IMG/VR virus record: IMGVR_UViG_3300044640_002221
Coordinates: 62,001 to 126,000 of that record
Direction: 5' to 3' (one strand)
Source: a virus
DNA: 64,000 bases
The translations under genes were made by a program, and so were the position numbers. Positions 1 to 64,000 of the stretch are shown here, piece by piece. Positions within the stretch are counted from its first letter, which is position 1. The number at the start of each line of letters is the position of its first letter. The notes below the pieces were generated by a model. The model had not been told where the DNA came from, did no database searches, and saw nothing but the letters and a program-made list of their open reading frames with translations.

Positions 1-208
1 CTGGTGGAGTGGCTAAGTTTTTAGGAATCCTGTAAACCTGAAAGTAACAGTCGGGCGCGGCAAGTAGCATCCTAGTGAGAGTTACATTCTTGTAGTCTGG
101 AAAGTCTTTAACTAATTCTTCCATTTGGGTATACAGCTTCAGCAGCTCTCTAGGTAGCATATAGAGAGTCTTAGCATACTGTACATAATCAAAGTCTTGT
201 TCTGTCAT
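1..208 (-). CDS. Hypothetical protein, 3' end outside window
   Basis: The ATG is at 208 and the frame stays open to the left edge, giving 69 codons. The product begins MTEQDFDYVQ and has an amphipathic, Leu-rich helix pattern. The first residues (MTEQ) match those of the next gene upstream, so the two may share a duplicated translation start. It lies 5 bp after that gene and is probably co-transcribed with it. No family is recognised. Confidence 0.6.
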   Translation of the reverse strand, partial: MTEQDFDYVQYAKTLYMLPRELLKLYTQMEELVKDFPDYKNVTLTRMLLAAPDCYFQVYRIPKNLATPP

Positions 209-213
209 AATGT

Positions 214-546
214 TTAAGAGTTTTGTTCTTTATTCTTGAAAAAGGTCAGCCAATCTATTACTACATCTAATAGAGCGTCTTTTGCTTCTGGAGATAGTCT
301 TGCTACCATTTCCACCAAATCTCTCTGAGCATCTTCAGCAAACAACTTGGGCTGATAGACTCTTCTAAACTCCTTTCTAATCTCTCTAAGCTTTGGCAGG
401 TGCGCTTTTAGTAAAGGGTTAACCTCCCAAGCTGCTATTATGCTTTCAATAATGTCTGAAGCTTCTTTTACTACAGGACTAAGACTAGTCTCTATAGCTT
501 GCTCAATAAGCTGGGTAGCTTCTTCTACATACTCTTGTTCTGTCAT
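214..546 (-). CDS. Hypothetical helical protein
   Basis: This 110-aa acidic protein looks almost entirely alpha-helical. A Lys/Arg-rich stretch lies near residues 50-65 (KLREIRKEFRRVY). Its start abuts the stop of the GNAT gene at 547, so translation is probably coupled. No recognisable domain; function unknown. Confidence 0.65.
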   Translation of the reverse strand: MTEQEYVEEATQLIEQAIETSLSPVVKEASDIIESIIAAWEVNPLLKAHLPKLREIRKEFRRVYQPKLFAEDAQRDLVEMVARLSPEAKDALLDVVIDWLTFFKNKEQNS

Positions 547-888
547 TTAATTCTCCGATGCAGATGGTTTGTACATCCAATTATCTCCTCCATGCGGCGG
601 AGGAACGTCTATAAACCCTAATCTTTCATACCAAGCTTTAAGGTCAGTCTTTCCTAAGCCTTGATTAAACGGAACAGACTGCAAACAAAAGGTTGCTTTA
701 GGATGAGCATCAAAGACCTCTTGCAAAAGCTGCGTGCCGTAACCTTGTCTCTGAAACTCAAGGTTGATGAACAAGTTTATTATCTGAACTTGTTTACCCT
801 CTTTGACTGTGAATGTGCCGCCTATTATCTCACCTGTGTCTGACAGAAGCTCATAATAGGCAGCTTTTAACTTGTTTATTTTTACCAT
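547..888 (-). CDS. GNAT-family N-acetyltransferase
   Basis: The 113-aa protein carries the acetyl-CoA pyrophosphate-binding signature of GNAT enzymes, FQRQGYGTQLL, near residues 45-55 (R/Q-x-x-G-x-G/A). It ends with the typical YERLGF strand-turn. It would transfer an acetyl group from acetyl-CoA to an amine; the substrate cannot be told. It is short for the family but has both the P-loop and the C-terminal strand. It lies directly downstream of the intron-encoded homing endonuclease, where the remaining polA exon was expected. Confidence 0.8.
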   Translation of the reverse strand: MVKINKLKAAYYELLSDTGEIIGGTFTVKEGKQVQIINLFINLEFQRQGYGTQLLQEVFDAHPKATFCLQSVPFNQGLGKTDLKAWYERLGFIDVPPPHGGDNWMYKPSASEN

Positions 889-914
889 TGCTTGCTTTTA
901 AGTTGCTGGGCGCT

Positions 915-1690
915 CGTGTGCTACAAGTAATTCATGTCTATTTTATAAGACATAGATGGAATGATAAATGGCTCAACAAGGGCTATAAATTTCTTTGCTT
1001 CCTTTGTTCCACAAGTTAATCTGTACCAACCTTTGTTTAGAACCTGACCAAAGTTAATAGCGTACTTTTCTTTAAAGAAATCTATGATAATTTGGTTTTC
1101 TTCTTTGGTTCTATGAGTGTTCAGATATATTCTTCTAGCGTGAATCTTTCCATTTCTTTTAGGTAAAGAAAGATTTCCATCGTCCATATACCAAATAGCT
1201 ATTCCTTCTGGCGTTAGGTAGTTTAAAATCTTTCTTTGATAGGTTTTTATCCCATTTGGGTACATCCACTTTCTTAAATAACGAAACCATCTATGCTGTT
1301 TTGAAATTTGCACACCTGGATACCCATTATTATTTATCTCCTGGATTTTTGGTTGTTTGCCCCCGAGAATTGAGTGTAGTAACTTAGCTTTGTGCTCCAG
1401 GTACTCTCTTTGCTTTGCTGAGTGTCGCAACTTCAAAGTATAGTACGTTTTAGGAACAGTACATCTTTTGTTAACTACAGGCGTTACGTACCCGTCCCCT
1501 AAGACCATTGCTATTAGCAGAGATTTTTTTAACTGTCTTTCCATCTTCTTTTACAAACCTTTTGGTTGTACTTTATGTAAATTGTAGCTTAGTCGTTACA
1601 CTTTCCTACCATCCCTGATAGGCTTAGCTAGGTATTACCCTTCCTTGCTGCAAAGGTTTGGGGCTTTCACCTAATTCACCCAGTTGTCAT
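915..1690 (-). other. Probable group I intron 3 of polA (boundaries approximate)
   Basis: On the minus strand, just after the polA motif B exon loses its frame, bases 1690-1560 contain a run like the P3/P4 region of group I introns (GGTGAATTAGGTGAAAGCC) and then AACGACTAAG, which resembles the conserved R/P7 element. The homing endonuclease follows. The 5' boundary is near 1690. I could not place the 3' splice site: no frame between 921 and 888 restores polymerase sequence. Confidence 0.55.
921..1544 (-). CDS. LAGLIDADG homing endonuclease (intron-encoded)
   Basis: The 207-aa protein has a first LAGLIDADG-like helix at the N-terminus (LLIAMVLGDGYV) and a second acidic motif, AIWYMDDGNL, near residue 115. 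This is the pattern of single-chain LAGLIDADG endonucleases of the DDG type. It lies downstream of a group I intron core (about 1560-1690) that interrupts the polA reading frame after the motif B exon. It would cut intronless polA alleles to spread the intron. Confidence 0.85.
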   Translation of the reverse strand: MERQLKKSLLIAMVLGDGYVTPVVNKRCTVPKTYYTLKLRHSAKQREYLEHKAKLLHSILGGKQPKIQEINNNGYPGVQISKQHRWFRYLRKWMYPNGIKTYQRKILNYLTPEGIAIWYMDDGNLSLPKRNGKIHARRIYLNTHRTKEENQIIIDFFKEKYAINFGQVLNKGWYRLTCGTKEAKKFIALVEPFIIPSMSYKIDMNYL

Positions 1691-2154
1691 CCACCAATCA
1701 CTTGGTGGCGGGGCTGAGAACCAACCCATCTCCATAATCCTGATACTGGAGAGATAGCATATCCTCTGGCGGCTGCGATCGCTCCGAACTCTTCTGCCCA
1801 AGCGTAATAACCTGGATAGGTAGTTCTGTGTCCTGTTAACCAAGACTGAGCTACTTCTTCTTTTACACAGAAGTTTTCAGCAGCTGTTGAAGCGGACATA
1901 AGATATATGCTACCAAAGTTGAGAGATTTTGCACTCTTCCTTGCTCCGCTTTTGTCTGCTATTGCTCTCCATTCGTGCTCTGGTTTTCCTTCAAATAAAT
2001 GAGGGGCTACACAACCTTTTGATGAGAGAGTATGTAAATCGGAGTAGGGATTTACATACTCTGTACCATCTTCTAAGTAGAGCTTAGTTTTTGCTAGATA
2101 ACTGTTGACCATTGTGGGGTCTTTCGACCATGCTGCGGCTGTGATTAGCTCTTG
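1687..2154 (-). CDS. DNA polymerase I family A, exon 3 (end of motif A, motif B)
   Basis: Reading from 2154 the frame gives QELITAAAW, the second half of polymerase motif A, then DLHTLSSK. Next comes motif B/O-helix, RKSAKSLNFGSIY, with the Arg, Lys and Gly-Tyr pattern of family A polymerases. The ATG at 2112 is internal, not a true start. The frame ends at 1687 inside the following intron. Joined to exon 2 it gives DYAG-QEL, an intact motif A. Palm motif C (HDE) is absent here and was not found elsewhere in the window. Confidence 0.85.
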   Translation of the reverse strand, partial: QELITAAAWSKDPTMVNSYLAKTKLYLEDGTEYVNPYSDLHTLSSKGCVAPHLFEGKPEHEWRAIADKSGARKSAKSLNFGSIYLMSASTAAENFCVKEEVAQSWLTGHRTTYPGYYAWAEEFGAIAAARGYAISPVSGLWRWVGSQPRHQVIGG

Positions 2155-2308
2155 CTTTTGTGATTACCGTGAGGCTCTTTATCCTCACCTCTTATAGTTT
2201 CCTATAAGCTTCGACTATCTCTTCATCTCATGTTGTATTAATACCCTAGACGGGGCTCGAACCCGCAGTTCCTTTCGTAAGCATAAGGGTTAGGAGAAAA
2301 GGTTATAA

Positions 2309-3418
2309 CTACCTGAGCCATTTTCTTATAGCGTTGTCACTTACACCAAACATTTTACCCACAGAAACATAACTTTTTGAAGAAACTAGAGCTAATAGTT
2401 CTTCTTTACTAGGTCTGTCTTTGACTTTTCTAGTATGTAATTGATGACAAGAGGGACAGCGAGCACTCTTTCTACTCAATGTGATTTTGCCGCAGTCTTT
2501 ACACTTGTTATCTTGAACTTCTTTGTTTCTGAGTTTTTCCTGTTTTAGCTTCAGTAAGTCTGCCTTTTCTTGTCTTTTAATGGTCAGTTGTTTCTGCTTT
2601 TCTTCTGTAGCCTTATTACGAAGATGTCTCTCTGCCTGCTTAACTCTTAGTGTGTCTAACTTTACTGTTTCTAGTGTTATTAGCTGCATTGCCAGACTGA
2701 ACTTTCTTTCTAGCTTGCTTGTAGAGTCTGCATATAATACTTGACAAACTTTTAAAGCTCGCAGCCCATTAACATTGACCTCGCAGTAGTTACCTCTATT
2801 AACAGGTCTACACCTATAAGCTGGGTCTATAGACTTTACATATTCTATAAACCCTTCCACCATATTTATAGACCCACATAGACCAACTGCTCTTTTCTTT
2901 TCTCCTACATAAACCCATCCATCTCCATCTATACAGCCCCGCCAAAAGTGACGCTGTAAAGAGGGTTCTATGTAAGGTGGTGATGCTATTAGAGATTTAC
3001 GAGGTACTACCCCAAGCTTTGCCAAGTCTTCTTTCATTCTTTTTGAGAATACTGATAGACAAGCAGAGTTTTTCTTCGTGTATCTAACTTTTGTGTGGGC
3101 TTCTAAATAATCTTTAAACTCTTCCAGTATAAGAAAATCATTTTTATGTACTTCTAAGGAAATATTATTTCCTTTTGTAGATACACACCCATCAGTTATT
3201 AAAAACCCAAGGAAATAGGCTTTACTTTCAGTATCAATGTTTTCAAAGAATGACTCGTTCACAGGTTTAAGCGTGCCTCTTCCGTTTTTGGCTACTAGGG
3301 CAAGATTAATATAACATAAGATGCCTGGCGTTCGTGGAGCTTTCTGCTGTTCCAGCTTATTAACTCTAGTCTGTACACCTTCCTTCCATTCCTGGAAGGC
3401 TTGGCTCGGTGTTGTCAT
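2309..3418 (-). CDS. LAGLIDADG homing endonuclease with zinc ribbon and HTH tail
   Basis: The 369-aa protein has a LAGLIDADG motif near residues 70-80 (AYFLGFLITDGCV) and a second near 155-165 (FWRGCIDGDGWV). After a charged coiled linker it has a CxxC...CxxC zinc ribbon (CKDCG, CPSCH) near 305-328. It ends in a helix-turn-helix, VGKMFGVSDNAIRKWL, common at the tail of phage homing endonucleases. It sits in intron 2 of polA and presumably drives that intron's mobility. Confidence 0.85.
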   Translation of the reverse strand: MTTPSQAFQEWKEGVQTRVNKLEQQKAPRTPGILCYINLALVAKNGRGTLKPVNESFFENIDTESKAYFLGFLITDGCVSTKGNNISLEVHKNDFLILEEFKDYLEAHTKVRYTKKNSACLSVFSKRMKEDLAKLGVVPRKSLIASPPYIEPSLQRHFWRGCIDGDGWVYVGEKKRAVGLCGSINMVEGFIEYVKSIDPAYRCRPVNRGNYCEVNVNGLRALKVCQVLYADSTSKLERKFSLAMQLITLETVKLDTLRVKQAERHLRNKATEEKQKQLTIKRQEKADLLKLKQEKLRNKEVQDNKCKDCGKITLSRKSARCPSCHQLHTRKVKDRPSKEELLALVSSKSYVSVGKMFGVSDNAIRKWLR

Positions 3419-3514
3419 GCTCTAGTAGAGTTTAGAGTTCACCGAGTTAACCAGGTTTACACTACATGATTACTCGTGTAGGAGGCCAATGGTAGATGCA
3501 ACCCTGTCTTTGCC

Positions 3515-3856
3515 TTAAAGACGGTTATGCTTTTCGGTTCTTTGTACTCTTCTTGGTACTTTATTCTCATCGAGAATGTTATATAAGACAGTAGTGCCAA
3601 AACCAAACTCTTTTAGGATGTCGCCAGCTTTTGAACCAGCTTTATATTTTGATATAACCTGCTCAACAGTGGCAGAAGGCAGCTTGACTTTACTAGCGAT
3701 AGTCCTTCTTTCATAAACTTGGTTTTTATCCAATAGAGTATAAAAATTATGACTGTTAAGCTCGTATCTCAGTTTTATTCTGTGTACAGGCTCGCCATCT
3801 TTATATGCTGCTATTATTTCTGCTACTTGTTGTGGGGTTAAATCTTTATAGCTCAT
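3515..3856 (-). CDS. Intron-encoded double HTH protein
   Basis: The 113 aa form two similar resolvase-like helix-turn-helix units: residues about 6-45 (LTPQQVAEII..YKDGEPVHRIKLRYEL) and 58-100 (SATVEQVISKYKAGSKAGDILKEFG). There is no catalytic motif. It starts 21 nt inside intron 2 of polA, upstream of the endonuclease. It may be a DNA-binding partner or a detached specificity domain of the homing nuclease; the role is inferred. Confidence 0.65.
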   Translation of the reverse strand: MSYKDLTPQQVAEIIAAYKDGEPVHRIKLRYELNSHNFYTLLDKNQVYERRTIASKVKLPSATVEQVISKYKAGSKAGDILKEFGFGTTVLYNILDENKVPRRVQRTEKHNRL

Positions 3857-3877
3857 TGCACCTACCGGATATTTTCA

Positions 3878-3943
3878 ACCTGCGTAATCACAGCTTATAT
3901 GCACTTCTCCTGGTCTACATTCAAACCCTACTCTGGGATTACC
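3878..3943 (-). CDS. DNA polymerase I, mini-exon 2 (first half of motif A)
   Basis: These 22 codons encode GNPRVGFECRPGEVHISCDYAG, given here as positions 3943-3878. The key part is CDYAG, the start of family A motif A with the metal-binding Asp. The codons are in register with exon 1 (3880 is 1674 nt, or 558 codons, from 5554), but stops lie between. They splice to exon 3 at 3878/2154. The upstream boundary near SQQIG-N is inferred. Confidence 0.7.
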
Positions 3944-4188
3944 TGGGAAGGTAATTGTTCTTGTTTCAGGTTGCCATAGAGTAATTCCCAAATTTCTTTT
4001 CCTTTCTTAGTTAGTTGCAGATACTGCCTCTTGATGAGCAGCTGCTTACTTTTTAAAACATTCAAAGCAAGCATCACCTCCTTGGTGGTTAGTGGAACAT
4101 CTGGAAATAGAATACCCTTTTGAGGGTCTTTAAAGCACTGGAGAACTAGCAACTCATGCTGGCTCAACTTTAAGCCCAACGGGAGCAA
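3928..4188 (-). CDS. Small winged-helix-like ORF inside polA
   Basis: The 86-aa ORF begins inside exon 1 in another frame and ends inside exon 2. Residues 35-70 (TKEVMLALNVLKSKQLLIKR...LTKKGKEIW) read like a MarR/PadR-type winged helix. If translated it would be a third intron-linked DNA-binding protein. I see no group I core around it, so the insertion it occupies is of unknown type. Confidence 0.45.
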   Translation of the reverse strand: MLPLGLKLSQHELLVLQCFKDPQKGILFPDVPLTTKEVMLALNVLKSKQLLIKRQYLQLTKKGKEIWELLYGNLKQEQLPSQVIPE

Positions 4189-5554
4189 ACCAGGCTTTAG
4201 ATAGTGTAAGATTGCAATGCGTTTTATTCCCTATTTGTTGGCTGTTAGGTGCTGAAGAACTGGCTCTACTTGTAGCGGCTCCAAGTTGATCATAGCGAGG
4301 ATGAACGTTACCAGTCACAGGATTAATAAACTTTCTCAAGTCCATACCTTCCTGCTTCAATAACTTCTTAAACTCAAGAATAGCTTTCACTACAGGGCTG
4401 AGAGCTATCAAGTCTGACTGTTCCATGATAGTTAGTTCCTCAAAGAGAGATTCCTCATCATCACTAATAAAGATATCATCTCCACCAGCCTCACCATCGC
4501 CCCCGCTGTCTGTCTTTTTAGAAGCATGAAGTAAGTCTACAATGTCTAGCATTCTTTTGAGAGTTTTACCTTGTACATCAGTTAGCTTATTCATGTTGAT
4601 AGCTTTCTGAAGTACATCTAGTAAGCCTGTTGAGGAGCGAAGAACCTTGAGGGCTTTCTGCGAAGGAACTTCTTTACCAGACCAATCACGTTGGGGAGTG
4701 TCAAGCTCTAGTTCTCTCGAAAGATAAACTCCAGCTTCGTCTAGTGCTTCACAAACCCCTTCTTGATAAAGTCGCATGGTTTCTTCACTGACTGGCATAC
4801 CGCCATATTCCATCTCAGCTACTATGACAGTGAAGTTTAATTCTCGTTTAAGAACTTTCTCCATTCCAAAGCCATAAACACCTGAGCTGTTACCTGTCTG
4901 TAAGATAGGGCTATCTGGTAGTGCGGCTATAATAACTTGCTCCATGATGTCATGTATCTGAAATAGATATTTAACATCTGTAGCTGCGTATAGCACCTTC
5001 TCATACCACCATTCATTATCTAGAGTTCTGGCTGATATTGCAGTTCCCCAGGTAGAAGCACGCAGGTCTTTCTTACCGGTGATGTGAACACTCAAATACT
5101 CTCGGCACAAGTCAGCGTAACTATGTCCATGACCTTTACCTACCTTTGAGCCTGTGGCATTGGATATTAACTTACCCATTACCATGATGTCTCGCACGCG
5201 CTCTGGCATATAGTCCAAGGTTGATTTCATGAACTGCATATCAAACTTGTAGTTAATACCTAGCTGATAGTCTTGTACACTTTCTAAAGTGTCTATCAGT
5301 TCTTGAGGGTTGTAACCAGCAACTTCTAGGTGAAGTAAATCAAAGACGTAGGGGATACCTTTAGGCTTCTGGGCTATTAGCAGAGAGATTCTACCTGTGT
5401 GAGGGTCAAGAGCAGAGCCACCTTTGGTTAACCACTCTGGTCTTACACAGGTTTCTGTATCTACTGCCAGCCGCTTTGCTCCATAAAGGTCTCTACAAGC
5501 TAGAGGATAGTCTTGCAGGTTGGTTATGTAGGCAAAAGGTTTAGTTTGTTTCAC
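4154..5554 (-). CDS. DNA polymerase I family A, exon 1 (3'-5' exonuclease and thumb/palm start)
   Basis: The 466-aa exon carries a proofreading exonuclease: DTE at residues 32-34 (Exo I), an NYKFD motif near 100 (Exo II), and YAATDVKYLFQIHD near 190 (Exo III). The polymerase part follows, reaching GAATSRASSSAPNSQQIG, the conserved segment before motif A. After it the frame runs KAWFAPVGLKV and stops at 4154. This residue run also resembles native polymerase, so the exact exon end (about 4230 or 4165) is unclear. The start overlaps the next gene upstream by 14 nt. Confidence 0.88.
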   Translation of the reverse strand: MKQTKPFAYITNLQDYPLACRDLYGAKRLAVDTETCVRPEWLTKGGSALDPHTGRISLLIAQKPKGIPYVFDLLHLEVAGYNPQELIDTLESVQDYQLGINYKFDMQFMKSTLDYMPERVRDIMVMGKLISNATGSKVGKGHGHSYADLCREYLSVHITGKKDLRASTWGTAISARTLDNEWWYEKVLYAATDVKYLFQIHDIMEQVIIAALPDSPILQTGNSSGVYGFGMEKVLKRELNFTVIVAEMEYGGMPVSEETMRLYQEGVCEALDEAGVYLSRELELDTPQRDWSGKEVPSQKALKVLRSSTGLLDVLQKAINMNKLTDVQGKTLKRMLDIVDLLHASKKTDSGGDGEAGGDDIFISDDEESLFEELTIMEQSDLIALSPVVKAILEFKKLLKQEGMDLRKFINPVTGNVHPRYDQLGAATSRASSSAPNSQQIGNKTHCNLTLSKAWFAPVGLKVEPA

Positions 5555-5723
5555 TAGCCGCTAGTTCCTCATAGTCAGCTAACTCTCTAGCAGCTTTTTC
5601 TTTTATAGCTTTAGCTTGGACTAAAGTAGCTTGCGCCCTCTCAAATTCTTTCTTAGCTTGAGTTAAGTTTCTAGTTATGCGAGTTAGATAGGCTTGCTCT
5701 TGGTCTTTCTTGTCTAAGCTCAT
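5541..5723 (-). CDS. Small coiled-coil protein between recA and polA
   Basis: The 60-aa, charge-rich protein is one long predicted helix with heptad-like spacing (LTQAKKEFERAQATLVQAKAIKEKAA). Its start overlaps the recA stop (ATGA, 5720-5723) and its end overlaps the polA start. It is therefore translated within the replication operon and may be a replication accessory or scaffold. No family is recognised. Confidence 0.65.
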   Translation of the reverse strand: MSLDKKDQEQAYLTRITRNLTQAKKEFERAQATLVQAKAIKEKAARELADYEELAASETN

Positions 5724-6769
5724 ACAATCCCATTCTTTGTGAGAACATCCTTATAAATACGAGCATACAGCTCTGGGTTGGAATCTAGAAACTCTCCAGC
5801 TTTTTCTTCACCCTGACCGGCATTAATTTTCTCCACTCCCAACTCACCTGCATAAGCTTCATTAAACTTCATCCAAGACCCAGCTTTTTGCATTAAGCCT
5901 ACCTTTACAGCTTCTATGACTAAGGACTGTCCCAGTTGAACGACACCTTTATAGATAGGAATCTCTGTTGTTAGGTGCGGTGTAAAAGTTTTGTTCTTAA
6001 TAACCTTCAGGTGAGACTTGATCATACCAGGCTTGTCATTTTCTTTGATAGCTTGGGTAATCATCATTTCTATTGAGAAAAGATGCTTAATAGTATGACC
6101 ACCAGGTGTATCTAAACCCCCATGAGGAGATTTAATATTATCTCTAACTTGATTTACCAAAACCCAGCAAGCATCAGTAGCTGTTAGACCTGAAACTATC
6201 TTGCCCTTCAGTCTTTTAAACATAGCTGCTTGAGCCATAGCTGGTCCATTGTAGTTAGAGTCATCCTGAGTTTTATCAACAACTGCCTTTGGGTCCATAA
6301 ATGGTAAAGAATCAGTGACTATAAGTCTACACCCACTATTGGCGGCTGTGAGAGCGACATCAACGCAGTCTTCGCCATACACAGGCTTACATACAAGTAG
6401 ATTCTCCCCTAGATTGTTACCATCAAATAATTGTAAGTTTCTAGATTCCAGGTTTATTAGATGGTCTTTTGCTAAAGTTTCTTCTAAATCTTGATATACA
6501 GCTTGGTAGCCCTGATTGACTTCATGTTTACAGGACATAAGCATTATGGCAGACTTGCCCATACTTTCTTTGCCTGCCAGCTCTACAAGTCTTCCTTTTG
6601 GCCAACCTCCTCCAGTAACAACATCTAGACCCGCAATACCTGTAGAGAATCTATAAATAGGAGGGATGTTGTTTCCCATCACTACAGCACAGTCGCCATG
6701 TTTTTTCTGCATTATCTCAAATAGAGATAAATTATCCTGAGAATTATCTGGTGTTGTTTTCTTAACCAT
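5720..6769 (-). CDS. recA: RecA-like recombinase
   Basis: The 349-aa protein has a Walker A motif AGKESMGKS at residues 65-73, a Walker B-like strand RLIVTDS near 150, and the RecA motif VLVNQVRDN near 205-213. GGLDTPGGHTIKH follows, matching the L2/C-terminal core signature. It would form filaments on single-stranded DNA for strand exchange in phage recombination and replication. It is the first gene of the recA-polA group. Length matches bacterial RecA, though the sequence is closer in style to phage RecA homologues. Confidence 0.93.
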   Translation of the reverse strand: MVKKTTPDNSQDNLSLFEIMQKKHGDCAVVMGNNIPPIYRFSTGIAGLDVVTGGGWPKGRLVELAGKESMGKSAIMLMSCKHEVNQGYQAVYQDLEETLAKDHLINLESRNLQLFDGNNLGENLLVCKPVYGEDCVDVALTAANSGCRLIVTDSLPFMDPKAVVDKTQDDSNYNGPAMAQAAMFKRLKGKIVSGLTATDACWVLVNQVRDNIKSPHGGLDTPGGHTIKHLFSIEMMITQAIKENDKPGMIKSHLKVIKNKTFTPHLTTEIPIYKGVVQLGQSLVIEAVKVGLMQKAGSWMKFNEAYAGELGVEKINAGQGEEKAGEFLDSNPELYARIYKDVLTKNGIV

Positions 6770-6781
6770 GTACGCTCCTTA

Positions 6782-7264
6782 TTACTTTCCCTGTTCTTTT
6801 TTTACCAATGCCAGCAGCAACCCCGCCATTCTTTCCTCAATCATAAACATAGTCAAAGGCTTTCCTGTTTCAGGATGAGTGATAGTGATGCCATAAACAT
6901 CAATACCCTGCCTCTGACCTTTCTCATACTCTTGAAGAGTGAGATTCCAAGACTTCCTCACACCTCTATCTTTAGTCTCCATTCTCAGAGTACCTTCAAG
7001 TAGAGAAGTGTCTCCGTCTCCCAAGGCTGCTCCTGACCTGAGAGTTGAGGTAGCGATCGCTCTTCTCTGATTACTCTCAACCTTCTTAGCTTGCAGCAGA
7101 CGTTTCTGTTTCTTGCTATCAGGTTTGTGAGGGTGTTCTGGCAACCATCCTGTTGTACTTTCATAAAACAGTTGGCTACTGTTACCGCTGCCAGCGGCGC
7201 ATACTCTACATTTGTTAAGAGCATTTGCACACTGGTTATAGTATTCATCTGGACAGTTCTTCAT
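6782..7264 (-). CDS. Hypothetical protein, possible nuclease
   Basis: The 160-aa protein has an N-terminal Cys cluster (CPDEYYNQC...CRVC) within residues 4-22 that could bind zinc. A central E-x(n)-RMETKD segment is faintly like a PD-(D/E)xK active site. It ends in a hydrophobic helix near 145-155. It sits 13 bp upstream of recA and overlaps the preceding gene by 4 nt, so a recombination role is plausible but unproven. Confidence 0.6.
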   Translation of the reverse strand: MKNCPDEYYNQCANALNKCRVCAAGSGNSSQLFYESTTGWLPEHPHKPDSKKQKRLLQAKKVESNQRRAIATSTLRSGAALGDGDTSLLEGTLRMETKDRGVRKSWNLTLQEYEKGQRQGIDVYGITITHPETGKPLTMFMIEERMAGLLLALVKKEQGK

Positions 7265-7818
7265 AGTACGCGAGCGTTTTTAAGAGCTGCTATAATGCTA
7301 GTTCTAGACTCATTAGGTCTTCGTATCATAACTCTATCTATTGCTTGTTCACTGGTGGCTGCCACAATCTTTGATGGAATATTACCTTGTAGCTCATCAT
7401 CTTTACTGTAGTTACAGAGGTAGCTGGCGGCGCGTTTAATAGCTATAGGGTGTTTTAGTACCATTCCATAACTTAACTCACCTGCTTGGCGTAGAATACT
7501 TCTCCTAAACCTTGTGTCATCTATAGTAAGCCAAGCTGCAAGAACTCCTTCTTGAACAATCTGCTGACTCTCTTTGTCAAACAGAGCTGCTAGTTCTGCT
7601 GCTCCTGGGTAGGCACTAGTATTTAATATCTCCCATACTATCAACCCATTAAACTCATGGTTATAAAGAGAAACTATGTTGTCAGGGATAGACCTACAAC
7701 AGTTAAACTGTTCATAAAGCTGGTTTACTCTAGCAGTTAGGGTCTTTATAAGCTTTGTGTGCTCATAAATAATTGGGGCTTCATGTTTGTGATAAGCGTA
7801 ATCTCCTGCTGATACCAA
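7261..7818 (-). CDS. Hypothetical protein in recA operon
   Basis: The 185-aa protein has no motif I recognise. It is mainly helical, with a basic C-terminal third (RVMIRRPNESRTSIIAALKNARVL). The ATGA overlap with the next gene at 7261-7264 shows translational coupling toward recA. Function unknown. Confidence 0.6.
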   Translation of the reverse strand: MVSAGDYAYHKHEAPIIYEHTKLIKTLTARVNQLYEQFNCCRSIPDNIVSLYNHEFNGLIVWEILNTSAYPGAAELAALFDKESQQIVQEGVLAAWLTIDDTRFRRSILRQAGELSYGMVLKHPIAIKRAASYLCNYSKDDELQGNIPSKIVAATSEQAIDRVMIRRPNESRTSIIAALKNARVL

Positions 7819-7820
7819 AA

Positions 7821-8165
7821 TTAATCTTCTTCCACCTCTGAATTAATACCTTGGCAGAGAGCTGACAGCATTAGATATTCTATTCTGTACTCTTGAGCTA
7901 ACTGGTATACAGTCAGCTTCCACTGCTGTACAGCCTCGCAGAGTCCTTCCCAAGGGCTGTTAGGCTTGTACTTCTGCTCAAGCACGAACGCTTTTCTCTG
8001 CATTTCGTTCTTTAACTGAAGTCTATCAAATGCTGCTGTAATCTCTTGTTCTGCCTCCCACTTTTCTTTTTTCTTCTCCGCTTCTGCTAGTTGTGATTTG
8101 GAGTTTACTAGCTTGTCCAGAAGTTGTTGGCACAACTCTTTTTGTTCACTCAGCTTCATCTTCAC
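7821..8165 (-). CDS. Coiled-coil protein
   Basis: The first 60 of 114 residues form a Lys/Glu-rich coiled coil (LVNSKSQLAEAEKKKEKWEAEQ). The rest is a compact region with Trp (SPWEGLCEAVQQWKLTV). It starts 20 nt inside the previous gene. It may pair with that coiled-coil product; function unknown. Confidence 0.6.
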   Translation of the reverse strand: MKMKLSEQKELCQQLLDKLVNSKSQLAEAEKKKEKWEAEQEITAAFDRLQLKNEMQRKAFVLEQKYKPNSPWEGLCEAVQQWKLTVYQLAQEYRIEYLMLSALCQGINSEVEED

Positions 8166-8739
8166 TAGCCTCTGAAGCTTTTACAAGCGTTTGTAGAGTG
8201 TCAGCTAGTCTAGTATCTTGAGAAAACTCTCTGAACTTTGAGTTTACTTGTTTTACTATCTCAAACTCTTCTTGATGTTTCTTTAATTCTTCTACAAGCT
8301 TTTCTACTAAAGCTGCTTTTTCTATTATGAGTTCTTTGAGCTCTTGCTCTCTATGTATATTACTAACCATACTTGATGCCAGTTCAAAAAACTGGGAGTA
8401 ACTATCATTACTTACTATAGTAAGGTTTACTTCGCTTGTACTCATTACTTCACTCTCTGTTATTTTAAATTCCTTTCTCTTATCTTTTTTTTCACTTACT
8501 TCTTTTTCTTCTTTCTCTTGTTTTAACAGATTCTGGACTGCTTGTCTATCTTCTTCATTATCTAAGCAGTTTAGTAACACCAAACCTTCTTTTGTCTTCA
8601 ACACTACTTCTATGTCCGGGGTTAAGTATTGTTCAACCTGTCGTAGAGAGTCAAGGCTTATATAAGGATAATTGGGAGTAGATGCTACTTCTATAGCTTT
8701 TACTTGTCTATTGTTGAATATTACTAGAGTATTGAGCAT
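8146..8739 (-). CDS. Coiled-coil protein, first gene of the recA-polA transcription unit
   Basis: The 197-aa protein has a short globular N-terminus (residues 1-70), a Lys/Glu-rich linker (EKEEKEVSEKKDKRKEF), and a coiled coil around 130-170. It is divergent from the fibre block, only 51 bp from that block's likely start, so the two promoters probably share this gap. Function unknown. Confidence 0.6.
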   Translation of the reverse strand: MLNTLVIFNNRQVKAIEVASTPNYPYISLDSLRQVEQYLTPDIEVVLKTKEGLVLLNCLDNEEDRQAVQNLLKQEKEEKEVSEKKDKRKEFKITESEVMSTSEVNLTIVSNDSYSQFFELASSMVSNIHREQELKELIIEKAALVEKLVEELKKHQEEFEIVKQVNSKFREFSQDTRLADTLQTLVKASEASEDEAE

Positions 8740-8790
8740 GGCTTATTATGCGTGTTAATGTTAAGCTGGACTTGTTACATAATTAATACT

Positions 8791-9015
8791 ATGTCTTCTA
8801 ATATTGTCACATCTAATGGTTTAAAGTTAGTTTACACAGGGGAGTTTCTTAACGACCCGGCTGCGGATACAGCAGTAGATTTAGCAACAAACTTCAATAC
8901 TAATACTGAATATCTAGATACGCTGGTTACTAGAGTAACTCTCCTAGAGCCTTTGGCACAGGTTGTGGAAGATTCTGGACTATCAGCAAAATTCTTAAAT
9001 GGTGGAAGCTTCTAA
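8791..9015 (+). CDS. Small protein upstream of the tail fibre
   Basis: The open frame starts at 8752, but the ATG at 8791 (MSSNIVTSNG) is the better start. It begins like the fibre (MSSPAD) and follows an AT-rich, -10-like TACATAAT. The 74-aa product contains GLKLVYTGEFLNDPAADTA and a short helix. It may be a fibre accessory or chaperone; this is inferred from position only. Confidence 0.6.
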   Translation: MSSNIVTSNGLKLVYTGEFLNDPAADTAVDLATNFNTNTEYLDTLVTRVTLLEPLAQVVEDSGLSAKFLNGGSF

Positions 9016-9021
9016 ATCTTT

Positions 9022-9038
9022 CAACGAACAGTTCGTCG
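9022..9038. repeat. CGAACWGTTCG palindrome, copy 1
   Basis: CAACGAACAGTTCGTCG lies between the small protein gene and the fibre, 26 bp before the fibre ATG. It is one of seven sites of this palindrome. Confidence 0.7.
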
Positions 9039-9063
9039 CATAAGCAATAAATAATAAATAATC

Positions 9064-12000
9064 ATGTCTAGCCCAGCCGACTTTGACCCTACAAGAATTA
9101 TTAACAAACATTCAGCTACAGCTAACACTGTTCCTAGTCTGTCTACTCTAGAAATTGATGACCAGTTAGTTGGTTTGTATAAAGGTGAGATAGCTGTAAA
9201 TCATTACTCTAATGGCACTTTACTATCTTCTGTAGGGTTATTCATTAGAGTAGGAGCTACCACAACAGAAGAGGTTTCTGACAAATTAGTTCGCATAGGC
9301 CCTGCTTTTGTTACTAACGACTTAACTACAACTACCGCTCCTACTTTAAGTAATCTTTCTAATCCCAGCCTTAATCTTGCTGGACAACTATGGTTAAGAA
9401 CTACAGACTCAGCCGTTTTTATTCATAACTCTATAGGTTGGCAGAGAGTAACTCCTTTAGTGGCTACTGCCGCGACAGCTGGGTTAGTGAGATTAGCAAC
9501 AGAAGCCGACTTAAATGCTGAAGTTTCTGACAGAGTTCTCACACCAGCACTATTAAAGAGTTGGAGAGATAATAAGAAGCTTATAAGTGAAAAAGAATCA
9601 GCGTTCTCTTTTTATGTGGATTGTTACTCTGGTGATGATTCGGTAGAAAACGATGGTAGAGACCTTTATAGACCTTTCAAAACTATTGAGCGAGCTTTAC
9701 TTGAAGTTGCTAAAGTCAGTTATCTACCAGATGCGGGTACTGGCAGCAGAGACTATTACGCTAACTCTACTGTTTTTGTAGGCATTGGAGATTATGTAGT
9801 TGACAACAGACCAGGTTCGGCTCTAGTATCTGAAATTTTATCTTCGGCTGCTGACTCTACAGAACCAATTCAACCTATTAGTGTTGGTGCTATCACAAGC
9901 TATGATCTTACGACTCAAACTTTAGTATTAAGTGGTGGAGTAACTGAAGAGTTAACTGTTGGGACTCAGTTATTTTCTAGTGGTGGTGGAAAAGCTGTAA
10001 TAGAAGCACAACTAGAAACAGGGTACAAATTAAAATCTGTTAGCGGCTCTTGGCTGCCAACTTTAACTGTCAGAGTCTCACAACATAGAGTTTATAACAG
10101 TGTTACAGGCGGTGTTATAGTCCCAAGAGGGTGTTCTATTGTAGGAGCAGACTTAAGAAAAACCAGAATAAGACCAAAGTATGTTGGTGACTTCACTGCT
10201 TGGCAAGATGATTCTGGTTGTTTTGGCACAGGTAGAACATCAATCTTTAAGTTAACAGGCGGGTCTCACTGTACTGCTTTTACATTTACAGATAACTTAA
10301 ATATTCTCTCAACACACCATCTCTGTACTTGCGTTGAGTTTGCTTCTAGCGATGAGTTATCTAATTCAACTTCTGGTTATTACTCTAAAGTCTTTAAAGG
10401 TCTAGGAGCTACTGTTAGCCCGACTATGTTAGCTACTAACTTGGCGGCTGTACTTGAAGAGAGTAGTATTGTGTCTCCTACAATATCTTCTACAGAGTTA
10501 GATCCTAATGGCTTTACTGCTGTTAACAGTGTTGTGGGTTCCTCTCCTTACGTCTTTAACTGCTCTGTGCTTTCCAGGTTTGGTCTGTGCGGTATGTTGG
10601 TTGACGGAGCAAAGGCAACTGGCTTTAGAAGTATGGTGACAGCACAGTTTACTAATGTCTCCCTGCAAGTTGACTCTAGAGCTTTTGAGAATGATATTGC
10701 TACTCCTGGTGGTAAAAGATATAAAGAACTATGGAGACACTTCTCGTTTAAAGCTTGTAACAACGGTTATATCCAGATTGTTAGTTGCTTTGTAGTGGGC
10801 TCGGCTATTCACTATCAAACAGTAGATGGTGGAGAAATGAGTATCACAAACAGTTGCTCTAACTTTGGTGACTTGTCTCTTGTTTCTAATGGGTATAGCA
10901 CCAATATTCTTCCTCAAGATACTGGCGGTACTATTACAAAACTTATCAGCCCTAAACCTCTTTCTCTAACTCCGGTAGAGATACCAACTCTTCCTTTTGT
11001 AGCAGCTAACTCTACAACTACTAAGCTATATCTTGAAGGAGATTTAGCTGAAGAAAGAATAGCTCCTTTTACCTTTGTAGGTGGCGACACTCTTTATGTA
11101 AATGATGGTGAAGGTACAGAGTATACTGCAAAACTATCGGCTACAGCTCCTTTCTTTGCTCAAGATAGTAACGGCTGGTACTTTATCACTCAAGCAACTT
11201 CTAACGGCATCTATGCTAATAGAGCTTTGATAAACTTATTTCCTATTTCTATCAAAAGGGTGGTTGACGAGAGATCACAAGACGACAGAATCTATTGGTT
11301 AAAGCTGGAAGGATTAACCTCTGACTCTCAGCGTAGACCTTTAGAAAACTTTGTTCTTAGGTTTAACCAGACTTTAATGAGTAAGACTCTCGCAAGAAGT
11401 CTATTTGTAGCAGCAGTTAAAACTACTGATAGTGCCGGAGTTAATCTTGCTACTGGAACTTATTTAATAGCATTACTAAGTGCAGATGGTAATAATGACC
11501 TGACTGAGAATATTTATCCACCAATAGCGGTTAATGCCCCTCTTGAGAACTCTGCTACTAGCTTGACTTACAAGGCTATGCAGACTCTACTCACTGCTTT
11601 AGAGATATCACAAGCGGAGCAATCAACCTTACTGGTGGCATCTAACTCTGAAGCTACTATTCCAGTAACTATCCGTCCTGACTTTGCTAGACCCTCGTTG
11701 ATAAGATGCTCTATGCACACTTGGGAGTGGCAAGGGTACATGAACTACTCTTCTGCTTTACCTAAGTTTCAACAAAAAGTTTTATCCTTTACTGACTCAA
11801 TGAAAAGAATAAAGGTAGAAACAGAGGGAGGTCGTGTTTACTCTACTGGTATAGATCAAGACGGTAATTTTATTGTTGGTAATAAGGTTATTGACTTAAA
11901 GACTGGTAATGAAAAGGCACTTAACGGAGCTAATACAGACTCTCAAGTGTTTAAGAAGCTAACAGTGACTGAAAGGCTGTTAATGTTTCCTAACTCTACT

Positions 12001-12834
12001 TTAGATTTGAGGTCTACAAAGCTAAGTATTGATTCACGGACTAGGTTTACAAGCCCTATTACTACTAACTCTCTTACTTACGCCACAACCGAGCAGCCAG
12101 GGTTTATAGAGATTGCTAATGTTGCTGAAGTTATTGCGGGGACTAATAATAAACTAGCTGTAGTGCCTGCTACTTTAAAAGCAGTTACAGACTTGTTAGA
12201 AACAGGGATAGGAAACATACTAGACTCTTTAGTACCTATATTAGACTCTTTAGTGCCTCTAGGAACAATTATTGAGGCTTCTACTAATACTGCTCCTACT
12301 TGGGGAACATGGATGCCTGCTGATAACAGAGAAATATCTGTCGAAACTTACCCAGAGTATTATGCTGCTTTAGGAAGTCCAACCTTATCCTCTGAACCTT
12401 CATTAGCGGCTCCTTTAGGAAAGTATAGAATACCAGATAGAAGAGATAGAGTTTCTGTGGGTGCTGGAGGAAGTTATAGTTTGGGGTCTACAGGGGGAGC
12501 ACCCACTCATACTTTGACTATTAATGAGATGCCTACTCATAGTCATACTGCTGATCACACACATACTTATAATGATCCCTCTCACACTCATGTTTTAACT
12601 TTAGGAGGAACTCAACTTAGAGGATATGCTGAGGGCAATGGAGCAAAAGGAGATGGAGCAGAATTAACCACTATACCCGGGGGTTCTCTAATGTATGCAC
12701 TTAATTCTTATAGCTATACTGGGATTACTATTAATCCTACTTCTGGGCTTACAACCAGCAGTCAAGGTTTAGGGCAAGCTCACAACAATATGCAACCCTA
12801 CATAGTTCACAATCATTTTGTAAGAGTCAAGTAG
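9064..12834 (+). CDS. Tail fibre / receptor-binding protein with tail-collar domain
   Basis: At 1256 aa this is the largest gene. Residues about 1-170 form an N-terminal repeat-type region. Residues about 180-230 (YVDCYSGDDSVENDGRDLYRPF) are the classic start of a pectate-lyase-like beta-helix seen in phage fibres, which probably runs to about 620. The end (about 1090-1256) is a phage tail-collar domain: GTWMPADNREI, KYRIPDRRDRVSVGAG, MPTHSHT with His repeats, and HNNMQPY. It probably recognises the host surface. It is the only clear virion-structure gene here and is on the plus strand, opposite to its neighbours. Confidence 0.92.
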   Translation: MSSPADFDPTRIINKHSATANTVPSLSTLEIDDQLVGLYKGEIAVNHYSNGTLLSSVGLFIRVGATTTEEVSDKLVRIGPAFVTNDLTTTTAPTLSNLSNPSLNLAGQLWLRTTDSAVFIHNSIGWQRVTPLVATAATAGLVRLATEADLNAEVSDRVLTPALLKSWRDNKKLISEKESAFSFYVDCYSGDDSVENDGRDLYRPFKTIERALLEVAKVSYLPDAGTGSRDYYANSTVFVGIGDYVVDNRPGSALVSEILSSAADSTEPIQPISVGAITSYDLTTQTLVLSGGVTEELTVGTQLFSSGGGKAVIEAQLETGYKLKSVSGSWLPTLTVRVSQHRVYNSVTGGVIVPRGCSIVGADLRKTRIRPKYVGDFTAWQDDSGCFGTGRTSIFKLTGGSHCTAFTFTDNLNILSTHHLCTCVEFASSDELSNSTSGYYSKVFKGLGATVSPTMLATNLAAVLEESSIVSPTISSTELDPNGFTAVNSVVGSSPYVFNCSVLSRFGLCGMLVDGAKATGFRSMVTAQFTNVSLQVDSRAFENDIATPGGKRYKELWRHFSFKACNNGYIQIVSCFVVGSAIHYQTVDGGEMSITNSCSNFGDLSLVSNGYSTNILPQDTGGTITKLISPKPLSLTPVEIPTLPFVAANSTTTKLYLEGDLAEERIAPFTFVGGDTLYVNDGEGTEYTAKLSATAPFFAQDSNGWYFITQATSNGIYANRALINLFPISIKRVVDERSQDDRIYWLKLEGLTSDSQRRPLENFVLRFNQTLMSKTLARSLFVAAVKTTDSAGVNLATGTYLIALLSADGNNDLTENIYPPIAVNAPLENSATSLTYKAMQTLLTALEISQAEQSTLLVASNSEATIPVTIRPDFARPSLIRCSMHTWEWQGYMNYSSALPKFQQKVLSFTDSMKRIKVETEGGRVYSTGIDQDGNFIVGNKVIDLKTGNEKALNGANTDSQVFKKLTVTERLLMFPNSTLDLRSTKLSIDSRTRFTSPITTNSLTYATTEQPGFIEIANVAEVIAGTNNKLAVVPATLKAVTDLLETGIGNILDSLVPILDSLVPLGTIIEASTNTAPTWGTWMPADNREISVETYPEYYAALGSPTLSSEPSLAAPLGKYRIPDRRDRVSVGAGGSYSLGSTGGAPTHTLTINEMPTHSHTADHTHTYNDPSHTHVLTLGGTQLRGYAEGNGAKGDGAELTTIPGGSLMYALNSYSYTGITINPTSGLTTSSQGLGQAHNNMQPYIVHNHFVRVK

Positions 12835-12835
12835 C

Positions 12836-13852
12836 TTAAAGTATTTCTGGGGCGGAGAGACCTAGTTCTTGAGCTTTAGCTGCTAGTCTTTTCAGCTCCA
12901 GGTTACTAATCTGTCTTACTCTATAGTGAGTAATATTTAAAATACTTCCTATCTCTTTAGCAGTCATAGGAGCTTCACCATCCAAACCAAATCTCCAAGT
13001 CAGGATATTTCTTTCTCTATCGTTACTGTCTTCCATGAGAAGGGTTAAAGTAGCTAGATAGTCTAACTTCTCTAAGCTTGGAAGTATCTGGTCTTCTGCT
13101 TCTATTAACTCTCCTATAGTGCATTTCGAGTCAGCAAACTCTCCTGTAACAATATCTGTGGAGCAAACGCTTTGGCTCCACCTCTGCAAATTAACTATTT
13201 TTTCATAGGGTAAACACATTACTTCGGCTAACTGTGCCACTTTAGGAGTGCAGCCGCTTTGTTCTGTTAATACTTTAGTTATTCTTTTTAGCTTATTAAC
13301 CTGTTCGTGAACCATTACAGGCAGTCTTATAGTTCTACTCTGTTGAGTTATAGACCTAGTTATAGCTTGTCTAATCCAGCAAGAAGCATAGGTAGAAAAC
13401 TTAAAACCCTTGTCTGGGTCGAACTTCTCGGCGGCTCTATTCAACCCTACAGAACCTTCTTGCACTAAGTCTATTAGAGACTCTTCTTGTTTTCTGGCGT
13501 ATCCTTTTGCTAAAACTACTACTAATCTTAAATTAGCTTCTATAAGTTTTTTTCTAGCGTTACTAGCTCTTTTTAATATAGTATTTAACTCTTGTAAGCT
13601 TATTCCTATTGTTTCTGCTTGCTGTAAAGTAGCTATGGGTTTAGCGAGATTTAATTTTAGTTGAGGGTGTTGTTCTGCTAAACCCATAGCCTTTCTTACA
13701 ATCCTGCCTAAAGACTTTTCCTCCTCAGCGGTTAGCAGTTTATACCTTCCTATAGCTCGTAAAAAAGCACCAAGGCAATCTTCTTCTCTGCCGTTTGGTT
13801 CTTCTATTCTTATATCCTGTAATACTGTCGTTTTCTTCTTGTCTGTCTTCAT
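12836..13852 (-). CDS. RNA polymerase sigma factor, sigma-70 family
   Basis: The 338-aa protein has region 1.2 (DCLGAFLRAIGRYKLLTAEEE), region 2 with NLRLVVVLAKGYA, IDLVQEGSVGL and KFSTYASCWIRQAI (residues about 130-200), region 3, and region 4 ending in the HTH MTAKEIGSILNITHYRVRQI. The architecture matches cyanobacterial group 1/2 sigma factors without the long acidic domain 1.1. It would redirect host RNA polymerase to phage or altered host promoters. It converges with the fibre gene, with 1 bp between their stops. Confidence 0.95.
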   Translation of the reverse strand: MKTDKKKTTVLQDIRIEEPNGREEDCLGAFLRAIGRYKLLTAEEEKSLGRIVRKAMGLAEQHPQLKLNLAKPIATLQQAETIGISLQELNTILKRASNARKKLIEANLRLVVVLAKGYARKQEESLIDLVQEGSVGLNRAAEKFDPDKGFKFSTYASCWIRQAITRSITQQSRTIRLPVMVHEQVNKLKRITKVLTEQSGCTPKVAQLAEVMCLPYEKIVNLQRWSQSVCSTDIVTGEFADSKCTIGELIEAEDQILPSLEKLDYLATLTLLMEDSNDRERNILTWRFGLDGEAPMTAKEIGSILNITHYRVRQISNLELKRLAAKAQELGLSAPEIL

Positions 13853-13879
13853 ACGCTGTTAGTTTTAGTAGTTAGGCTT

Positions 13880-13909
13880 ATACTAACAGTTTTGTTGCCT
13901 TGTGTTCAA
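13880..13909 (-). promoter_or_regulatory. Putative promoter of the sigma factor gene
   Basis: On the minus strand TTGAAC (13909-13904) and TAGTAT (13885-13880) are spaced by 18 nt and lie 27 nt before the sigma ATG. The -35 overlaps the stop codon of the upstream gene. It resembles a host housekeeping promoter; no purine-rich box is present here. Confidence 0.45.
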
Positions 13910-15258
13910 CCTACCTCTAAGAATTTTGATGCTCCACAATTAGAGGCTATATTCTTTAATGCTTCTCTGATACCAAAATGTTCCTTTGCTGAACCATAAA
14001 CGCAGTGCATTACTGTGTTATTAACTTCTACAATTGGTGTAAGAAATCTGTTTAAACACTCTTCCATGCCGTTTTCTATTTCATCATATCCTTCTACTAA
14101 TTCTGGGGCTTGGTTCTCCTCTACTTCTTTATCTAAAGTCTGTAAGTCCACAATCATCTTTCTAGGGGCGTAGTAAGGCGGCTTATAGACTAACGCAATA
14201 ATAACAGAGGCACACGTGATGTTTATGCCGACAATACTACGACTGCGACCTGTATGACGGCGCAGAACTAATAGGTGTAAAGGAGTCAGCCCGCCGGCTT
14301 CTATAATTGGGCCACAAAACATAGCTGCTTTATGTCCTATTGTTATCAAACCAAAACCACCAGGCTTGATTATATTACCCAACTGACCGCATAGTTTGAT
14401 AAAACCTTCCTCTTCATCTTTTATAAAGCTATATCTCATAGGAGCTTCTACTACTGCTACGTCAACAGACTCATAAGGTACTTTATTCAAAGCTGTTGGT
14501 GCTAAACCTTTATAAACTTTTGACTTCATTCCTCCAGTAGAAAGAGCAGCCTTTTCTTTTTGTATTTCCTCATCTTGTGTCTTTTCTTTTTCTTTTTTTA
14601 TAGATAATAAAGCTTCTTTTGTGCTCTTAAAGCCAGAGTTAGTATCTGTTACTAAAAGATTTGCTACTTCTATTTGTCTTTTAGCACTCAGTTTAGAAAG
14701 GTTCCTTAGTTCCTTTGCGTCCTCTGCTACACTACTTTCTGCTAAAACATCTATGACTTGTGGGTTTACTCCAGCCTCGGCTAGTTTTATCTTTCTGTAT
14801 ACTTTTATTAAGTCAGTTATTTCTTCTCTTGTTGGGGGTTCTTTAGATGCAGCTGCTAGTTTAAGTATTTCTTCTTTTACTTCAGGCTCTACAGTTGTTC
14901 TGGCTGTGTTATACAAAGCACTTAAGCTTAATCTAGATATTCCTTTTGAATGCTCTTCACCATGCTCTAAAACTAAGTTATAGAGGTTTATAAGATTATT
15001 GGCTGTGTCATGAGATATTTCACCTACTAACTCTGTCTCAACCCATCTTTGCCAAAGTTTGCCTTTGTTATTCTTCATGAATATCTCTCTAGCTACTTTA
15101 AGCTTTCCACCAATCTCAACCGCTACTGTCTGGCTTTGTCTTCTCCAAGAAGAACTTATTTCTAAAACTTCAGTGGCAATTGTTTTAAGCTCTTCTGAAG
15201 CTGTTTCTTCTATTTCTAGAAACTCATTAGTTAAAATTAAAGAACCGTTATTTAACAT
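13906..15258 (-). CDS. DUF3102-like protein fused to a degenerate adenine methyltransferase domain
   Basis: The first about 120 of 450 residues resemble DUF3102 (VEIGGKLKVAREIF...WVETELVGEISHDTANNLINLY). Residues 120-250 are helical and ParB-like in style (ISRLSLSALYNTAR, KLSAKRQIEVANLL). Residues about 275-370 follow the MT-A70/N6-adenine methyltransferase fold (VDVAVVEAPMRYSF; IIKPGGFGLITIGH; VYKPPYY), but the catalytic (D/N)PPY is replaced by EAPMRY. It is therefore probably a DNA-binding, non-catalytic protein. An inverted repeat lies just upstream. Confidence 0.7.
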   Translation of the reverse strand: MLNNGSLILTNEFLEIEETASEELKTIATEVLEISSSWRRQSQTVAVEIGGKLKVAREIFMKNNKGKLWQRWVETELVGEISHDTANNLINLYNLVLEHGEEHSKGISRLSLSALYNTARTTVEPEVKEEILKLAAASKEPPTREEITDLIKVYRKIKLAEAGVNPQVIDVLAESSVAEDAKELRNLSKLSAKRQIEVANLLVTDTNSGFKSTKEALLSIKKEKEKTQDEEIQKEKAALSTGGMKSKVYKGLAPTALNKVPYESVDVAVVEAPMRYSFIKDEEEGFIKLCGQLGNIIKPGGFGLITIGHKAAMFCGPIIEAGGLTPLHLLVLRRHTGRSRSIVGINITCASVIIALVYKPPYYAPRKMIVDLQTLDKEVEENQAPELVEGYDEIENGMEECLNRFLTPIVEVNNTVMHCVYGSAKEHFGIREALKNIASNCGASKFLEVG

Positions 15259-15270
15259 ACAGCCTTCCTG

Positions 15271-15332
15271 TTTTATTTTTAGGTCTCTAGATTATAACTT
15301 CTATTTTGTTATTTTGAAACCTAAAAATAAAA
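15271..15332. repeat. Inverted repeat in promoter region of the DUF3102 fusion gene
   Basis: The arms TTTTATTTTTAGGT (15271-15284) and ACCTAAAAATAAAA (15319-15332) are perfect 14-bp inverted copies separated by 34 bp, 13 bp before the ATG at 15258. They could be an operator pair or a leader hairpin. Confidence 0.6.
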
Positions 15333-15377
15333 TTTATTGTAAGGTGTATACAATTACAGCTTAATGACAGGGGGTGT

Positions 15378-15629
15378 TTAAATACAGCTTACTACGTTAG
15401 CTACGCGTGAAAGCAGGTTAAAATTGTACCCAATACTACTATATGAATTTGTTAATACTTTAACATCTTCTGGAGTTAATTTATTTTCTGCTAATTGCGG
15501 TAGAACATAATACTCTAAAAATACCTCAGCTTCTTTCTCTGTTAATGTTAAAACTCCCTCAACTATCCATCTACTAATAACTTGAGTTGGGGGTAGAGAA
15601 GATTTCTGATTATCTAAAGAAACAAGCAT
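15378..15629 (-). CDS. Hypothetical protein
   Basis: The 83-aa acidic protein has a central helix LTEKEAEVFLEYYVLPQLAENKLT. A promoter-like TATAAT lies about 30 bp before the ATG. No family is recognised. Confidence 0.6.
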   Translation of the reverse strand: MLVSLDNQKSSLPPTQVISRWIVEGVLTLTEKEAEVFLEYYVLPQLAENKLTPEDVKVLTNSYSSIGYNFNLLSRVANVVSCI

Positions 15630-15659
15630 AAGTGCTACTTTTTACTAGATTGCTTGACT

Positions 15660-15665
15660 ATTATA
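15660..15665 (-). promoter_or_regulatory. -10 element upstream of the 15629 gene
   Basis: The minus-strand reading ACTATAATAG contains a perfect TATAAT hexamer at 15665-15660. No convincing -35 hexamer is visible. Confidence 0.35.
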
Positions 15666-15779
15666 GTTAAAAGTTAAGTTATATGCCTACTTGAAAAGAT
15701 TGATGATAAACGACAAAAGCAAGCATTTACTCTATGGAATGTAAGAGCTATTATGTGTGCAAAAAACCTTTCTTAACTC

Positions 15780-15796
15780 AACGAACTGTTCGTCGT
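15780..15796. repeat. CGAACWGTTCG palindrome, copy 2
   Basis: CAACGAACTGTTCGTCG lies in the gap between the genes at 15378-15629 and 15809-16507. Confidence 0.7.
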
Positions 15797-15808
15797 TTTT
15801 TTGCTAAG

Positions 15809-16507
15809 TTAATTGGGTTGAAAGTTTTTTGCTCCTATACCATGAACGTCAACTACTATATTGCCAAACCTACCATTACACTTACCACAATCTTGACAAG
15901 TTATGGCATAGTTACTACTATCTGCTGGGCAGTAGGTTTCATCCGGCAGTACAGGTTCATGTTTTTGTTTAACTCTAAAGGTCTTCCACCCTCTTGAGTT
16001 TGCTTCTGTTTTTAGTCTTACACTTTCTACTGAAGCTTGTATATGTTGTCTCCATCTAGAGTCACAATCTCTCCATCTGTGAGTGTACCCTGTTTTGATT
16101 CTTGTCACTTTTAGTAATGCCTCCCATATTTCAAAGGGAACTGCAGTAGCTTCTCCATAAGCGGCTATTCTTAAATCTCTACCATTTAACTTGTAAGAAG
16201 TTTTAATTAAAGGATACTTATCTTCCTTATAAGCCTTGTACACCTGTCCTATAGTCATGTGGTTAACATAACAGATTCTTCCTTTACCTTTATCTCCCCT
16301 TAGAGGACAGCTACCACATACTGACTCATCTGCTCCACTCCTAATAGCTTCTGTAGGATGAATATCTTTTGGTAAAATCCAAGTCTGTAACATCCAACCT
16401 GTCTTGCGATTAGCTGAGGGTCTAGTTGTACCTGTTACCAGCAAAATAATAGAAGCTCCATTAATTAATGAAGCTCCCTCCCATATAACATTTCCGTTTG
16501 GTATCAT
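15809..16507 (-). CDS. Conserved phage-type protein with Cys motifs
   Basis: The 232-aa protein contains ESVCGSCPLRGDKGKGRICYVN near residues 60-80 (cited positions; key Cys are CxxC and a later C). It also has a basic central part and a C-terminal CQDCGKCNG cluster. The GSCPLR...CYVN pattern recurs in uncharacterised phage proteins and suggests metal binding. It sits 3' of the lysozyme gene in the same direction. Enzymatic role unknown. Confidence 0.65.
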   Translation of the reverse strand: MIPNGNVIWEGASLINGASIILLVTGTTRPSANRKTGWMLQTWILPKDIHPTEAIRSGADESVCGSCPLRGDKGKGRICYVNHMTIGQVYKAYKEDKYPLIKTSYKLNGRDLRIAAYGEATAVPFEIWEALLKVTRIKTGYTHRWRDCDSRWRQHIQASVESVRLKTEANSRGWKTFRVKQKHEPVLPDETYCPADSSNYAITCQDCGKCNGRFGNIVVDVHGIGAKNFQPN

Positions 16508-16556
16508 CTGTTCTGGCTTATTTTAATTTCTTTCTTTCGCTCTCTCTCGTCTTTTT

Positions 16557-17105
16557 TTATTCAGACTTGAACAAGTCCTGCTCAGCTTTTCTTCTTAGGA
16601 CTAGCCCCTTTAAAATCCCTCTTCTACCTCTTCTCCATTTTGGCAGCTCGTCCGCCGCCCCGGCATAATCTCCTCTGTTCAGCTTCTTCAGTAAAGAAGA
16701 CCTTTGAAAAGCTCCGTCTCCTGTATTAAAAGTGAAAGATACTAGAGCACTAAACTGGTTATCAGTAAGAGGAACCTTTACATATTTACTAACTACAGCC
16801 TCAAATTCTTTCATATCTTGCTGTAGCAGTAGCTCTGCTTTCTCTACTGTAATAGCTCTACCTTGCCTTGCGGTTTTACCTGTATGACCCCACCCAATAC
16901 TTTTTACACCTGATGGACATAAGTAAGGTCTTAGGTACAAACCTTCAAAGTGTTTAACCAGTTTTAACCCCGCTGGGTTGATACGTCTTTCTTGTTTAAC
17001 TGGTTGTATACTGACTTCTTCTTCTTCTTCTTGCTTAAAGTCTATTAAAGGTGTATGCCACTTGAGAGTAACTGCTAATAGAAGGGATTCAAACATTTCT
17101 GTCAA
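16557..17105 (-). CDS. GH24 phage lysozyme (endolysin)
   Basis: The 182-aa protein has a GH24 domain from residue 43 to the end. FEGLYLRPYLCPSGVKSIGW carries the catalytic Glu54, with Cys63 at the usual Asp position and Ser69 at the Thr position. QFSALVSFTFNTG and GILKGLVLRRKAEQDLF are the other family motifs. It hydrolyses peptidoglycan glycan strands to release phage. There is no signal peptide; the first 40 residues are a linker with a Glu run. Release would need a holin. Confidence 0.95.
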   Translation of the reverse strand: MTEMFESLLLAVTLKWHTPLIDFKQEEEEEVSIQPVKQERRINPAGLKLVKHFEGLYLRPYLCPSGVKSIGWGHTGKTARQGRAITVEKAELLLQQDMKEFEAVVSKYVKVPLTDNQFSALVSFTFNTGDGAFQRSSLLKKLNRGDYAGAADELPKWRRGRRGILKGLVLRRKAEQDLFKSE

Positions 17106-17190
17106 TTGAGTTCTACATCCGCTGAAGTGCGGCTAACTATTGGTCTATCCCTATTTTCTCACTAGTTGAAGATTAATGGAATGTTATAAG

Positions 17191-17229
17191 CTAAAAGCCT
17201 CTTAAATCAATGATTTAAGAGGCTTTTAG
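17191..17229. terminator. Strong palindromic terminator
   Basis: A perfect 19-bp stem with a 1-nt centre (CTAAAAGCCTCTTAAATCA and its complement), flanked by AAAA/TTTT tracts inside the arms, can act in both directions. Confidence 0.75.
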
Positions 17230-17320
17230 GTGCTGGCGTAACAGCCTAGAGGTTAACTATCGTTCTGAGAATAACGTATAAGACCTTGTTCTAGGGTTTT
17301 ATCGAGCGTTGACCCTTAAT

Positions 17321-17391
17321 GGTTGAGCTTTGATAAATAAGAACTTTGAGCTTTTAGGATTGAAAGTTGAACTTTGAAGGTTGAGCTTTGA
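17321..17391. repeat. Degenerate tandem repeat GGTTGAGCTTTGA
   Basis: GGTTGAGCTTTGA occurs at 17321-17333 and 17379-17391, with AGTTGAACTTTGA at 17365-17377 and a partial unit between. It lies within the candidate ncRNA. Confidence 0.6.
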
Positions 17392-17533
17392 AGTCTTTTC
17401 TTCGGATGGTTCACTGACCACTAAAGAACGATACGCTTTATGTACACTTCGCCGAGTGTTGGTTAGCCTTTGCCCCAGCTAGAGGGTTCTCTGATTTAAG
17501 TTATTCGCTATGACAGCACTGTAATTATAACAC

Positions 17534-18157
17534 CTAAACTTCGATTGTGGTTGTGGAGTTACTAACTGAGATAATGTCATCTACATTATTCATAAAAGCC
17601 TCTACGTCATCATGAAGTTTATTGATTAAAGTAACCAAGTTGAGCGGATCTATAGCAGTAGCTTGATTACGTTCTAAAAAAGGTGTAGCAACGGCTTTAT
17701 AGTCTGACTCTGCTATATCAGTCTTTCCTTGAAAGGTAGACTTGATTAAGTCATCTAACCTATCAGAAACTCTGTTATTTAGGGAAGTCACGGTAGATTC
17801 TACTTTCTTCAGCTGCTGCTGCATTACTTTACCAAGCTGTAGTCGGTACAGGATAGACTGTTTAGTCTCAATAGCAGCGGCTACAGTGTACTCCTTACCA
17901 GCAATAGTAACTTTGGTTGCGCCGTTACTGTTAACTATTGCTTGCTTGATTTTCTCACGATAGTCAATAAGGTCGTTAATAGCCTGGTAACTGCTCTTAA
18001 TAGCTTTTTCTAACTCTTCTTGGCTTCGGTAGCCTACTGGCAGCTGACCTGGCTTTTCCATTAAGAAGACAAAAGTAGACTCAGAAGTGAGTTTTGTGAT
18101 GCGATCGCCTAAAGTTTTGAGTTCTTTGAGGGCGCGAGTGATTGTTAAGGTTGTCAT
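17534..18157 (-). CDS. Hypothetical protein, helical
   Basis: The 207-aa protein is mainly helical. It contains FLMEKPGQLPVGYRSQEELEKAI and AGKEYTVAAAIETKQSI near residues 30-110, and a C-terminal Asp-rich helix (LHDDVEAFMNNVDDII). It reads like a conserved phage protein, but I cannot name the family. It is the last gene of the VWA-rII operon region. Confidence 0.6.
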   Translation of the reverse strand: MTTLTITRALKELKTLGDRITKLTSESTFVFLMEKPGQLPVGYRSQEELEKAIKSSYQAINDLIDYREKIKQAIVNSNGATKVTIAGKEYTVAAAIETKQSILYRLQLGKVMQQQLKKVESTVTSLNNRVSDRLDDLIKSTFQGKTDIAESDYKAVATPFLERNQATAIDPLNLVTLINKLHDDVEAFMNNVDDIISVSNSTTTIEV

Positions 18158-18192
18158 AAAGAAGATTGATTGTTGAATGTGAATATTGTAAC

Positions 18193-18828
18193 TTAATCTG
18201 GAAGACTTGGTAGCTGTACTAGAGAAGTATCTACCTCGGTTAGCATTGCCTCTTGTGAATGTAGAATCCCCGTGTCTTTAGACCTGGGAGTGTCAAGCTG
18301 TATTTTCTTAAGTGTCTTCACTTTACTAACAACTGTTTCACTGATATTCTGCCATAAAACATTAATAGGAGTCTGAAGAATCTCTATAATAGTAAGTGGG
18401 GCTGGTGGAATAACAACAGCTTTTGATGACTGTTCCTCTACGTCTGCTGATCTTAAAGCTTTTACATTAGATTTTGCGTTAGTCACCATCGTAGTAGATT
18501 CTAGGCTGCCAAAATCAAGTTCTAACTGGATAAACTCTTTATTGAGCTTACTTTCTTCTACTATCTCTGGATTAACTTTATTCTCTACAAAGTGTGTAGC
18601 TATGTTAGATAAAAGTAATGGAAAGTAGACAGCTCCAATACAAACTGTGATCAGACTTAAAGTTATTAGCTGTAGTGCTTTCAAACTTAGCAAGATAGCT
18701 TCTTTGAGTTGTTTTAAGGATTCTTCTGTCCACAAATCATTCTTGGCGTAATGAATAACTTGCTGAGTGTACAAGTCTAAACGCTCTTCTAAAGTTGTTA
18801 AAAGTTCTTTTTGACTGGGTAAATACAT
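18193..18828 (-). CDS. Single-pass membrane protein
   Basis: The 211-aa protein has one clear membrane helix near residues 53-75 (LITLSLITVCIGAVYFPLLL). An acidic N-terminal part precedes it and a longer polar C-terminal part follows, with APLTIIEILQTPINVLW. A holin role is possible because it lies within 2 kb of the lysozyme, but it is long for a holin and has only one segment. Confidence 0.55.
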   Translation of the reverse strand: MYLPSQKELLTTLEERLDLYTQQVIHYAKNDLWTEESLKQLKEAILLSLKALQLITLSLITVCIGAVYFPLLLSNIATHFVENKVNPEIVEESKLNKEFIQLELDFGSLESTTMVTNAKSNVKALRSADVEEQSSKAVVIPPAPLTIIEILQTPINVLWQNISETVVSKVKTLKKIQLDTPRSKDTGILHSQEAMLTEVDTSLVQLPSLPD

Positions 18829-18880
18829 AATTCTTTTCCTTTCTGTTAATTAAATAGTTTGGGGAGTCATAAGACCCCCC

Positions 18881-18915
18881 CTCTTTCTCTTTTCTTTTCT
18901 TTTCGTTTCTCTTAC
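18881..18915 (-). promoter_or_regulatory. Purine-rich box variant
   Basis: This variant serves the 18193-18828 gene. A G-run hairpin (GGGGTCTTATGACTCCCC) lies between the box and the ATG, which is unusual. Confidence 0.35.
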
Positions 18916-18925
18916 TTTGAGCTTA

Positions 18926-19186
18926 CTAAAACGGCTCTTGATAGCTTGGATCTAGCTTACTAAACCAATGTTTTATCCTTAAAGTTAGATAAGCCTTTAG
19001 AAGTCTTAACTGCTCTAATAAAGATGGGCTTAATTCTACACAATCAGTTTCTTCTACTATGCTGTAGTCTGTAAATACTAGAAATGTAGCACCATAACTG
19101 TTACCAGAACAGTCACCATACAACTCTAGCTCCGAAACCTTGTCTTTCAGCTTCTTGATTCCTTGATTTTTGATTAGATAGTACAT
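18926..19186 (-). CDS. Hypothetical protein
   Basis: The 86-aa protein contains ELYGDCSGNSYGATFLVFTDY in its middle and an amphipathic C-terminal helix. It precedes a purine-rich box. No family recognised. Confidence 0.55.
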   Translation of the reverse strand: MYYLIKNQGIKKLKDKVSELELYGDCSGNSYGATFLVFTDYSIVEETDCVELSPSLLEQLRLLKAYLTLRIKHWFSKLDPSYQEPF

Positions 19187-19203
19187 ACTACTCTTCTCCT
19201 TCC

Positions 19204-19230
19204 TGCTTTCTCTTTTCTTTTTTTTCTTAC
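19204..19230 (-). promoter_or_regulatory. Purine-rich box
   Basis: TGTAAGAAAAAAAAGAAAAGAG in coding sense lies 18 nt before the ATG at 19186 and touches the stop of the 19227 gene. Confidence 0.5.
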
Positions 19231-19505
19231 ATAGCCAGCTCTGTTATGATTGGGTCTACTTCTATACCCAGTTCCTTTCTCAACAAAGTTAAGTTAGGTT
19301 TTGTGTCCTCAAAGCAAGTATTTCTTGATGTGCTGTATCTTTCTAAGATATTAGTAGTTCTGTTATAGATACCTTCTGGATATAGTGTTTCTGCATCCAG
19401 CCCTGCTTGAAGATAGAAATATGCTCCTGCGTAAGTATCCTCCTCCTGAGACCATAGAACTCCGTAACGCCAGGATAAGGCTACATAGTTATTTATCTTC
19501 TTCAT
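19227..19505 (-). CDS. Hypothetical protein
   Basis: The 92-aa protein is rich in aromatics in its first half (SWRYGVLWSQEEDTYAGAYFY) and overlaps the coiled-coil gene upstream by 17 nt. No family recognised. Confidence 0.55.
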   Translation of the reverse strand: MKKINNYVALSWRYGVLWSQEEDTYAGAYFYLQAGLDAETLYPEGIYNRTTNILERYSTSRNTCFEDTKPNLTLLRKELGIEVDPIITELAM

Positions 19506-19959
19506 TCAATACTCCTGTTAAACTAAAAGACTTCTCAGCTTTATCTAATGAGTTTCTTTCTATTCGCATCCAGTCACGCATCCAGCCGTCTACTTGACCG
19601 CGAACTGCATCCTCAAGAGGCTCACGAATCTTCATGGTTAACTGTCTGCCATACTCTGCTACTAGAGTGTCCACTAACTTCCTAAGATTTCTATCACCAA
19701 AGCGATCGGCTATCTCATGAATCTGCTCTTTAGTTATGCTGGCGGCTATTGCTCTGATTATTCTGTCTTCTTCTTCTAAGAGATCCTCAAGATGCTTTAT
19801 TTTTTGTTGATGCTCTTCTAACTGCTTCTCATATCTATTTAGAGAACACATTAAGTCTACTGTCTGCTCAAGTCTTGAAGAAAGACTATTTACTTTCTCT
19901 GTTAGTTTAAGAAGCTCTCTGACTCCCAAAAGACTTCTAGCAAGGTTTGTAATGTTCAT
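19489..19959 (-). CDS. Coiled-coil protein
   Basis: Of 156 residues, 15-85 form a long coiled coil (LTEKVNSLSSRLEQTVDLM..EKQLEEHQQKIKHLEDLLEEE). A helical tail with paired Arg/Lys follows. It lies 32 bp downstream of the VWA gene in the same operon and may be its partner; inferred from position. Confidence 0.6.
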   Translation of the reverse strand: MNITNLARSLLGVRELLKLTEKVNSLSSRLEQTVDLMCSLNRYEKQLEEHQQKIKHLEDLLEEEDRIIRAIAASITKEQIHEIADRFGDRNLRKLVDTLVAEYGRQLTMKIREPLEDAVRGQVDGWMRDWMRIERNSLDKAEKSFSLTGVLNEEDK

Positions 19960-19991
19960 AATTGTTTAGGGTAGCTTAACTCCCCATTTCA

Positions 19992-22238
19992 TTAAATCTT
20001 GACTGTTGTTTCACCTAGTACAAAAGAAACCTTTGCTTGAACTCCATCAAACTGACCTTGTAGAGTACAGTTATCGCGGCTGTCAAACTCCGGGAACCAT
20101 TGTTTACCAAGGATAACTGAGAACTTACTGCGCTGTACTTGCGATCGCAGTTCACGCTGACGTTTCTTAACTACTTCTATCTGGCACTCCAGCCAGCCTT
20201 TAATAACTTCATCCTTACAGTTCTCTATGCAAGTTTTGAAGTAGATTAAAGTATGTACCATTGCTGTAAGAGGAGTTCCAGCTTTAAGAGTGTGAGTTTC
20301 TTCCAGAGCCTCAACAGCTTTCTCAACTTTGGGTAAAGAACTCCAGCCTGCTACTTTTAGCTCAAAGGTCTTCACTTGGTATTGATCTGTTACATCTTCC
20401 TTAACTGTTGGTGGTGCAAATCCATTCTTAGTTATACCTTTAGACTGCAGGAACGCTGTCTGCTCTTTTGTGTAACCTTCAAAGGAAACTTGTTCTGGTG
20501 TTACTTCAGCCAGAAGATATTTATAAACCTTTAGCTTGGCTCCCAGAACTTCATCCTCTACTGCTAAGTTAGCTAGAGTTTGACCTGCACCAAGTTGTCT
20601 TGCTGATTCGGCGATCGCTTGATTGATGAGAGGTAGTTTATATAGTTCTGCTACTCCTTCTCTCCTGGAGCGCGTTGTTATATAAGTACCCCAATTCTCT
20701 AGCTCTTGGTTAAAGGGTTCTTGGTTGAAGATGTCAGAGATAGCTTCATCTGATAATGCTAATGGCAGTCTTGAAGTCCACAGATGACCATCTTTAATGA
20801 TTGTGTAGTTTCTCCAGGTATAGGTGCTTATAGCGGCTGTAAGCCCTACTTCATCTGCATCTGGCAGATAAACAATGCCCGGTATCCTAACCAAAGCTGA
20901 CAGACTCAACTTTGAGCTATTCCAAGTCAAGCCCGCAATATCAGAACTTGCTCCTTGGATGGGCTGGAACTCTGGATATCCTTCTGCCGTTACTGTCTTT
21001 CTACCTGTACGCTTGTACTTAAAGTCAGGATGAGAAGGTAAGAAAGAAGCATTATGTTCTAGCAGCTTATCTAACAAGTCCAAAACACAAAAAACATTTT
21101 TATCTGGCTGGGGATTTGCTTGGTAGCCAAATGGATATCTGTTACGAACAGGGTTAGGATAGCCAATTGAGTTAAGCGGAGGTATTGGTTTGAAAATGTT
21201 AGCTACTTGATTCTCAAACTCTCCATGCTCTTGTGCAGTAAAAGCTCTATTAAGTCCCTCGAATAGAAACTTATTACCAATTGCAGATGAAAGAGCGATC
21301 GCGTCAGCAGTCTTCATTCTTTGGTTGAGAACTACAGCCCCTGCTAAAGCACCATCAATTAATGAATGATAATCTGGGTCATTAAACTTCAAGTCATTGA
21401 TAACTACTTTCTTAGAGTCACCAGCTACATCATTACTAATGAAGTAAACAGAGAAAGTGTCCCCTACGCTAGGCGGAGAGACTAATACTTCCCCAAAGGC
21501 TTGCTCATAACTACAGATGCCACTGTGAAGAGTAAAGACGTTTAAAATCTCACCCATACCATCAAGCTCAACATTAACTTTCTTTACAGTAGGCATCCCT
21601 TCTATAAAGTCAGTCATTGCACGCCCATAGTCTTGTTGGTCTGAACAGTGGCGTAACTCCCCACCAACTTCAGCAGCCATTTGTGCTAATAATTCTTTGT
21701 TGTAGTAGTCACCATAACCAATAAACTGCGCGGAAGTGAGTCTAGACTCCAACTTTGATAAAGCAGAGCTGATGCTCTCTACTTCCTTTTTATAGTTATT
21801 TACTACTGGATAGCCGTCTGTGAACAACCACAGCGCAAAGTTTGTACTAATCCATGACAACTCCTCAATAACATTTAAAGAGTCTTGTAGAATCTCAGAG
21901 AAGCAAGTGAGAGACAAGGATTGTTTGTACTTGTTTAGCTCCTGATCCAGCTTGTTGTGGTCTTCTTCTGTCGTCAGCTTCAAGCCTTTAAAGACAAAGC
22001 GGTACATTCCTTCCGAGCTAAAGTATCCAAAAGATAAAGTGTCTTGTGTGTTTAACTCTCTATGGCTTGTCTTGAGGTCGTCAATTAGTCTTGGCAGTTC
22101 TCTACTCATAGAACCGCTGCGGTCTACTAACCAAATGTGGTTTACTGCCGCTCTGACCTTGCTTTCTACCCGAGACTTAACAGTAACGAACTGTTCGTTC
22201 AAGTAGAGGTCTCCAAACTTGATATGTCTGTTAGTCAT
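19992..22238 (-). CDS. Von Willebrand factor A (VWA) domain protein
   Basis: The 748-aa protein has a VWA domain at residues about 30-210 with a complete MIDAS start, WLVDRSGSMS (Asp39, Ser41, Ser43), and FALWLFTDGYP with the later Asp. The remaining 540 residues have no named domain. VWA proteins bind metal and partner proteins, often in AAA+ or phage-encoded complexes. No MoxR-type ATPase is adjacent, but the rIIA-like GHKL ATPase is about 4 kb upstream in the same run. The palindrome CGAACTGTTCG lies within codons 14-18. Confidence 0.85.
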   Translation of the reverse strand: MTNRHIKFGDLYLNEQFVTVKSRVESKVRAAVNHIWLVDRSGSMSRELPRLIDDLKTSHRELNTQDTLSFGYFSSEGMYRFVFKGLKLTTEEDHNKLDQELNKYKQSLSLTCFSEILQDSLNVIEELSWISTNFALWLFTDGYPVVNNYKKEVESISSALSKLESRLTSAQFIGYGDYYNKELLAQMAAEVGGELRHCSDQQDYGRAMTDFIEGMPTVKKVNVELDGMGEILNVFTLHSGICSYEQAFGEVLVSPPSVGDTFSVYFISNDVAGDSKKVVINDLKFNDPDYHSLIDGALAGAVVLNQRMKTADAIALSSAIGNKFLFEGLNRAFTAQEHGEFENQVANIFKPIPPLNSIGYPNPVRNRYPFGYQANPQPDKNVFCVLDLLDKLLEHNASFLPSHPDFKYKRTGRKTVTAEGYPEFQPIQGASSDIAGLTWNSSKLSLSALVRIPGIVYLPDADEVGLTAAISTYTWRNYTIIKDGHLWTSRLPLALSDEAISDIFNQEPFNQELENWGTYITTRSRREGVAELYKLPLINQAIAESARQLGAGQTLANLAVEDEVLGAKLKVYKYLLAEVTPEQVSFEGYTKEQTAFLQSKGITKNGFAPPTVKEDVTDQYQVKTFELKVAGWSSLPKVEKAVEALEETHTLKAGTPLTAMVHTLIYFKTCIENCKDEVIKGWLECQIEVVKKRQRELRSQVQRSKFSVILGKQWFPEFDSRDNCTLQGQFDGVQAKVSFVLGETTVKI
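22185..22201. repeat. CGAACWGTTCG palindrome, copy 3
   Basis: TAACGAACTGTTCGTTC lies inside the first 20 codons of the VWA gene, encoding NEQFVT. Confidence 0.7.
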
Positions 22239-22398
22239 GTTTATTGCTTTCTACTAGTAAATCAAACTTCATCTTTAGGTTGTCATACTGCTCTCTCCAG
22301 TAACAAACGTCGCATAGAGAAAGACTTTCACCTAAAGGTCTGCCACAATGTCCAGGGTTTATAGCATAGCTGCCACATACTCTACATTTAGTTCTCAT
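22231..22398 (-). CDS. Small zinc-ribbon protein
   Basis: The 55-aa ORF overlaps both neighbours (8 nt into the VWA gene, 11 nt with the upstream gene). It has CRVCG at residues 5-9, a middle HC at 17-18, and CDVC at 29-32. The paired CxxC motifs fit a zinc ribbon. The overlaps and the adjacent purine-rich box support it being real. It could be a small transcription regulator or a structural zinc protein. Confidence 0.75.
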   Translation of the reverse strand: MRTKCRVCGSYAINPGHCGRPLGESLSLCDVCYWREQYDNLKMKFDLLVESNKHD

Positions 22399-22810
22399 TC
22401 TCTTTTCTTTTTTCTTCCAGTTTTCCTAGCACAAGGCTAACAAAGCCTTGTATTTTATCTACAAACATTGGTATTGCTATATGTAGCTCTTCAGAAGAGG
22501 GTACTCCACTATCAGGTAAGTGTAGGTGCTTTGGCATTACTTCTGTCCATATAGCCGGAGAGTATTCGGTTTCCTCAATATCTTCTGAGTTAGTTACCCA
22601 AAGCCAACCTGCAGTTTCACCCAAGTCTGTTAAAACAACACCTTCGTTTTTTAGCTTGCTTATTGGGTTTACATAAACATCTATCACTGTGCCATCTGGT
22701 AACGTAAATGGAGTTGAAACTTTTATTTTGCATTTTGGTACAGGTTTATTAAGCCACTCGCAGCTATAACCCTGACCAAGCTGAAGCTGTAATTGATTAG
22801 GTGTGAGCAT
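22388..22810 (-). CDS. Hypothetical protein
   Basis: The 140-aa protein has a beta-rich first half (CKIKVSTPFTLPDGTVIDVYVNPIS) and VVLTDLGETAGWLW. It ends in a Lys/Glu-rich tail encoded over the purine-rich box at 22393-22419. No family recognised, though the GVVLTDLGET segment resembles DUF1828-type phage/defence accessory proteins. Confidence 0.55.
   Translation of the reverse strand: MLTPNQLQLQLGQGYSCEWLNKPVPKCKIKVSTPFTLPDGTVIDVYVNPISKLKNEGVVLTDLGETAGWLWVTNSEDIEETEYSPAIWTEVMPKHLHLPDSGVPSSEELHIAIPMFVDKIQGFVSLVLGKLEEKRKENEN
22393..22419 (-). promoter_or_regulatory. Purine-rich box
   Basis: GGAAGAAAAAAGAAAAGAGAATGAG overlaps the ATG of the zinc-ribbon gene and the 3' end of the gene before it. 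Confidence 0.4.
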
Positions 22811-22829
22811 GAGATAAAAAAGATAAAAA

Positions 22830-22876
22830 GAAAATAAAAAAATAAAAGAGGAAGATTTTTTCTGCTTCCTCTTTTT
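22830..22876 (-). terminator. Rho-independent terminator
   Basis: The stem AAAGAGGAAG/CTTCCTCTTT with a 9-nt loop is followed by TATTTTTTTATTTTC on the minus strand, directly after the 22890-23813 gene. Confidence 0.75.
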
Positions 22877-22889
22877 ATCTTGTTGTAGC

Positions 22890-23813
22890 TTACACTAGGT
22901 CTAAGTCTTTGCTGAAAGCCTTAGTTGTGCGATCGTGTAGCTTAATCAAGTCTTTGAAACAGTCATCAACCTTCTTTTCACCTACGACTCCTATTAGCTT
23001 ACAAACCGCAACGTCTTCAGCTTCTTCCTCATCATGGGAGTAAATATCCCAATCTGAATATCTCCAAGGCTTAGGAGTGAGTCGAGCTCTAAAGGTTTCT
23101 TGGCTTCTACATAGCAGGGAGTATTTAGGGTCAGCATAGAGATTAGTCATCAGCACTTTAGTTTTTGGGCTTGATGGCGACCACTCTTTTGAAGTCTCAA
23201 TATACCGAAGACCTCCAGCAGTTCTATAGACTCTGAAGTCTCCGCCATTTTCAGCCTGCCATGCTCTAAGAGCTCCTAGAGCTTGTTTTTCACTAACTAC
23301 AGCTTCAGAATAGCCATCAGCTTTTCCCGCTATGTCCACATCAACTATCAACATTCTTTCAGCGTTAAGCACTGTAGCTTGATAGCTGTTAACTGTAGTA
23401 ATGCCCTGAAAGACCTCTTTGTAGTAATACTCATCTTCTACCTCCTCTGTAAGAACAGAGTAGCCTGCGTTATACCAGTCACGCTCTAGAAAGCTGTCAT
23501 TGTAGTTTAAGAACTCAGCTTTTGGAAATCTGTAAGGAATGACTTTCCACAGTTCTTGCTTCTCTCTAGCTGATAAACACTTATTCCATATTTCGAGGTA
23601 AGGTTTAGCCTCCGCAAAGTCATCAGTCCGGCTTAGTACCAACTCATGAATATAGGTGTTAACTTCAGCTTGTGCATCATTAAATCTTCTTCTTCTACTA
23701 GCCCAATACTTTAACTTTTTAAGCAGAGTAGGATACTTTTGTTTAAACTGTTGAAAGTTGCGTGGATGGCCTACCATCTCACTTCTGTGACTTTTATAAG
23801 CCATTTGTCTCAC
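22890..23813 (-). CDS. Hypothetical protein, possible primase-polymerase-like fold
   Basis: The 307-aa protein has a hydrophobic strand with acidic pair MLIVDVDI near 155-162, RVYRTAGGLRYIETS near 200-214, and CRSQETFRARLTPKPWRYSD near 240-260. The D-x-D pair, the small strand motif and the Arg-rich strand are reminiscent of archaeo-eukaryotic primase palm domains, but no zinc knuckle or clear SxH is present. I treat this as a hypothesis only. It is followed by a terminator. Confidence 0.6.
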   Translation of the reverse strand: MRQMAYKSHRSEMVGHPRNFQQFKQKYPTLLKKLKYWASRRRRFNDAQAEVNTYIHELVLSRTDDFAEAKPYLEIWNKCLSAREKQELWKVIPYRFPKAEFLNYNDSFLERDWYNAGYSVLTEEVEDEYYYKEVFQGITTVNSYQATVLNAERMLIVDVDIAGKADGYSEAVVSEKQALGALRAWQAENGGDFRVYRTAGGLRYIETSKEWSPSSPKTKVLMTNLYADPKYSLLCRSQETFRARLTPKPWRYSDWDIYSHDEEEAEDVAVCKLIGVVGEKKVDDCFKDLIKLHDRTTKAFSKDLDLV

Positions 23814-24105
23814 TACTCCTATTCTGTGCGGTTATGGAAGAGACTCTACAACAGTACCAATAGCTAACAGGAGTATTGCTTCTTCTATTAGTTCTTGTTA
23901 CTTCTATTAAGAATCTCTGTTGTGAAGACCTCTCAGGCTTGAACTTCCGATAGTTAGCTATATAAGGACTATACAAACTATAGAGCAGTTGTAAAGGGTC
24001 TTCACCAGCATTTACAACTGCTCTGACAATACCTATTCTTTCTACAGAGTGTTTTTTACTCCTCCAGCTCACCTGCTGATTTATCTGTACCATTGTTTCC
24101 TTCAA
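23794..24105 (-). CDS. Hypothetical basic protein
   Basis: The 103-aa protein is rich in Arg and Ser (RSKKHSVERIGIV, TRTNRRSNTPVSYWYCCRV). It overlaps both neighbours (20 and 50 nt), consistent with tight operon packing. No family recognised. Confidence 0.5.
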   Translation of the reverse strand: MKETMVQINQQVSWRSKKHSVERIGIVRAVVNAGEDPLQLLYSLYSPYIANYRKFKPERSSQQRFLIEVTRTNRRSNTPVSYWYCCRVSSITAQNRSSETNGL

Positions 24106-24745
24106 TCTCTAATCGGTTAGTTTGAGCGATTGCTTTTAAACCTAAAGCTCTAACCTGGTCATCCATCCAAGCCGAAGCTTCTATCTTGCTGCGCGATATT
24201 GTGGCATCCATTGCTTCTTGGAAAGACTTCTCGACCCAAGGAGCTGTGTCAGTTAGATGCCTACTAACTGTTTCTGCCTTTTTTCTTAGCTCAGTCAGGT
24301 CTCCTTTGCCTGCTTTACCTTTAGAAGATAGTTCCTCAATAGCCTTCTTTAGCTCTTCTAAGGCTTCTAAGCCATCAGCTAGAGTATTCTTTAACTCTGA
24401 TTCAAATTCTGTTCTGGGTGGAGGAGGAGGGCAGTATCTTTCAACTTCTCCTTTTCCTGCTGGTGTTATCCACTCTAACGTACAGGGCGTACCAGTTCCA
24501 TTATTTAGGTTGGTTATTAACTCAGCAAACTGGTGATAAGAAAGTCTAAGAGAAATAACGCCTTTGTCCGGGTGAACATAGTTTCTACTTAATCTTCTAG
24601 TTAAGTGAGCTGTGTCAACTCTTACCTGTATATGCCCACCTAACTCTAATTCTTCTGCCATGAAGCAATTAGACTTATTACAGCCTTGTCTGGCTATAGA
24701 GATAATCCCAAAGGAAGGGTGTTCATATATTCTGTCGTTGCGCAT
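24056..24745 (-). CDS. Conserved phage-type hypothetical protein
   Basis: The 229-aa protein starts EHPSFGIISIARQ and has ISLRLSYHQFAELITNLNNGTGTPCTLEW near residues 63-92 (key block QFAELIT...GxPCTL). A Pro run and a long coiled coil (ESELKNTLADGLEALEELKK) follow. This N-terminal pattern is familiar from uncharacterised proteins of many siphophages and myophages. Role unknown. Confidence 0.65.
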   Translation of the reverse strand: MRNDRIYEHPSFGIISIARQGCNKSNCFMAEELELGGHIQVRVDTAHLTRRLSRNYVHPDKGVISLRLSYHQFAELITNLNNGTGTPCTLEWITPAGKGEVERYCPPPPPRTEFESELKNTLADGLEALEELKKAIEELSSKGKAGKGDLTELRKKAETVSRHLTDTAPWVEKSFQEAMDATISRSKIEASAWMDDQVRALGLKAIAQTNRLEIEGNNGTDKSAGELEE

Positions 24746-25269
24746 TATTGTTTTGCCTTTTTCTTTAACCAGTTATGAGCGTCTAACCACTCAATACTAT
24801 CTTTAGTAATCCAACACGCTCCACCACCATAAGCACCTGTTGTAGCTCTGTCAGCAGTATTGCTATAACAGAATCCAAAAGGAGGAATATTGTAGGTTTT
24901 TACCGCGTACTGAAGAAGAATATCTAATCCTACAGGCACTGTCTCGTCATAGTCAAATACTAGAACAGTAGGACTATGAGGGCTACCGTGTGAACAAACT
25001 AGGGTTTCAGAAGGATATCCGGCCTGGTGAAACAACATTATAGAAGCTTCAGAGTAGGAGAATTTAGTTAGAGTTTCTTGCTCATACAACTCAATAATCT
25101 TGCTATAAATTGCATGGGTAGAAACCTCTGTCAGTCTTTTTAGCTGAACACCAACTAAGTTTAGTTCAGACTGTAAAGCATCATACCCATTTAGAACTGA
25201 CTCAAACTCCTTGCGGTTCTCTTCACTTAGTAAGTCTAGCTGAAAGTATACCTTTGTGTAATAGTTCAT
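24745..25269 (-). CDS. Hypothetical protein
   Basis: The 174-aa protein has a helical first half and a Tyr/Gly-rich second half (TVLVFDYDETVPVGLD, TTGAYGGGACWITKDSIEWL). Its stop shares the A of the next gene's start. No family recognised. Confidence 0.55.
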   Translation of the reverse strand: MNYYTKVYFQLDLLSEENRKEFESVLNGYDALQSELNLVGVQLKRLTEVSTHAIYSKIIELYEQETLTKFSYSEASIMLFHQAGYPSETLVCSHGSPHSPTVLVFDYDETVPVGLDILLQYAVKTYNIPPFGFCYSNTADRATTGAYGGGACWITKDSIEWLDAHNWLKKKAKQ

Positions 25270-25293
25270 AAATTTCTTAATTGTTGAGTTGAT

Positions 25294-25320
25294 TGGTTAG
25301 CCCTTTTACAGACTAACCGT
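25294..25320 (-). terminator. Hairpin after rIIB
   Basis: The stem GGTTAG/CTAACC with a 12-nt loop lies just downstream of the rIIB-like stop. There is no long T-tract, so termination may be partial. Confidence 0.4.
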
Positions 25321-25328
25321 TTAATTTA

Positions 25329-26231
25329 CTAACAGCCGCCGCGTACAGGTACTCTTACAGGCTGGCTCTCACTCATCTTATTACTTCCGGGTAACAGAGT
25401 GGTCAAATAAGCTCTTAATGATTCACCGCTATAAGGACGACGCACTACTAGACGCTCTCCAAGATTGTTTGTCTCAACATTAATGAAACAAACCTTCTCG
25501 GGTGCAGATGAACGCTCCTGCAGTTGAGATAGATATCTAAATTGAGATACTGCTAAATTAGCCGAGCGGGCGTATCTTGCTGTTTGTTCTAAGCTAACAA
25601 CATGACAAGGTTGAACTTGGATATCATAAATACCTCCTTGGTCAGGGCAAGCGCCATTAATCCAGTCAAAGTCCCCACAAGGTAAGAAACTATCACCACT
25701 AGATTGAACAAGCTTCCCAGGCTCAAAGTTACCACTCCAGTCGGTATCACGAGAAGGTCTAAAAGCTAAAGGGTTAGCTCTATCGAATGTTTCCTCTAAA
25801 GTAGAAGGCAACCAACTAGCACGGGTGTACAATACTAAGTCACCATCCCAGGTTAGGGGTATGGTTTGACTACCAGCTCTTTCAGCTAAACCAACTCTCA
25901 CGCTCTCATCTGGATGGCTTTTTAGTTTGTTCCAGAAGTTTACAAGAGGTTGATAAGGAATGCCATCATCTTGAAGCTTTCTGACTCTTGTACCGATACT
26001 GGTAGGGATAACTTCATCGTTGTAGAAATACTCTCCTGATTGATAGCGGAATGCTCCTCCTGTTGTTTCTTGGAGGTAGTTGTCTGTAGAAATCCAAGAC
26101 TCGCTAAATTCTTGATTACTTAACAACTTTGATTTAATCAAGTCAAAGTAAGAATTGCCTAAGTTGGAAATCAAGCGTGTTTGACCATTTGAGAAAACAG
26201 TAATTAAGTTATCGCTAATTAGGTACTTCAT
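25329..26231 (-). CDS. rIIB: RIIB-like protein
   Basis: The 300-aa protein carries the RIIB core near residues 75-135: IPTSIGTRVRKLQDDGIPYQPLVNFWNKL, then SVRVGLAERAGSQTIPLTWDGDLVLYTR. The FW-x-x-L and lPiT-x-DG-x-L-x-Y patterns are typical of T4 RIIB homologues. It overlaps the rIIA-like gene by 4 nt (ATGA), the same order as in T4-like phages. RIIA/RIIB are membrane-associated proteins that influence lysis timing and exclusion by prophages; a matching role here is inferred. Confidence 0.75.
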   Translation of the reverse strand: MKYLISDNLITVFSNGQTRLISNLGNSYFDLIKSKLLSNQEFSESWISTDNYLQETTGGAFRYQSGEYFYNDEVIPTSIGTRVRKLQDDGIPYQPLVNFWNKLKSHPDESVRVGLAERAGSQTIPLTWDGDLVLYTRASWLPSTLEETFDRANPLAFRPSRDTDWSGNFEPGKLVQSSGDSFLPCGDFDWINGACPDQGGIYDIQVQPCHVVSLEQTARYARSANLAVSQFRYLSQLQERSSAPEKVCFINVETNNLGERLVVRRPYSGESLRAYLTTLLPGSNKMSESQPVRVPVRGGC

Positions 26232-28546
26232 GCGTCACAGTCCTTTATGTATTTTATAATTTCTGGTAACAATGCTTGTTGCTCTTTTGGTAACTCAGCA
26301 GAGTACCGAGACTTGTTGAAAGTGTAGTATCTGAGTATGTAAGTTAATAAAGGGTACTTCTCTACTAGCTTCTTGAAGATAGGTATGTTAGTCCATTGAT
26401 AACCTTGAAAGTAGTTGTTAGTGTGGTCAGCAGTGCCTTCTAACCTCCAAGATAGATTTTGTAGCCTTTCTCTTTTCTCTGTTCTTTCTGAGAGAGGCTC
26501 AAATACCTCTTTTTGCTCTAACAAACAGAATCCCTCTGCTGGATGGGAATTGATTATTAGAAACCTAGAACAAGATATATCAGCCAGCCAATTACCTTCA
26601 TCTGGTTTGTTTAATAGCTCTATAAGAACTAAAATATCTTCTCTTTTAATAGAAGAAGCTAACAATATTTCAGCCAGCGCACTTGAGGCTCTTTTATCTC
26701 CAAACAAAAAAGTCTTATTAAACCAATCTTGGTCTATTGTGTAGTTAATTAACTCTAGCCCTAGCTTATAGTAATCTGTAAGCCGGTCAAACTCTGTACT
26801 GCAGTAGTCTCTAAAGTTAATCCAGTTAGAGTCTTTTCTTAGCTCTTCAGCTATAGTGTTACTCACAAAAAACAAATCTTTTTTGGACAGAGAGGGAGGA
26901 AGATGGCAACGCTGGAAAGTATATTTAGCTTCTTCAGTCTTGATGTACACTCCTGAATCTGGAAGATCCTCTACTTTTTCTGTAGCTTCATAAATGTTGT
27001 GGATGCTCTCATCTGTTAAAGAGAGAGTTCTTGCGCCTCCTGACTTAACTAAACTTTTTAGACTAGCTTTCTTAGGTGTTAAACTAGAAGTTTTCTTTTT
27101 CTCAAAGTTTACAGTGATAACGTCGTCCATTAAAGATAGGAGTCTATGTCTTTTTACATAGTCTTCAGGCTCTTCTTCTGCTCTAATCGCTAATATGTGT
27201 TTATTAGACTCTACGTTAGCCAGTTTTCTCACTTTGTCTTTTGACATTCCTTTAGGATAAACAACCCAAGCGCAATCTAAGAGATGTTTAAGTGAATGAT
27301 TTGAACCATGAATAGTCGGTGAATCTCCTTGTGGAAGGTTTGCCCAAAATTCTTTGGTGATTTGACTGTATATAGAGTCATAAAAAGCTCCCCAAGTTAG
27401 AAAGCAAGATGAAAACAGGTCTGTGGTCAACCAAATATTTTTAGCACTACTGGCAAAAAAAGAGCATTTTGTAAGAGACACTCCCTGCCTCTCAAAATTA
27501 GAAAAAGGGTAGTCGCTATAAAAAGCTTTTAAGCAACTCCTTAGAGAAGGTAGCGTTACCAACTCAGAAAGTTTGGTTTCAACATCTGTTATTACTGACC
27601 ACACAAGAGCCTTCAGCTTATTTAGGTTCTTGTCTGTGTCTTCTATGTTTTCTCTATTAGAAGTAAGTTCCACTGACCCTACAGGTATTCTGATTATTAG
27701 GCTACTAAAGATTTTACTGTTAGCCGTTACCTCTAAGTCAAACTTAGTTAACAAACCTTTTACTTTTTGTCCTGTGATTAAGTAAGGTAGGTCTCCTATT
27801 AAAACTGTGACTTTTAGATAAGAAGTTCCGGCGTTATTAAAATACCAAGGTAAATCAATATCTCCTTGAAGCTTTTTAGCTACTCCTGTAAATTTCCAAG
27901 CTTTAGTGTCTTGAAAATATCCATACCCTTGTTTGAACACAATGGGTTGCTGCACCCACATAGTAAGTTCTCTGATATAATCAATAACTTTGAATATATC
28001 CTCTTCTTGAATAGGAATGCTTAGCTTTGTGCCATTTGGTTCATTTGTTGGCTGAGTATCTAAAGTAGCAGCGGCACAATTACCTTTTTCATTCCTGTAA
28101 AGAACATGGCTATACTTTATGCTATCGCATACACTTGTTATAGCTACTTGAGGGGCGATCGCCAGCGCACTAAATCTACCAACACCAAATCCACCCATTT
28201 GGGTATTATCTTCTCTTTTAGTAGACTCACCCCATCTCTTGTAAACCTTATCGAACCTTTCAGCACCAATACCTACACCACAATCTTCAAAAATTAGTAA
28301 AGGTTCGTCTTCTGTTGGTAATGTGATAGTAATAGGTAGATGCTGATTTCGTGCTTCTTTGTTAGCGTCTAGTGCGTTTTGTAGAGCCTCCCTGCAAGCA
28401 GCTTTTAAAGGATTTGCATATTGCTTTCTTATCAATATGTCTTGAATAATCTTTTTAGCTGTACCATCAGTTGGCAGGTCAAACTCTGACTGGTCTTCAG
28501 GTCTAAGGTTAGACAGGATAGTTCGTTCTTGTTGTGCTATTTGCAT
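26228..28546 (-). CDS. rIIA: RIIA-like GHKL ATPase
   Basis: The 772-aa protein has a GHKL/Hsp90-type ATP-binding domain: N-box REALQNALDA at residues 52-61, G1 box EDCGVGI near 86-92, G2 box GGFGVGRFS near 118-126. The long C-terminal part is unassigned. Coupling to the RIIB-like gene identifies it as the RIIA counterpart. A purine-rich box and hairpin precede it, so it begins a transcription unit running through rIIB. Confidence 0.82.
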   Translation of the reverse strand: MQIAQQERTILSNLRPEDQSEFDLPTDGTAKKIIQDILIRKQYANPLKAACREALQNALDANKEARNQHLPITITLPTEDEPLLIFEDCGVGIGAERFDKVYKRWGESTKREDNTQMGGFGVGRFSALAIAPQVAITSVCDSIKYSHVLYRNEKGNCAAATLDTQPTNEPNGTKLSIPIQEEDIFKVIDYIRELTMWVQQPIVFKQGYGYFQDTKAWKFTGVAKKLQGDIDLPWYFNNAGTSYLKVTVLIGDLPYLITGQKVKGLLTKFDLEVTANSKIFSSLIIRIPVGSVELTSNRENIEDTDKNLNKLKALVWSVITDVETKLSELVTLPSLRSCLKAFYSDYPFSNFERQGVSLTKCSFFASSAKNIWLTTDLFSSCFLTWGAFYDSIYSQITKEFWANLPQGDSPTIHGSNHSLKHLLDCAWVVYPKGMSKDKVRKLANVESNKHILAIRAEEEPEDYVKRHRLLSLMDDVITVNFEKKKTSSLTPKKASLKSLVKSGGARTLSLTDESIHNIYEATEKVEDLPDSGVYIKTEEAKYTFQRCHLPPSLSKKDLFFVSNTIAEELRKDSNWINFRDYCSTEFDRLTDYYKLGLELINYTIDQDWFNKTFLFGDKRASSALAEILLASSIKREDILVLIELLNKPDEGNWLADISCSRFLIINSHPAEGFCLLEQKEVFEPLSERTEKRERLQNLSWRLEGTADHTNNYFQGYQWTNIPIFKKLVEKYPLLTYILRYYTFNKSRYSAELPKEQQALLPEIIKYIKDCDA

Positions 28547-28564
28547 ATTTAGTTTATTTTAAAT

Positions 28565-28590
28565 TCTCTTTCCCTTTTCTTTTTTCTTAC
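28565..28590 (-). promoter_or_regulatory. Purine-rich box before rIIA
   Basis: GTAAGAAAAAAGAAAAGGGA lies 19 nt before the rIIA ATG and directly follows the hairpin GGAGAGTAGTAGCTCTCC. Confidence 0.55.
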
Positions 28591-28609
28591 AGGAGAGCTA
28601 CTACTCTCC
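28591..28609 (-). terminator. Hairpin before rIIA promoter box
   Basis: GGAGAG/CTCTCC with a 6-nt loop lies just upstream of the box. The T-tract is poor, so this could be a weak terminator or an insulator. Confidence 0.4.
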
Positions 28610-28617
28610 TAAATTTG

Positions 28618-28713
28618 CTACTTACTACACTTGTTGTTAACTTGCTCTTTTGATGGATTCAGGTCTGCTATCACTTTTAGCTTAACCGACAAAAGCTCCA
28701 CCAAGTTCTTCAA
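28618..28713 (-). CDS. Possible small peptide, TTG start
   Basis: The frame reads MKNLVELLSVKLKVIADLNP and ends SKEQVNNKCSK (31 aa). It starts within the stop region of the 28710 gene, suggesting coupled translation. There is no Shine-Dalgarno sequence of note. Confidence 0.3.
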   Translation of the reverse strand: MKNLVELLSVKLKVIADLNPSKEQVNNKCSK

Positions 28714-29144
28714 AGTTCACGTACAAACTCTTTAATTCTGTTAATTACTTGCTGTTTTATACCAACTTGCTGCTGGAGGTCGAAGAGATCATCTTCATTT
28801 ATTTCTACATAACAGCAGACATTAAATAACCAAAAAGCAGGGGGTATACCTCCTCTCTTATGACTAGGAGTTAACGCAACTTTACTTAATTGGTCTTCAG
28901 TTCTTTTTAAACTAAAGAACTGTTCTACTGCGTCCCAATAAAAGAACTGCTCTCCATCTAAGCATAGCATGGGGCTTCCACTCGGACTTAGTTTAAACCC
29001 TCTTTCAATAAACCAAGGGTGTTGGGCGGCGTGACCAATAGCACAAGCAGTTGTTAAGCAAGTCCAGCTACTAAGGTCAATTAACTCATCTGGAGTAGCT
29101 TCTAAAATCTCTACTACCTTCAACAATGCTTCTACGTTAGGCAT
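28710..29144 (-). CDS. Tandem paralogue family, member 3
   Basis: The 144-aa protein shares with the next two genes upstream the layout VEALLKV..., then a Cys-containing block (CLTTACAIGHAAQHP) and a C-terminal helix ending VINRIKEFV. Such short C-x-x-G-H/A proteins are frequent and unnamed in cyanophages. This copy has the most diverged middle. It overlaps the next gene by 8 nt. Confidence 0.6.
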   Translation of the reverse strand: MPNVEALLKVVEILEATPDELIDLSSWTCLTTACAIGHAAQHPWFIERGFKLSPSGSPMLCLDGEQFFYWDAVEQFFSLKRTEDQLSKVALTPSHKRGGIPPAFWLFNVCCYVEINEDDLFDLQQQVGIKQQVINRIKEFVREL

Positions 29145-29565
29145 TTTTTGTCTTCTCTTCCGGTTTGTAATGTGCCTTAATAAATTGATCTATTACTTGA
29201 CCAAGAATCTCAGCTCTTTCTTTACTATTTTCTGCTGCTCTTGCATAGGCATTATGTAAGTCTACTGGCCAGTAATTTCTATGAAACAGATCCTCGGTAA
29301 TGTTCCACTCATCATCTGTAAAACCTAAGATTTTAGAAGCAGCTTGAGATGCATAGGCTTCTAATGCTAAGTCGTTTAGGTTAGAGTCTGCACTATTCTC
29401 CTCAATAAACTTATTAATTATCAACTGACCTGCTATACAAGAAACAGTTCCACAGGGAGTGTCACATTCTGTTTGAATCCAAACTCCCATATTTAAGCTT
29501 TCAGGTTCAGCTAGTTTTTGAGCTTTAACTTGCAATAACGCTTCTACACCTTCTTTAGTCAGCAT
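29137..29565 (-). CDS. Tandem paralogue family, member 2
   Basis: The 142-aa protein begins MLTKEGVEALLQVKAQKLAE and has CGTVSCIAGQLIINKF near residue 38-53. It ends RAEILGQVIDQFIKAHY. The middle holds ITEDLFHRNYWP, matched by ITDSLFHRLYWD in the next copy, so both derive from one ancestor. Function unknown. Confidence 0.65.
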   Translation of the reverse strand: MLTKEGVEALLQVKAQKLAEPESLNMGVWIQTECDTPCGTVSCIAGQLIINKFIEENSADSNLNDLALEAYASQAASKILGFTDDEWNITEDLFHRNYWPVDLHNAYARAAENSKERAEILGQVIDQFIKAHYKPEEKTKNA

Positions 29566-29591
29566 TTTGTAGTTCTTCCTCTTGGTAGTTT

Positions 29592-29984
29592 TTAGCCTTC
29601 CTCTTGGTAGTTTTTAGCTATGAATCTGTTAATTACTTCAGCTACTATTTGAGCTCTTTCATTTGCGGTAGTAGAGTTTTGCCATCTATTATATAAGTCT
29701 TTATCCCAGTAAAGTCTATGAAATAGAGAATCAGTTATCCTTTGATTATCAGGGTCTCCTTCAAATGGTATTCCCACAATAGAGCCTGCCAGCTTATGAC
29801 ACTCAAAGTCAATCTGTTCAGCTTCTTTAAGTCTCTGCATACCATACTTATTAAGTATTAACTGACCACCTATGCAAGTTGCTCCAAAATGGTCTAAATA
29901 AGTGTGCATTACTAGAGAGTCGGGGTCTGCAAGCTTTTGTTCTTTAACTTTTAATAGGGCTTCTACGCCGGCTGTTGTTAGCAT
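29592..29984 (-). CDS. Tandem paralogue family, member 1
   Basis: The 130-aa protein begins MLTTAGVEALLKVKEQKLAD and carries CIGGQLILNKYG and ITDSLFHRLYWDKDLYN. It is the closest relative of the 29137 gene. The methyltransferase frame upstream overlaps its start by about 40 nt. Confidence 0.65.
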   Translation of the reverse strand: MLTTAGVEALLKVKEQKLADPDSLVMHTYLDHFGATCIGGQLILNKYGMQRLKEAEQIDFECHKLAGSIVGIPFEGDPDNQRITDSLFHRLYWDKDLYNRWQNSTTANERAQIVAEVINRFIAKNYQEEG

Positions 29985-30598
29985 AATCTGCTTTTCCTTC
30001 TTCTATTTGTAAGTTAATTAAGTGTTGGTCTAGTCCTGGTTCTTTAGCTGGGTCGCTATAAAACCCAACAATCTTGCTACTAGGAATGGTTAGCAAGCCA
30101 AGCTTAGGCTGCTTATCTCTCAGCCATATTTGGTGCACTGTCAGTTTGCCAGTTACCATTCTCTTTCTGAACAAACTTGAATCTGGGATAAACCAAGTTA
30201 CCCCAGCAGGGGTTGTTGTAAAGCCATTTACCACGCTCTTCTGTAGGTTCTGTAAAAGAGTGCCTAACAAAGAAAACAACGCCCTTCTTGGCAAAGAAAA
30301 AGGCGTTCTTGAGGATCTCGAAAGCTTGGTTAAAGGGTGGGTTTGTAACTACCCAATCTGTCTCTGGAAACTCTAACCAACTTCTAGAGTTAGCAGCATC
30401 ATAGTGTGAGTCAGCTTTAAGGTTAGTATTTATGTCATTAGTCCAGACCTTAGTAACGTTCTTGAAGTGAGGAAGGATAGAAGAGAGGTTGCCAGCCCCG
30501 CTGCATGGTTCTCCTACTACTCCATCAAGAGTTATGTAACTTGGTAAGTGGGTTACAAACCAACCAGGGCTGTCGTAGTGGTCTAGTAAGTTTCTCAT
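29944..30598 (-). pseudogene. DNA adenine methyltransferase-like gene with a frameshift
   Basis: The first frame (30598-30113, 161 aa) has an SAM-binding motif GEPCSGAGNLS near residues 29-39 and catalytic NPPF at 86-89. It then runs into NWQTDSAPNMAER and stops. The natural continuation, IWLRDKQPKLGLLTIPSSKIV, is in another frame that stays open to 29944. Removing one A near 30130 (CCAAATATGG) joins them into about 214 aa. It could be a mutation, a sequencing error or frameshifting. Product: probable N6-adenine methyltransferase. Confidence 0.7.
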
Positions 30599-30632
30599 CC
30601 CCCTATTATCAGTCCTAAGTCACCATAGCTTT

Positions 30633-30833
30633 CTACTTTCTCTCTATCACAAAAGAAATGCTCCCAGCTTGTGGGCACTTGGTAGTTTCCAAGTTTAAGG
30701 GTGGGATTGGTTTGCTTGGTGGTCTGTGGTCTGTTCTGACAGGTAGAGTTTGACATTGTAATACCTTATTAATCTCTTGTTGATTCCAGCCATGCCCTGA
30801 GAGCAGCACAGCAGCTTCTTCCTTAGTTCTCAA
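30633..30833 (-). CDS. Hypothetical small protein, TTG start
   Basis: The 66-aa frame starts TTGAGAACT, overlapping the TGA of the miniature membrane peptide upstream. The first 30 residues (KEEAAVLLSGHGWNQQEINKVLQ) look like a short three-helix UBA-like unit. The tail is Pro-rich. Function unknown. Confidence 0.5.
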   Translation of the reverse strand: MRTKEEAAVLLSGHGWNQQEINKVLQCQTLPVRTDHRPPSKPIPPLNLETTKCPQAGSISFVIERK

Positions 30834-30919
30834 GGTTCTGACTCCTTTATTACAGTCAAGGCAACTGACAGAGCTAGAAGGAGAAATATTACTAACACTC
30901 TTAAGATTACAAAACTCAT
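30830..30919 (-). CDS. Miniature membrane peptide C (29 aa)
   Basis: MSFVILRVLVIFLLLALSVA followed by LTVIKESEP is a single hydrophobic helix with a charged end. It is the third of three consecutive mini-ORFs and its stop overlaps the next start. Confidence 0.5.
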   Translation of the reverse strand: MSFVILRVLVIFLLLALSVALTVIKESEP

Positions 30920-30930
30920 AATTTCTCTCT

Positions 30931-31032
30931 TCAGGGTAAGTTGAGCAAGCAGACTACGTATGTGTATGCCAAAATAGCAAGGATTGCTACTAGAGACAAT
31001 AAAATGTCTATCAAGTTCTCTTCATCTAACAT
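30931..31032 (-). CDS. Miniature membrane peptide B (33 aa)
   Basis: MLDEENLIDILLSLVAILAI followed by LAYTYVVCLLNLP has an acidic N-terminus and one membrane helix. Its ATG lies inside the end of peptide A (AATGTTAGATGA), so translation is coupled. Confidence 0.5.
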   Translation of the reverse strand: MLDEENLIDILLSLVAILAILAYTYVVCLLNLP

Positions 31033-31147
31033 TTAGTAAAACCTTGTTTAAGTTGGTAAAAAGACTAAGCCACAGCAAGTAGCTAATAGAGCTTACTATT
31101 AGTGCGGCTACTGGGAAAGCTATTAAGTTTTTAATTGTCGTCTTCAT
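31022..31147 (-). CDS. Miniature membrane peptide A (41 aa)
   Basis: MKTTIKNLIAFPVAALIVSS followed by ISYLLWLSLFTNLNKVLLNVR has a basic N-terminus and a membrane helix of about 22 residues. It is first of the trio and begins 7 bp after the 31154 gene. Holin/antiholin-like or membrane-toxin roles are possible but not shown. Confidence 0.5.
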   Translation of the reverse strand: MKTTIKNLIAFPVAALIVSSISYLLWLSLFTNLNKVLLNVR

Positions 31148-31153
31148 TGTTAG

Positions 31154-31375
31154 TTAGGCGTACCATCTTTCAGTTAATAATTCTTGAGAAGTCAGAATTA
31201 ACTTTGCTTTCTCCACTAAGTTATCAGTACCACCATTAGCTATGTATTCCAGAAACTCCTTGTAGAGGTCATCTTCAATTATGTGGGCAGTTTCAGTGTC
31301 TTCTTCTTCTATCTCACTTAAGGTCTCCTGAATGTACTCCAGGGACATTTCTTCTTTACCTTTGTCATTAGTCAT
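31154..31375 (-). CDS. Small acidic protein
   Basis: The 73-aa acidic protein (MSLEYIQETLSEIEEEDTET near residue 10) overlaps the ATP-grasp gene by 8 nt. Its character suggests a DNA mimic or protein-binding inhibitor, but nothing specific can be seen. Confidence 0.55.
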   Translation of the reverse strand: MTNDKGKEEMSLEYIQETLSEIEEEDTETAHIIEDDLYKEFLEYIANGGTDNLVEKAKLILTSQELLTERWYA

Positions 31376-32210
31376 TCTCTATCTCCTTGTTATACTTAAT
31401 TGCAAAGTCATTAGCTGCTTCAATGTACTTATCTAAGTCAGAAGCATAAACCCCGGCGCAATGGTAAGAACCAAGCTCTGCAACTTTTAACTCAGAGTTT
31501 CCTTCCATTCTACTGGTAGTGCAGATGTCTATACTCCACATAGCAGAAGGGTACCATTTAGCAGACTTAACTATCTTTTCTACTTCTGCTATTAAACCAG
31601 AAGAATGTTGACGAATAGGCCAAACTTCTCTGTAATCTAGGCTATAGTGGCTGCCAGTGACAAACTTATCACCATACATAAAGCAGCGCCATTCATTGAC
31701 TATCTCTTGCCTTGGAGCCACCAGAACCTTAAAGTCTTTACTCTGTCTGAGATAAATACAAAGCTGTTCAAGGCACCGATAGTCTGTAAGGTTAATTACT
31801 CCGCCGTGGAACTGCTTTAAGCCGCTGTCAGGTCTGATAAACAGTTCTCCTTGAGACTGGAAGTAATCAAGAATCTCAGCTCTGCGCCGCCACAGCTCTG
31901 ATAAAGATAGGATTAGATATTTACTGTTTAAAGCATGATTTCCGAAGTGGGTGAGCCAAGTCGAGCAGTTATAGTTTGACCAGTCATCAATTCCCACCTG
32001 CTGGTCTAAACCCATTGCTCTACAGCTTCTAAAGCTTCCTCTATAGGTTGGAACTTTATCAAACTTTGCTGCTTTGAGTTTAGGAGTAAAGTCATTACGA
32101 AGCATAAAGTTCTTATCAAACTCTAGAACCTCTAAGTTATGTCTTCTTAAAGCAGCAACGAACTGTTCGTCATTGAATACACCATGCTCGTAAATCCAGG
32201 TAGGCTTCAC
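31368..32210 (-). CDS. ATP-grasp domain protein (R2K-type)
   Basis: The 280-aa protein shows the pattern of R2K-clade ATP-grasp enzymes: FIRPDSGLKQFHGGV near residues 120-135, then EWRCFMYGDKFVTGSHY near 175-190, WSIDIC near 240, and KVAELGSYHCAGVYASDLDKY near 255-275. These give the ATP/Mg-binding Arg, Lys, Asp and Glu. ATP-grasp enzymes ligate carboxyl groups to amines or thiols; in phages they may modify peptides or host proteins. The palindrome CGAACTGTTCG lies in codons 14-17. Confidence 0.8.
   Translation of the reverse strand: MKPTWIYEHGVFNDEQFVAALRRHNLEVLEFDKNFMLRNDFTPKLKAAKFDKVPTYRGSFRSCRAMGLDQQVGIDDWSNYNCSTWLTHFGNHALNSKYLILSLSELWRRRAEILDYFQSQGELFIRPDSGLKQFHGGVINLTDYRCLEQLCIYLRQSKDFKVLVAPRQEIVNEWRCFMYGDKFVTGSHYSLDYREVWPIRQHSSGLIAEVEKIVKSAKWYPSAMWSIDICTTSRMEGNSELKVAELGSYHCAGVYASDLDKYIEAANDFAIKYNKEIEND
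32157..32173. repeat. CGAACWGTTCG palindrome, copy 4
   Basis: CAACGAACTGTTCGTCA lies near the start of the ATP-grasp gene, encoding DEQFVA. Confidence 0.7.
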
Positions 32211-32680
32211 ACTACTCCTCCCAGTCGGTCTTGAGAAATAATCTGGTCTATAAAGGGTTTGATATTAAACTCTACTGGCTTACCAAATTCTAGCCTTGCA
32301 CCTTCTTTACCACTTTCAACCTTACAAGTTTTAGAAACTCTATCTAGAGATAGTAGAAGACTCTTCTCATAAACAAAGATAACAGGGCGCCATTCAAGAG
32401 TAAATAACTCTAGTGACTCAAAGACGCTCTTTTGAAGGCAGACGGTGATTTTAGATTCATCTCTGGGTAAAATAACCCAGTTTAACAAGTCAAAGTCTTT
32501 TGGAAACCAACTAGGCTGGCAATCAACTGTAAGAAACTCACCTCTTTTTAGTAGAGGCTGAGACTTTCTAAAGAAAGAAGCCAGCCTCTCCACGTCTTTG
32601 TTTAACTCATTAGCTACTTCTTGCTCCATCAACTCAAGAAGCTTTTCTGTAGTTTCTCTAAGTCTATGATGTATGTTCAT
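32207..32680 (-). CDS. Hypothetical protein
   Basis: The 157-aa protein has a helical N-terminus and a beta-rich rest (FLTVDCQPSWFPKDFDLLNWVILP). It has 4-nt overlaps with both neighbours, so it is coupled to the ATP-grasp gene. No family recognised. Confidence 0.55.
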   Translation of the reverse strand: MNIHHRLRETTEKLLELMEQEVANELNKDVERLASFFRKSQPLLKRGEFLTVDCQPSWFPKDFDLLNWVILPRDESKITVCLQKSVFESLELFTLEWRPVIFVYEKSLLLSLDRVSKTCKVESGKEGARLEFGKPVEFNIKPFIDQIISQDRLGGVV

Positions 32681-32889
32681 TGACCTACTCTCTCAAACCT
32701 CTTAACAAGTTTACCATCAACCTCCACGCTTTCATTAAATTGCTCTGGACTTCTGGTAAACAAAGGGTAGGGGCTGGGGTAAAGCGGAATGTAAACTACT
32801 CGCATTTCATCTTCATCAGCTTCTTTAGCTACGCCTATAACCTGGTAGAGGTTGCCTTTGTAATGCTTATAAGTGCCTGGTTGTATCAT
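32677..32889 (-). CDS. DUF1653 protein
   Basis: The 70-aa protein matches the DUF1653 fold: GTYKHYKGNLYQVIGVAKEADE, then MRVVYIPLY, an acidic FNESV segment and KRFERV at the end. DUF1653 proteins are small beta-barrels of unknown role. A purine-rich box lies 15 nt upstream. Confidence 0.8.
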   Translation of the reverse strand: MIQPGTYKHYKGNLYQVIGVAKEADEDEMRVVYIPLYPSPYPLFTRSPEQFNESVEVDGKLVKRFERVGQ

Positions 32890-32904
32890 TAGTTTTTCTT
32901 TTAG

Positions 32905-32930
32905 TTCCTTACTCTTTTCTTTTTTCTTAC
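32905..32930 (-). promoter_or_regulatory. Purine-rich box
   Basis: GTAAGAAAAAAGAAAAGAGT followed by AAGGAA overlaps the stop codon of the 32927 gene and leads into the DUF1653-ATP-grasp operon. Confidence 0.55.
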
Positions 32931-33475
32931 TTTACTTCACTAAGTTGAGGTTCTTCTGTTACTTTCTTTTTTCTGGGTTTCTTTACTGTAGGAGAGGCTA
33001 CTTTACTTTCAGCTTGCTCTATTTGCTCTGCAGCTTTTTCTAACTGTGTTGCGGCTTTTTCTATTTGCTTTTCTTCTTTTACTACTTTTACTGGAGATAA
33101 CAAAACCCAAGGCGCGGTGAGTTGTTCTTTATTGAGAGTTATAACCCAGAGTTCTTTAGGTTCTGCTTGTATTTCCCATTTGATACCTAACCAGAGTTCT
33201 TGTTGGATAGGATGGCTGCTGGGGCGCAGACCAGAGACTACGGTGAAGGAGTTACCGAGTTTCAATTGGGAGATAGTTTGTTTATCATTCACACTATGTA
33301 CATAAGCCACTCCTGGGCGGAGGGAGAGAACTTTAGTAAAGAAGAACTCAGCGCGGACGAAGCCTTCTTCTGATAGAAGTTTTGTAAGGTTCTGGGCGCA
33401 GGTAGTAGCCCAGGCTGTGAGTAGGGTATGTTTCTGTTGGTCTGGTAAAACAACTGGATGAGCGATGAGTGCCAT
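32927..33475 (-). CDS. Hypothetical protein with charged tail
   Basis: Of 182 residues, 1-125 look globular (beta-rich with LWLGIKWEIQ) and 130-182 are a Lys/Glu/Ala coiled tail ending PRKKKVTEEP. The tail resembles a nucleic-acid-binding or linker arm. Function unknown. Confidence 0.55.
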   Translation of the reverse strand: MALIAHPVVLPDQQKHTLLTAWATTCAQNLTKLLSEEGFVRAEFFFTKVLSLRPGVAYVHSVNDKQTISQLKLGNSFTVVSGLRPSSHPIQQELWLGIKWEIQAEPKELWVITLNKEQLTAPWVLLSPVKVVKEEKQIEKAATQLEKAAEQIEQAESKVASPTVKKPRKKKVTEEPQLSEVK

Positions 33476-33477
33476 AA

Positions 33478-33888
33478 TTAGTGTTGAATAATAGGTTTTT
33501 TAAGTGCTCTGCGAAGTTCTTGCCAAGTAGTTTTAGGAGGGTTTAGTAGAGGCTCGCCTATTGACCTTTCTTGAGGATTGACTGCGATTGCCTTGACTGC
33601 CTGAACACCCTGCTCAACTGCTTGACCAAGTTTCTTCATTACCCAGCTTACTACTGCTTTAACCTTAGCACCAGCTCTCATGTCTTTCTCTATTGCTCCA
33701 GCTACAGCAGTTACAAGTTCTTCTGTGTCTTTTAACGAAGCGTACTTAACTGTTTCTCTAGCTGTAATGACTGGTTTTAGAACAGATTGTGTTGAAGGGT
33801 TGTACTTACTATCAGCTCTATAAAACTTCCTGTATAGAAGTACAAGAGTGTAGGGAGGATTAATTGGTGAATGGTTTGTGATAGTCAT
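33478..33888 (-). CDS. Hypothetical basic protein
   Basis: The 136-aa protein is rich in Lys/Arg with long helices (VTAVAGAIEKDMRAGAKVKAVV). It is the first gene on its side of the divergent gap facing the wall-hydrolase gene. No family recognised. Confidence 0.5.
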   Translation of the reverse strand: MTITNHSPINPPYTLVLLYRKFYRADSKYNPSTQSVLKPVITARETVKYASLKDTEELVTAVAGAIEKDMRAGAKVKAVVSWVMKKLGQAVEQGVQAVKAIAVNPQERSIGEPLLNPPKTTWQELRRALKKPIIQH

Positions 33889-34019
33889 AGAGTCTCTCTT
33901 TTTTAGTTAAAACCTTACTGTCTGTAAGGCTATCCCTAATAGGGTGTTATGATTCTTGCTAAAGAGAGTATCACAAATTTCCTGTAAGTTTGTAGTAGTT
34001 AATCTCTACTTTTAAACTT

Positions 34020-34619
34020 ATGGCTATTGACGGTAAGAAAGTAATTGAGTATATGCGCTCCAAGAACTATCGCATACTAGCTCTCAACATTGTTTACCTT
34101 GAAGATGTAAATGCTGACACCTGGGAGCCTATCAAAGGTGAGCTTGACCGATGGGATGATGCCCGCTGTATTATCAGAAACGACGGGGAGGTTCTTTTAA
34201 GCTGTGAGGCTACCACAGAACCAGGTAGATATTACACTAGCAATCCTTTAAACGACAATGGAGCGTTTAGGATTGCTTTTGGTAACTATGAGGACTGCTG
34301 GCAGATTGGAGATCACAAAGGTCAGTTAGCCCTTGTTCAATGTGATGAAGTTGTAGGACATAGAGACTTAAACAAGGACGGTTTTCGGACTAACGATAAA
34401 ACATTCAAAGGTATGTTCGGGATAAATCAACATACTACCAGTAAAACTCCGGGTGCTGCTCCTGAGTTAGTTGGTCTTCAATCAGCGGGTTGTTGTGTGG
34501 GTAGATACTCAACTACTCATTACAACGACTTTATGCGTATTTGCAGGGCAATGGGTAGGGATAAATTTGATACAACAATCATTCCGGGGGATGAGTTTGC
34601 AGCTTGGAAAGCTGTTTAG
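34020..34619 (+). CDS. Putative peptidoglycan hydrolase / transpeptidase-like protein
   Basis: The 199-aa protein has a beta-rich fold with VGHRDLNKDGF near 117-127 and GINQHTT near 139-145. SAGCCVGRYSTTHYNDFM near 160-177 has an SAGC block like the catalytic Cys region of some L,D-transpeptidase-like or phage endopeptidase domains. The His and Cys are suitably placed. It is one of few plus-strand genes. I consider a wall-acting enzyme likely but the exact family is unsure. Confidence 0.6.
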   Translation: MAIDGKKVIEYMRSKNYRILALNIVYLEDVNADTWEPIKGELDRWDDARCIIRNDGEVLLSCEATTEPGRYYTSNPLNDNGAFRIAFGNYEDCWQIGDHKGQLALVQCDEVVGHRDLNKDGFRTNDKTFKGMFGINQHTTSKTPGAAPELVGLQSAGCCVGRYSTTHYNDFMRICRAMGRDKFDTTIIPGDEFAAWKAV

Positions 34620-34632
34620 AAGAAAGCCAGAG

Positions 34633-35196
34633 TTACTCCCAATCAAATGTAGGCAACTCTGGTACTTCTGCACCCCAGCTAGTCAGCCGTACATAGTCAT
34701 ACTTGCGGCTGATAGCCCAGTTCCACAGATTAATCAAGACATGGGTGTGACCTTTGACTATTAACTCTTGTTGGATTTTAGACAGGGTAATAGGGTCTTC
34801 TGAGCAGTAAGTAGTGTAGAAGATATAGCCTGCTTCCTCATCGCCTTTAGCAACAAACATAAACCAAGGATGGCTGTTTGTTGCCTCTTCAAGAAGTTGA
34901 AGGTCTTTAGGGTTAATATGGGCAGTTGAGATATTAACTAGAGACTGCACTTCTAGAGGTTCTATTGGCTGTTCTGCTTGTTCTTTCATTGTCTGTTCCT
35001 TGATTCTTTGTCTATTCCAAGAGTTATAACAGTCATCTGTGACTAATACTGCATCTAGAGCACCCCAACCTCTTTTACACAAAGAAGGCATCCTAAAAAC
35101 TTTATGAAACTCATTTATTAGCTCTTGTTTTTCAGGATTACCTAAATCTTTGTAATAATCAAAGTAAGTTTGTTGGCTAGTTATGGCGTTTGTCAT
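34633..35196 (-). CDS. Hypothetical protein
   Basis: The better start is the ATG at 35196 (MTNAITSQQT), which matches the MTN starts of neighbouring genes. The 187-aa protein has an ACA-like helical N-terminus and a C-terminal half with WFMFVAKGDEEAGYIFY. It overlaps the tail of the interrupted gene upstream by 20 nt. Confidence 0.55.
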   Translation of the reverse strand: MTNAITSQQTYFDYYKDLGNPEKQELINEFHKVFRMPSLCKRGWGALDAVLVTDDCYNSWNRQRIKEQTMKEQAEQPIEPLEVQSLVNISTAHINPKDLQLLEEATNSHPWFMFVAKGDEEAGYIFYTTYCSEDPITLSKIQQELIVKGHTHVLINLWNWAISRKYDYVRLTSWGAEVPELPTFDWE

Positions 35197-35515
35197 AAGC
35201 AATCGCCTTTGTACTATGAAACAAGTTATTAAAGAACTGTTCAATATCTTCTATCGTGTTGGCACGGTAAGTTATCCAAGCTGTAGAGTCATTAGGATAC
35301 TCAAAGCAAACTTTGGCATTGAACATAGCAGGCGGACTGGAGTATTGCTCAAAGTTCCAATACTCTATGACTATTTGGTAGAGTTTAATATCTTCCCATC
35401 TAGAGTATGTGTAGAACTGTTTGCTCTAGTTCTTTGTACATTTATCAATGCTTGAGACTTGAAACTCTTTATAGCCAGCGGCTAGAATCTTCTCTTCGGT
35501 TATTTGGTTGGTCAT
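35177..35515 (-). pseudogene. Small protein gene interrupted by an in-frame TAG
   Basis: From ATG 35515 the frame reads MTNQITEEKILAAGYKEF and meets TAG at 35428-35426 after 29 codons. It then continues in frame for 82 codons to a TAG at 35177. The continuation (FNAKVCFEYPNDSTAWITYR..IEDIEQFF) aligns with the C-terminal third of the next gene (FFQARVCFDSSSG..DWVNHYADTIEELEE). It is thus a truncated paralogue or an amber-readthrough gene. No tRNA with a CTA anticodon is visible. Confidence 0.65.
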
Positions 35516-35536
35516 TCTTCTCTTATACTCATGATG

Positions 35537-36277
35537 TTACTCATCTAATAGTAGTAGTTTATTCTCCCAGGATTTAACGTACAACTGCGAAGGAGTGCGA
35601 TATGAAGAGGTAAGGTACAGATGCCTGACCTTCTCTTCTAGCTCTTCAATGGTATCAGCATAGTGGTTTACCCAGTCAGACTTACTTCCCGAAGAGCTAT
35701 CAAAACACACTCTAGCTTGAAAGAAGGTGTTGTTTATTAAATCGAAGCTTATTCTGTAGTCTTCAAACTTACCAACTTCTGATTGGCTGTAAAAGGATTT
35801 AGTCCAAAGAGTAGGAATGATAGATTTATAGCCAGCAGCAGAGAGCTTTTCTAGTGTTACTTGACTAAATCTCTTTCTAGCCGGCATAAACTCTAGTGCA
35901 GCATCAAGCATAACTAAGGTCAAATCATCAAGCTGAGGAGTTGATGAGCAAAGCATAACTCTGATAACTGAGTCTCCTTCAACTACGCTTTTTATAGATA
36001 GTGTAGGAGTGCGCTGCACATAATCACGCTGCTCATAATCACTCAAACCTTGATGCTTTTGCAGAAAGTCACGAAGGTTAGAAGGATGGACTTTGTAAAA
36101 AACTGTTTTGGCAATTTTACTATCTTCTAAACAGAAAATTTCACCTTCTGCTTCGTGTAGGAAACAGCCTAACGTTTTCAGACTGAGAGGTTCAGTCATT
36201 AAATGTTCTTGAAAAGCTTTGTAGTAGGCTTGCTGTAAGTCAAAAGCAAGCTCTTTTACTTTATGTTTGTTGGTCAT
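35537..36277 (-). CDS. Hypothetical protein, intact paralogue of the interrupted gene
   Basis: The ATG at 36277 (MTNKHKVKEL) overlaps the stop of the upstream gene. The last about 110 of 246 residues (VTLEKLSAAGYKSIIP...ARVCFD...DTIEELEEKV) are homologous to the product at 35177-35515. Function unknown. Confidence 0.6.
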   Translation of the reverse strand: MTNKHKVKELAFDLQQAYYKAFQEHLMTEPLSLKTLGCFLHEAEGEIFCLEDSKIAKTVFYKVHPSNLRDFLQKHQGLSDYEQRDYVQRTPTLSIKSVVEGDSVIRVMLCSSTPQLDDLTLVMLDAALEFMPARKRFSQVTLEKLSAAGYKSIIPTLWTKSFYSQSEVGKFEDYRISFDLINNTFFQARVCFDSSSGSKSDWVNHYADTIEELEEKVRHLYLTSSYRTPSQLYVKSWENKLLLLDE

Positions 36278-36497
36278 TATTCTCAAAGACTTGAACTATC
36301 TCTTCATCAGTCATATCTTTTAACTTTGCAAGCTTTACTCTAGCAGCTATAGGCTCCAAGCCGTCACCAAAGGAAGTAATTAGCAAAGACAGTATTACTT
36401 CCTGAATGTCATCTGGCAGGCTATCAAAGCGCATCCAGTGGTCTCTGACGCACTGACCACCAGCGCCAGATGCTGAGTATTTCTGAAAAGGGGTCAT
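36261..36497 (-). CDS. Hypothetical small protein
   Basis: The start ATG at 36497 overlaps the upstream stop (ATGA). The 78-aa product begins MTPFQKYSASGAGGQCVRDH and ends with an acidic helix. No family recognised. Confidence 0.5.
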   Translation of the reverse strand: MTPFQKYSASGAGGQCVRDHWMRFDSLPDDIQEVILSLLITSFGDGLEPIAARVKLAKLKDMTDEEIVQVFENNDQQT

Positions 36498-36847
36498 CCA
36501 CCGACCTCTGGTAAGTAACATTTCCAAGTGTTTAAGCTATCAGCAACATCGTATCTGTCTTCAGTTATAATCCACACTGCTCCTGGTGCAGGACTGGTTA
36601 CATTACTAGGCAACTGCCAGCTATGTTTATTCTCAAAAGGAGTTGTATGGGCTATAGTTACTTCCTGTTCGTCAAAGTAGTTAACTTTAGTAGCAAGTTT
36701 GAGACTAAGATCAAAAGTAATAATCCTGCCCTGAGCGTCTGTTTTCTCTAAGATTACGAGAGTATTATTAGGCAGATTACAAAGTTCCTGAAATGTAAGT
36801 AGTTTGCTCCTTTTCTTTGTGCTCACAATACCACCTACTGTAGTCAA
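36494..36847 (-). CDS. Hypothetical protein, start uncertain
   Basis: The frame opens with TTG at 36847 inside the stop of the HicB-like gene (TTGA overlap). GTG at 36823 (MSTKKRSKLL) is an alternative. The product has TLVILEKTDAQGRIITFDLSL and a C-terminal VWIITEDRYD. No family recognised. Confidence 0.5.
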   Translation of the reverse strand: MTTVGGIVSTKKRSKLLTFQELCNLPNNTLVILEKTDAQGRIITFDLSLKLATKVNYFDEQEVTIAHTTPFENKHSWQLPSNVTSPAPGAVWIITEDRYDVADSLNTWKCYLPEVGG

Positions 36848-37020
36848 ATACTCATCTCTTCCAGAGCTTCTCTCACTAAGGCTTTGATGCTCTCCAGAGC
36901 TTCAGACTCAACTGGATCAAGCCAAGATAAGTTTGGAAACTGTCTGCACGTAGCAATATATTCTTGGCTTGCTGAGCACCATTTTGTAGAGAAGGTGCAA
37001 TCCTCAAACTTAATAGACAT
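36844..37020 (-). CDS. HicB-like small protein
   Basis: The 58-aa ORF reads WCSASQEYIATCRQFPNLSW near residues 14-33 and then ESIKALVREALEEM. The EY-(I/V)-x-x-C...FP-x-LSWL pattern matches the short partial RNase H-like fold of HicB antitoxins. No HicA toxin gene is adjacent, so it may be a solitary regulator. Confidence 0.65.
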   Translation of the reverse strand: MSIKFEDCTFSTKWCSASQEYIATCRQFPNLSWLDPVESEALESIKALVREALEEMSI

Positions 37021-37025
37021 AGCTC

Positions 37026-38693
37026 CTAGCTCTCTTTTACTGAATTTGTAGCTTCTTCTGTTAGCTCGACTGTAACAACACCCCGCTGCACTTTAATTAC
37101 AGCTGTGTTTCCTGAAGGTACAAGCCAGCTTATACTGTTCTCTACAGCTTCTTGTATTCTGGCTTGAACAGCCTCTTCTTGTGATAAAAGCAGACTGCGG
37201 GCTAAAGACCATACCTCACCACTGAAATACTCTGCTTGAGTATCGTAGCTATCACAGTCTCTATCATCACTTGGACTAAAGAAGCATAAGGTTAAGATAT
37301 CAACCAGCTCCTCCACCTTGATTTTGCTATCTTTGGTTAATATTACTACAACCTCATCGAGATCACAGCAATACTCCTCACGAGCCAAAACAAGGTCTGT
37401 GAGAAGAGTTAAAGTTCCTTGCACGTCATCCTGTTCTATTAACAGTTCCAGCTCTGTAGAGTCCGGTCTATCTTTGTAATCGTCCAGCAACTCTTCTAGT
37501 GACAGCTTGTTATTACCATAAGTAAATTCAGCTTTTACTTCTTCTAGCCTCGCAAGACTCTCGTACCACTGATATCCTTTATAGTCAGTGTTTTGAGATA
37601 CTAAAGTTATCTGTTCAGAATTATTTTCTAAAGCATGGTGCAGAGTATGCTCTTCATACCCTTCTTGGACAACGTTGTATACTACTGCATTGGTAGCTAC
37701 TACGCTTACCTCTTCGCTGCTAAACTCATTATGATAGTCATGAGTCTCTGGATACCACTTAATGAGCTTCTGCTCCGCTTCTGGTAGTTCTATACTAAAA
37801 GACTCTTTGGCTTCTAACCATAACTCATATCTTAAAGTATGACTACCACCGTCGTCGCAATAGTTCTTTATGTAGTTAAAGACAACTTTTTTGCATTGTT
37901 GAAAGAGTAACGGTAAGAAGTCATTGGACACAACTTCTTTTCTGCTAGGCAAGACTAGTTGTAGCTTAGGGCAATCAACAATATCTACTCTCACAAACAA
38001 GTCATCTTGACCTAATGCTCTACTAAAACTAGGTCTTCTTAGGTCGTGGCAGTTAATCTCCAAACCGTAAAAGTTTAGTTTAAACTCTGAGGTGTACCTT
38101 TGATGAAGTTTCAAAATACCAATCTTTAATCCTTCCCACTCTTCTTCATAAACAGCATCTTCTAGAAAGTCTTTGGGTTTGTTTAACTCCGCGCCATTAT
38201 ACTCTACTTGAACAGGATAGAACTTACAGGCTCTCTCTAGCTCGCACTTAAAGTAAAATTCTTCTTCAGTGTTTCTGAATGTGATTCTAGTACCTCTTGA
38301 AAAGTCTGACTTCTCAACTTCTACCTCTTTAGCACCACTAAAAGCCTCAGCATCTAATCGGACTTTCTTTCCATGTGATTCTATTACACTAGCTAAGTTA
38401 GCTAGTGAGAACAACCCACAACCTGCGGGGTCTTCTCTTTCTTGAGTCTCAGAAGACCACTCACTACCCCCAAGGTTGATAGCAACACCTTTAGAAAAGA
38501 TTCCTACACCGTTATCTTCAATAGAAACTGTGTTGGCATTGATACTTTTAAAAACCTTAACTTTAGTAGCTCCAGCTCTGCGTGAGTTTTGTAGTAGCTC
38601 ATTAAGAATGTCTTCTGTTGTTGAGTTAAAGAAGTTTCTAGCTTTATCTAGAATCTTTGGGTTTATGCCAATTTTGAATGTGTTAGTTATCAT
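37026..38693 (-). CDS. Second GHKL (Hsp90/MutL-like) ATPase
   Basis: The 555-aa protein has an ATP-binding domain in its first 180 residues: N-box ILNELLQNSRRAGA (Glu32, Asn36), G1 box IEDNGVGI near 58-65, G2 box DPAGCGLFSLA near 88-98. The rest contains acidic stretches (EVVVILTKDSKIKVEELVDIL). It is unlike the RIIA-like protein outside the ATP site. It may be a chaperone, topoisomerase-like or defence-related ATPase; nothing in the neighbourhood decides it. Confidence 0.8.
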   Translation of the reverse strand: MITNTFKIGINPKILDKARNFFNSTTEDILNELLQNSRRAGATKVKVFKSINANTVSIEDNGVGIFSKGVAINLGGSEWSSETQEREDPAGCGLFSLANLASVIESHGKKVRLDAEAFSGAKEVEVEKSDFSRGTRITFRNTEEEFYFKCELERACKFYPVQVEYNGAELNKPKDFLEDAVYEEEWEGLKIGILKLHQRYTSEFKLNFYGLEINCHDLRRPSFSRALGQDDLFVRVDIVDCPKLQLVLPSRKEVVSNDFLPLLFQQCKKVVFNYIKNYCDDGGSHTLRYELWLEAKESFSIELPEAEQKLIKWYPETHDYHNEFSSEEVSVVATNAVVYNVVQEGYEEHTLHHALENNSEQITLVSQNTDYKGYQWYESLARLEEVKAEFTYGNNKLSLEELLDDYKDRPDSTELELLIEQDDVQGTLTLLTDLVLAREEYCCDLDEVVVILTKDSKIKVEELVDILTLCFFSPSDDRDCDSYDTQAEYFSGEVWSLARSLLLSQEEAVQARIQEAVENSISWLVPSGNTAVIKVQRGVVTVELTEEATNSVKES

Positions 38694-38726
38694 TATTTCT
38701 ACTTTCTTGCGTTGTTTAGTCTGTAG

Positions 38727-38819
38727 TTATACAGCCCTTATATTCCACTGATAAAGAGAGAAGTTTAGTCCTTCTGCACCTTTTGGCTTTAGGTTAGCCC
38801 TAATGTAATCAATCATCAT
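38727..38819 (-). CDS. Possible small peptide (30 aa)
   Basis: The frame MMIDYIRANLKPKGAEGLNF..RAV occupies the gap between two larger genes. It is predicted only from codon continuity. Confidence 0.35.
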   Translation of the reverse strand: MMIDYIRANLKPKGAEGLNFSLYQWNIRAV

Positions 38820-38833
38820 TTAAGCCCTTATAG

Positions 38834-39430
38834 TTAAAGAACAATATCCCAATCATCTGGTAAAGCGTTTAAGTCTGCTTGCAATCCAGTTCTTTTATCA
38901 ATCCATCTGCTGCATATCCAATCTGGGATGCCCTCTGGATACATCTTCTTTAAGTCACCAACAACAAACCCTACCACACCAGCAGAAGGACTTTTAGCCA
39001 CATCTATGCCCGCTCTCAAACAGCAATGCACAGGTGAAGACCACCTTTCAACTATTTGGTTTCTGAGGTTATCATAGGCTTCAAGCCGTTTGTCCTTGCC
39101 ACGCTGCTCCCATAACTTCTCTAGCACCTTTAACTCTTTTTCTGTAGAGTGTCTATGGATTCTGGCGTATATCTCATTCTCTATACCTTCAGAGATTAAA
39201 CTGCTCAATAGCAAGGGCTTATTTCTAGAGTCAAAATACTTGTGGTCTTCTGCGTAAGGTTCAGTTTCATCCCAGCTTGTGTAAAGAGATAAGTCATCTT
39301 TTATCTCTGTGAATATGCAATCTAAGCTATCCAAAATCCACTCAAGACTAGGTTCTTCACTATCTACATAACAAGCTTTTGCCATTCTGGTTGAGAAGTC
39401 TATCCAACGTTCATTAGCTATTTGCGTCAT
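38834..39430 (-). CDS. Hypothetical protein
   Basis: The 198-aa protein has an acidic N-terminal half (SLEWILDSLDCIFTEIKDD) and PSAGVVGFVVGDLKKMYPEGIP near 150-170. It overlaps a small upstream ORF. No family recognised. Confidence 0.55.
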   Translation of the reverse strand: MTQIANERWIDFSTRMAKACYVDSEEPSLEWILDSLDCIFTEIKDDLSLYTSWDETEPYAEDHKYFDSRNKPLLLSSLISEGIENEIYARIHRHSTEKELKVLEKLWEQRGKDKRLEAYDNLRNQIVERWSSPVHCCLRAGIDVAKSPSAGVVGFVVGDLKKMYPEGIPDWICSRWIDKRTGLQADLNALPDDWDIVL

Positions 39431-39533
39431 TACTAACCCACTTATACGTTATGTCATCTTCTGTACTTACAAGACCAAGAGCTTCAAGAACTTTAAGAGT
39501 TTGTTCCCCAGCACTCATGAAGTCGTGAGTCAT
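39414..39533 (-). CDS. Small peptide (39 aa)
   Basis: MTHDFMSAGEQTLKVLEALG followed by LVSTEDDITYKWVSNDANS lies between the covarying hairpin element and the 38834 gene, whose start it overlaps by 17 nt. The sequence looks like a genuine helical peptide. Function unknown. Confidence 0.5.
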   Translation of the reverse strand: MTHDFMSAGEQTLKVLEALGLVSTEDDITYKWVSNDANS

Positions 39534-39548
39534 CCAACTTTCACTTCC

Positions 39549-39592
39549 TTGACACTCTCAGGTCTAAAGACACTGAGCTTTACGCTTACCGG
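39549..39592 (-). repeat. Hairpin element, copy A
   Basis: On the minus strand CGGTAAGCGTAAAGCTCAG is followed by T-GTC-TTTA-GAC-CTGAGAGTGTCAA. The stem has one bulged base. It pairs with copy B at 45971, and the inner pairs differ in a compensatory way (GTC/GAC here, GGC/GCC there). Confidence 0.65.
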
Positions 39593-39921
39593 ATATTGCT
39601 GTAAGTTAGATACTCTTTAGACATATTTACTAAAGCTGTCACTACTTCTTGTTTAGTAACTGCTGCTGGTAGCTCTATAACTAAGAACTTATCCGAGTCT
39701 AAAGTAGAGTTTGAACCATAATATTCTGAAGATTTAGACCAGGTGTATCTGCCCTCACATAGCTTTTCTACCTTCCCTAACTTTTCAAGAGTATCCAAGC
39801 ACAGCCAGTCAGTTTCTGTATCTGCTTCAAGATAAACTGCGTCTAAGTCAGAAAGGTACTGTAAAGCCATCCCTTCTAAAGTTTCTACTAGTTCTGGTAT
39901 GGTATTAACTGTCTTTTTCAC
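39586..39921 (-). CDS. Hypothetical protein
   Basis: The 111-aa protein starts MKKTVNTIPELVETLEGMAL and has a hydrophobic strand FLVIELPAAVTKQEVVTAL near 80-98. It overlaps the upstream gene by 17 nt, and its stop lies inside hairpin element A. No family recognised. Confidence 0.55.
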   Translation of the reverse strand: MKKTVNTIPELVETLEGMALQYLSDLDAVYLEADTETDWLCLDTLEKLGKVEKLCEGRYTWSKSSEYYGSNSTLDSDKFLVIELPAAVTKQEVVTALVNMSKEYLTYSNIR

Positions 39922-40393
39922 CTTTCAAAAACTCCTCAAATATTTTAGTAACTACTACCTGCGGCAGTTCATCATCACTATCAAAGCAAATAGACACCCA
40001 TATAGGTTCTTCTGAGGTTCCAATTCTTGAGTCTCTTACGCAGTGATGCCACTCGCAGTTGTTTAAGATAATAATTGTTCCAGCCTCTTGGGGATTAAAG
40101 TTGTTTTCCTGGTCAACACCTTTAGCTATTAGACCTGTATTGATCAGAACCAAGTGATAAGCATACTGTGAGAACTCATCATCTGTATGACTAGCCACTC
40201 CGCCTGTAGCTATAAAATAAGCATCACCAAGAGAGTAACTATCTGTTACTAAGGAAGGGTCAAAAGAAGTAAACTCTTGATGTACGTCTCCTTCAGCTAT
40301 TAATTCGCCAGCGAAGGTTGTCTCAACTTGGTTTAGAGGATAAACTTGTCTAACTTGCTCTTCAGTAAACTGTTTCCATTGGTTAAGCAGCAT
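39905..40393 (-). CDS. Possible 2OG-Fe(II) oxygenase or cupin-like protein
   Basis: The 162-aa protein contains GGVASHTDDEF near 65-75, with an H-x-D pair, a strand YHLVLINTGLIAKGV, then AGTIIILNNCEWHHCVRD near 107-124 with a distal His and Arg/Asp. This order is that of double-stranded beta-helix oxygenases, but the spacing is short. It is the first gene after the tRNA block. Confidence 0.5.
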   Translation of the reverse strand: MLLNQWKQFTEEQVRQVYPLNQVETTFAGELIAEGDVHQEFTSFDPSLVTDSYSLGDAYFIATGGVASHTDDEFSQYAYHLVLINTGLIAKGVDQENNFNPQEAGTIIILNNCEWHHCVRDSRIGTSEEPIWVSICFDSDDELPQVVVTKIFEEFLKGEKDS

Positions 40394-40410
40394 AAAGTTT
40401 TTATTTTTAT

Positions 40411-40435
40411 TCTTTCTCTATTCTTTTTTCTTATT
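40411..40435 (-). promoter_or_regulatory. Purine-rich box
   Basis: AATAAGAAAAAAGAATAGAG lies between the Arg tRNA and the oxygenase-like gene, 18 nt before its ATG. Confidence 0.5.
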
Positions 40436-40443
40436 ATTTTAAG

Positions 40444-40517
40444 TGCCCTCTGGTGAACTCGAATCACCAACCGATTCCTTAGAAGGGAATTGCTCTGTCC
40501 AATTGAGCTAAGAGAGC
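40444..40517 (-). tRNA. tRNA-Arg (anticodon TCT)
   Basis: The cloverleaf is complete: acceptor GCTCTCT/AGAGGGC, D-stem GCTC/GAGC, anticodon stem ATTCC/GGAAT with loop CTTCTAA, and T-stem GGTGA/TCACC with TTCGAGT. CCA is not encoded. It reads AGA codons, which are frequent in this AT-rich genome. Confidence 0.92.
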
Positions 40518-40521
40518 TTGA

Positions 40522-40592
40522 AGCTGGTAATAGGATTTGAACCTATGTCTTTCCTTTACAAGAGGATTGCACTGCCATTATGCTACACCAGC
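40522..40592 (-). tRNA. tRNA-Thr (anticodon TGT)
   Basis: Acceptor GCTGGTG/TACCAGC, D-stem GCAT/GTGC, anticodon loop CTTGTAA and T-arm ATAGG-TTCAAAT-CCTAT are present. The top pair of the anticodon stem is A-A, a mild irregularity. It reads ACA. Confidence 0.87.
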
Positions 40593-40595
40593 AAA

Positions 40596-40669
40596 GGTAG
40601 CATGAAGAGACTTGAACTCTCAACCTGCTGCGCCACAAGCAGCCGCTCCACCTTTGAGCTACATACTAC
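40596..40669 (-). tRNA. tRNA-His (anticodon GTG)
   Basis: Acceptor GTAGTAT/ATGCTAC, D-stem GCTC/GAGC, anticodon stem GCTGC/GCAGC with loop TTGTGGC, and T-arm GAGAG-TTCAAGT-CTCTT are present. It is the first tRNA of the block. A T-rich tract lies upstream on the plus strand. Confidence 0.9.
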
Positions 40670-40696
40670 ATCTTTTTTTTACTATACCACAGCTTG

Positions 40697-41113
40697 CTAT
40701 GAATTTCTAAACCTATCATAATAAGTTGTGATTCCGCACACTACTGTGCCTTTCTCTAGCTTCAAAGGAGCAGCAAGAATGTTATCTGGGTTAATTCCTA
40801 ACTCAACTGCCATCTTTCTTGCTCTGACAGCTAATAATTCACTCTTCTGGGCGTTGAACCCCTCAAGACATACTTTATACTCTTGAGCCGCAAATAAAGC
40901 TGCTAACAGAATCTCTGTAGTAGAACCAAACCCTCTGCTATTTTTTATCCAATCAGCTTTTTGATAAGTAGTGAGCTTATTATTATCTAGTACGTCTTTT
41001 ACTACCTTAACAATGTAGTCCCAAGGTTCTAAAAGCCCTAAAGCTTGTCTTATGTCTTCTACAGATTTGTACTTTAACTCTGTCTGTAACGAACTGTTTG
41101 TTCCTGTAATCAT
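40697..41113 (-). CDS. Hypothetical protein
   Basis: The 138-aa protein is helical, with SRGFGSTTEILLAALFAAQEY near 59-79 and GTVVCGITTYYDRF at the end. The palindrome CGAACTGTTTG lies in its first codons. It lies between the MazG terminator and the tRNAs. No family recognised. Confidence 0.55.
   Translation of the reverse strand: MITGTNSSLQTELKYKSVEDIRQALGLLEPWDYIVKVVKDVLDNNKLTTYQKADWIKNSRGFGSTTEILLAALFAAQEYKVCLEGFNAQKSELLAVRARKMAVELGINPDNILAAPLKLEKGTVVCGITTYYDRFRNS
41088..41104. repeat. CGAACWGTTCG palindrome, copy 5 (one mismatch)
   Basis: TAACGAACTGTTTGTTC at the start of the 40697 gene differs at one position from the consensus. Confidence 0.6.
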
Positions 41114-41126
41114 CTAAACCTCCATT

Positions 41127-41158
41127 TTAAAAGCCTACAAGATTACCTTGTAGGCTTA
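41127..41158 (-). terminator. Terminator after the MazG gene
   Basis: AAGCCTACAAG/CTTGTAGGCTT with a 6-nt loop is followed by TTAAAA on the minus strand. Confidence 0.7.
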
Positions 41159-41182
41159 CTCACACCACACTTCACTTGATCT

Positions 41183-41704
41183 TCACACAGCTAAGACTTC
41201 TTGCATAGCTTCTGCCTCTGAGTCTAAATCACGGTTCACACTCAAGTCACTATCAAACTTATCAGGGTAACGAGCACGAAGTTTAGCAATATTAGCCTCC
41301 ATAGCTCTGTTAACATCTACACCTCTTGTGGAAGTGAAGAGAGCTAGAAACCATAGTAAGTCTCCAGTTTCCTCAAACTCGTTAAGCTCTCCTGTTTCAT
41401 CAATAAAACCTAACAAAGCTTCTATTGACTCACCAACAATACCTAACAAGCTATGCAAAGTATCGAAGCCTTGCTTACCATATACCATTGGGTAAGTTTC
41501 TGTAACTTTATATTCTTCTTCCGAAGCAGTTAACTCCTCTTGAGGCTTACCATAGAATAAAGCTCTTTTCAGCTTAGTAATTTTTTCTTCTGCTGCTCGG
41601 AGCATTAGGATAAGTTCTGCTAAGGCTGAGGCTTTTACTGTATCTCCATAAAAGTTAGGAGAGAGAGTTCTTAACGCTTGTGGTGTGTAATCTTGAAATT
41701 CCAT
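41183..41704 (-). CDS. mazG: MazG-like nucleotide pyrophosphohydrolase
   Basis: Of 173 residues, the second half has the MazG metal-binding pattern: GIVGESIEALLGFID (E-x-x-E), then NEFEETGDLLWFLALF (E-E-x-x-D), then NIAKLRARYPDKF. These enzymes hydrolyse NTPs or dNTPs to monophosphates; in cyanophages they tune nucleotide pools or alarmones. The N-terminal 80 residues are unassigned. Confidence 0.88.
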   Translation of the reverse strand: MEFQDYTPQALRTLSPNFYGDTVKASALAELILMLRAAEEKITKLKRALFYGKPQEELTASEEEYKVTETYPMVYGKQGFDTLHSLLGIVGESIEALLGFIDETGELNEFEETGDLLWFLALFTSTRGVDVNRAMEANIAKLRARYPDKFDSDLSVNRDLDSEAEAMQEVLAV

Positions 41705-41722
41705 GCTACTATTGCTACTCTA

Positions 41723-41853
41723 TTAAGCAGCTTTAATGTTTTCTTCTGTTTTTACTACTATTCTCAAAGGCTAGTGTATCTACCAGGAAACCATACCTGA
41801 TTTGTTATAGAAACTACAAAGTTTTCATGAACTGGTGTTATTTTTATGCTCAT
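41723..41853 (-). pseudogene. Small protein gene with a one-base shift
   Basis: The ATG at 41853 (ATGA overlap with the ligase gene) starts MSIKITPVHENFVVSITNQV and soon meets TGA (41764). In another frame the coding-like IVVKTEENIKAA follows and ends at 41723. Adding one base near 41766 would join them into about 43 aa. Confidence 0.45.
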
Positions 41854-42647
41854 TTTAGCTGCCCTAACTTTCTAAAATGTCTTTCATAGTCCTCAAATCT
41901 TATCTTGGTGATGAATGAGCGATCGCCATTTCTCACAATAATACCTTCTGGATTTCCTGTTGCTTCCTTTGACAGTTTGCACTGCGTAGAGTCAATCAAT
42001 CTCTTCAGAAAGTTGTAGGTTTCTTCTATTCCGGTTGGTAAAACTACTGGCTGACTCTTATTTAGCATTGGTACCAAGTCTAAGTAATTACTTTCTGCAA
42101 ATGCCTCTAAGAACACACAATTAAAGAACTCTTGCCCACCATTATCTCTCCAAGAGGCTATAGCAGGCAAACTATCGTCTAGTCTAGACAAGGAAACCCT
42201 TGATATATCAAACAACCTGTAACCAACTTCTCCAGTAGAGTAATTTTTAAAGTTAGGTTGTGTGGACTCTCCATAGACTTCAAAGTAGAGAGTGGTAATC
42301 ATATCCTCTAGATAATTAAAGGCTTTACTACATAGTTCTTCTGCTAGAGGTTTTAGAGTTTCTACAATATTTTGGGTGTACACCTGTAAGAAATCTCCCT
42401 TGCTATACAACAACTCCTCTCTGCTTCCTATTACGTATCTCCACTTGTTATTGTGCATAAAGAGGCTAATCCTAGAGTTACAGCCATCCACCTTTTCTGT
42501 GGAGTATAGAACACTCTGCATAGGATTCTTATTAGCTGGAGGAGTTACGTTTAGTTCCTCTGTCAATAGCCCTTTCTGCCCATGCTTATGGTATGACAGG
42601 ATGGAAGGGTACTTTGTTGCACTGTTTAGTGCTGTGATGTTGACCAT
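41850..42647 (-). CDS. RNA ligase
   Basis: The 265-aa protein has the nucleotidyltransferase motif I EKVDGCNSR (Lys52, Asp54, Gly55), motif III-like TLYFEVYGES near 118, and motifs IV/V PEGIIVRNGDRSFITKIRF near 232-250. It would join RNA ends via a ligase-AMP intermediate, likely repairing cleaved tRNAs together with the phage tRNA set. No C-terminal domain is visible. Confidence 0.88.
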   Translation of the reverse strand: MVNITALNSATKYPSILSYHKHGQKGLLTEELNVTPPANKNPMQSVLYSTEKVDGCNSRISLFMHNNKWRYVIGSREELLYSKGDFLQVYTQNIVETLKPLAEELCSKAFNYLEDMITTLYFEVYGESTQPNFKNYSTGEVGYRLFDISRVSLSRLDDSLPAIASWRDNGGQEFFNCVFLEAFAESNYLDLVPMLNKSQPVVLPTGIEETYNFLKRLIDSTQCKLSKEATGNPEGIIVRNGDRSFITKIRFEDYERHFRKLGQLK

Positions 42648-42912
42648 TTAATCTCCTCTCTATTTCTTTTGATTTCATTAGTTCTGCGATCGCTTCTTTT
42701 AGACTCTCAGCAGCAGCCTCAGCAACTTCATAGCTGCCATTAATCTCACCATCTACCTGAATAATGTAGTTAGTAATGACGGCTCTCCACTGCTTTTCTT
42801 TAGACTCATAAATTAGAAAAAATTCATGAGTCCAACACTGCTCTCCCATTTTAATCCTGCTCTTAGCGTTCAGAGCCTCACAGAGGACTACTATTTCTTG
42901 AATTGGAAGCAT
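42586..42912 (-). CDS. Hypothetical small beta-alpha protein (paralogue pair, member 2)
   Basis: The ATG at 42912 (MLPIQEIVVL) is preferred over an upstream codon inside the previous gene. The 108-aa protein has FFLIYESKEKQWRAVITNYI then AAAESLKEAIAEL, similar in layout to the adjacent 62-aa protein. The 3' end overlaps the ligase start by 62 nt. Confidence 0.5.
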   Translation of the reverse strand: MLPIQEIVVLCEALNAKSRIKMGEQCWTHEFFLIYESKEKQWRAVITNYIIQVDGEINGSYEVAEAAAESLKEAIAELMKSKEIERRLNGQHHSTKQCNKVPFHPVIP

Positions 42913-42914
42913 TT

Positions 42915-43103
42915 TTATTCTATTGATTTCATAAGCGACCACAGCACCTCTTCCGGGTTCTCAGCGGTAGCACTGGCAATTATTTGACCACCGACTTTGT
43001 AGATAGATGCTACCCACTTTGCCTCGGCGTTGTTGTAAGTAAGAGAAAAGTCTGCATTTAGCTTTTTGCAGGTGTTAGTTACTGTTCTATTAGGGTCTAG
43101 CAT
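42915..43103 (-). CDS. Hypothetical small beta-alpha protein (paralogue pair, member 1)
   Basis: The 62-aa protein reads FSLTYNNAEAKWVASIYKVG then ASATAENPEEVLWSLMKSI. The W-x-A-x-I strand and the final helix resemble its neighbour and, loosely, HicB-type folds. Confidence 0.5.
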   Translation of the reverse strand: MLDPNRTVTNTCKKLNADFSLTYNNAEAKWVASIYKVGGQIIASATAENPEEVLWSLMKSIE

Positions 43104-43120
43104 TTAAACAACCTCTCCTA

Positions 43121-43417
43121 TTAAGTAATAAGAAACATCAAGTTATCTAACACGGCGGCTATTAACTCAAGGTTTTTTGCTTCTAGCCTTATCTTCTTAC
43201 CTTCTTCATAGCCTAATCAAGCGGTTGTATTCGGCAGAATATGAAAGTTGTCTGGATGGTACTCAAACTTTATACCCACAGAGTCATCGCTTTCACTAAA
43301 AAACCAAGTTCCCGGATGGACTAAATGAAAGTTATTAAGCTCAAGAGTCTTTTCAATAAGCTGAAAAGCTTTTAGTACAACTTCTGTCTTAGTTTTTGGG
43401 TAGTATTCTTCTTCCAT
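43121..43417 (-). pseudogene. Small protein gene with an in-frame TGA
   Basis: The frame MEEEYYPKTKTEVVLKAFQL ends at TGA (43219-43217) after FHILPNTTA. The same frame continues LGYEEGKKIRLEAKNLELIA..MFLIT to TAA at 43121, with codon use like coding sequence and no alternative start. It is either a nonsense-truncated gene or UGA readthrough. Confidence 0.5.
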
Positions 43418-43421
43418 TATT

Positions 43422-44222
43422 TCAAACCTTGACGAACTGTTCGCTGCGTATCTCCTTACTACAAGCTACCAAGGCTAACAAACTATCTTCTAGTTCATCT
43501 AGCCCCCGCTCATTTAACAAAACAATATCAGCTAACTCTTTAAACCTTGCTGTATCTTCACTAGCATGAGCGTCGGCAGCTTCAATTGCTCTATCTACAT
43601 AAATCAGCAAAGCGCCTTGCTGCCGAGCCCATAAAGCTTCATTCTCAAAGCGACCATCTGTAACTACAATTTTACAGTTAGGGTCTTGCTTTCTTAACTC
43701 TTCTATCTGCACTTGCAAGGCTAAACACCAGGTATCAGGATGGATAGACCTGAATACTTCTGTTCCTAAGATTTGAAGAGCTTGGCGAGGAGATAGATCG
43801 TAAGGGTAGATGTACTTCTGTAACAGTGAACTAACCAGTCCTACAGCTTGTAAATAGCTTAAGCCATTAAACTTATAGTTTGGAACATTATTAGGCTTTT
43901 GGTAGCCATAAATCATTTCTAGAACTGTTGGTAACTTAGCAGTCCACAAATACTCATGTGTATTTCTGAATCCAGAGATAACAGCATCTTTATGGTACTC
44001 CCGGCCTGTTCTCAAGTCAGGATGTGGATACTCCCTCCATGCTCTATCTTCTTCTGTCAGCCCATCTAACCTGTCCCTTGGTAAATCATATACCCAAGCC
44101 ACAATGTCCTTTAGACGGCTGGCAAAGCTCATCTGGTGATAGCCGTAGTTCTTCATAAGAAATCTACCACAAGTGGACTTACCGCTTCCTTTTGGTCCGC
44201 TCAGAATGATTAGATTATTCAT
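43422..44222 (-). CDS. Deoxynucleoside monophosphate kinase
   Basis: The 266-aa protein has a P-loop GPKGSGKST at residues 9-17, FASRLKDIVAWVYDL (the dNMP-kinase lid start), SPRQALQILGTEVFRSIHPDTW near 145-166, and KIVVTDGRFENEALW near 185-200. This is the pattern of T4 gene 1-type dNMP kinases, which phosphorylate dNMPs for phage DNA synthesis. It ends with SEQFVKV, where palindrome copy 6 lies. Confidence 0.9.
   Translation of the reverse strand: MNNLIILSGPKGSGKSTCGRFLMKNYGYHQMSFASRLKDIVAWVYDLPRDRLDGLTEEDRAWREYPHPDLRTGREYHKDAVISGFRNTHEYLWTAKLPTVLEMIYGYQKPNNVPNYKFNGLSYLQAVGLVSSLLQKYIYPYDLSPRQALQILGTEVFRSIHPDTWCLALQVQIEELRKQDPNCKIVVTDGRFENEALWARQQGALLIYVDRAIEAADAHASEDTARFKELADIVLLNERGLDELEDSLLALVACSKEIRSEQFVKV
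43431..43447. repeat. CGAACWGTTCG palindrome, copy 6
   Basis: TGACGAACTGTTCGCTG spans the last codons of the dNMP kinase gene, 14 bp before the next gene's ATG. Confidence 0.7.
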
Positions 44223-44493
44223 AGAACTTTTTCAATGATTGATACATAAGCTGAATCTTTGAACTCATTAATACCAACGCTGTCAATATCAACTAACGCG
44301 CAGTTTAGTAAAGCTGCTTTTAGTGCGTCTTGCTGTTGATTTGTTCTTTCTTGAGCAGGTACTGTTAAGGCTTGTTTGAGTAAGCCTTCCAAGTATCTAT
44401 ACCAGCACGTCTAGCTAAAACTGGCATACTACTTATATACCGCTTCGCCCATGCTGGTAAGTCTAAGCTGTATACGTCTGTTAAATTACTCAT
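44219..44493 (-). pseudogene. Small protein gene with a frameshift
   Basis: The ATG at 44493 begins MSNLTDVYSLDLPAWAKRYI, then PVLARRAG, and runs out of frame to a stop near 44365. The other frame continues RYLEGLLKQALTVPAQERTN to a stop at 44219, overlapping the kinase start. One missing base near 44395 (GGTATAG) explains it. The joined product is about 91 aa. Confidence 0.6.
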
Positions 44494-44678
44494 TAGTCTG
44501 GTAGTTTACTTTCTACTAGGTTTGCTAAACTCTGAATGACCTCTTCAACTTGCTCTTGGTTATCAAGTCTAATCTTTAGATAGTCCCACATGAGATTGAT
44601 AACGGCTTCAAGAGTGTCTATTTGGTCACGGTGGGACTTACTCTGTTCAGCAAGCATTATTACGTCTTCAATGTCCAT
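44493..44678 (-). CDS. Small helical protein
   Basis: The 61-aa acidic protein is helical (DTLEAVINLMWDYLKIRLDN). It overlaps the next start (TAATG). No family recognised. Confidence 0.55.
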   Translation of the reverse strand: MDIEDVIMLAEQSKSHRDQIDTLEAVINLMWDYLKIRLDNQEQVEEVIQSLANLVESKLPD

Positions 44679-45191
44679 TTAATCTCTAACCCATAAGATG
44701 CCGTTGTTTAATCTTCTAGTAATGTCTTGTTCAAGCACAAAAAGCTTCTCTTCTAACCCATTAAGAAGAGAAAACCAATGTTGGTAAGCAAACAAGCCAA
44801 TATACTTAAGCGGTAAAGATGCTGAGTCTAAAGAAAACCTGTAAACCCTGTCCCGCTCAAGTTCAGTAGCCACACGATAATCACCATCTACACACCTTTC
44901 CACCTTTCCTTTATAGAAAATAGGCTTAGAGATATCTTCTACACTCTGTAAAGGCTGTCTTTGGTAGTAATCTTCTAAAGCTGCTAAAGCCACAGTCGCG
45001 ACTTGAATTAACTCTTCTGCATAGTTGTCTGAATCTCCTTCTCTCACTGCTCTGGCTACTTCACCAAACTCTTCACCAAGAATAGTTAGCCACGCAGTTG
45101 CGTTAAGGCTCTCACCTTTACTACCAAACTTTTTTATCTGGCGATCACGCTCGGCAAGAATAGCATCAAAAAAGTCTGTTGTTGTTTTCAT
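44679..45191 (-). CDS. MazG-like protein (second copy)
   Basis: The first 70 of 170 residues have ERDRQIKKFG, then AWLTILGEEFGEVARAVREG, then EELIQVATVALAALEDY. These are the E-E-x-G-E and E-E-L-x-x-V-A patterns of phage MazG-like dNTP pyrophosphohydrolases. The C-terminal 100 residues are unassigned. It differs from the 41183 enzyme in having the catalytic helices at the N-terminus. Confidence 0.8.
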   Translation of the reverse strand: MKTTTDFFDAILAERDRQIKKFGSKGESLNATAWLTILGEEFGEVARAVREGDSDNYAEELIQVATVALAALEDYYQRQPLQSVEDISKPIFYKGKVERCVDGDYRVATELERDRVYRFSLDSASLPLKYIGLFAYQHWFSLLNGLEEKLFVLEQDITRRLNNGILWVRD

Positions 45192-45195
45192 GGTT

Positions 45196-45633
45196 TTACT
45201 CTCTAACGTGACAAAATACCTGCGGCTCTTTGATGTCTAACTCTTTTACTTCCAGCAAATCTGGTAAAAACTTTTGAGTTTCTTCACACGCTAAACTAGG
45301 AAAATCTTCGTTAGCTACCACCCAGCCCTCTTCTTTTAAAGCTAGTTCTAAGGCTTGTTCTTTAGAGTATGCAGACACTATCGTTTCTATAGGTGTACTG
45401 CTATAAGCAGATGAAGGGTCACTATAACCAACTGAGTAGATGTTTAAAGCCGCTTTTTCGATGTCTAACAAATCTACTTCTCTTAAACGCCAGTAGATAG
45501 ATAACCAGTTAAGACCTTCACCTTGCTCTCTTTTTATCTTCTGCAGTAATTGTTCTGCAAATTCTTCACTTGTCCCTAAAGGTAAAGAAAACATTGGGGA
45601 GTCATTCTTACAAATTACAAACTGTTTAGTCAT
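45196..45633 (-). CDS. Hypothetical protein
   Basis: The ATG at 45633 (MTKQFVICKND) fits better than the upstream ATG. The 145-aa protein has NWLSIYWRLREVDLL and TIVSAYSKEQALELALKEEGW, the latter like a short regulatory beta-alpha unit. No family recognised. Confidence 0.5.
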   Translation of the reverse strand: MTKQFVICKNDSPMFSLPLGTSEEFAEQLLQKIKREQGEGLNWLSIYWRLREVDLLDIEKAALNIYSVGYSDPSSAYSSTPIETIVSAYSKEQALELALKEEGWVVANEDFPSLACEETQKFLPDLLEVKELDIKEPQVFCHVRE

Positions 45634-45670
45634 AATGTGGGTTGGTTTATTGTTAAGCACTTACAGACCA

Positions 45671-45751
45671 CTACCGTCGGTTTGGGGGTGGTTTAATCGG
45701 AGGACTATCTGAGTCTTTCTTTTGTGGTTTTTCTTCTTTATCTTTTGCCAT
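45671..45751 (-). CDS. Small Lys/Pro-rich peptide (26 aa)
   Basis: MAKDKEEKPQKKDSDSPPIK ending PPPNRR has an excellent ribosome-binding site (AAAGGAG, 7 nt before ATG) and a purine-rich box just upstream. It could be longer if the ATG at 45850 is used. Confidence 0.5.
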   Translation of the reverse strand: MAKDKEEKPQKKDSDSPPIKPPPNRR

Positions 45752-45774
45752 AACTAGTCTCCTTTGTGATTTTG

Positions 45775-45796
45775 CCTTACTCTTTTCTTTTTGAGC
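45775..45796 (-). promoter_or_regulatory. Purine-rich box (short)
   Basis: AAAAAGAAAAGAGTAAGGC lies 24 nt before the small Lys/Pro-rich peptide's ATG. Confidence 0.45.
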
Positions 45797-45881
45797 TATT
45801 ACTAGCTCTTGTAGTTCTGGATTTAATAAGAAACAGCAGAAGTTTCGCATCTCGCTCTTAAGAGTGAGTGTGTGGAGTATG

Positions 45882-45977
45882 TCATTGCTCTCTAGCTAAG
45901 AACTCTTTAATTCTTGATATGACCTCTTGCTTAGTAGTGAACCCTTTTAGTCTGTAGAAGTCAGCATTAATTGACAC
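45882..45977 (-). CDS. Possible small peptide (31 aa, GTG start)
   Basis: The frame reads MSINADFYRLKGFTTKQEVI and ends FLAREQ. Its GTG start lies within hairpin element B. Evidence is codon continuity only. Confidence 0.3.
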   Translation of the reverse strand: MSINADFYRLKGFTTKQEVISRIKEFLAREQ

Positions 45978-46013
45978 TCTCAGGGCTAAAGCCGCTGAGT
46001 TTTACGCTTACCG
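45971..46013 (-). repeat. Hairpin element, copy B
   Basis: On the minus strand CGGTAAGCGTAAAACTCAG, then C-GGC-TTTA-GCC-CTGAGAGTGTCAA. It is the second copy of the element at 39549, with the same bulge, TTTA loop and flanks. Confidence 0.65.
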
Positions 46014-46033
46014 CGAGGTCTTATAAAAACATC

Positions 46034-46363
46034 TCACACCTCTATAGTTTCTGTTTGGTAGTCTTCTAGCTGTCTAATAACGTTCTGGGCTGATAAAGTG
46101 TTTATAAACCTATTAACTGTTGCTCTTTCTAGTAGAAGAGCCCAAACTACAAACTCTTTGTACTTTTCACAGTCTTGCTCTAACAAAGCCAGAAGACTCT
46201 CGACGCGAATCTCCCCCGCATCTACACGGTGATATTGACCTACAGTTAGAAATAGTTGGTCAACAAAGGTATGCTCTTTTCTTGTAAGATAACCTTCTAT
46301 CTTTGAACCTTGTCCATTCTCTATTAAGTCTTTGACCCTTGACTCTTTCTGTTCACACCACAA
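46034..46363 (-). CDS. Hypothetical protein
   Basis: The 109-aa protein is helical, with ESLLALLEQDCEKYKEFVVWALLLE near residues 55-79 (central hydrophobic helix) and a preceding LTRKEHTFVDQLFLTVGQYH. No family recognised. Confidence 0.5.
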   Translation of the reverse strand: MWCEQKESRVKDLIENGQGSKIEGYLTRKEHTFVDQLFLTVGQYHRVDAGEIRVESLLALLEQDCEKYKEFVVWALLLERATVNRFINTLSAQNVIRQLEDYQTETIEV

Positions 46364-46388
46364 TGCTAATTTAACGCCACTCTTTTTA

Positions 46389-46412
46389 CCTTGCTCTTAT
46401 CTTTTTTTCTTC
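46389..46412 (-). promoter_or_regulatory. Purine-rich box
   Basis: AAGAAAAAAAGATAAGAGCAAG overlaps the Lys-rich end (KKKR) of the HicB-like gene and lies 26 nt before the ATG at 46363. Confidence 0.45.
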
Positions 46413-46627
46413 AATAAGGGATTGTTGTTATAACTCGCCGCATTGTTGTTTGCAAAAGCTAAATATTTTTCAACTTCTGTTATAAAGTTTTTCCTTAGCT
46501 CCTCCTCTGTTTGTCCTTTAAACACTACAACACCATCAGGCGAACAACCTATTACTTTTCCTACCCACTTCCCTTCTTCTTCACTAGCTTCTCCTATGTA
46601 TCGATCATGCTTTAAGTAAACTACCAT
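46397..46627 (-). CDS. HicB-family protein
   Basis: The 76-aa protein matches HicB antitoxins: YIGEASEEEGKWVGKVIGCS, then VVFKGQTEEELRKNFITEVEKYL. There is no HicA partner nearby and no C-terminal DNA-binding ribbon. It may be a phage-borne antitoxin countering a host HicA, or a solitary regulator. Confidence 0.75.
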   Translation of the reverse strand: MVVYLKHDRYIGEASEEEGKWVGKVIGCSPDGVVVFKGQTEEELRKNFITEVEKYLAFANNNAASYNNNPLLKKKR

Positions 46628-46640
46628 TCTTCTAACTCTC

Positions 46641-46916
46641 TCACAAACCTAATAACCAATTCCACAACTTCACCAGCTCTGCTACCTCTTTGCAAACTCC
46701 ATCTTCCATCTCACCCGCTCCCCAAACCTTTATATAAGTAACTCCCTCGTCCCCTCTATATAAAGTCAACTTTCTCCTTTCATGCCACCACTCATATACA
46801 TAATCACTGCCATGAGTTCTATTCTCTAAAGGACTCCAGTATTGCAGCCCAAGCCCTCGCACTCTTCCTATAAATCCTCTCAGTAATAGGTTACTCACTA
46901 GCTGTGACTCCTTCAA
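46641..46916 (-). CDS. Hypothetical protein
   Basis: The 91-aa protein is Trp/Arg-rich (YVYEWWHERRKLTLYRGD) and ends in a hydrophobic helix (ELVKLWNWLLGL). It overlaps the upstream gene by 26 nt. No family recognised. Confidence 0.55.
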   Translation of the reverse strand: MKESQLVSNLLLRGFIGRVRGLGLQYWSPLENRTHGSDYVYEWWHERRKLTLYRGDEGVTYIKVWGAGEMEDGVCKEVAELVKLWNWLLGL

Positions 46917-47064
46917 TAATTAAAACTCTTAAAAATAACTCTGGCTCAATCTTTAACAAGAAGTCCTTAAACTCATTAAGGGTCATTGCCTCTCCGTCGG
47001 CAAGACTGAATGATCTTCCTAAGTTAGTCTTAAACACTCTATACTTTGGTTCTGTTCCTTTCAT
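46891..47064 (-). CDS. Small protein (57 aa)
   Basis: MKGTEPKYRVFKTNLGRSFS continues to LADGEAMTLNEFKDFLLKIE and ends IIEGVTASE. It has a GGAGTAG ribosome site 8 nt upstream of the ATG. Function unknown. Confidence 0.6.
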   Translation of the reverse strand: MKGTEPKYRVFKTNLGRSFSLADGEAMTLNEFKDFLLKIEPELFLRVLIIEGVTASE

Positions 47065-47070
47065 TATTTT

Positions 47071-47253
47071 CTACTCCTTTAATAAAGCTAACAATGGAGC
47101 CACACGCAGCTTATACTCCGCGCCAGCCCCTCCTATTACACAAGAAATATACAACTCATCACTGTCTACCTCTAACCTGTCCACCTTTAAATGAACTACC
47201 TCTGACCTTTCGGTTCCATAGGGTACTGGCGTTAAAGGAGGATAATGTTTCAT
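47071..47253 (-). CDS. Small protein (60 aa)
   Basis: The product is VVHLKVDRLEVDSDELYISC-like with a beta-rich centre. It sits directly upstream of the 57-aa gene and 49 nt downstream of a box-like sequence. No family recognised. Confidence 0.5.
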   Translation of the reverse strand: MKHYPPLTPVPYGTERSEVVHLKVDRLEVDSDELYISCVIGGAGAEYKLRVAPLLALLKE

Positions 47254-47301
47254 TGGTATTTCATAATTTACCCACAGCCCGCCTCGCTCCTACTCTTTTA
47301 T

Positions 47302-47325
47302 TCTACTCTTACCTTTTTTCTCATT
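47302..47325 (-). promoter_or_regulatory. Purine-rich box (weak variant)
   Basis: AATGAGAAAAAAGGTAAGAGTAG lies 49 nt before the ATG at 47253, at the edge of the gene-free region. Confidence 0.35.
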
Positions 47326-47659
47326 ATTAACCACTTACAAACACCACAAAACACCCCACAAATGGCTATATAGCTTGCAAGGGTGCTATGTTGGGGTTAA
47401 AGTACCTAATTATTAGAATCCCTCGTGAGCTTGCGCTCCGAGGGACTTTGAAGTGTTAATTGGTAAGAATAGTTATTGCAAAATAATGAAGGCAGAAAAG
47501 GTGGGGGATTGATTGTATCACAGCTCACAACTGTACTGAGATAACAACTTAAACTTTCCCTTATTACCAGTATACAACCTTATTACAACCCTGTCAAGGG
47601 GTAAAACAAAGAAATATTGTTAAGAAATAATAAAGATTTTGACAAGAATTGTTAAGTGC

Positions 47660-48042
47660 GGCTGTAGTACAAGAAAAAAGGATTAAAAGATAAGAATAAG
47701 GATAGACACAACAAAACTCACTTATACCGCAGTAGGGTTAAGAGAAATTAAGGTGAGCTACTAAGGACTTCACCGGGCGGTCTATTTGGTTCGTATCTGT
47801 GAGATTGAGGGAGGTTCTCTGCACTTCTGTTATCTTTTAGGACCTGTCATGCCCAATCTATTTGACCAGGAGATGTTAAGGGGACTAGACTCAGGAAATG
47901 AATTGAACTGCGATCGCTCTCGGTTTGGTTCTTGACGCTACCAGGAACCTGACTTATCGCTACTTGCTTTCTCAAGGCAGTAATGCGGCTGTCCTTTCTA
48001 CTTCTATAACTATCATATAACAATAGTTATAGAAGTAGAAAG
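47660..48042 (+). ncRNA. Candidate plus-strand ncRNA in the gene-free kilobase
   Basis: From 47254 to 48318 no credible ORF exists on either strand. On the plus strand TTGACA (47639) and TGTAGT, about 18 nt later, form a promoter-like pair. The next about 370 nt end in a 20-bp hairpin at 47994-48042 followed by AATTTTGG. It includes a HIP1 site and several short stems (CCAGGAACC-type). This may be a regulatory RNA; no known family is recognised. Confidence 0.4.
47994..48042. terminator. Long hairpin, probable terminator
   Basis: The arms 47994-48013 and 48023-48042 (CTTTCTACTTCTATAACTAT and complement) form a perfect 20-bp stem with a 9-nt loop. Confidence 0.65.
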
Positions 48043-48318
48043 AATTTTGGAAATATTTTTTAAATCTTTTTCTTTGAGATTTGGTTGTTTATTGCGGCTG
48101 TACCGAAAAAAGAAGAAGCTAGAAATCCTAACTCCCGGCTGCTTTAAAGCTCTGATAGTTTACAAATCAATCTACCATTACCTAATCTATCTAAAGCTAC
48201 TAACTCATCCTCTGTTAGAGGGGGGGGGCAGTTGAACGAAGTAAACACATCCACTACTTTCTCTGATTCAGTTCTTGGTCATTCTTGATAGCTTTAGTTA
48301 TTCTGCTTGCTACATCAT

Positions 48319-48741
48319 TCATCTTGAATACTCCGCTGCTAGTTTGTCTACCTTTCTATTGAGATAAGCTGAGCTGCTATTACTATTCTGATGCCCGCGC
48401 ACCCACTTTGCTTTCAGCTCTACCTCATCACCTACAGTATCTCTCAGAGCCTGTTGAATCTCTTTCAGGTCTGAACGTCTACTAAATCTTTCTTCTACAG
48501 CGTTAATTGCCAGTTTGAGAGCTTGTTGAGAGTCTGACCTTACTAACACTCCTTCTATCTTTCTCCACTTCTCCACGCACTCTCTGATGCCCTGGACTAT
48601 GGCAAACAGCTCACAGGCTATAGAATCTCTATAACTACACTTTCCTCCACGTTCTAGCTTACCGTAGCTAGAAACTCCATATATACCATAACCACCTAGC
48701 CCGCTGGCATCGGTGTATAACGTCACCCAGTTGCTTTCCAT
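48319..48741 (-). CDS. rnhA: Ribonuclease HI
   Basis: The 140-aa protein has all four catalytic acids of RNase H: Asp11 (LYTDASG), Glu44 (ACELFAI), Asp70 (RSDSQQALK) and the final Asp (YLNRKVDKLA), plus the WVRGHQ His motif. It degrades RNA in RNA-DNA hybrids, such as replication primers. The length is normal for type 1 enzymes. Confidence 0.93.
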   Translation of the reverse strand: MESNWVTLYTDASGLGGYGIYGVSSYGKLERGGKCSYRDSIACELFAIVQGIRECVEKWRKIEGVLVRSDSQQALKLAINAVEERFSRRSDLKEIQQALRDTVGDEVELKAKWVRGHQNSNSSSAYLNRKVDKLAAEYSR

Positions 48742-48849
48742 CTCTGATAACTCTGATAATCATAATTTGTTTTAGAAGTCCTGCGTGTAGTTGTTGTTGA
48801 CGAAGTAATTACCACTGTCTTGTACCTGTGTAGTGTATGTGGACAATAA

Positions 48850-48905
48850 GACCACCGCCCATTCGATGGGCAGCCCTCCCAGTTGGGAATCAGGCTTGGA
48901 TGGTC
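48850..48905. ncRNA. Possible three-way-junction RNA
   Basis: GACCACC/GGATGGTC closes a structure holding the hairpin GCCCAT-TCG-ATGGGC and a second arm AGCCC-TCCCA-GTT-GGGA-GGCTT. It lies in the 173-bp gap between RNase H and the next gene, without an ORF. The strand is not decided. Confidence 0.4.
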
Positions 48906-48914
48906 TAGTTAGCT

Positions 48915-49109
48915 TTAAGTCATGTAGTGTATGTTAGTAATCCAATGAATGATTACTGCTTTACCATTCTTGCCATTATATTCATTGTTTAGTGCTGTAG
49001 CCCAACTCATTGCGTTACTTTTAGTTGTTGGACTTTCTGATTTACCACTAGCGCCTGTGGTTTCATTAAACCAGCAAACAACGTACTGCTTTTCTTCTTT
49101 ACTGGGCAT
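48915..49109 (-). CDS. Small protein (64 aa)
   Basis: YVVCWFNETTGASGKSESPT then AMSWATALNNEYNGKNG. The GKSES motif is not a P-loop. Similar short proteins with a V-x-W-F strand occur in cyanobacterial plasmids and phages. Function unknown. Confidence 0.5.
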   Translation of the reverse strand: MPSKEEKQYVVCWFNETTGASGKSESPTTKSNAMSWATALNNEYNGKNGKAVIIHWITNIHYMT

Positions 49110-49124
49110 AGAATCCTCTTTTGT

Positions 49125-49235
49125 TTAAACTGTGTCTGAGTCTGGTAGGGAGTGGAAATTAGTTATAGAGTTAATTTCACTCTTTAGCTTCAAAGCTTCC
49201 TGCCAGACTGAATACTCTTGCTTCTTCTTGTTCAT
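49125..49235 (-). CDS. Small peptide (36 aa)
   Basis: MNKKKQEYSVWQEALKLKSE then INSITNFHSLPDSDTV, a basic start and a helix. It lies between the membrane protein and the 64-aa gene. Confidence 0.45.
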   Translation of the reverse strand: MNKKKQEYSVWQEALKLKSEINSITNFHSLPDSDTV

Positions 49236-49256
49236 TTAATTTAAAGGTTAGTCTCT

Positions 49257-50369
49257 TCAACTAACCCACATTGGAGCCATTATCACCAGCGATCGCACTT
49301 CGGGTGCTTCTGGCATTAATGACCTTTGTAATAATGCTAATCCTAGCCCCACTGGAATGATAACTACCGCTATCAGCCCGGTAGAGGCGAAGGCTTGAAT
49401 AATCATTATAAAGATGATTACAGTCGGGTCTGGTTCTATCCTTTCAGTTGACATCCAGTACACCACAATAGCTGGTAGCACTCCTAATAAAAACACAGCT
49501 ACTAAGGGATAAAACCCTAAACCTTGACCATCTAAGGCTGGTGATTGAGTAAGTTTGTTAGTAGTGAGGAGTAAATCAGCAAGTGGTGTTTTGCTTGCAC
49601 TACCCCCACCTCTGATAATCAATCCCAGATTCCATGCTTCTAAAGCCACACTCACGAGATTAGCTATTAATACTCTATATACTCCAGGAGCTATTAGAGC
49701 ATTAGTAGCCGCAGAGAGTGATAAGCCCGGTGTTATCCAGGCTAAACCAAACACATACAATACCAAACTCACTCCAGGCGGTTGGTCTATCCCTCTTTCT
49801 GCTAGACTCTTGCCGGGATACTGCGGGTCTATAAGATTAGGTATTGCTAACCCTGCTAGTAGGGGAAGCATTGGCGTGTTTACTAACCAGAACATCTTGA
49901 GTAACCAAAACACTACCGCCGCTATTCCTACACTCATTGCAGTGAGTGTCAAGAAGCCGAGGTAAGTGCCTCTATGCCATACATCTTTATTGAGGTATAT
50001 GAGTGAGCCTACTATTAGCAAGGCTACTACTCCAGTTAAATAACCTGGTGGTTTTGGTATTGGAAGCCAGAGGAATGCGACCAGCGTTATCACTCTTGCT
50101 ACTTTCATCCACCCTGCACCAGATAACTCAACTGCTGACTCCTCCCCGCGTGCTAGTAATTGGTTAACGTCTACATCTTCATTAAGTAGATAAACCAATA
50201 AGTAAGCCAGCACCACTGCTATCACTTTGGCAGGTGGACTGGCTTGTAAGTAATGTGAGATTGTGAGAGTTGCCGCCCCTGCTATATAAGGACTGGTTAA
50301 GGAATATTTTGCTAAGGCAGTCGTTGTCCATAAGAACAGGAGCAGTGCGATAGCTAAAGTGAGATTCAT
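49257..50369 (-). CDS. Polytopic membrane protein
   Basis: The 370-aa protein has about 9-10 hydrophobic segments, starting with LTLAIALLLFLWTTTALA. Later ones include KVIAVVLAYLLVYLL, VALLIVGSLIYL and IIPVGLGLALL. A charged loop lies near 65-85. It looks like a plasma-membrane or thylakoid transporter-like protein; no family is recognised. Membrane proteins of this size are unusual in phage genomes. Confidence 0.65.
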   Translation of the reverse strand: MNLTLAIALLLFLWTTTALAKYSLTSPYIAGAATLTISHYLQASPPAKVIAVVLAYLLVYLLNEDVDVNQLLARGEESAVELSGAGWMKVARVITLVAFLWLPIPKPPGYLTGVVALLIVGSLIYLNKDVWHRGTYLGFLTLTAMSVGIAAVVFWLLKMFWLVNTPMLPLLAGLAIPNLIDPQYPGKSLAERGIDQPPGVSLVLYVFGLAWITPGLSLSAATNALIAPGVYRVLIANLVSVALEAWNLGLIIRGGGSASKTPLADLLLTTNKLTQSPALDGQGLGFYPLVAVFLLGVLPAIVVYWMSTERIEPDPTVIIFIMIIQAFASTGLIAVVIIPVGLGLALLQRSLMPEAPEVRSLVIMAPMWVS

Positions 50370-50393
50370 ATAGTGGTGAAAGTGGTACTAATT

Positions 50394-50418
50394 CCTTACT
50401 CTATTCTTTTTTCTGGCA
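50394..50418 (-). promoter_or_regulatory. Purine-rich box
   Basis: CCAGAAAAAA then GAATAGAGTAAGG lies 25 nt before the membrane protein's ATG. Confidence 0.45.
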
Positions 50419-50456
50419 GCCTAATATCCTTTCTACTTAGTTGATATAAGGGTCAA

Positions 50457-50876
50457 TCATTTCTTACACTCCACAGTTTCATAAGTTCCATTAGGCTTGC
50501 CGAACCTATCGGTAATCTCTTGATAGCCTACAACTCTTGCACCTGACTGGCTTATGCGAACTGCCTCTCGGCAAGCAGTCCGTACACCTTTATGCAAGGT
50601 ATTTTGCTCTAACTCCCGGTCTTTGTTCACCACTACATCAATCCATTCACTACCAATAGCTAACGCCGCCCTAACTTCTATTTCCCCTCTTTCAGTTGAA
50701 AGGATTATAGTGTCGTTAAAACGACCTGTCCTAGTTACTATTGCTTCTTTATACAATCCGGTAGATTCATTTCTCCAAGGTGAGGCTGGTGCTGCTGATA
50801 TAGGTAAAGAACGATAGGAGTCTAACCCTGCGACTGCTAATAGTACAAACACTAACACTTGTAGGAAGTTTTTCAT
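50457..50876 (-). CDS. Secreted or periplasmic protein
   Basis: The start at 50876 (MKNFLQVLVFVLLAVAGLDS) gives a classical signal peptide with cleavage near SAAPA. The mature 110 aa are polar (IVTRTGRFNDTIILSTERGEIEV) with paired Cys in the C-terminal part (CREAVRI, VECKK). Function unknown. Confidence 0.65.
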   Translation of the reverse strand: MKNFLQVLVFVLLAVAGLDSYRSLPISAAPASPWRNESTGLYKEAIVTRTGRFNDTIILSTERGEIEVRAALAIGSEWIDVVVNKDRELEQNTLHKGVRTACREAVRISQSGARVVGYQEITDRFGKPNGTYETVECKK

Positions 50877-51184
50877 TGCTTCCAACCTACAAGTGTTGGA
50901 CGGTTATAACCATCTACAGATAGTCTTGCTGTACCATTACCTAATACCTTCACAGCTTGGCGTGTGTCTTCAACTCTCATTCTCTTGCCATCAAACAGCA
51001 GAACTACACAGGTAACACTACAAAAGCCCCGCACCTCAGCCTTTACACTATAAGTCCCTGGAGCTGGATAAACAGAATACTTTAACTCTGGATACTCTCC
51101 ACTTGCAGGACTGACAGCGAGCCCAGCTAACCCTAAACACCCAAGGCTGCTGATGAGCAGCCATACAATCTTCACTCTTTCCAT
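50873..51184 (-). CDS. Secreted or periplasmic protein
   Basis: The 103-aa protein has a signal peptide (VWLLISSLGCLGLAGLAVSPASG). The mature part is beta-rich, with a CSVTC pair that could form a disulfide. It overlaps the 50876 start by 4 nt, so the two are co-translated. Confidence 0.65.
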   Translation of the reverse strand: MERVKIVWLLISSLGCLGLAGLAVSPASGEYPELKYSVYPAPGTYSVKAEVRGFCSVTCVVLLFDGKRMRVEDTRQAVKVLGNGTARLSVDGYNRPTLVGWKQ

Positions 51185-51271
51185 TGGTACTTTTACAGTA
51201 ATGATTATTGAATCATAGTCTGAAAGTGTTTGATAGGGTTTGAGAGTTTATGAAAGAGTTTGTTGGAAATG

Positions 51272-51300
51272 TGTCCAGTAAAATGGACACATTTAGGAGT
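51272..51300 (-). terminator. Hairpin after 51311 gene
   Basis: The stem AAATGTGTCC/GGACACATTT with a loop of about 8 nt and a short T end lies directly downstream of the stop. Confidence 0.5.
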
Positions 51301-51310
51301 GAGGATTGCT

Positions 51311-51901
51311 TTAGACGTAGGTTAAGCTGGTGAGCTTTGTAGACTCTCTTAGATTAAGTTCATACTCTGCCAAGCTAGGACGTTCAGGACGTTTGATAGG
51401 TACATCAACTCTAATACCCTTGCTCACAGGTTGTTCAAGGATAGAGACTAGTAAAACTTCACCTTGAGGAAAGAATAGGATGCGACCACCCGCTTCAGGT
51501 TTAGCAGAACGAAGGTAATCACCCCCGTCCTGCTTCTTAAATAGCAAGTCATCATTGTCATGCTCAATGGTTAGTTCAGTTGGACTGGTGGATAACTCTA
51601 CCTCACCATTAGGGAATAGAACAGTCCAGCAACCGCTAGCTGGTTTGTTCACAAAGGGAACTACTAGCTCCATAGTCACATTGTTGAAGCTTGACTCTAG
51701 CTTCTCGTCCCAAAACTCATGGGTTCTTTCGTATATTAATGAGTCAGTCGTGCGGAACCACTCTGCCCGCAATAGGATAGCCAATACTCCGCTTACATGG
51801 TGTTCAGGAAACTTTGAGCCTACAGCTTTGATAACTATCTTGGCTCGAACTTCAGATACTCTCTGAACAGTTCCTCTGTGTAAGATTCTTTCTGCAGTCA
51901 T
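51311..51901 (-). CDS. Hypothetical beta-rich protein
   Basis: The 196-aa protein has strands VVPFVNKPASGCWTVLFPNG and GGRILFFPQGEVLLVSILEQ. A hairpin follows its stop (AAATGTGTCC/GGACACATTT, 51272-51300). No family recognised. Confidence 0.55.
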   Translation of the reverse strand: MTAERILHRGTVQRVSEVRAKIVIKAVGSKFPEHHVSGVLAILLRAEWFRTTDSLIYERTHEFWDEKLESSFNNVTMELVVPFVNKPASGCWTVLFPNGEVELSTSPTELTIEHDNDDLLFKKQDGGDYLRSAKPEAGGRILFFPQGEVLLVSILEQPVSKGIRVDVPIKRPERPSLAEYELNLRESTKLTSLTYV

Positions 51902-51963
51902 GATACTATGCTCCGATACTATAAGCGATGTGACTATTAGAAAACAAGCTTGCGGCTTATTTA

Positions 51964-51987
51964 CCTTGCTCTTTTCTTTTTTCTTAC
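51964..51987 (-). promoter_or_regulatory. Purine-rich box
   Basis: GTAAGAAAAAAGAAAAGAGCAAG lies 63 nt before the ATG at 51901, overlapping the stop of the 51984 gene. Confidence 0.5.
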
Positions 51988-52187
51988 TTTAAAACTCTCT
52001 GTGGTTCATCACCCTCAGCTTCCTCACAGTTTCTATGAACCATTCCTACAGGCTTCAAGCTGTAAGGTGGATATAACCAATAAGGTCTATTACTGTATCT
52101 GAAGGTAATCTTGCCTCCGCAGAGCCAGCAGTAGTTCCCTGGTGGACTGTTATTGTAAGGTGGTTGATTTATGTTGTCGTAGTTCAT
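51984..52187 (-). CDS. Small zinc-binding-like protein
   Basis: The 67-aa protein has NYCWLCGGKITFRYSN (CxxC) near residues 18-33 and HRNCEEAEGD later, which would give a CxxC...HxxC site. It is Tyr/Pro-rich at both ends. Function unknown. Confidence 0.55.
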   Translation of the reverse strand: MNYDNINQPPYNNSPPGNYCWLCGGKITFRYSNRPYWLYPPYSLKPVGMVHRNCEEAEGDEPQRVLK

Positions 52188-52204
52188 AGCTTATATAGAA
52201 AAGA

Positions 52205-52256
52205 AAGAATAAAGAAGATAGAAAGATAAATAAAAGAAGAAAGGGCGGCTGCGCCC
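52205..52256 (-). terminator. Terminator after the interrupted paralogue
   Basis: GGGCG-CAG-CCGCCC is followed by TTTCTTCTTTTATTT on the minus strand, just after the TAG at 52265. Confidence 0.7.
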
Positions 52257-52264
52257 TCTATTCT

Positions 52265-52723
52265 CTAATTAGTAATGTAGTCTTTAATCCAGTAGATTAA
52301 CTCCTGTAAGAAATCATCAGAGTCTCTGCTGAGGTCTCTTGGAGCTTCTGCTACCATTGTGGAGATTCTAACCATCTGCTCTGCAAGCACATTTATCGTA
52401 TGACAGGCTAATGGGCTTATCTCCTGTAAGGCTTTACCTAAGTCACTCTCCGATTCTATAATTCACTGCAGAAGCTCGCAGGGAACACTTTCTCTAGAGT
52501 AGTGGGCTGCTGGATTCTGAGTAGCCCATAGTTGTCTGAGATGGTCTACAGGTATATAAGCTTCTACTCTGCTCATCTCTCTACCATCACAATCTTCTAC
52601 GGTTACACCAGATAAATCATGCCTTAACCTACTGACGTTGATATAGTTCTGTTTAACAGCCAGCACTTCATCTTCCGGCAGGTCACTGTTAGCGTCTACC
52701 AGAATCCATTTGATATCTGTCAT
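52265..52723 (-). pseudogene. Paralogue of the 52776 gene with an in-frame TGA
   Basis: The ATG at 52723 (MTDIKWILVDANSDLP) reads to TGA at 52465-52463 after PCELLQ. The same frame then continues IIESESDLGKALQEI to LIYWIKDYITN and a TAG at 52265. The neighbour at 52776 has the same order (LRQLWDEQNPAARYSKES ... VYWLKEYIAG), and its Trp (EIILW) sits where TGA is here. It is a truncated copy or a UGA readthrough. Confidence 0.75.
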
Positions 52724-52743
52724 TACTCTTTCTCCCTTTTGTT

Positions 52744-52770
52744 TTAATAGGAAAGAGGGTTGCCCCTCTC
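52744..52770 (-). terminator. Hairpin after the 52776 gene
   Basis: AGAGGGG-CAA-CCCTCTTTCC lies between the two paralogues, before a box-like AAAACAAAAGGGAGAAAGAG. Confidence 0.55.
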
Positions 52771-52775
52771 TCAAT

Positions 52776-53294
52776 TTACTCTTGACCAGCAATATATTCC
52801 TTGAGCCAATAAACAAGCTCATCCATTACTACTGTGTCAGCAATCATCTGTTCTGCACGCTTCTCCTGATAAGTTTCCTTAACCATTCCCTCGGCTATAA
52901 ATCTTATTAGCTTGGTACAGTCTAAAGGACACTCTTTTAAAGCAGAGTGGAGAGGTTCTTTTAAGACCTGCTCGCCATCTTTTTGGTGCCAGAGTATGAT
53001 TTCATAAGCCTGACTCTCTTTAGAGTACCTAGCTGCTGGGTTCTGTTCATCCCACAGTTGCCTGAGTTCTTCCAGAGGTATGTAACCAGCCCCAACCACA
53101 AAAGTAGGGCTTTTATCTTCATTAATGATTGGTACATCTGAAACAAGCCTTAAGGAGGACAAGTACATCATCCCCTCTTTACTGATAGCCAGCACCACAC
53201 CTTCCGGTAAGTTCTCAGCATCTATGGGAATCCATTTAACCTGATTGCTTGTAGAATCTGTCATTGTTTGGGACTCCTCTTCGGTTTCTGTCAT
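52776..53294 (-). CDS. Intact paralogue of the UGA-interrupted gene
   Basis: The ATG at 53294 (MTETEEESQT) overlaps the membrane protein's stop (ATGA). The 172-aa protein carries VKWIPIDAENLPEGVVLAIS, LRQLWDEQNPAARYSKES and a C-terminal VVMDELVYWLKEYI. Function unknown. A hairpin (GAGAGGGGCAACCCTCTTTC) follows its stop. Confidence 0.7.
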   Translation of the reverse strand: MTETEEESQTMTDSTSNQVKWIPIDAENLPEGVVLAISKEGMMYLSSLRLVSDVPIINEDKSPTFVVGAGYIPLEELRQLWDEQNPAARYSKESQAYEIILWHQKDGEQVLKEPLHSALKECPLDCTKLIRFIAEGMVKETYQEKRAEQMIADTVVMDELVYWLKEYIAGQE

Positions 53295-53584
53295 TCTTGT
53301 TGTTGCCTCATTAATAAAGCTAACGTTGGAATCATGAACAAGCATACTATCACTGCCTGCAAGCTTCCCCAATCAGAGAACAGCTCTTGGACACCAAACA
53401 CTATCATGATTGGCAGTAAGCAGGCTGTGGCTACACAGAAGTGATATAACCAGAAGGTCTGGTCATCAAGAAACATCAGAAAGTATCTGAGATTGTAGTT
53501 GAGTAAGAGGACAGACATTGCTGTCAGCACTCCTATAGATACTTTTAGCAGGGCTGTTAATGGTTCAAATAACATCTGTTCCAT
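53291..53584 (-). CDS. Membrane protein with three helices
   Basis: The 97-aa protein has hydrophobic segments near 14-30 (VSIGVLTAMSVLLLNY), 45-65 (FCVATACLLPIMIVFG) and 75-90 (AVIVCLFMIPTLALL), then a charged MRQQQE end. The size and layout fit a class I-type holin, but lysozyme is 36 kb away. It starts at the stop of the next gene. Confidence 0.6.
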   Translation of the reverse strand: MEQMLFEPLTALLKVSIGVLTAMSVLLLNYNLRYFLMFLDDQTFWLYHFCVATACLLPIMIVFGVQELFSDWGSLQAVIVCLFMIPTLALLMRQQQE

Positions 53585-53820
53585 TAATCTTCCTTCTGTC
53601 CTTGTACCACTCCAGCAGCAACCAGTGGGGCTGTGCTGACTAAAGCTGTGGTTTCTGATTTATTTACAGCAGCACTTACAAAACCACCGACTGCTACTAC
53701 TGCTAACGCCGCTGAGGCAATACTAGCTAAATCATTCTTGGCTTCACGTTTAGACATTTTTTTCAGCTTTCTGTATTGTTGATTGAGGGACATCGCGGCT
53801 GCTTTGCCCCTCTCTATCAT
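53584..53820 (-). CDS. Small membrane-associated protein
   Basis: The 78-aa protein has a basic N-terminus (YRKLKKMSKREAKNDLASIA) and an Ala/Val-rich helix AALAVVAVGGFVSAAV. It is coupled to the three-helix membrane protein and to the 53821 gene. Confidence 0.55.
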   Translation of the reverse strand: MIERGKAAAMSLNQQYRKLKKMSKREAKNDLASIASAALAVVAVGGFVSAAVNKSETTALVSTAPLVAAGVVQGQKED

Positions 53821-54705
53821 CTATGGACGTTTGTAAACCCAGTTACCAGAAGACACCTTGCTAGGAGCTTCTATAGAGCCACCACTGCGAGAGTCAATGC
53901 TCACAGTGTCACTGGCTTTACCAATGAGTTTGAAAGCGCCGGGAGTCCAGCCTTTTAGAATTATGCCAATAGACTCCCGTTCTTTATCGAAGTCAGATTC
54001 TTCATAAGGAAGACCCGTTGCTGGGTTGATTGAAGCAGCTGCAATCTTAATCTTCTCATCGCCTGAAAGAGGACGCATACGAACGTCGCAGAGAAATAGG
54101 AAGTTGCCCTCCTTACCATCCACGTTGGTAAGGTAAGGTCTTATGTTTGTATACTCCTTGTCCTTGGAGTAATTCTCATTTCCAACTTCTTGGTAGAACT
54201 CAGCGTGAGTGTGAAGATAACCAATTTCTTTCTGGGTCAAAAGACCCGCTTCAACAACATCGTCTCCAAGATCTAGAGACAGGGAGCGGAAGCCAGTTAA
54301 CCAAGGAACTTTTTCACCTGGTTTTAAATTAGTCTTTGCCTTATTGTCTTTGGACAGTGAAATAAACTGAAAGCTTGTGCGGTCAACAACAGCAGAGAGT
54401 CTGAACTTGGTGCTGACTACACCAACACTTGATACACCATCTTCATCCTCAACTTGAGGACTGACGGTTACTGCCTGCTCTAGGACGATGTTCAAAAATC
54501 TATCTTTTATCATTTGTGTTGGAATGATAAAGTGACTAGCACCTTGTTCAGCTTGCTGCCAGAAGAACTCCGGCATTAACTTGGCTAGGTGTTCGCGTGA
54601 CCCACCTTCTTGAAGCATATCAATGAACTCTTGAGGTGTTAACTCAGAAGATGAACGAGTAACTTGAGACTGAGATTCTGTTTGGTTATTGTTTGGACGT
54701 GGCAT
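53821..54705 (-). CDS. Hypothetical protein, possibly DNA metabolism
   Basis: The ATG at 54705 follows AAAAGGAAAACTATC; the longer ORF reads through the purine-rich box and is not credible. The 294-aa protein has a Gln/Ser-rich start, a central beta-rich region (FRLSAVVDRTSFQFISLSKD) and GKEGNFLFLCDVRMRPLSGD. Function unknown. Confidence 0.6.
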   Translation of the reverse strand: MPRPNNNQTESQSQVTRSSSELTPQEFIDMLQEGGSREHLAKLMPEFFWQQAEQGASHFIIPTQMIKDRFLNIVLEQAVTVSPQVEDEDGVSSVGVVSTKFRLSAVVDRTSFQFISLSKDNKAKTNLKPGEKVPWLTGFRSLSLDLGDDVVEAGLLTQKEIGYLHTHAEFYQEVGNENYSKDKEYTNIRPYLTNVDGKEGNFLFLCDVRMRPLSGDEKIKIAAASINPATGLPYEESDFDKERESIGIILKGWTPGAFKLIGKASDTVSIDSRSGGSIEAPSKVSSGNWVYKRP

Positions 54706-54765
54706 GATAGTTTTCCTTTTAGTGGTTTGATAGTTTGCTGAGAGTGTTTGATTTGTGGTCTGTCT

Positions 54766-54790
54766 CTCATTCCCTTTTCTTTTTTCTTCA
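54766..54790 (-). promoter_or_regulatory. Purine-rich box
   Basis: TGAAGAAAAAAGAAAAGGGAAT lies 60 nt before the ATG at 54705 and ends a longer AT-rich leader. Confidence 0.5.
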
Positions 54791-54791
54791 T

Positions 54792-54908
54792 TTAAAAAGA
54801 CCACAGTTGCTCCCAGAGCTGGGTAGGCTTTAGGGAAACTGCAGTCTTTTTGTGAGGATAAAGCTCGGCTTTCGGGGTGTGGAAGAAACCACAGTTATCT
54901 ACTAGCAC
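54792..54908 (-). CDS. Possible small peptide (38 aa, GTG start)
   Basis: The frame MLVDNCGFFHTPKAELYPHK continues to KTAVSLKPTQLWEQLWSF. It lies between two boxes, with AAGG just before the GTG. Confidence 0.4.
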   Translation of the reverse strand: MLVDNCGFFHTPKAELYPHKKTAVSLKPTQLWEQLWSF

Positions 54909-54917
54909 GGCCTTGTT

Positions 54918-54941
54918 CCATTCCCTTTTCTTTTTTCTTAA
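54918..54941 (-). promoter_or_regulatory. Purine-rich box
   Basis: TTAAGAAAAAAGAAAAGGGAATGG directly follows the T-tract of the terminator at 54942-54975. Confidence 0.6.
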
Positions 54942-54975
54942 ATTAAAAAGGCAGAGAGGTTAATACTCTCTGCCT
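54942..54975 (-). terminator. Rho-independent terminator
   Basis: GGCAGAGAG/CTCTCTGCC with a TATTAAC loop is followed by TTTTTAATTTAAG on the minus strand after the 54981 gene. Confidence 0.8.
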
Positions 54976-54980
54976 ATTAC

Positions 54981-55793
54981 TCAAAACCCGTAGGCTTCTG
55001 TTTCGCTCTCTACGACGCTGTAAATGCGTCCTGAACCCCGCTTGTTATAAACAGTAACCATTTTCAGCTTTTGAAGAAGGTTGAGGTCGTAAGACACAGT
55101 GGAAGCAGCACAAGGAAAACCTTGCTCAGATAGAGCTTGTGCAATCTGGACTTGCTGTAGTCCTTCTTGTCCACGCTCTCTGATCAATCTTATTAATGCT
55201 TCCCGGCGTTCTATGGTTTTAAGAGTCGCGTTCTCTCTTGGTGAGAGAACTATATGTAAAGGTTGAAATATCTCTTCCTTTATTTCTTCTGGTAGTTCTT
55301 TAACCAGCTTTGGACGTGAGTAAACCACCGGAGTAGGCATAGGCTCTTCAACCTCTTCAACCTCTACAGGTTCTTCAACTTTGAAGTTAGTAAACTCACA
55401 GCTTGTAAGCTTACCTTCTTTGGTAAGCTCCAGCTTTAAATCTCTAGTTTGGATAACTAGACTATCTTTGTCGTCTAATGCTTCCTGAATCAGTAAAGCT
55501 ATTGATTCAGGAATTGAGATGATTAAATTTGCCATTGATGTTTCCTTCACCACTGTGTTTGGTTTAATTTCGCTATCTGTGAACAGTTCCTCTAATAACA
55601 GAGCTTCTAGAAAGCTCCTCCTCTGCTTTGTAGTCCAGAATCCTTTTTCTTCTCTCCAAAATAGGAGTCTAGATATAAAGTGCTCTGCTGGTAGATTTAA
55701 AGCTTGCCCACGCTTTACCAGCTCTTGCTCGGATGTGAAACTTTCACATCTGGAGCTTGAAGAAGTATTTAGGTGTGAAGACAATTCACTCAT
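54981..55793 (-). CDS. Putative winged-helix regulator
   Basis: The last 75 of 270 residues form a winged helix: REALIRLIRERGQEGLQQVQIAQALSEQGF then AASTVSYDLNLLQKLKMVTVYNKRGSGRIY. The first 190 residues, with LIISIPESIALLIQEALDDKD near 92-112, may be an effector or dimerisation region. It could regulate the cassette genes around it. A palindrome and terminator precede it. Confidence 0.65.
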   Translation of the reverse strand: MSELSSHLNTSSSSRCESFTSEQELVKRGQALNLPAEHFISRLLFWREEKGFWTTKQRRSFLEALLLEELFTDSEIKPNTVVKETSMANLIISIPESIALLIQEALDDKDSLVIQTRDLKLELTKEGKLTSCEFTNFKVEEPVEVEEVEEPMPTPVVYSRPKLVKELPEEIKEEIFQPLHIVLSPRENATLKTIERREALIRLIRERGQEGLQQVQIAQALSEQGFPCAASTVSYDLNLLQKLKMVTVYNKRGSGRIYSVVESETEAYGF

Positions 55794-55813
55794 TACAAAC
55801 TCTTATAAGTTAT

Positions 55814-55840
55814 CAAACTCTTTTCTTTTTTTCTTTTAAG
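55814..55840 (-). promoter_or_regulatory. Purine-rich box
   Basis: TTAAAAGAAAAAAAGAAAAGAGT lies 21 nt before the ATG at 55793 and follows the terminator GGGGCTTTAAGCCCC. Confidence 0.55.
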
Positions 55841-55855
55841 GGGCTTAAAGCCCCA
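55838..55855 (-). terminator. Terminator after 55891 gene
   Basis: GGGGC-TTTAA-GCCCC followed by TTAAAAG. Confidence 0.6.
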
Positions 55856-55870
55856 ACGAACTGTTCGTTG
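55854..55870. repeat. CGAACWGTTCG palindrome, copy 7
   Basis: CAACGAACTGTTCGTTG, a perfect 17-bp palindrome here, lies next to the terminator and 61 bp before the winged-helix gene. Confidence 0.7.
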
Positions 55871-55890
55871 CTCAAGTTGAGCACGGCGGC

Positions 55891-56157
55891 TCACCCTTTC
55901 ACAACTTCCACACTGTCAGGGTCAACCCCCCAGCGCAGACTGTACTGTAGCCTGAGATTAGCTATCGTAGCATGAAGACCTTTCATGCCACTTACTTTAC
56001 TCTGTACCACTGTCTTGACGTTATGATACGCCTTGGCTGCTAAAGACACCTGGATGTAGTAGGTTTTGCTGGGGTTCAGCTTTATAGCCTTATGTAACCC
56101 CTCTTCTATATTGTACTCCCCAACTATGGGACATTTACGGTACGGGTTTGTAGTCAT
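55891..56157 (-). CDS. Hypothetical protein
   Basis: The 88-aa protein has NIEEGLHKAIKLNPSKTYYI and a basic second half (AYHNVKTVVQSKVSGMKGL). It is 3 bp from the next gene. No family recognised. Confidence 0.5.
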   Translation of the reverse strand: MTTNPYRKCPIVGEYNIEEGLHKAIKLNPSKTYYIQVSLAAKAYHNVKTVVQSKVSGMKGLHATIANLRLQYSLRWGVDPDSVEVVKG

Positions 56158-56160
56158 AGC

Positions 56161-56406
56161 TTATGAAAAGAAGTTAGCTAATAAGTCAGCAAAAAACAAA
56201 GGATCACAGTGACAGTTAATAATTCCTCCTGTAGGAAGTTTAACTAAGGTATTTTTGATGGCTGAATAATAACGTACTATTCCACTGGAGAACGTAAGAA
56301 CAATTACGTCCCCTTTTACCTTTGCCAACTTCACTTCTCCTTCTGTTCTTAGAAAAACTTCCCCTTCATAGAAAGAAGCTTCTGCATAATCAAGCGTAAA
56401 CACCAA
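56161..56406 (-). CDS. Hypothetical protein
   Basis: The 81-aa protein is beta-rich (FYEGEVFLRTEGEVKLAKVKGD), overlaps the next gene by 17 nt and has an NCHCD motif near the end. No family recognised. Confidence 0.5.
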   Translation of the reverse strand: MVFTLDYAEASFYEGEVFLRTEGEVKLAKVKGDVIVLTFSSGIVRYYSAIKNTLVKLPTGGIINCHCDPLFFADLLANFFS

Positions 56407-56596
56407 CTAGAGAATCTTCTTCTTTTAACTCTCCGCCGTCAGCTCCACTCCACAGCTCACACCTAAAGTGGTTAAACCCATCATTATCCTCAAGGAACTC
56501 CTTCTTAAGTTCCTCCCACGCCTGTCTTGCACTCTCATTTGCAAATCCCAGATACTTTGGCTCGTCATCAGTCTTACATTCAATGATTAATATCAT
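56390..56596 (-). CDS. Small acidic protein
   Basis: The ATG at 56596 (MILIIECKTDDEPKYLGFAN) is chosen because it follows a box and the ribosome site AAGGAG. The 68-aa protein ends GADGGELKEEDSLVGVYA. No family recognised. Confidence 0.55.
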   Translation of the reverse strand: MILIIECKTDDEPKYLGFANESARQAWEELKKEFLEDNDGFNHFRCELWSGADGGELKEEDSLVGVYA

Positions 56597-56615
56597 CCGT
56601 AGGCTCCTTAATAAA

Positions 56616-56640
56616 CCAATCACTTATCTTTTTTCTAAAG
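56616..56640 (-). promoter_or_regulatory. Purine-rich box
   Basis: CTTTAGAAAAAAGATAAGTGATTGG lies 19 nt before the ATG at 56596. Confidence 0.5.
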
Positions 56641-56674
56641 AAATAAGAGCCAGCACCACGCCAGCTCCACCTCC

Positions 56675-57012
56675 TCAAGTCACAATCTCTTCCACAGTGC
56701 CTTGGACAAATACAGGCTCACCCTTCTGGAAAACCAGACTGTCTGCGTTTAATATGTCTGACAGCCAAGAGGTGTATTCACTCTCTAAGGTCTGACTGTT
56801 TAGTATAGTTGCTAGAGGGTATCTGATATATGCTCTTCTACCCTCCCAATCTAGGGGACTTAACTCTCCCAGACCTTTGTACAACTTGCCCCAGAACCAA
56901 GCCCCGTTCTCTTTACCTTCAGCTACCAGCCGTTCGGCATCTGTCCACTCATTTGAATGAGGAACTCAGCTTGAAGGTTATGATTCACAAGCTTAATAGT
57001 TTTAGATTCCAT
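56675..57012 (-). pseudogene. Small protein gene with a frameshift
   Basis: The ATG at 57012 starts MESKTIKLVNHNLQAEFLIQ and then leaves frame. The other frame continues NEWTDAERLVAEGKENGAWF and then GKLYKGLGELSPLDWEGR. It ends VEEIVT at 56675. One missing A in CAAATG (near 56954) would join them. The joined product is about 112 aa. Confidence 0.65.
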
Positions 57013-57035
57013 GACTTACTCTCTAAGGAACAAAT

Positions 57036-57062
57036 ACCCTGCACTCTTCTTTTTTTCTTTTA
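57036..57062 (-). promoter_or_regulatory. Purine-rich box
   Basis: TTAAAAGAAAAAAAGAAGAG then TGCAGGG lies 24 nt before the ATG at 57012 and follows the hairpin GGGGC-TTGAT-GCCCC (57071-57085). Confidence 0.6.
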
Positions 57063-57068
57063 AAGAGA

Positions 57069-57090
57069 AAAGGGGCATCAAGCCCCTCAT
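57069..57090 (-). terminator. Terminator after 57092 gene
   Basis: GAGGGGC-TTGAT-GCCCCTTTTC on the minus strand, with a TTTTCTCTTT tract leading into the box. Confidence 0.7.
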
Positions 57091-57091
57091 T

Positions 57092-57418
57092 CTAACCTTC
57101 TATAATTACCTTCTCTCTTGTTAGTTCTACATTCTCGTTAAAGCTATTAACTAGCTCAGTTAATGAGCTAGTTGGGTGTAAAGAGATAGTTCCATCTTTA
57201 TGTCCTACAATACTACCAAGAGTTGGGTGGAAAGCTTCAAACAGTCCCGCATCATAGTCAATATACTCAATCGTCCAGTGAAATCCTTCTGGAGTAGGAA
57301 AACTCCACTGTATCCGCTCCCGTTCTAAAACCACACCGTTTGGGTGCTTTGGAGTCTTTACAAGCTCCCACGCTTCCGCCTTTCTGTTTGTAGTGGTGTC
57401 TATAACTTTAATCTCCAT
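57092..57418 (-). CDS. Hypothetical beta-rich protein
   Basis: The 108-aa protein has MEIKVIDTTTNRKAEAWELV and a repeated strand pattern (WSFPTPEGFHWTIEYIDYD). No family recognised. Confidence 0.55.
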   Translation of the reverse strand: MEIKVIDTTTNRKAEAWELVKTPKHPNGVVLERERIQWSFPTPEGFHWTIEYIDYDAGLFEAFHPTLGSIVGHKDGTISLHPTSSLTELVNSFNENVELTREKVIIEG

Positions 57419-57450
57419 GACTGTCTCCTAGAAATAATGAAAGAACATAT

Positions 57451-57476
57451 ACCCTTCACTCTTCTTTTTTTCTTTA
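57451..57476 (-). promoter_or_regulatory. Purine-rich box
   Basis: TTAAAGAAAAAAAGAAGAG then TGAAGGG lies 33 nt before the ATG at 57418. The ending GGG resembles a transcription start. Confidence 0.6.
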
Positions 57477-57484
57477 ACATAGTG

Positions 57485-57551
57485 CTTGCACACACTTCTG
57501 TTAATAAGCTGCTACTATAGAAATAGGTGTCTAATATATTAGACACCTATT
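57485..57551 (+). promoter_or_regulatory. Promoter with a 30-bp perfect palindrome
   Basis: TTGCAC near 57487 and an extended -10 TGCTACTAT at 57510-57518 are followed by a 30-bp perfect palindrome (57522-57551, half-site AATAGGTGTCTAATA). It lies over the expected transcription start, 24 bp before the ATG at 57576. It is a likely operator, perhaps for the gene's own product. Confidence 0.6.
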
Positions 57552-57575
57552 CAAGTTCACATCATTTAATTAATT

Positions 57576-58247
57576 ATGACAGACCAGAGCGCTTACGTCA
57601 TCGAAGAGTTAGAATTTATAGATGAGCAAATGCCGTCTGTATACCTACTATCTTATCACACTGCCAGTATGAATGAACTCTCTATAGCTAAAGAAGCTTA
57701 TGACACCTCTCAGCAATACCGCTTTAAGAGTCTCACTCACTATAAGAACTCTGGCGAGTTTCTGATAAAGATAAGAGAAGCTCTGCGGGGTGCAACAAGA
57801 GAAAAGCCTATTGTCTCTGATATAGGAACATTTAACTCCTTTGAGCACTATATGCAGACCTTCTTTGGTAAGGAGACTACAACAGGCTTAAAAAGAGCTC
57901 AAGCTAGAAACTACATGAGGCTGGCAGAAAACTGGGATGTCGTAGAAGACTTAAAGCTAAACGAAAGCGAAGCTTGTTACAGGTTAGTAGCAACCTTAAA
58001 GATTATCTCTTGGGGTCTCAAGAAGAGAGAGGCTGGCTATAACCTTAAAGAGTTAGACCACCACCTCTACTGGGATGAGAGAGACGAACTAGCCGCTCAA
58101 CAGGAACGGACTGGTGAACTATCAAAGCCTCAACTAAAAGCTCTTGTTAAAGAACTAAATAAGAAGGTAGAAGACTTAACACAAGAGCTATTGGTCTACA
58201 AGCGACGGTTTAGTGTTGACATTCTAGAAGAGAGCTTCGCCCGGTAA
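57576..58247 (+). CDS. DUF3102-like DNA-binding protein
   Basis: The 223-aa protein has GEFLIKIREAL and FNSFEHYMQTFFG near 65-97, RAQARNYMRLAENWDVVEDL near 107-126, and a C-terminal coiled coil (ALVKELNKKVEDLTQELLVY). This is the DUF3102-like pattern also seen at 13906-15258. It lies on the plus strand with its own promoter and terminator, among minus-strand cassettes. Confidence 0.75.
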   Translation: MTDQSAYVIEELEFIDEQMPSVYLLSYHTASMNELSIAKEAYDTSQQYRFKSLTHYKNSGEFLIKIREALRGATREKPIVSDIGTFNSFEHYMQTFFGKETTTGLKRAQARNYMRLAENWDVVEDLKLNESEACYRLVATLKIISWGLKKREAGYNLKELDHHLYWDERDELAAQQERTGELSKPQLKALVKELNKKVEDLTQELLVYKRRFSVDILEESFAR

Positions 58248-58270
58248 ACTACTCTCTACTTTTTTCAATT

Positions 58271-58310
58271 AAAAGACTGGTAAACCTAATGAGGGCTCGC
58301 CAGTCTTTTT
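58271..58310 (+). terminator. Terminator between convergent genes
   Basis: AAAGACTGG/CCAGTCTTT with an 18-nt loop is followed by TTAG. It serves the plus-strand gene and, on the other strand, the 58309 gene. Confidence 0.65.
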
Positions 58311-58545
58311 AGTTTGTAGGGTTGCTTTTCTTAAACCCTAACTTCTGCATAGTCTGTTGAGAAGAGTGCAGCGTTCCGCTCTCCAACTCAACCACTATGT
58401 CATTCCTTTCATGAGAAACTACCACACCATTGTCGGTGGGCAGCTCTCCTTCAATAGGGTCTCCAACAACCCACCTATCAGACCCTGTTGGGTCATCAGG
58501 AAAGTTGTTGGGGTCTACTGGCTTGGGTCGGGACACTCTAGCCAC
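58309..58545 (-). CDS. Small protein (78 aa, GTG start)
   Basis: GTG at 58545, with AAGGAG 7 nt upstream, is preferred over the ATG at 58581, which lies inside the previous gene. The product reads MARVSRPKPVDPNNFPDDPT, then beta strands NGVVVSHERNDIVVELESGT. It looks like an SH3/KOW-type barrel. Function unknown. Confidence 0.55.
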   Translation of the reverse strand: MARVSRPKPVDPNNFPDDPTGSDRWVVGDPIEGELPTDNGVVVSHERNDIVVELESGTLHSSQQTMQKLGFKKSNPTN

Positions 58546-58885
58546 GCGCCTGCTCCTTAACGTAAGCCTCCACTTCCTCAACAGAGGCGAACTTCTGAAT
58601 CTCTGTCAAGTCTCCATCTGTATAACCCTCATCAGAGCTATACAGAACAATGTCGCCATTGTCTTCTTGCCAGATGACGTGGGAGACAGGCAAGGCTTCA
58701 AAGAGTGGACCACAAGCATAGGCATCCCAGCCTATCATTTCTTCGAGTTCCCTAATGGGAACTATGTACTGGTCTGTAGGCGACCAGCATCCCTCAGTGG
58801 TCATTACAACCTCTGGTTTAGTAGAGTAGATATCTCGCACCTCATTTAGAGGAACGAGAGTATGTTTCCATAGACAGTTAGGCAT
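58538..58885 (-). CDS. Hypothetical protein (115 aa)
   Basis: ATG at 58885 (MPNCLWKHTLVPLNEVRDIY) follows GGGAG and overlaps the upstream stop by 8 nt; the longer frame needs a TTG. It has DQYIVPIRELEEMIGWDAYA and VIWQEDNGDIVLYSSDE. No family recognised. Confidence 0.55.
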   Translation of the reverse strand: MPNCLWKHTLVPLNEVRDIYSTKPEVVMTTEGCWSPTDQYIVPIRELEEMIGWDAYACGPLFEALPVSHVIWQEDNGDIVLYSSDEGYTDGDLTEIQKFASVEEVEAYVKEQARG

Positions 58886-58988
58886 CTGTCCCGTCTCCCA
58901 TATCTTCAAGTTGGGCAAGGCTGTATAAACAGCCATTTCTTGCTGCTTCTTGTAGCTCAACTATCATCTCTAATGTTATAAATTCCAT
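58878..58988 (-). CDS. Small helical peptide (36 aa)
   Basis: MEFITLEMIVELQEAARNGC continues LYSLAQLEDMGDGTDA. The start is 18 nt downstream of a box; the longer ORF reads through the box and is rejected. Confidence 0.5.
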   Translation of the reverse strand: MEFITLEMIVELQEAARNGCLYSLAQLEDMGDGTDA

Positions 58989-59006
58989 AAATCTAGGATT
59001 AAAGAT

Positions 59007-59032
59007 ACCCTTCACTTTACTTTTTTCTAAAA
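59007..59032 (-). promoter_or_regulatory. Purine-rich box
   Basis: TTTTAGAAAAAAGTAAAGTGAAGGG lies after the hairpin GGGGAGCAATCTCCC, 18 nt before ATG 58988. Confidence 0.55.
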
Positions 59033-59047
59033 GGGAGATTGCTCCCC
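59030..59047 (-). terminator. Terminator after the 59054 gene
   Basis: GGGGAG-CAAT-CTCCC followed by TTTT. Confidence 0.55.
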
Positions 59048-59053
59048 AAATAA

Positions 59054-59302
59054 CTACCAAGGCAAAGCACCTTTACGCTCCTTGGTTTTATAAGGTCTTT
59101 TGTCACATAGAGGCAAGTGACTAGCTATGAAGCTCAAGGCTTCTTTGTGCCCTTGTGGAGTACAAGGAAAGTATGCGTTGTATTCATCCTGTGGGTCTTC
59201 TGGCAATGCGTACCCCACAACGTAGCAGTCTACCAACTGCTGTTTCTCTCTTCTGGCATTTTCCTTATGCCACTCAGAAGGACGTTCTAAAGCTTTTGAC
59301 AT
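59054..59302 (-). CDS. Hypothetical protein (82 aa)
   Basis: The ATG at 59302 follows TAGGAG by 4 nt. MSKALERPSEWHKENARREK is basic; then YVVGYALPEDPQDEYNAYFP and a basic tail ending KGALPW. No family recognised. Confidence 0.6.
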   Translation of the reverse strand: MSKALERPSEWHKENARREKQQLVDCYVVGYALPEDPQDEYNAYFPCTPQGHKEALSFIASHLPLCDKRPYKTKERKGALPW

Positions 59303-59319
59303 AAAACTCCTATAAATTA

Positions 59320-59345
59320 CCATTCACTTTACTTTTTTCTTTAAA
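59320..59345 (-). promoter_or_regulatory. Purine-rich box
   Basis: TTTAAAGAAAAAAGTAAAGTG ends 17 nt before ATG 59302 and follows the hairpin GGGAGCG-ATCA-CGCTCTC. Confidence 0.55.
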
Positions 59346-59352
59346 AGAAAGT

Positions 59353-59373
59353 GAGAGCGTGATCGCTCCCAAC
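59353..59373 (-). terminator. Terminator after the 59379 gene
   Basis: GGGAGCG/CGCTCTC stem followed by ACTTTCTTTTAAAG. Confidence 0.6.
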
Positions 59374-59378
59374 AGTCT

Positions 59379-59816
59379 TTATAGAGCACTACGCTCGGCG
59401 TGCTTCTGTTCCACTGATACAGCAGCCCCAGCCCACTGCTCAGAGACTACTTCAATCTTCTTGATATGAAGTAGCCCCGCATAATTGAAGACAACAGATT
59501 TGTCTTCTAATACTACACGATTGTGTTGGGGAACCAAGAAGGTCTTTACACCTGCCTTTAGCCAGTCAATCTGGAGGGGTAAAGGAGCCACAGCAACAAC
59601 TATAGAATATGCAGGAATAGCCCACTTCACATCTGCAGGAGTTACACCTGCCTCTTGTTCCTCCTTTGTAGGAAGAGGAGATTCTGTAAATGTAATCTGG
59701 TCACCATTTGCTCTAATGTCCTTGATAGAACCTTTGAATTGTTCTGTAATGCCACCCAAGTCAGCAACCATTTCAGGAGTAGCTGTGTGGCGGGAGAAGA
59801 AGTATATGTTAGCCAT
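59379..59816 (-). CDS. Hypothetical protein (145 aa)
   Basis: ATG 59816 (MANIYFFSRHTATPEMVADL) follows AAAGGAA; the longer ORF is leader. It has DIRANGDQITFTESPLP and AIPAYSIVVAVAPLPLQIDW. Similar short proteins accompany DNA-modification modules in other phages, but I cannot assign it. Confidence 0.6.
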   Translation of the reverse strand: MANIYFFSRHTATPEMVADLGGITEQFKGSIKDIRANGDQITFTESPLPTKEEQEAGVTPADVKWAIPAYSIVVAVAPLPLQIDWLKAGVKTFLVPQHNRVVLEDKSVVFNYAGLLHIKKIEVVSEQWAGAAVSVEQKHAERSAL

Positions 59817-59845
59817 GAGAAAGAGTTCCTTTAATAGTAATAATT

Positions 59846-59870
59846 CCATTCCCTCTTCTTTTTTTCTAAG
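59846..59870 (-). promoter_or_regulatory. Purine-rich box
   Basis: CTTAGAAAAAAAGAAGAGGGAATGG ends 29 nt before ATG 59816. Confidence 0.6.
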
Positions 59871-59875
59871 AAAAG

Positions 59876-59894
59876 AGTGGAAGCAATTAAGCTT
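59876..59894 (-). terminator. Terminator after the 59887 gene
   Basis: GGAAGC-TTAATT-GCTTCC followed by ACTCTTTTC; the stem overlaps the end of the coding region. Confidence 0.5.
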
Positions 59895-60150
59895 CCTTCT
59901 GTTGAACTAACCAGTCAGCTCCTTCAGGAGTTATTTTATACTGTCCATCGGTCTTCTGAATAAGACCTTCCTGTTTCAACTTGGTCATTACTGACCTTGA
60001 GGAGACAACCTGCAGTTCTTCACTGCTGGCTGCTCCTGTCTCCAGGTACTCTAAAGCACGGGCCTTAGAGTTGGAGTTTTTAAGAGCCCCGCGCTGGCGA
60101 GACTCATCTAGAGTTTGGTCGTCGTAATGACGACCGTTTCTGTCTATCAA
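59887..60150 (-). CDS. Small winged-helix-like protein
   Basis: Of 87 residues, 28-80 look like a winged helix: RALEYLETGAASSEELQVVSSRSVMTKLKQEGLIQKTDGQYKI (spread over 43 residues; key VMTKLKQEGLI). The ATGA overlap with the 60147 gene couples them. A DNA-binding regulator is likely. Confidence 0.6.
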   Translation of the reverse strand: MIDRNGRHYDDQTLDESRQRGALKNSNSKARALEYLETGAASSEELQVVSSRSVMTKLKQEGLIQKTDGQYKITPEGADWLVQQKEA

Positions 60151-60521
60151 GCAGACACCTCCTCTAGAGCTGGAAACTCTATGGTTTCTATACCGTCGAA
60201 TATCTCTTTCAGCTCTCCTGGTGAGAGTCTACCAAGGTCATAGTGATGCAACAAGAGGCGACTGTACCATTCACCCCACTTAGTGTTTGAGCCATACTTC
60301 ATTGCCTCAAAAGCTTTTCCTTTGTCGAAGAAGCTTGTAGATTGCAAGACCAAGAAAGTATGCTCTACCAAGTCATGGTCAGGTTTATCCATTCTCCACT
60401 CTCTACCTTCTTGTAGTAAAGCAAGAACCTTGTCTACTGCGTCTTTGTAGACGACTAACTCAAGCGTTCTTTTCTTGAAAGGACGTGCGCCATTAACTGT
60501 TACTAGTTTAAATACGGACAT
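60147..60521 (-). CDS. Hypothetical protein (124 aa)
   Basis: The ATG at 60521 has AAGGAG 7 nt upstream. The ORF's longer form would read through the box and is rejected. MSVFKLVTVNGARPFKKRTL, then helices and GELKEIFDGIETIEF. No family recognised. Confidence 0.6.
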   Translation of the reverse strand: MSVFKLVTVNGARPFKKRTLELVVYKDAVDKVLALLQEGREWRMDKPDHDLVEHTFLVLQSTSFFDKGKAFEAMKYGSNTKWGEWYSRLLLHHYDLGRLSPGELKEIFDGIETIEFPALEEVSA

Positions 60522-60549
60522 GGTAACTCTCCTTAAAGAAATAAAAATT

Positions 60550-60573
60550 CCATTCCCTCTTCTTTTTTCTAAA
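60550..60573 (-). promoter_or_regulatory. Purine-rich box
   Basis: TTTAGAAAAAAGAAGAGGGAATGG ends 28 nt before ATG 60521. Confidence 0.6.
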
Positions 60574-60620
60574 ACAGATTTGCTGTCCATTCTAGATTGA
60601 AAGCTTGAGAGAGTGGTGCT

Positions 60621-60655
60621 CATCACCTCCTTCATAGAAGTACAAACGGCTCCCA
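60621..60655. repeat. Repeat with 16S 3'-end-like CATCACCTCC, copy 1
   Basis: TCATCACCTCC ... GAAGTACAAACGGCTCCC. The plus strand carries the anti-Shine-Dalgarno sequence ATCACCTCC, the minus strand its perfect SD complement GGAGGTGAT. Confidence 0.55.
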
Positions 60656-60745
60656 CTAAACACTCTCTCTAACGACTCAAGCAAAGCCGAGAACGTCCGT
60701 GTTCCACGCGCATTAGTTAGTATAGCTGTTAATTCAGCACTGCTC

Positions 60746-60808
60746 CTACTCACTTGTTGATTCCTTAGACTTCATCACCTCCCTCTGTTGAGGTTCAAAC
60801 GGCTCCAT
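60746..60808 (-). CDS. Possible leader peptide (20 aa)
   Basis: MEPFEPQQREVMKSKESTSE starts within repeat copy 2. Evidence is an open frame only; the 270-bp gap otherwise holds no gene. Confidence 0.25.
   Translation of the reverse strand: MEPFEPQQREVMKSKESTSE
60772..60806. repeat. Repeat with 16S 3'-end-like CATCACCTCC, copy 2
   Basis: TCATCACCTCC ... GAGGTTCAAACGGCTCC, matching copy 1 at both ends with a variable middle. Confidence 0.55.
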
Positions 60809-60864
60809 CCTTTGGACAAGCTTCGGACATTACAGCACAGTTACCTGTGTATCTAACTAATGTT

Positions 60865-60889
60865 CCTTGCTCTTTTCTTTTTTTCTTAA
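60865..60889 (-). promoter_or_regulatory. Purine-rich box
   Basis: TTAAGAAAAAAAGAAAAGAGCAAGG follows the hairpin TAGCATGA/TCATGCTA. Only repeats and a possible leader peptide lie between it and the next box. Confidence 0.55.
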
Positions 60890-60893
60890 AGAG

Positions 60894-60920
60894 AATAGCA
60901 TGACACTGTTATCATGCTAC
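60894..60920 (-). terminator. Terminator after the 60928 gene
   Basis: TAGCATGA-TAACAGTG-TCATGCTA followed by TTCTCTTTAAG. Confidence 0.65.
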
Positions 60921-60927
60921 CCAAAAA

Positions 60928-61119
60928 TCATCCTTCAACTCTGTTATAAACATCAATAGCATCCTGTAGCTTCCCACCTTGGAAGCGGAATGCACCCTTG
61001 TCATAGACCAAGTATGCTACCTGGCTCTCAGGAAGCCACAGCTCTGCAAGGAGAGATTTTTCCCCTTCAGTAACTAGGACAACCCTCGTCCTGTCTTCTA
61101 ACTGTTCTACTGTCAGCAT
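60928..61119 (-). CDS. Small protein (63 aa)
   Basis: MLTVEQLEDRTRVVLVTEGE then a beta-rich middle (AELWLPESQVAYLVYDKGAF). No family recognised. Confidence 0.55.
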   Translation of the reverse strand: MLTVEQLEDRTRVVLVTEGEKSLLAELWLPESQVAYLVYDKGAFRFQGGKLQDAIDVYNRVEG

Positions 61120-61142
61120 AAATTAATAAAATAATAAAAAAT

Positions 61143-61169
61143 CCGCCCTCTCTTCTTTTTTTTTCTTAA
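61143..61169 (-). promoter_or_regulatory. Purine-rich box
   Basis: TTAAGAAAAAAAAAGAAGAG then AGGGCGG lies 23 nt before ATG 61119, next to a HIP1 site. Confidence 0.55.
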
Positions 61170-61254
61170 ACAGCGATCGCCTACTGTACCAACCTGTCCT
61201 GTTGTCATAAAGAAACAAACCAACTGGCGGCGGCTGCTTTTTTATTAAAAGAAG

Positions 61255-61288
61255 TATAGCAGCTAACCCGGATGGATTAACTGCTATA
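61255..61288 (-). terminator. Terminator after the 61292 gene
   Basis: A 15-bp stem (TATAGCAGTTAATCC with GGGTTAGCTGCTATA, two G-U pairs) and a 4-nt loop, followed by CTTCTTTTAATAAAAAAG. Confidence 0.7.
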
Positions 61289-61291
61289 GGA

Positions 61292-62062
61292 TTAGACGTT
61301 AGCTGCAAGTACAGATTGGTCTACCTTTGGCGGAACTTCTGGAGGCGTACTTCCTGCTCTAACGCGAGTTTTTGGAGCCTCTGAAGGTGAAACTGCTTTA
61401 GGAGCAGGTGGAGCTTCTGGAATATCTCTTGTGGTTACACTAATAGGAGCCCCAGTTTCAACCTTCTTAGGTTGGGGCTTGCCGTTACGGAAGTAATCAT
61501 TTAATTCCACTTTTCTACCCCTAATACCATCCCCATGCCACTCCAAGTTTCTATAAGCCCAACCACTAAAGCTGAGCTGACCCTCCTTATTAATTTTTGG
61601 TAATAGCTGCAATCCAGCATCACCATCTTGGGGCTCAAACCAAAGATTTGGGCAGTCTTTATAGTTTGGTTTAGAACCAGACTTAAGAATCTCGCCGGCT
61701 TCTCCAGTCCATTCTAGAAGTACATTTAGAGCAGCAACTACCTCTGGTTCTAAATCTTCTTCATGCAGAACTACATAACCGCCGATTTCCCATAATGAAT
61801 TATCGCCAGCAGCTTTAGCCGCAGCGATATCTTTTGGTAAAGGTACAAGCTGCCAACCGTCTTCTGAAGAGCTAGTGCGACCTTGAATCTTTAACTGCAG
61901 GCTGAACCTGCCTGGAGTGTCTTGATAAACACCCCAAACGCGGGGTTTAACCAACTCTAACTCTTCGCTCCACATTGTGATGCGCTGACCAGCTTGTAGC
62001 TGCTCACAGAATAGAGCGGGTAGATTTAGGTCTTCAGCTAACTTTAATAAATCTTGAGACAT
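61292..62062 (-). CDS. Hypothetical protein with disordered tail
   Basis: Of 256 residues, 1-195 are globular (RFSLQLKIQGRTSS; DNSLWEIGGYVVLHEEDLEP; NKEGQLSFSGWAYRNLEWHG). The last 60 are Pro/Ala-rich and disordered. The layout recalls a nucleic-acid-binding protein, but no domain is recognised. It is the only larger gene between the helicase and the small cassettes. Confidence 0.55.
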   Translation of the reverse strand: MSQDLLKLAEDLNLPALFCEQLQAGQRITMWSEELELVKPRVWGVYQDTPGRFSLQLKIQGRTSSSEDGWQLVPLPKDIAAAKAAGDNSLWEIGGYVVLHEEDLEPEVVAALNVLLEWTGEAGEILKSGSKPNYKDCPNLWFEPQDGDAGLQLLPKINKEGQLSFSGWAYRNLEWHGDGIRGRKVELNDYFRNGKPQPKKVETGAPISVTTRDIPEAPPAPKAVSPSEAPKTRVRAGSTPPEVPPKVDQSVLAANV

Positions 62063-62090
62063 GATAAATATCCTTTAAAGTTGAATGATT

Positions 62091-62115
62091 CAGTCCCTAA
62101 TCTTTTTTTTCTTAA
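62091..62115 (-). promoter_or_regulatory. Purine-rich box
   Basis: TTAAGAAAAAAAGATTAGGG directly abuts the T-tract of the terminator upstream, 28 nt before ATG 62062. Confidence 0.6.
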
Positions 62116-62152
62116 AAAAATAGACCCCACCTGCTTACAACAAGTGGGGTCT
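62116..62152 (-). terminator. Rho-independent terminator
   Basis: AGACCCCACTTG/CAGGTGGGGTCT with a 7-nt loop and ATTTTTTT. It lies only about 15 nt downstream of another box. Confidence 0.8.
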
Positions 62153-62165
62153 TGAGATTAGGAAT

Positions 62166-62190
62166 CCATGCTCTATTCTTTTTTTCTAAG
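62166..62190 (-). promoter_or_regulatory. Purine-rich box without a gene
   Basis: CTTAGAAAAAAAGAATAGAGCATGG is followed by ATGGATTCCTAA (a 3-codon frame) and then a strong terminator. A transcript from here would be under 60 nt. Confidence 0.5.
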
Positions 62191-62195
62191 AAGAA

Positions 62196-62216
62196 AGTGG
62201 GGAACTATAATTCCCC
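62196..62216 (-). terminator. Hairpin after the 55-aa gene
   Basis: GGGGAA-TTATAG-TTCCCC with a short ACTTTCTTC tail. Confidence 0.5.
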
Positions 62217-62222
62217 AAAAAT

Positions 62223-62390
62223 CTACCAAGAGATATTTAAAAAAATATCTCCACACATACCACTAACACAACTATCTGTGACAAAGCCCGCCTCAAACGC
62301 GGGGTACTTACTATTTACCAACTCAACTACTTCATCTTCTGAAGCAACAATGATTTGGAAATGATTTCTCGAAACTTCTTTAATAGACAT
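62223..62390 (-). CDS. Small protein (55 aa)
   Basis: MSIKEVSRNHFQIIVASEDE, then VVELVNSKYPAFEAGFVTDS and CGDIFLNISW. The start lies 24 nt after a box and the stop is followed by a hairpin, so it is a complete cassette. Function unknown. Confidence 0.65.
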   Translation of the reverse strand: MSIKEVSRNHFQIIVASEDEVVELVNSKYPAFEAGFVTDSCVSGMCGDIFLNISW

Positions 62391-62413
62391 AACAAACCCC
62401 TAGAGATGAACAA

Positions 62414-62437
62414 CATTCACTCATCTTTTTTTATAAG
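62414..62437 (-). promoter_or_regulatory. Purine-rich box
   Basis: CTTATAAAAAAAGATGAGTGAATG serves the 55-aa gene. Confidence 0.5.
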
Positions 62438-62512
62438 AAAAAGAAGCAAACCATTATCAACCAGAGTGTTAAGGCACCCCAGTCAGTTTGCTCCTTGGAA
62501 GATTTATGTCAT

Positions 62513-62537
62513 CCATTCCCTTTTCTTTTTTTTCTTA
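62513..62537 (-). promoter_or_regulatory. Purine-rich box
   Basis: TAAGAAAAAAAAGAAAAGGGAATGG. The only frame after it before the next box is a 15-codon one (MDDINLPRSKLTGVP, 62516-62469). Confidence 0.5.
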
Positions 62538-62562
62538 GAGGGTATCAGATATTGGGACTTTC

Positions 62563-62609
62563 TGTCAATAGGGATGAGAAGTTTTAGAGGGGCTTCTCAC
62601 CCCTATTGA
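62563..62609 (-). terminator. Long hairpin after the helicase gene
   Basis: CAATAGGGGTGAGAAG pairs with CTTCTCATCCCTATTG, 15-16 bp, with a loop of about 11 nt, immediately downstream of the stop. The tail is not T-rich. Confidence 0.55.
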
Positions 62610-62612
62610 AGG

Positions 62613-64000
62613 TTAGCAAACAGCTTGTTCTTTAAGCCAGTTGATAACATGAAGGTTGGTTCTATAAGAGTTAAACATCAACCTTCTATAGGTACTAGCT
62701 CGGTAGTTTCTTTGTTCTTTAGTCTCTGTGACTAAATCAACAGTATCGCAGCCAGTGTAGAAGTACAGGTCTTCTAGTTTTCTAACGCGGCTAGAGCCAA
62801 CGTAGAAGGCATTGTTTTGGAACATAGGTCTCTTTGCACCATACTCCGTTCCGTTCAACACTACATCTACTGTTTGACCGTCATTAGGACGGACTCTCTT
62901 ACGGGTGTAAGCGTGGGCAACTACTTTATCCTCTGTCATACCTTGACAGCCGTGAAAGGTTATCGCCCATGCTAAGACAATAGGAATCTGGTTGAATCTT
63001 CCAACTGGGATTTGATTCTCATCTAATGGAGCATGGAGGTCTACTCTACCAATCTCAATGATGTTGCCATTACGAAGCTTGACATCAACTGAGTCATCAT
63101 TAAGAGCTACAATAACTCCACGACTACCTTTAGCTGCTAATGGTAGTTTATTAGAGTCGCTAGGGTCTTTAATCTCCTGCTTAACTCTAATTGGAGCCCC
63201 AACTACTAACTCCAAGTTTTCTTCTACAGGCTTAAAGTTCTCTATGAAAGATGCCCTAGTGTAGCTTCTGTCATTAACAGAGATATTAGCTGAGTAGACT
63301 TTACTCCTGTTACCTTTAGCTTTGAGTTTAGTTAGTTCTTGACGGTTCCATTCAATTAGTTCGTCATTTAGTGCAAACACATGAAGAGCATCTTCTGGCA
63401 TTTCATCCAGGGAAGCTTTCAACCGACCTTTAATCAAAGGACAGTTTTCTAGCTCTCTGTGTTTACCGTGTCCTTCACCAAGAGCTAGTAGGTTCAGCTC
63501 TTGGGCAAACTCAGAGCCTTCAGCCTGTCTCATCTGCTGCTTGAGGTTGATGAGTTTCATGTCTAGCTTGTCCATTAAGGAGGCTTTTATTACTTCCTCA
63601 CCCTTGTGGTTGAAGACAGCTCTATTCATAATCATCTCACCACCAACAGGCTCTAGTTGTTTGAAATCACCGACACAGAGCCATTGGATAGGAGTCTTGC
63701 GAGCCTTGTTTGCAGCAGCTTCATCGCGTTGGTTAATTTCTAATCCTTCAGAGATTACATAACCAAGGCAGGTGTCTAGCATAGATACTTCATCTATCAG
63801 AAAGATGACACCTTTATACTTTCTGCCTTTCTGTACTTCAGAAAAGCGTTTCTTGGTTTTATCAGAGGTTACACCACCAACCATCTTCTGAGCTGCTGAC
63901 CACTCTCTAGCTCCGTTATCAAAGCCTTTACCAACACCTGTAGCTCGGTTGATAGTACCTTGAGAGTCTTGCAGGTTCATGGAAGCTAAACCAGTTGTTG
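62613..64000 (-). CDS. Pif1-like SF1B helicase, N-terminus outside window
   Basis: The frame stays open to the right edge (TTGLASMNLQDSQGTINRATG, motif Ia region, just after the missing Walker A). Visible motifs: Walker B VIFLIDEVSML, motif III CVGDFKQLEPVGG, motif V LAWAITFHGCQGMTEDKVV and motif VI FYVGSSRVRKLEDLYF. A Pif1/Dda-type 5'-3' DNA helicase for phage replication or recombination is likely. Confidence 0.9.
   Translation of the reverse strand, partial: TTGLASMNLQDSQGTINRATGVGKGFDNGAREWSAAQKMVGGVTSDKTKKRFSEVQKGRKYKGVIFLIDEVSMLDTCLGYVISEGLEINQRDEAAANKARKTPIQWLCVGDFKQLEPVGGEMIMNRAVFNHKGEEVIKASLMDKLDMKLINLKQQMRQAEGSEFAQELNLLALGEGHGKHRELENCPLIKGRLKASLDEMPEDALHVFALNDELIEWNRQELTKLKAKGNRSKVYSANISVNDRSYTRASFIENFKPVEENLELVVGAPIRVKQEIKDPSDSNKLPLAAKGSRGVIVALNDDSVDVKLRNGNIIEIGRVDLHAPLDENQIPVGRFNQIPIVLAWAITFHGCQGMTEDKVVAHAYTRKRVRPNDGQTVDVVLNGTEYGAKRPMFQNNAFYVGSSRVRKLEDLYFYTGCDTVDLVTETKEQRNYRASTYRRLMFNSYRTNLHVINWLKEQAVC

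What the first reader, a model, noticed from the sequence alone, without database searches (positions are those of the whole stretch)
1687..5554. polA split by up to three insertions; catalytic motif C not in the window
Exon 1 (exonuclease and palm start), a 22-codon mini-exon (CDYAG) and exon 3 (QEL... motif B) join at a precise group I-like site (3878/2154). A third insertion follows motif B with its own LAGLIDADG gene. After it no frame encodes motif C (HDE) within the window. Either the last exon lies left of position 1, making a very long intron that holds GNAT and other genes, or the C-terminus is split or trans-spliced, or the gene is dead.
Basis: partly seen in the sequence, partly recalled or inferred. 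Interest (0 to 1): 0.8.

Follow-up and report, generated by a model that had tools for sequence, protein, structure and literature searches.

The report
Phage DNA polymerase with five introns
The catalytic half of a cyanophage-type DNA polymerase is a 318-codon gene cut into five coding pieces by five predicted self-splicing RNA introns that carry other phage genes and a tRNA and make up about 90% of the gene, so its missing active-site piece is not lost but lies over 5 kb beyond the window edge, split between the two catalytic acids.

Summary
The window lies in a 136.9 kb phage record, and the missing motif C is in the same record, on the same strand, left of position 1. (1) "Exon 1" and the "mini-exon" are not split by an intron. 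They are two genes: an exonuclease half and a polymerase half, divided inside palm motif A. The same split occurs in Ma-LMM01 and in intronless relatives. (2) The polymerase half (about 318 aa) is interrupted by five group I introns: after DYAG (motif A), after RWV, two abutting introns after IQG, and between HD and E of motif C. Joining the exons gives one open frame with a PF00476 score of 91 bits; the two fragments alone give 36 and 31. It aligns without gaps at every junction with an intronless orthologue at 53% identity, and dN/dS against a relative is about 0.1. (3) Core helices P3-P9 pair in the introns, many with compensatory changes. Intron 2 (4.4 kb) holds a LAGLIDADG gene and about ten other ORFs inside a conserved P8 stem; intron 5 holds a tRNA. 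The gene is neither dead nor trans-spliced on this evidence; splicing itself was not observed. Kind: known. Variant: extreme, with tandem introns and cargo.

The parts
4154..5554 (-). Exonuclease + thumb half of the split family A DNA polymerase (466 aa), a separate gene ending ...NSQQIGNKTH..FAPVGLKVEPA*
   Evidence: PF01612 3.9e-15 and PF00476 35.5 bits; 73% identical to L006, 54% to L021, 50% to L105, 29% to Ma-LMM01 gp180; same end point in all
3928..4188 (-). Small 86-aa ORF between the two polymerase halves, conserved at this place (function unknown)
   Evidence: 56% to L006, 52% to L105, 41% to L021; not part of an intron
3878..3991 (-). Polymerase-half gene, exon A (38 codons from TTG; ends in motif A CDYAG, GGT^)
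   Evidence: start aligns with the ATG start in L006
2155..3877 (-). Group I intron 1 (1,723 nt)
   Evidence: RF00028 43.7 bits (5' core) and 28.4 bits (3' core) here, 81.8 bits in the L006 orthologue; P1 AGGU/GCCU here against GGGU/GCCC in L006, P4 with 2 double changes; ends U^...G^
3515..3856 (-). 113-aa HTH ORF in the P1 loop of intron 1
   Evidence: phrog_1303 DNA binding protein 2.3e-17; homologous ORF inside the L006 intron, and as a free-standing gene beside the polymerase in intronless L105
2309..3418 (-). 369-aa LAGLIDADG homing endonuclease ORF of intron 1
   Evidence: PF14528 2.4e-7
1724..2154 (-). Polymerase exon B (QELITAAAW...SGLWRWV), contains motif B RKSAKSLNFGSIY
   Evidence: ungapped junctions against intronless L105
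1..1723 (-). Group I intron 2, the part inside the window (whole intron G000:63723-59275, 4,449 nt; window 1723 to -2725)
   Evidence: RF00028 26.4 bits at 1677-1587; P1 GGGUUG/CAGCCC, P3, P4, P6a, P7 pair in both phages; 19-bp P8 stem at 905-887 with its partner at G000:59369-59351, 8 double changes
921..1544 (-). 207-aa LAGLIDADG_2 homing endonuclease ORF in intron 2, between P7 and P3'
   Evidence: PF03161 1.2e-29
547..888 (-). GNAT acetyltransferase, cargo inside the P8 loop of intron 2
   Evidence: PF13508 6.2e-9; absent from the five relatives searched
214..546 (-). 110-aa ORF, cargo in intron 2
1..208 (-). Start of a 169-aa ORF, cargo in intron 2. Beyond the window edge (G000, minus strand): rest of intron 2; exon C 59274-59205; intron 3 59204-58321; intron 4 58320-56906; exon D 56905-56816 (ends ..AVHD); intron 5 56815-56124 with a tRNA; exon E 56123-55872 (ELNARAPG..IGPIWLH*)

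Best explanation
A split family A DNA polymerase of a large cyanophage-type virus. The 3'-5' exonuclease/thumb half and the fingers/palm half are separate proteins, divided inside motif A. The gene for the palm half (about 318 codons) is interrupted at four sites by five group I introns, which occupy 9.16 kb of the 10.1 kb gene. Each intron is predicted to pair its internal guide with the 5' exon (U-G at the cut), remove itself by the usual two-step reaction and end in G, so that the five exons A-E join into one frame with motif A DYAG, motif B R..AK..NFG.IY and motif C HDE. Two introns (3 and 4) abut at one site with no exon between them and share the same 5' target GGGU. Intron 3 may leave first, or intron 4 may remove both with intron 3 as a P1 loop; either route gives the same mRNA. 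Homing endonucleases explain how the introns spread. Introns 2, 4 and 5 also house ordinary phage genes and a tRNA in peripheral loops. Shown: frame, motifs, homology, junction conservation, core helices with compensatory changes. Inferred: splicing, mobility, assembly of the two halves.
For: Spliced frame: 318 aa without a stop, PF00476 8.8e-26, 91.2 bits over profile positions 142-344, against 35.7 and 31 bits for the two fragments seen unspliced; matches Taq and Klenow polymerases through HDE. Ungapped at all four sites with intronless L105 (53% identity, DYSGQEA / RWVDEENSK / AIQGPCAQM / VHDEINI); LMM01 gp178 and L020 also uninterrupted. Relative L006 has four of the five introns at the same sites, in a separate contig. 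dN 0.17, dS 1.65 for the pol half. Group I: Rfam hits. Intron 5 in four phages: P3, P7, P8, P9, P9.1 all paired, with 2, 2, 4, 2 and 7 double changes. Intron 2 P8 19/19 in both phages with 8 double changes across about 3.5 kb. Intron 4 P7 is GGGCA/UGCCC; its 3' half in L006 was located by its P8 complement, and the predicted UGCCC was there.
Against: No RNA data. In this phage only intron 3 passes the Rfam gathering score; introns 1, 2, 4 and 5 are supported by sub-threshold or half hits plus hand-identified helices and orthologues. The intron 3/4 boundary rests on spacing (18 nt from the conserved GAUAAAGAGCC element) and on comparison with one relative. The TTG start is inferred. Compensatory counts for introns 1, 2 and 4 come from only two sequences, and helices were chosen by hand.
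Confidence: 0.92

Rival explanations
1. The gene is a decaying pseudogene broken by mobile elements; replication uses a host polymerase or a polymerase missing from this record.
For: Very low exon fraction and many endonuclease genes; no splicing data; record possibly incomplete.
Against: All exons open and in frame when joined; catalytic residues kept; dN/dS about 0.1; same architecture in an independent contig; no PF00136 or PF07733 polymerase in either phage.
Confidence: 0.03
2. The pieces are translated separately and assemble as a multi-subunit polymerase without splicing.
For: The exonuclease and palm halves really are separate proteins in this clade.
Against: Exons C (70 nt) and D (90 nt) are too short to stand as separate subunits, and motif C would be split between two peptides; the insertions carry group I cores with guides matching the exon ends.
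Confidence: 0.02
3. One reading: an additional intron separates exon 1 from the CDYAG mini-exon.
For: Phage Mic1 authors call a 298-bp gap at this place an intron (PMC7156551); known phage polymerase introns are at sites 674 and 676 in E. coli numbering (PMC3428280), which by my own knowledge of the E. coli sequence is close to this point.
Against: No Rfam match there; the exo half ends with conserved codons past the split; intronless L105 and L020 keep the two halves as separate genes, in L020 1.75 kb apart with opposite-strand genes between; L006's pol half has its own ATG after an in-frame stop.
Confidence: 0.03
4. Assembly artefact joining unrelated fragments.
For: Metagenome-derived contig.
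Against: The same order of exons, introns 1, 2, 4 and 5 and cargo in L006 from another contig.
Confidence: 0.01

Closest known systems
Single group I introns in phage DNA polymerase genes (SPO1, SP82, Bastille, Pf-WMP3, phi-I/W31, phiL7)
   Same: Group I introns in family A polymerase genes; intron 5 lies at motif C, which by E. coli numbering (own knowledge: D882, E883) is next to site 881 used in phi-I and W31 (PMC3428280); encoded homing endonucleases
   Different: Those have one intron each, with HNH enzymes; here there are five introns at four sites, LAGLIDADG enzymes, tandem introns and non-endonuclease cargo
Ma-LMM01 gp180/gp178 and Mic1 ORF86/ORF85 split polymerase
   Same: Exonuclease and polymerase halves encoded by two ORFs divided in motif A
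   Different: The LMM01 polymerase half is uninterrupted; here it carries five introns
Multi-intron genes in Jug and crAss-like phages
   Same: Essential genes, including polymerase and terL, broken by group I introns or endonuclease genes; splicing confirmed by reads for 37 of 76 predicted introns in Jug phages (PMC12363816)
   Different: No tandem introns or kilobase cargo inside an intron stem were described in the passages read
Tandem ('side-by-side') group I introns of fungal mitochondria (E. resinifera mS917a/b, H. aurantius cox3-i2)
   Same: Two group I introns next to each other with no exon between (PMC6279837)
   Different: Fungal organelle, with paralogous intron ORFs in E. resinifera; here in a phage, one intron with an endonuclease and the other with phage cargo

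Membership tests
Group I intron | 5' exon ends in U paired as U-G with the internal guide (P1) | tested here: met
   All five: AGGU/GCCU, GGGU..CAGCCC, GGGU/GCCC (introns 3 and 4, same exon), CACGAU/GUCGUG (intron 3 guide read from the sequence)
Group I intron | Intron ends in G | tested here: met
   G at all five 3' ends here and all four in L006
Group I intron | P3/P7/P8 core with a G:C guanosine-binding pair in P7 | tested here: met
   GACUA/UAGUC (introns 1, 2), GGGCA/UGCCC (4), GGUCA or GAUCA/UGAUC (5), with covariation in intron 5; intron 3 by Rfam alignment
Group I intron | Rfam RF00028 at or above gathering score (50 bits) | tested here: inconclusive
   Intron 3: 63.7 bits; intron 1: 81.8 in L006 but 43.7 + 28.4 here (interrupted by an ORF); intron 2: 26.4 half hit here, 37 + 31 in L006; intron 4: 25.5 in L006; intron 5: 13.5 here, 20.9 in L006, 28.1-28.6 in L021 and L022
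Group I intron | Self-splicing activity | not testable with these tools
   Needs in vitro transcription
Family A DNA polymerase | Motifs A, B and C with catalytic Asp and Asp-Glu | tested here: met
   CDYAG, RKSAKSLNFGSIY, VHDE after joining; PF00476 8.8e-26
LMM01-type split polymerase | Separate exonuclease and polymerase genes divided in motif A | tested here: met
Tandem group I introns | Two complete introns with zero-length exon | tested here: met
   GGGT^[884 nt]^AAATAAC here against GGT^AAATTAC in L006; no extra residue at AIQG|E against L105
Trans-spliced split intron | Intron halves on separate transcripts | tested here: not met
   All halves in order on one strand in cis; transcripts themselves not seen
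Intein | In-frame insertion with splicing motifs | tested here: not met
   The insertions contain stop codons in the exon frame and are not translated through; in-frame intein-like insertions are present only in L006

The most novel reading that the evidence does not exclude
In this phage lineage the group I introns of the polymerase act as gene islands: ordinary phage genes and a tRNA live in P1, P6 and P8 loops under selection. Splicing then sets how much polymerase and how much cargo is made from one transcript, and the tandem pair arose because a second intron reverse-spliced next to a guide-matching 5' site already occupied.
Probability: 0.3. Interest if true: 0.78.

Novelty: new variant of a known kind. 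Interest (0 to 1): 0.66.

Why it matters
It shows that a phage replication gene can be about 90% intron, with exons as short as 70 nt, which gene finders report as a polymerase without a catalytic centre. The clade offers intronless, one-, two-, four- and five-intron versions of one gene, so intron gain, tandem insertion and capture of cargo genes can be ordered and tested. The conserved cargo gene of intron 4 (dN/dS about 0.12) and the tRNA in intron 5 raise the question whether such introns are kept for what they carry.

Tried and rejected
Regex search for an intact HDE motif in all frames found none that fits, because an intron splits HD^E. Search for a second polymerase (PF00136, PF07733) found none. 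An intron between exo half and mini-exon was rejected (see rivals). Trans-splicing was considered while the 3' half of intron 4 was missing, then dropped when its P8 complement was found in cis. A close-relative search with exon E alone gave only weak hits; the profile searches gave the useful relatives. My first intron-5 alignment had mistyped exon ends for two rows and was replaced.

Full report
Setting. The window is bases 62001-126000 of a 136,923-base virus record, G000. Coordinates below are genome coordinates (window = genome minus 62000); everything is on the minus strand.

Two genes, not one. The exonuclease ORF (67554-66154) ends shortly after the NSQQIGN peptide. Its relatives end at the same place: Ma-LMM01 gp180 with gp178 downstream, L105, L021, and L020, where the polymerase half starts 1.75 kb later beyond genes on the other strand. 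A small conserved ORF overlaps or follows the end of the first half (52-56% identity to L105 and L006). The polymerase half has its own start: ATG in L006 and L105, and a TTG at 65991 here with an AGGA motif about eight bases upstream (sequence). The same split was described in phage Mic1, where the gap was called an intron (PMC7156551). I find no intron signature in it here.

Five exons. Joining 65991-65878, 64154-63724, 59274-59205, 56905-56816 and 56123-55872 gives 318 residues without a stop. The product scores 91.2 bits (8.8e-26) for DNA_pol_A, while the genome search saw only two fragments of 35.7 and 31 bits, the first of them in the exonuclease half. PDB comparison aligns it with Taq and Klenow polymerases through motif C. 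An intronless orthologue, L105 (53% identity), runs through all four sites without a gap: DYSGQEA, RWVDEENSK, AIQGPCAQM, VHDEINI. L105's record title names an Actinomycetales MAG, but its gene content matches this phage group (RecA-like gene, polymerase halves), so the binning is doubtful. Between this phage and L006 the joined frame has dN 0.17 and dS 1.65: the gene is under strong constraint.

Five introns. Intron 1 (65877-64155, 1,723 nt), intron 2 (63723-59275, 4,449 nt), intron 3 (59204-58321, 884 nt), intron 4 (58320-56906, 1,415 nt), intron 5 (56815-56124, 692 nt): 9,163 nt in a 10.1 kb gene. Each 5' exon ends in U facing G of the guide, and each intron ends in G. Rfam finds RF00028 above gathering for intron 3 here (63.7 bits) and for intron 1 in L006 (81.8 bits). 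The others are cut by inserted genes and give partial hits.

Intron 5 is the best tested by covariation because four phages share it at HD^E. P3, P7, P8, P9 and P9.1 are fully paired in all four, with 2, 2, 4, 2 and 7 pairs changed on both sides. For intron 2 the P8 stem is 19/19 paired here and in L006 with eight double changes, although about 3.5 kb here and 1.5 kb there separate the two strands. Intron 4 has an unusual P7, GGGCA. I therefore expected UGCCC on the other strand; the 3' half in L006 was then found through the complement of its P8 strand, with UGCCC in place, and the same holds here. With its 3' end located, the exons with VHD and ELNARAPG followed.

Tandem introns. In L006 the exon ends AAGGT and intron 4 begins AAATTACATTTGCCCC. 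Here the exon ends AGGGT, then comes the whole of intron 3 with its own LAGLIDADG gene, then AAATAACAATTGCCCC. The 3' boundary of intron 3 follows from the 18-base spacing after the GAUAAAGAGCC element, which also holds for introns 1, 2 and 4 here. Both guides read GCCC and face the same GGGU. Intron 3 can therefore leave first, or intron 4 can remove both with intron 3 as an oversized P1 loop (intron 1 likewise holds an HTH ORF in its P1 loop). The product is the same. Tandem group I introns are known in fungal mitochondria (PMC6279837); my literature searches found none in phages, but they covered open-access text only.

Cargo. Intron 2 holds a LAGLIDADG gene between P7 and P3', and in its P8 loop a GNAT gene and about ten further ORFs, none with a clear family. 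Two small ORFs are shared with L006; the GNAT is not found in the five relatives searched. Intron 4 has no endonuclease but two phage ORFs, both in L006. The 202-aa one is 71% identical there with dN/dS about 0.12 and has paralogues elsewhere in the genomes. Intron 5 holds a tRNA-Met(CAU) in its P6 region here and in L006. In L021 and L022 that region holds endonuclease-like ORFs and no tRNA.

Hotspot. Across the clade, intron sites are motif A (DYAG^), motif B (NFG^ in L022 and L024), RWV^D, IQG^ and motif C (HD^E). L006 also carries two intein-like in-frame insertions, one before NSQQIG and one at motif B. Published phage polymerase introns sit at sites 674, 676 and 881 in E. coli numbering (PMC3428280); 881 is at motif C (own knowledge of the E. 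coli sequence).

Verdict. A real, functional-looking split polymerase with an exceptional intron load; the kind is known, the degree and the tandem and cargo arrangement are not described in what I could read. Splicing is inferred, not seen.

Noticed in passing
L006 11,290-12,290 and 13,545-14,850 (IMGVR_UViG_3300046777_002658): Two in-frame intein-like insertions: one in the exonuclease half before NSQQIG, one in motif B (AK^SLNFG) with an endonuclease-like domain, in the same polymerase that carries four introns.
   Followed up: partly
G000:119657-120181 (window 57657-58181, + strand): Paralogue (37% identity) of the 202-aa cargo ORF of intron 4; further copies in L006's contig and L020's contig.
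   Followed up: partly
L010:4719-4908 + (G000:4719-4908): Sub-threshold HEARO RNA match (43.9 bits, gathering 83), an HNH endonuclease-associated RNA; neighbouring ORFs not examined.
   Followed up: no
window 40444-40668 -: Cluster of three tRNA genes.
   Followed up: no
L022:8306-9056 and L024:8369-8613: Group I introns inside motif B (NFG^) of relatives, a site not occupied in the window phage; the one in L022 contains an ORF that looks HNH-like by eye.
   Followed up: partly
L021:8804-9394 -: LAGLIDADG-like ORF (by eye) on the antisense strand inside the motif C intron.
   Followed up: no
L105 3741-4202: The HTH ORF that sits in the P1 loop of intron 1 here is a free-standing gene directly before the intronless polymerase half in L105, suggesting that the intron took up a neighbour gene or the reverse.
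   Followed up: partly
L105 (NBNH01000163.1): Contig in an Actinomycetales MAG carries genes of this phage group; probably a mis-binned phage contig.
   Followed up: no
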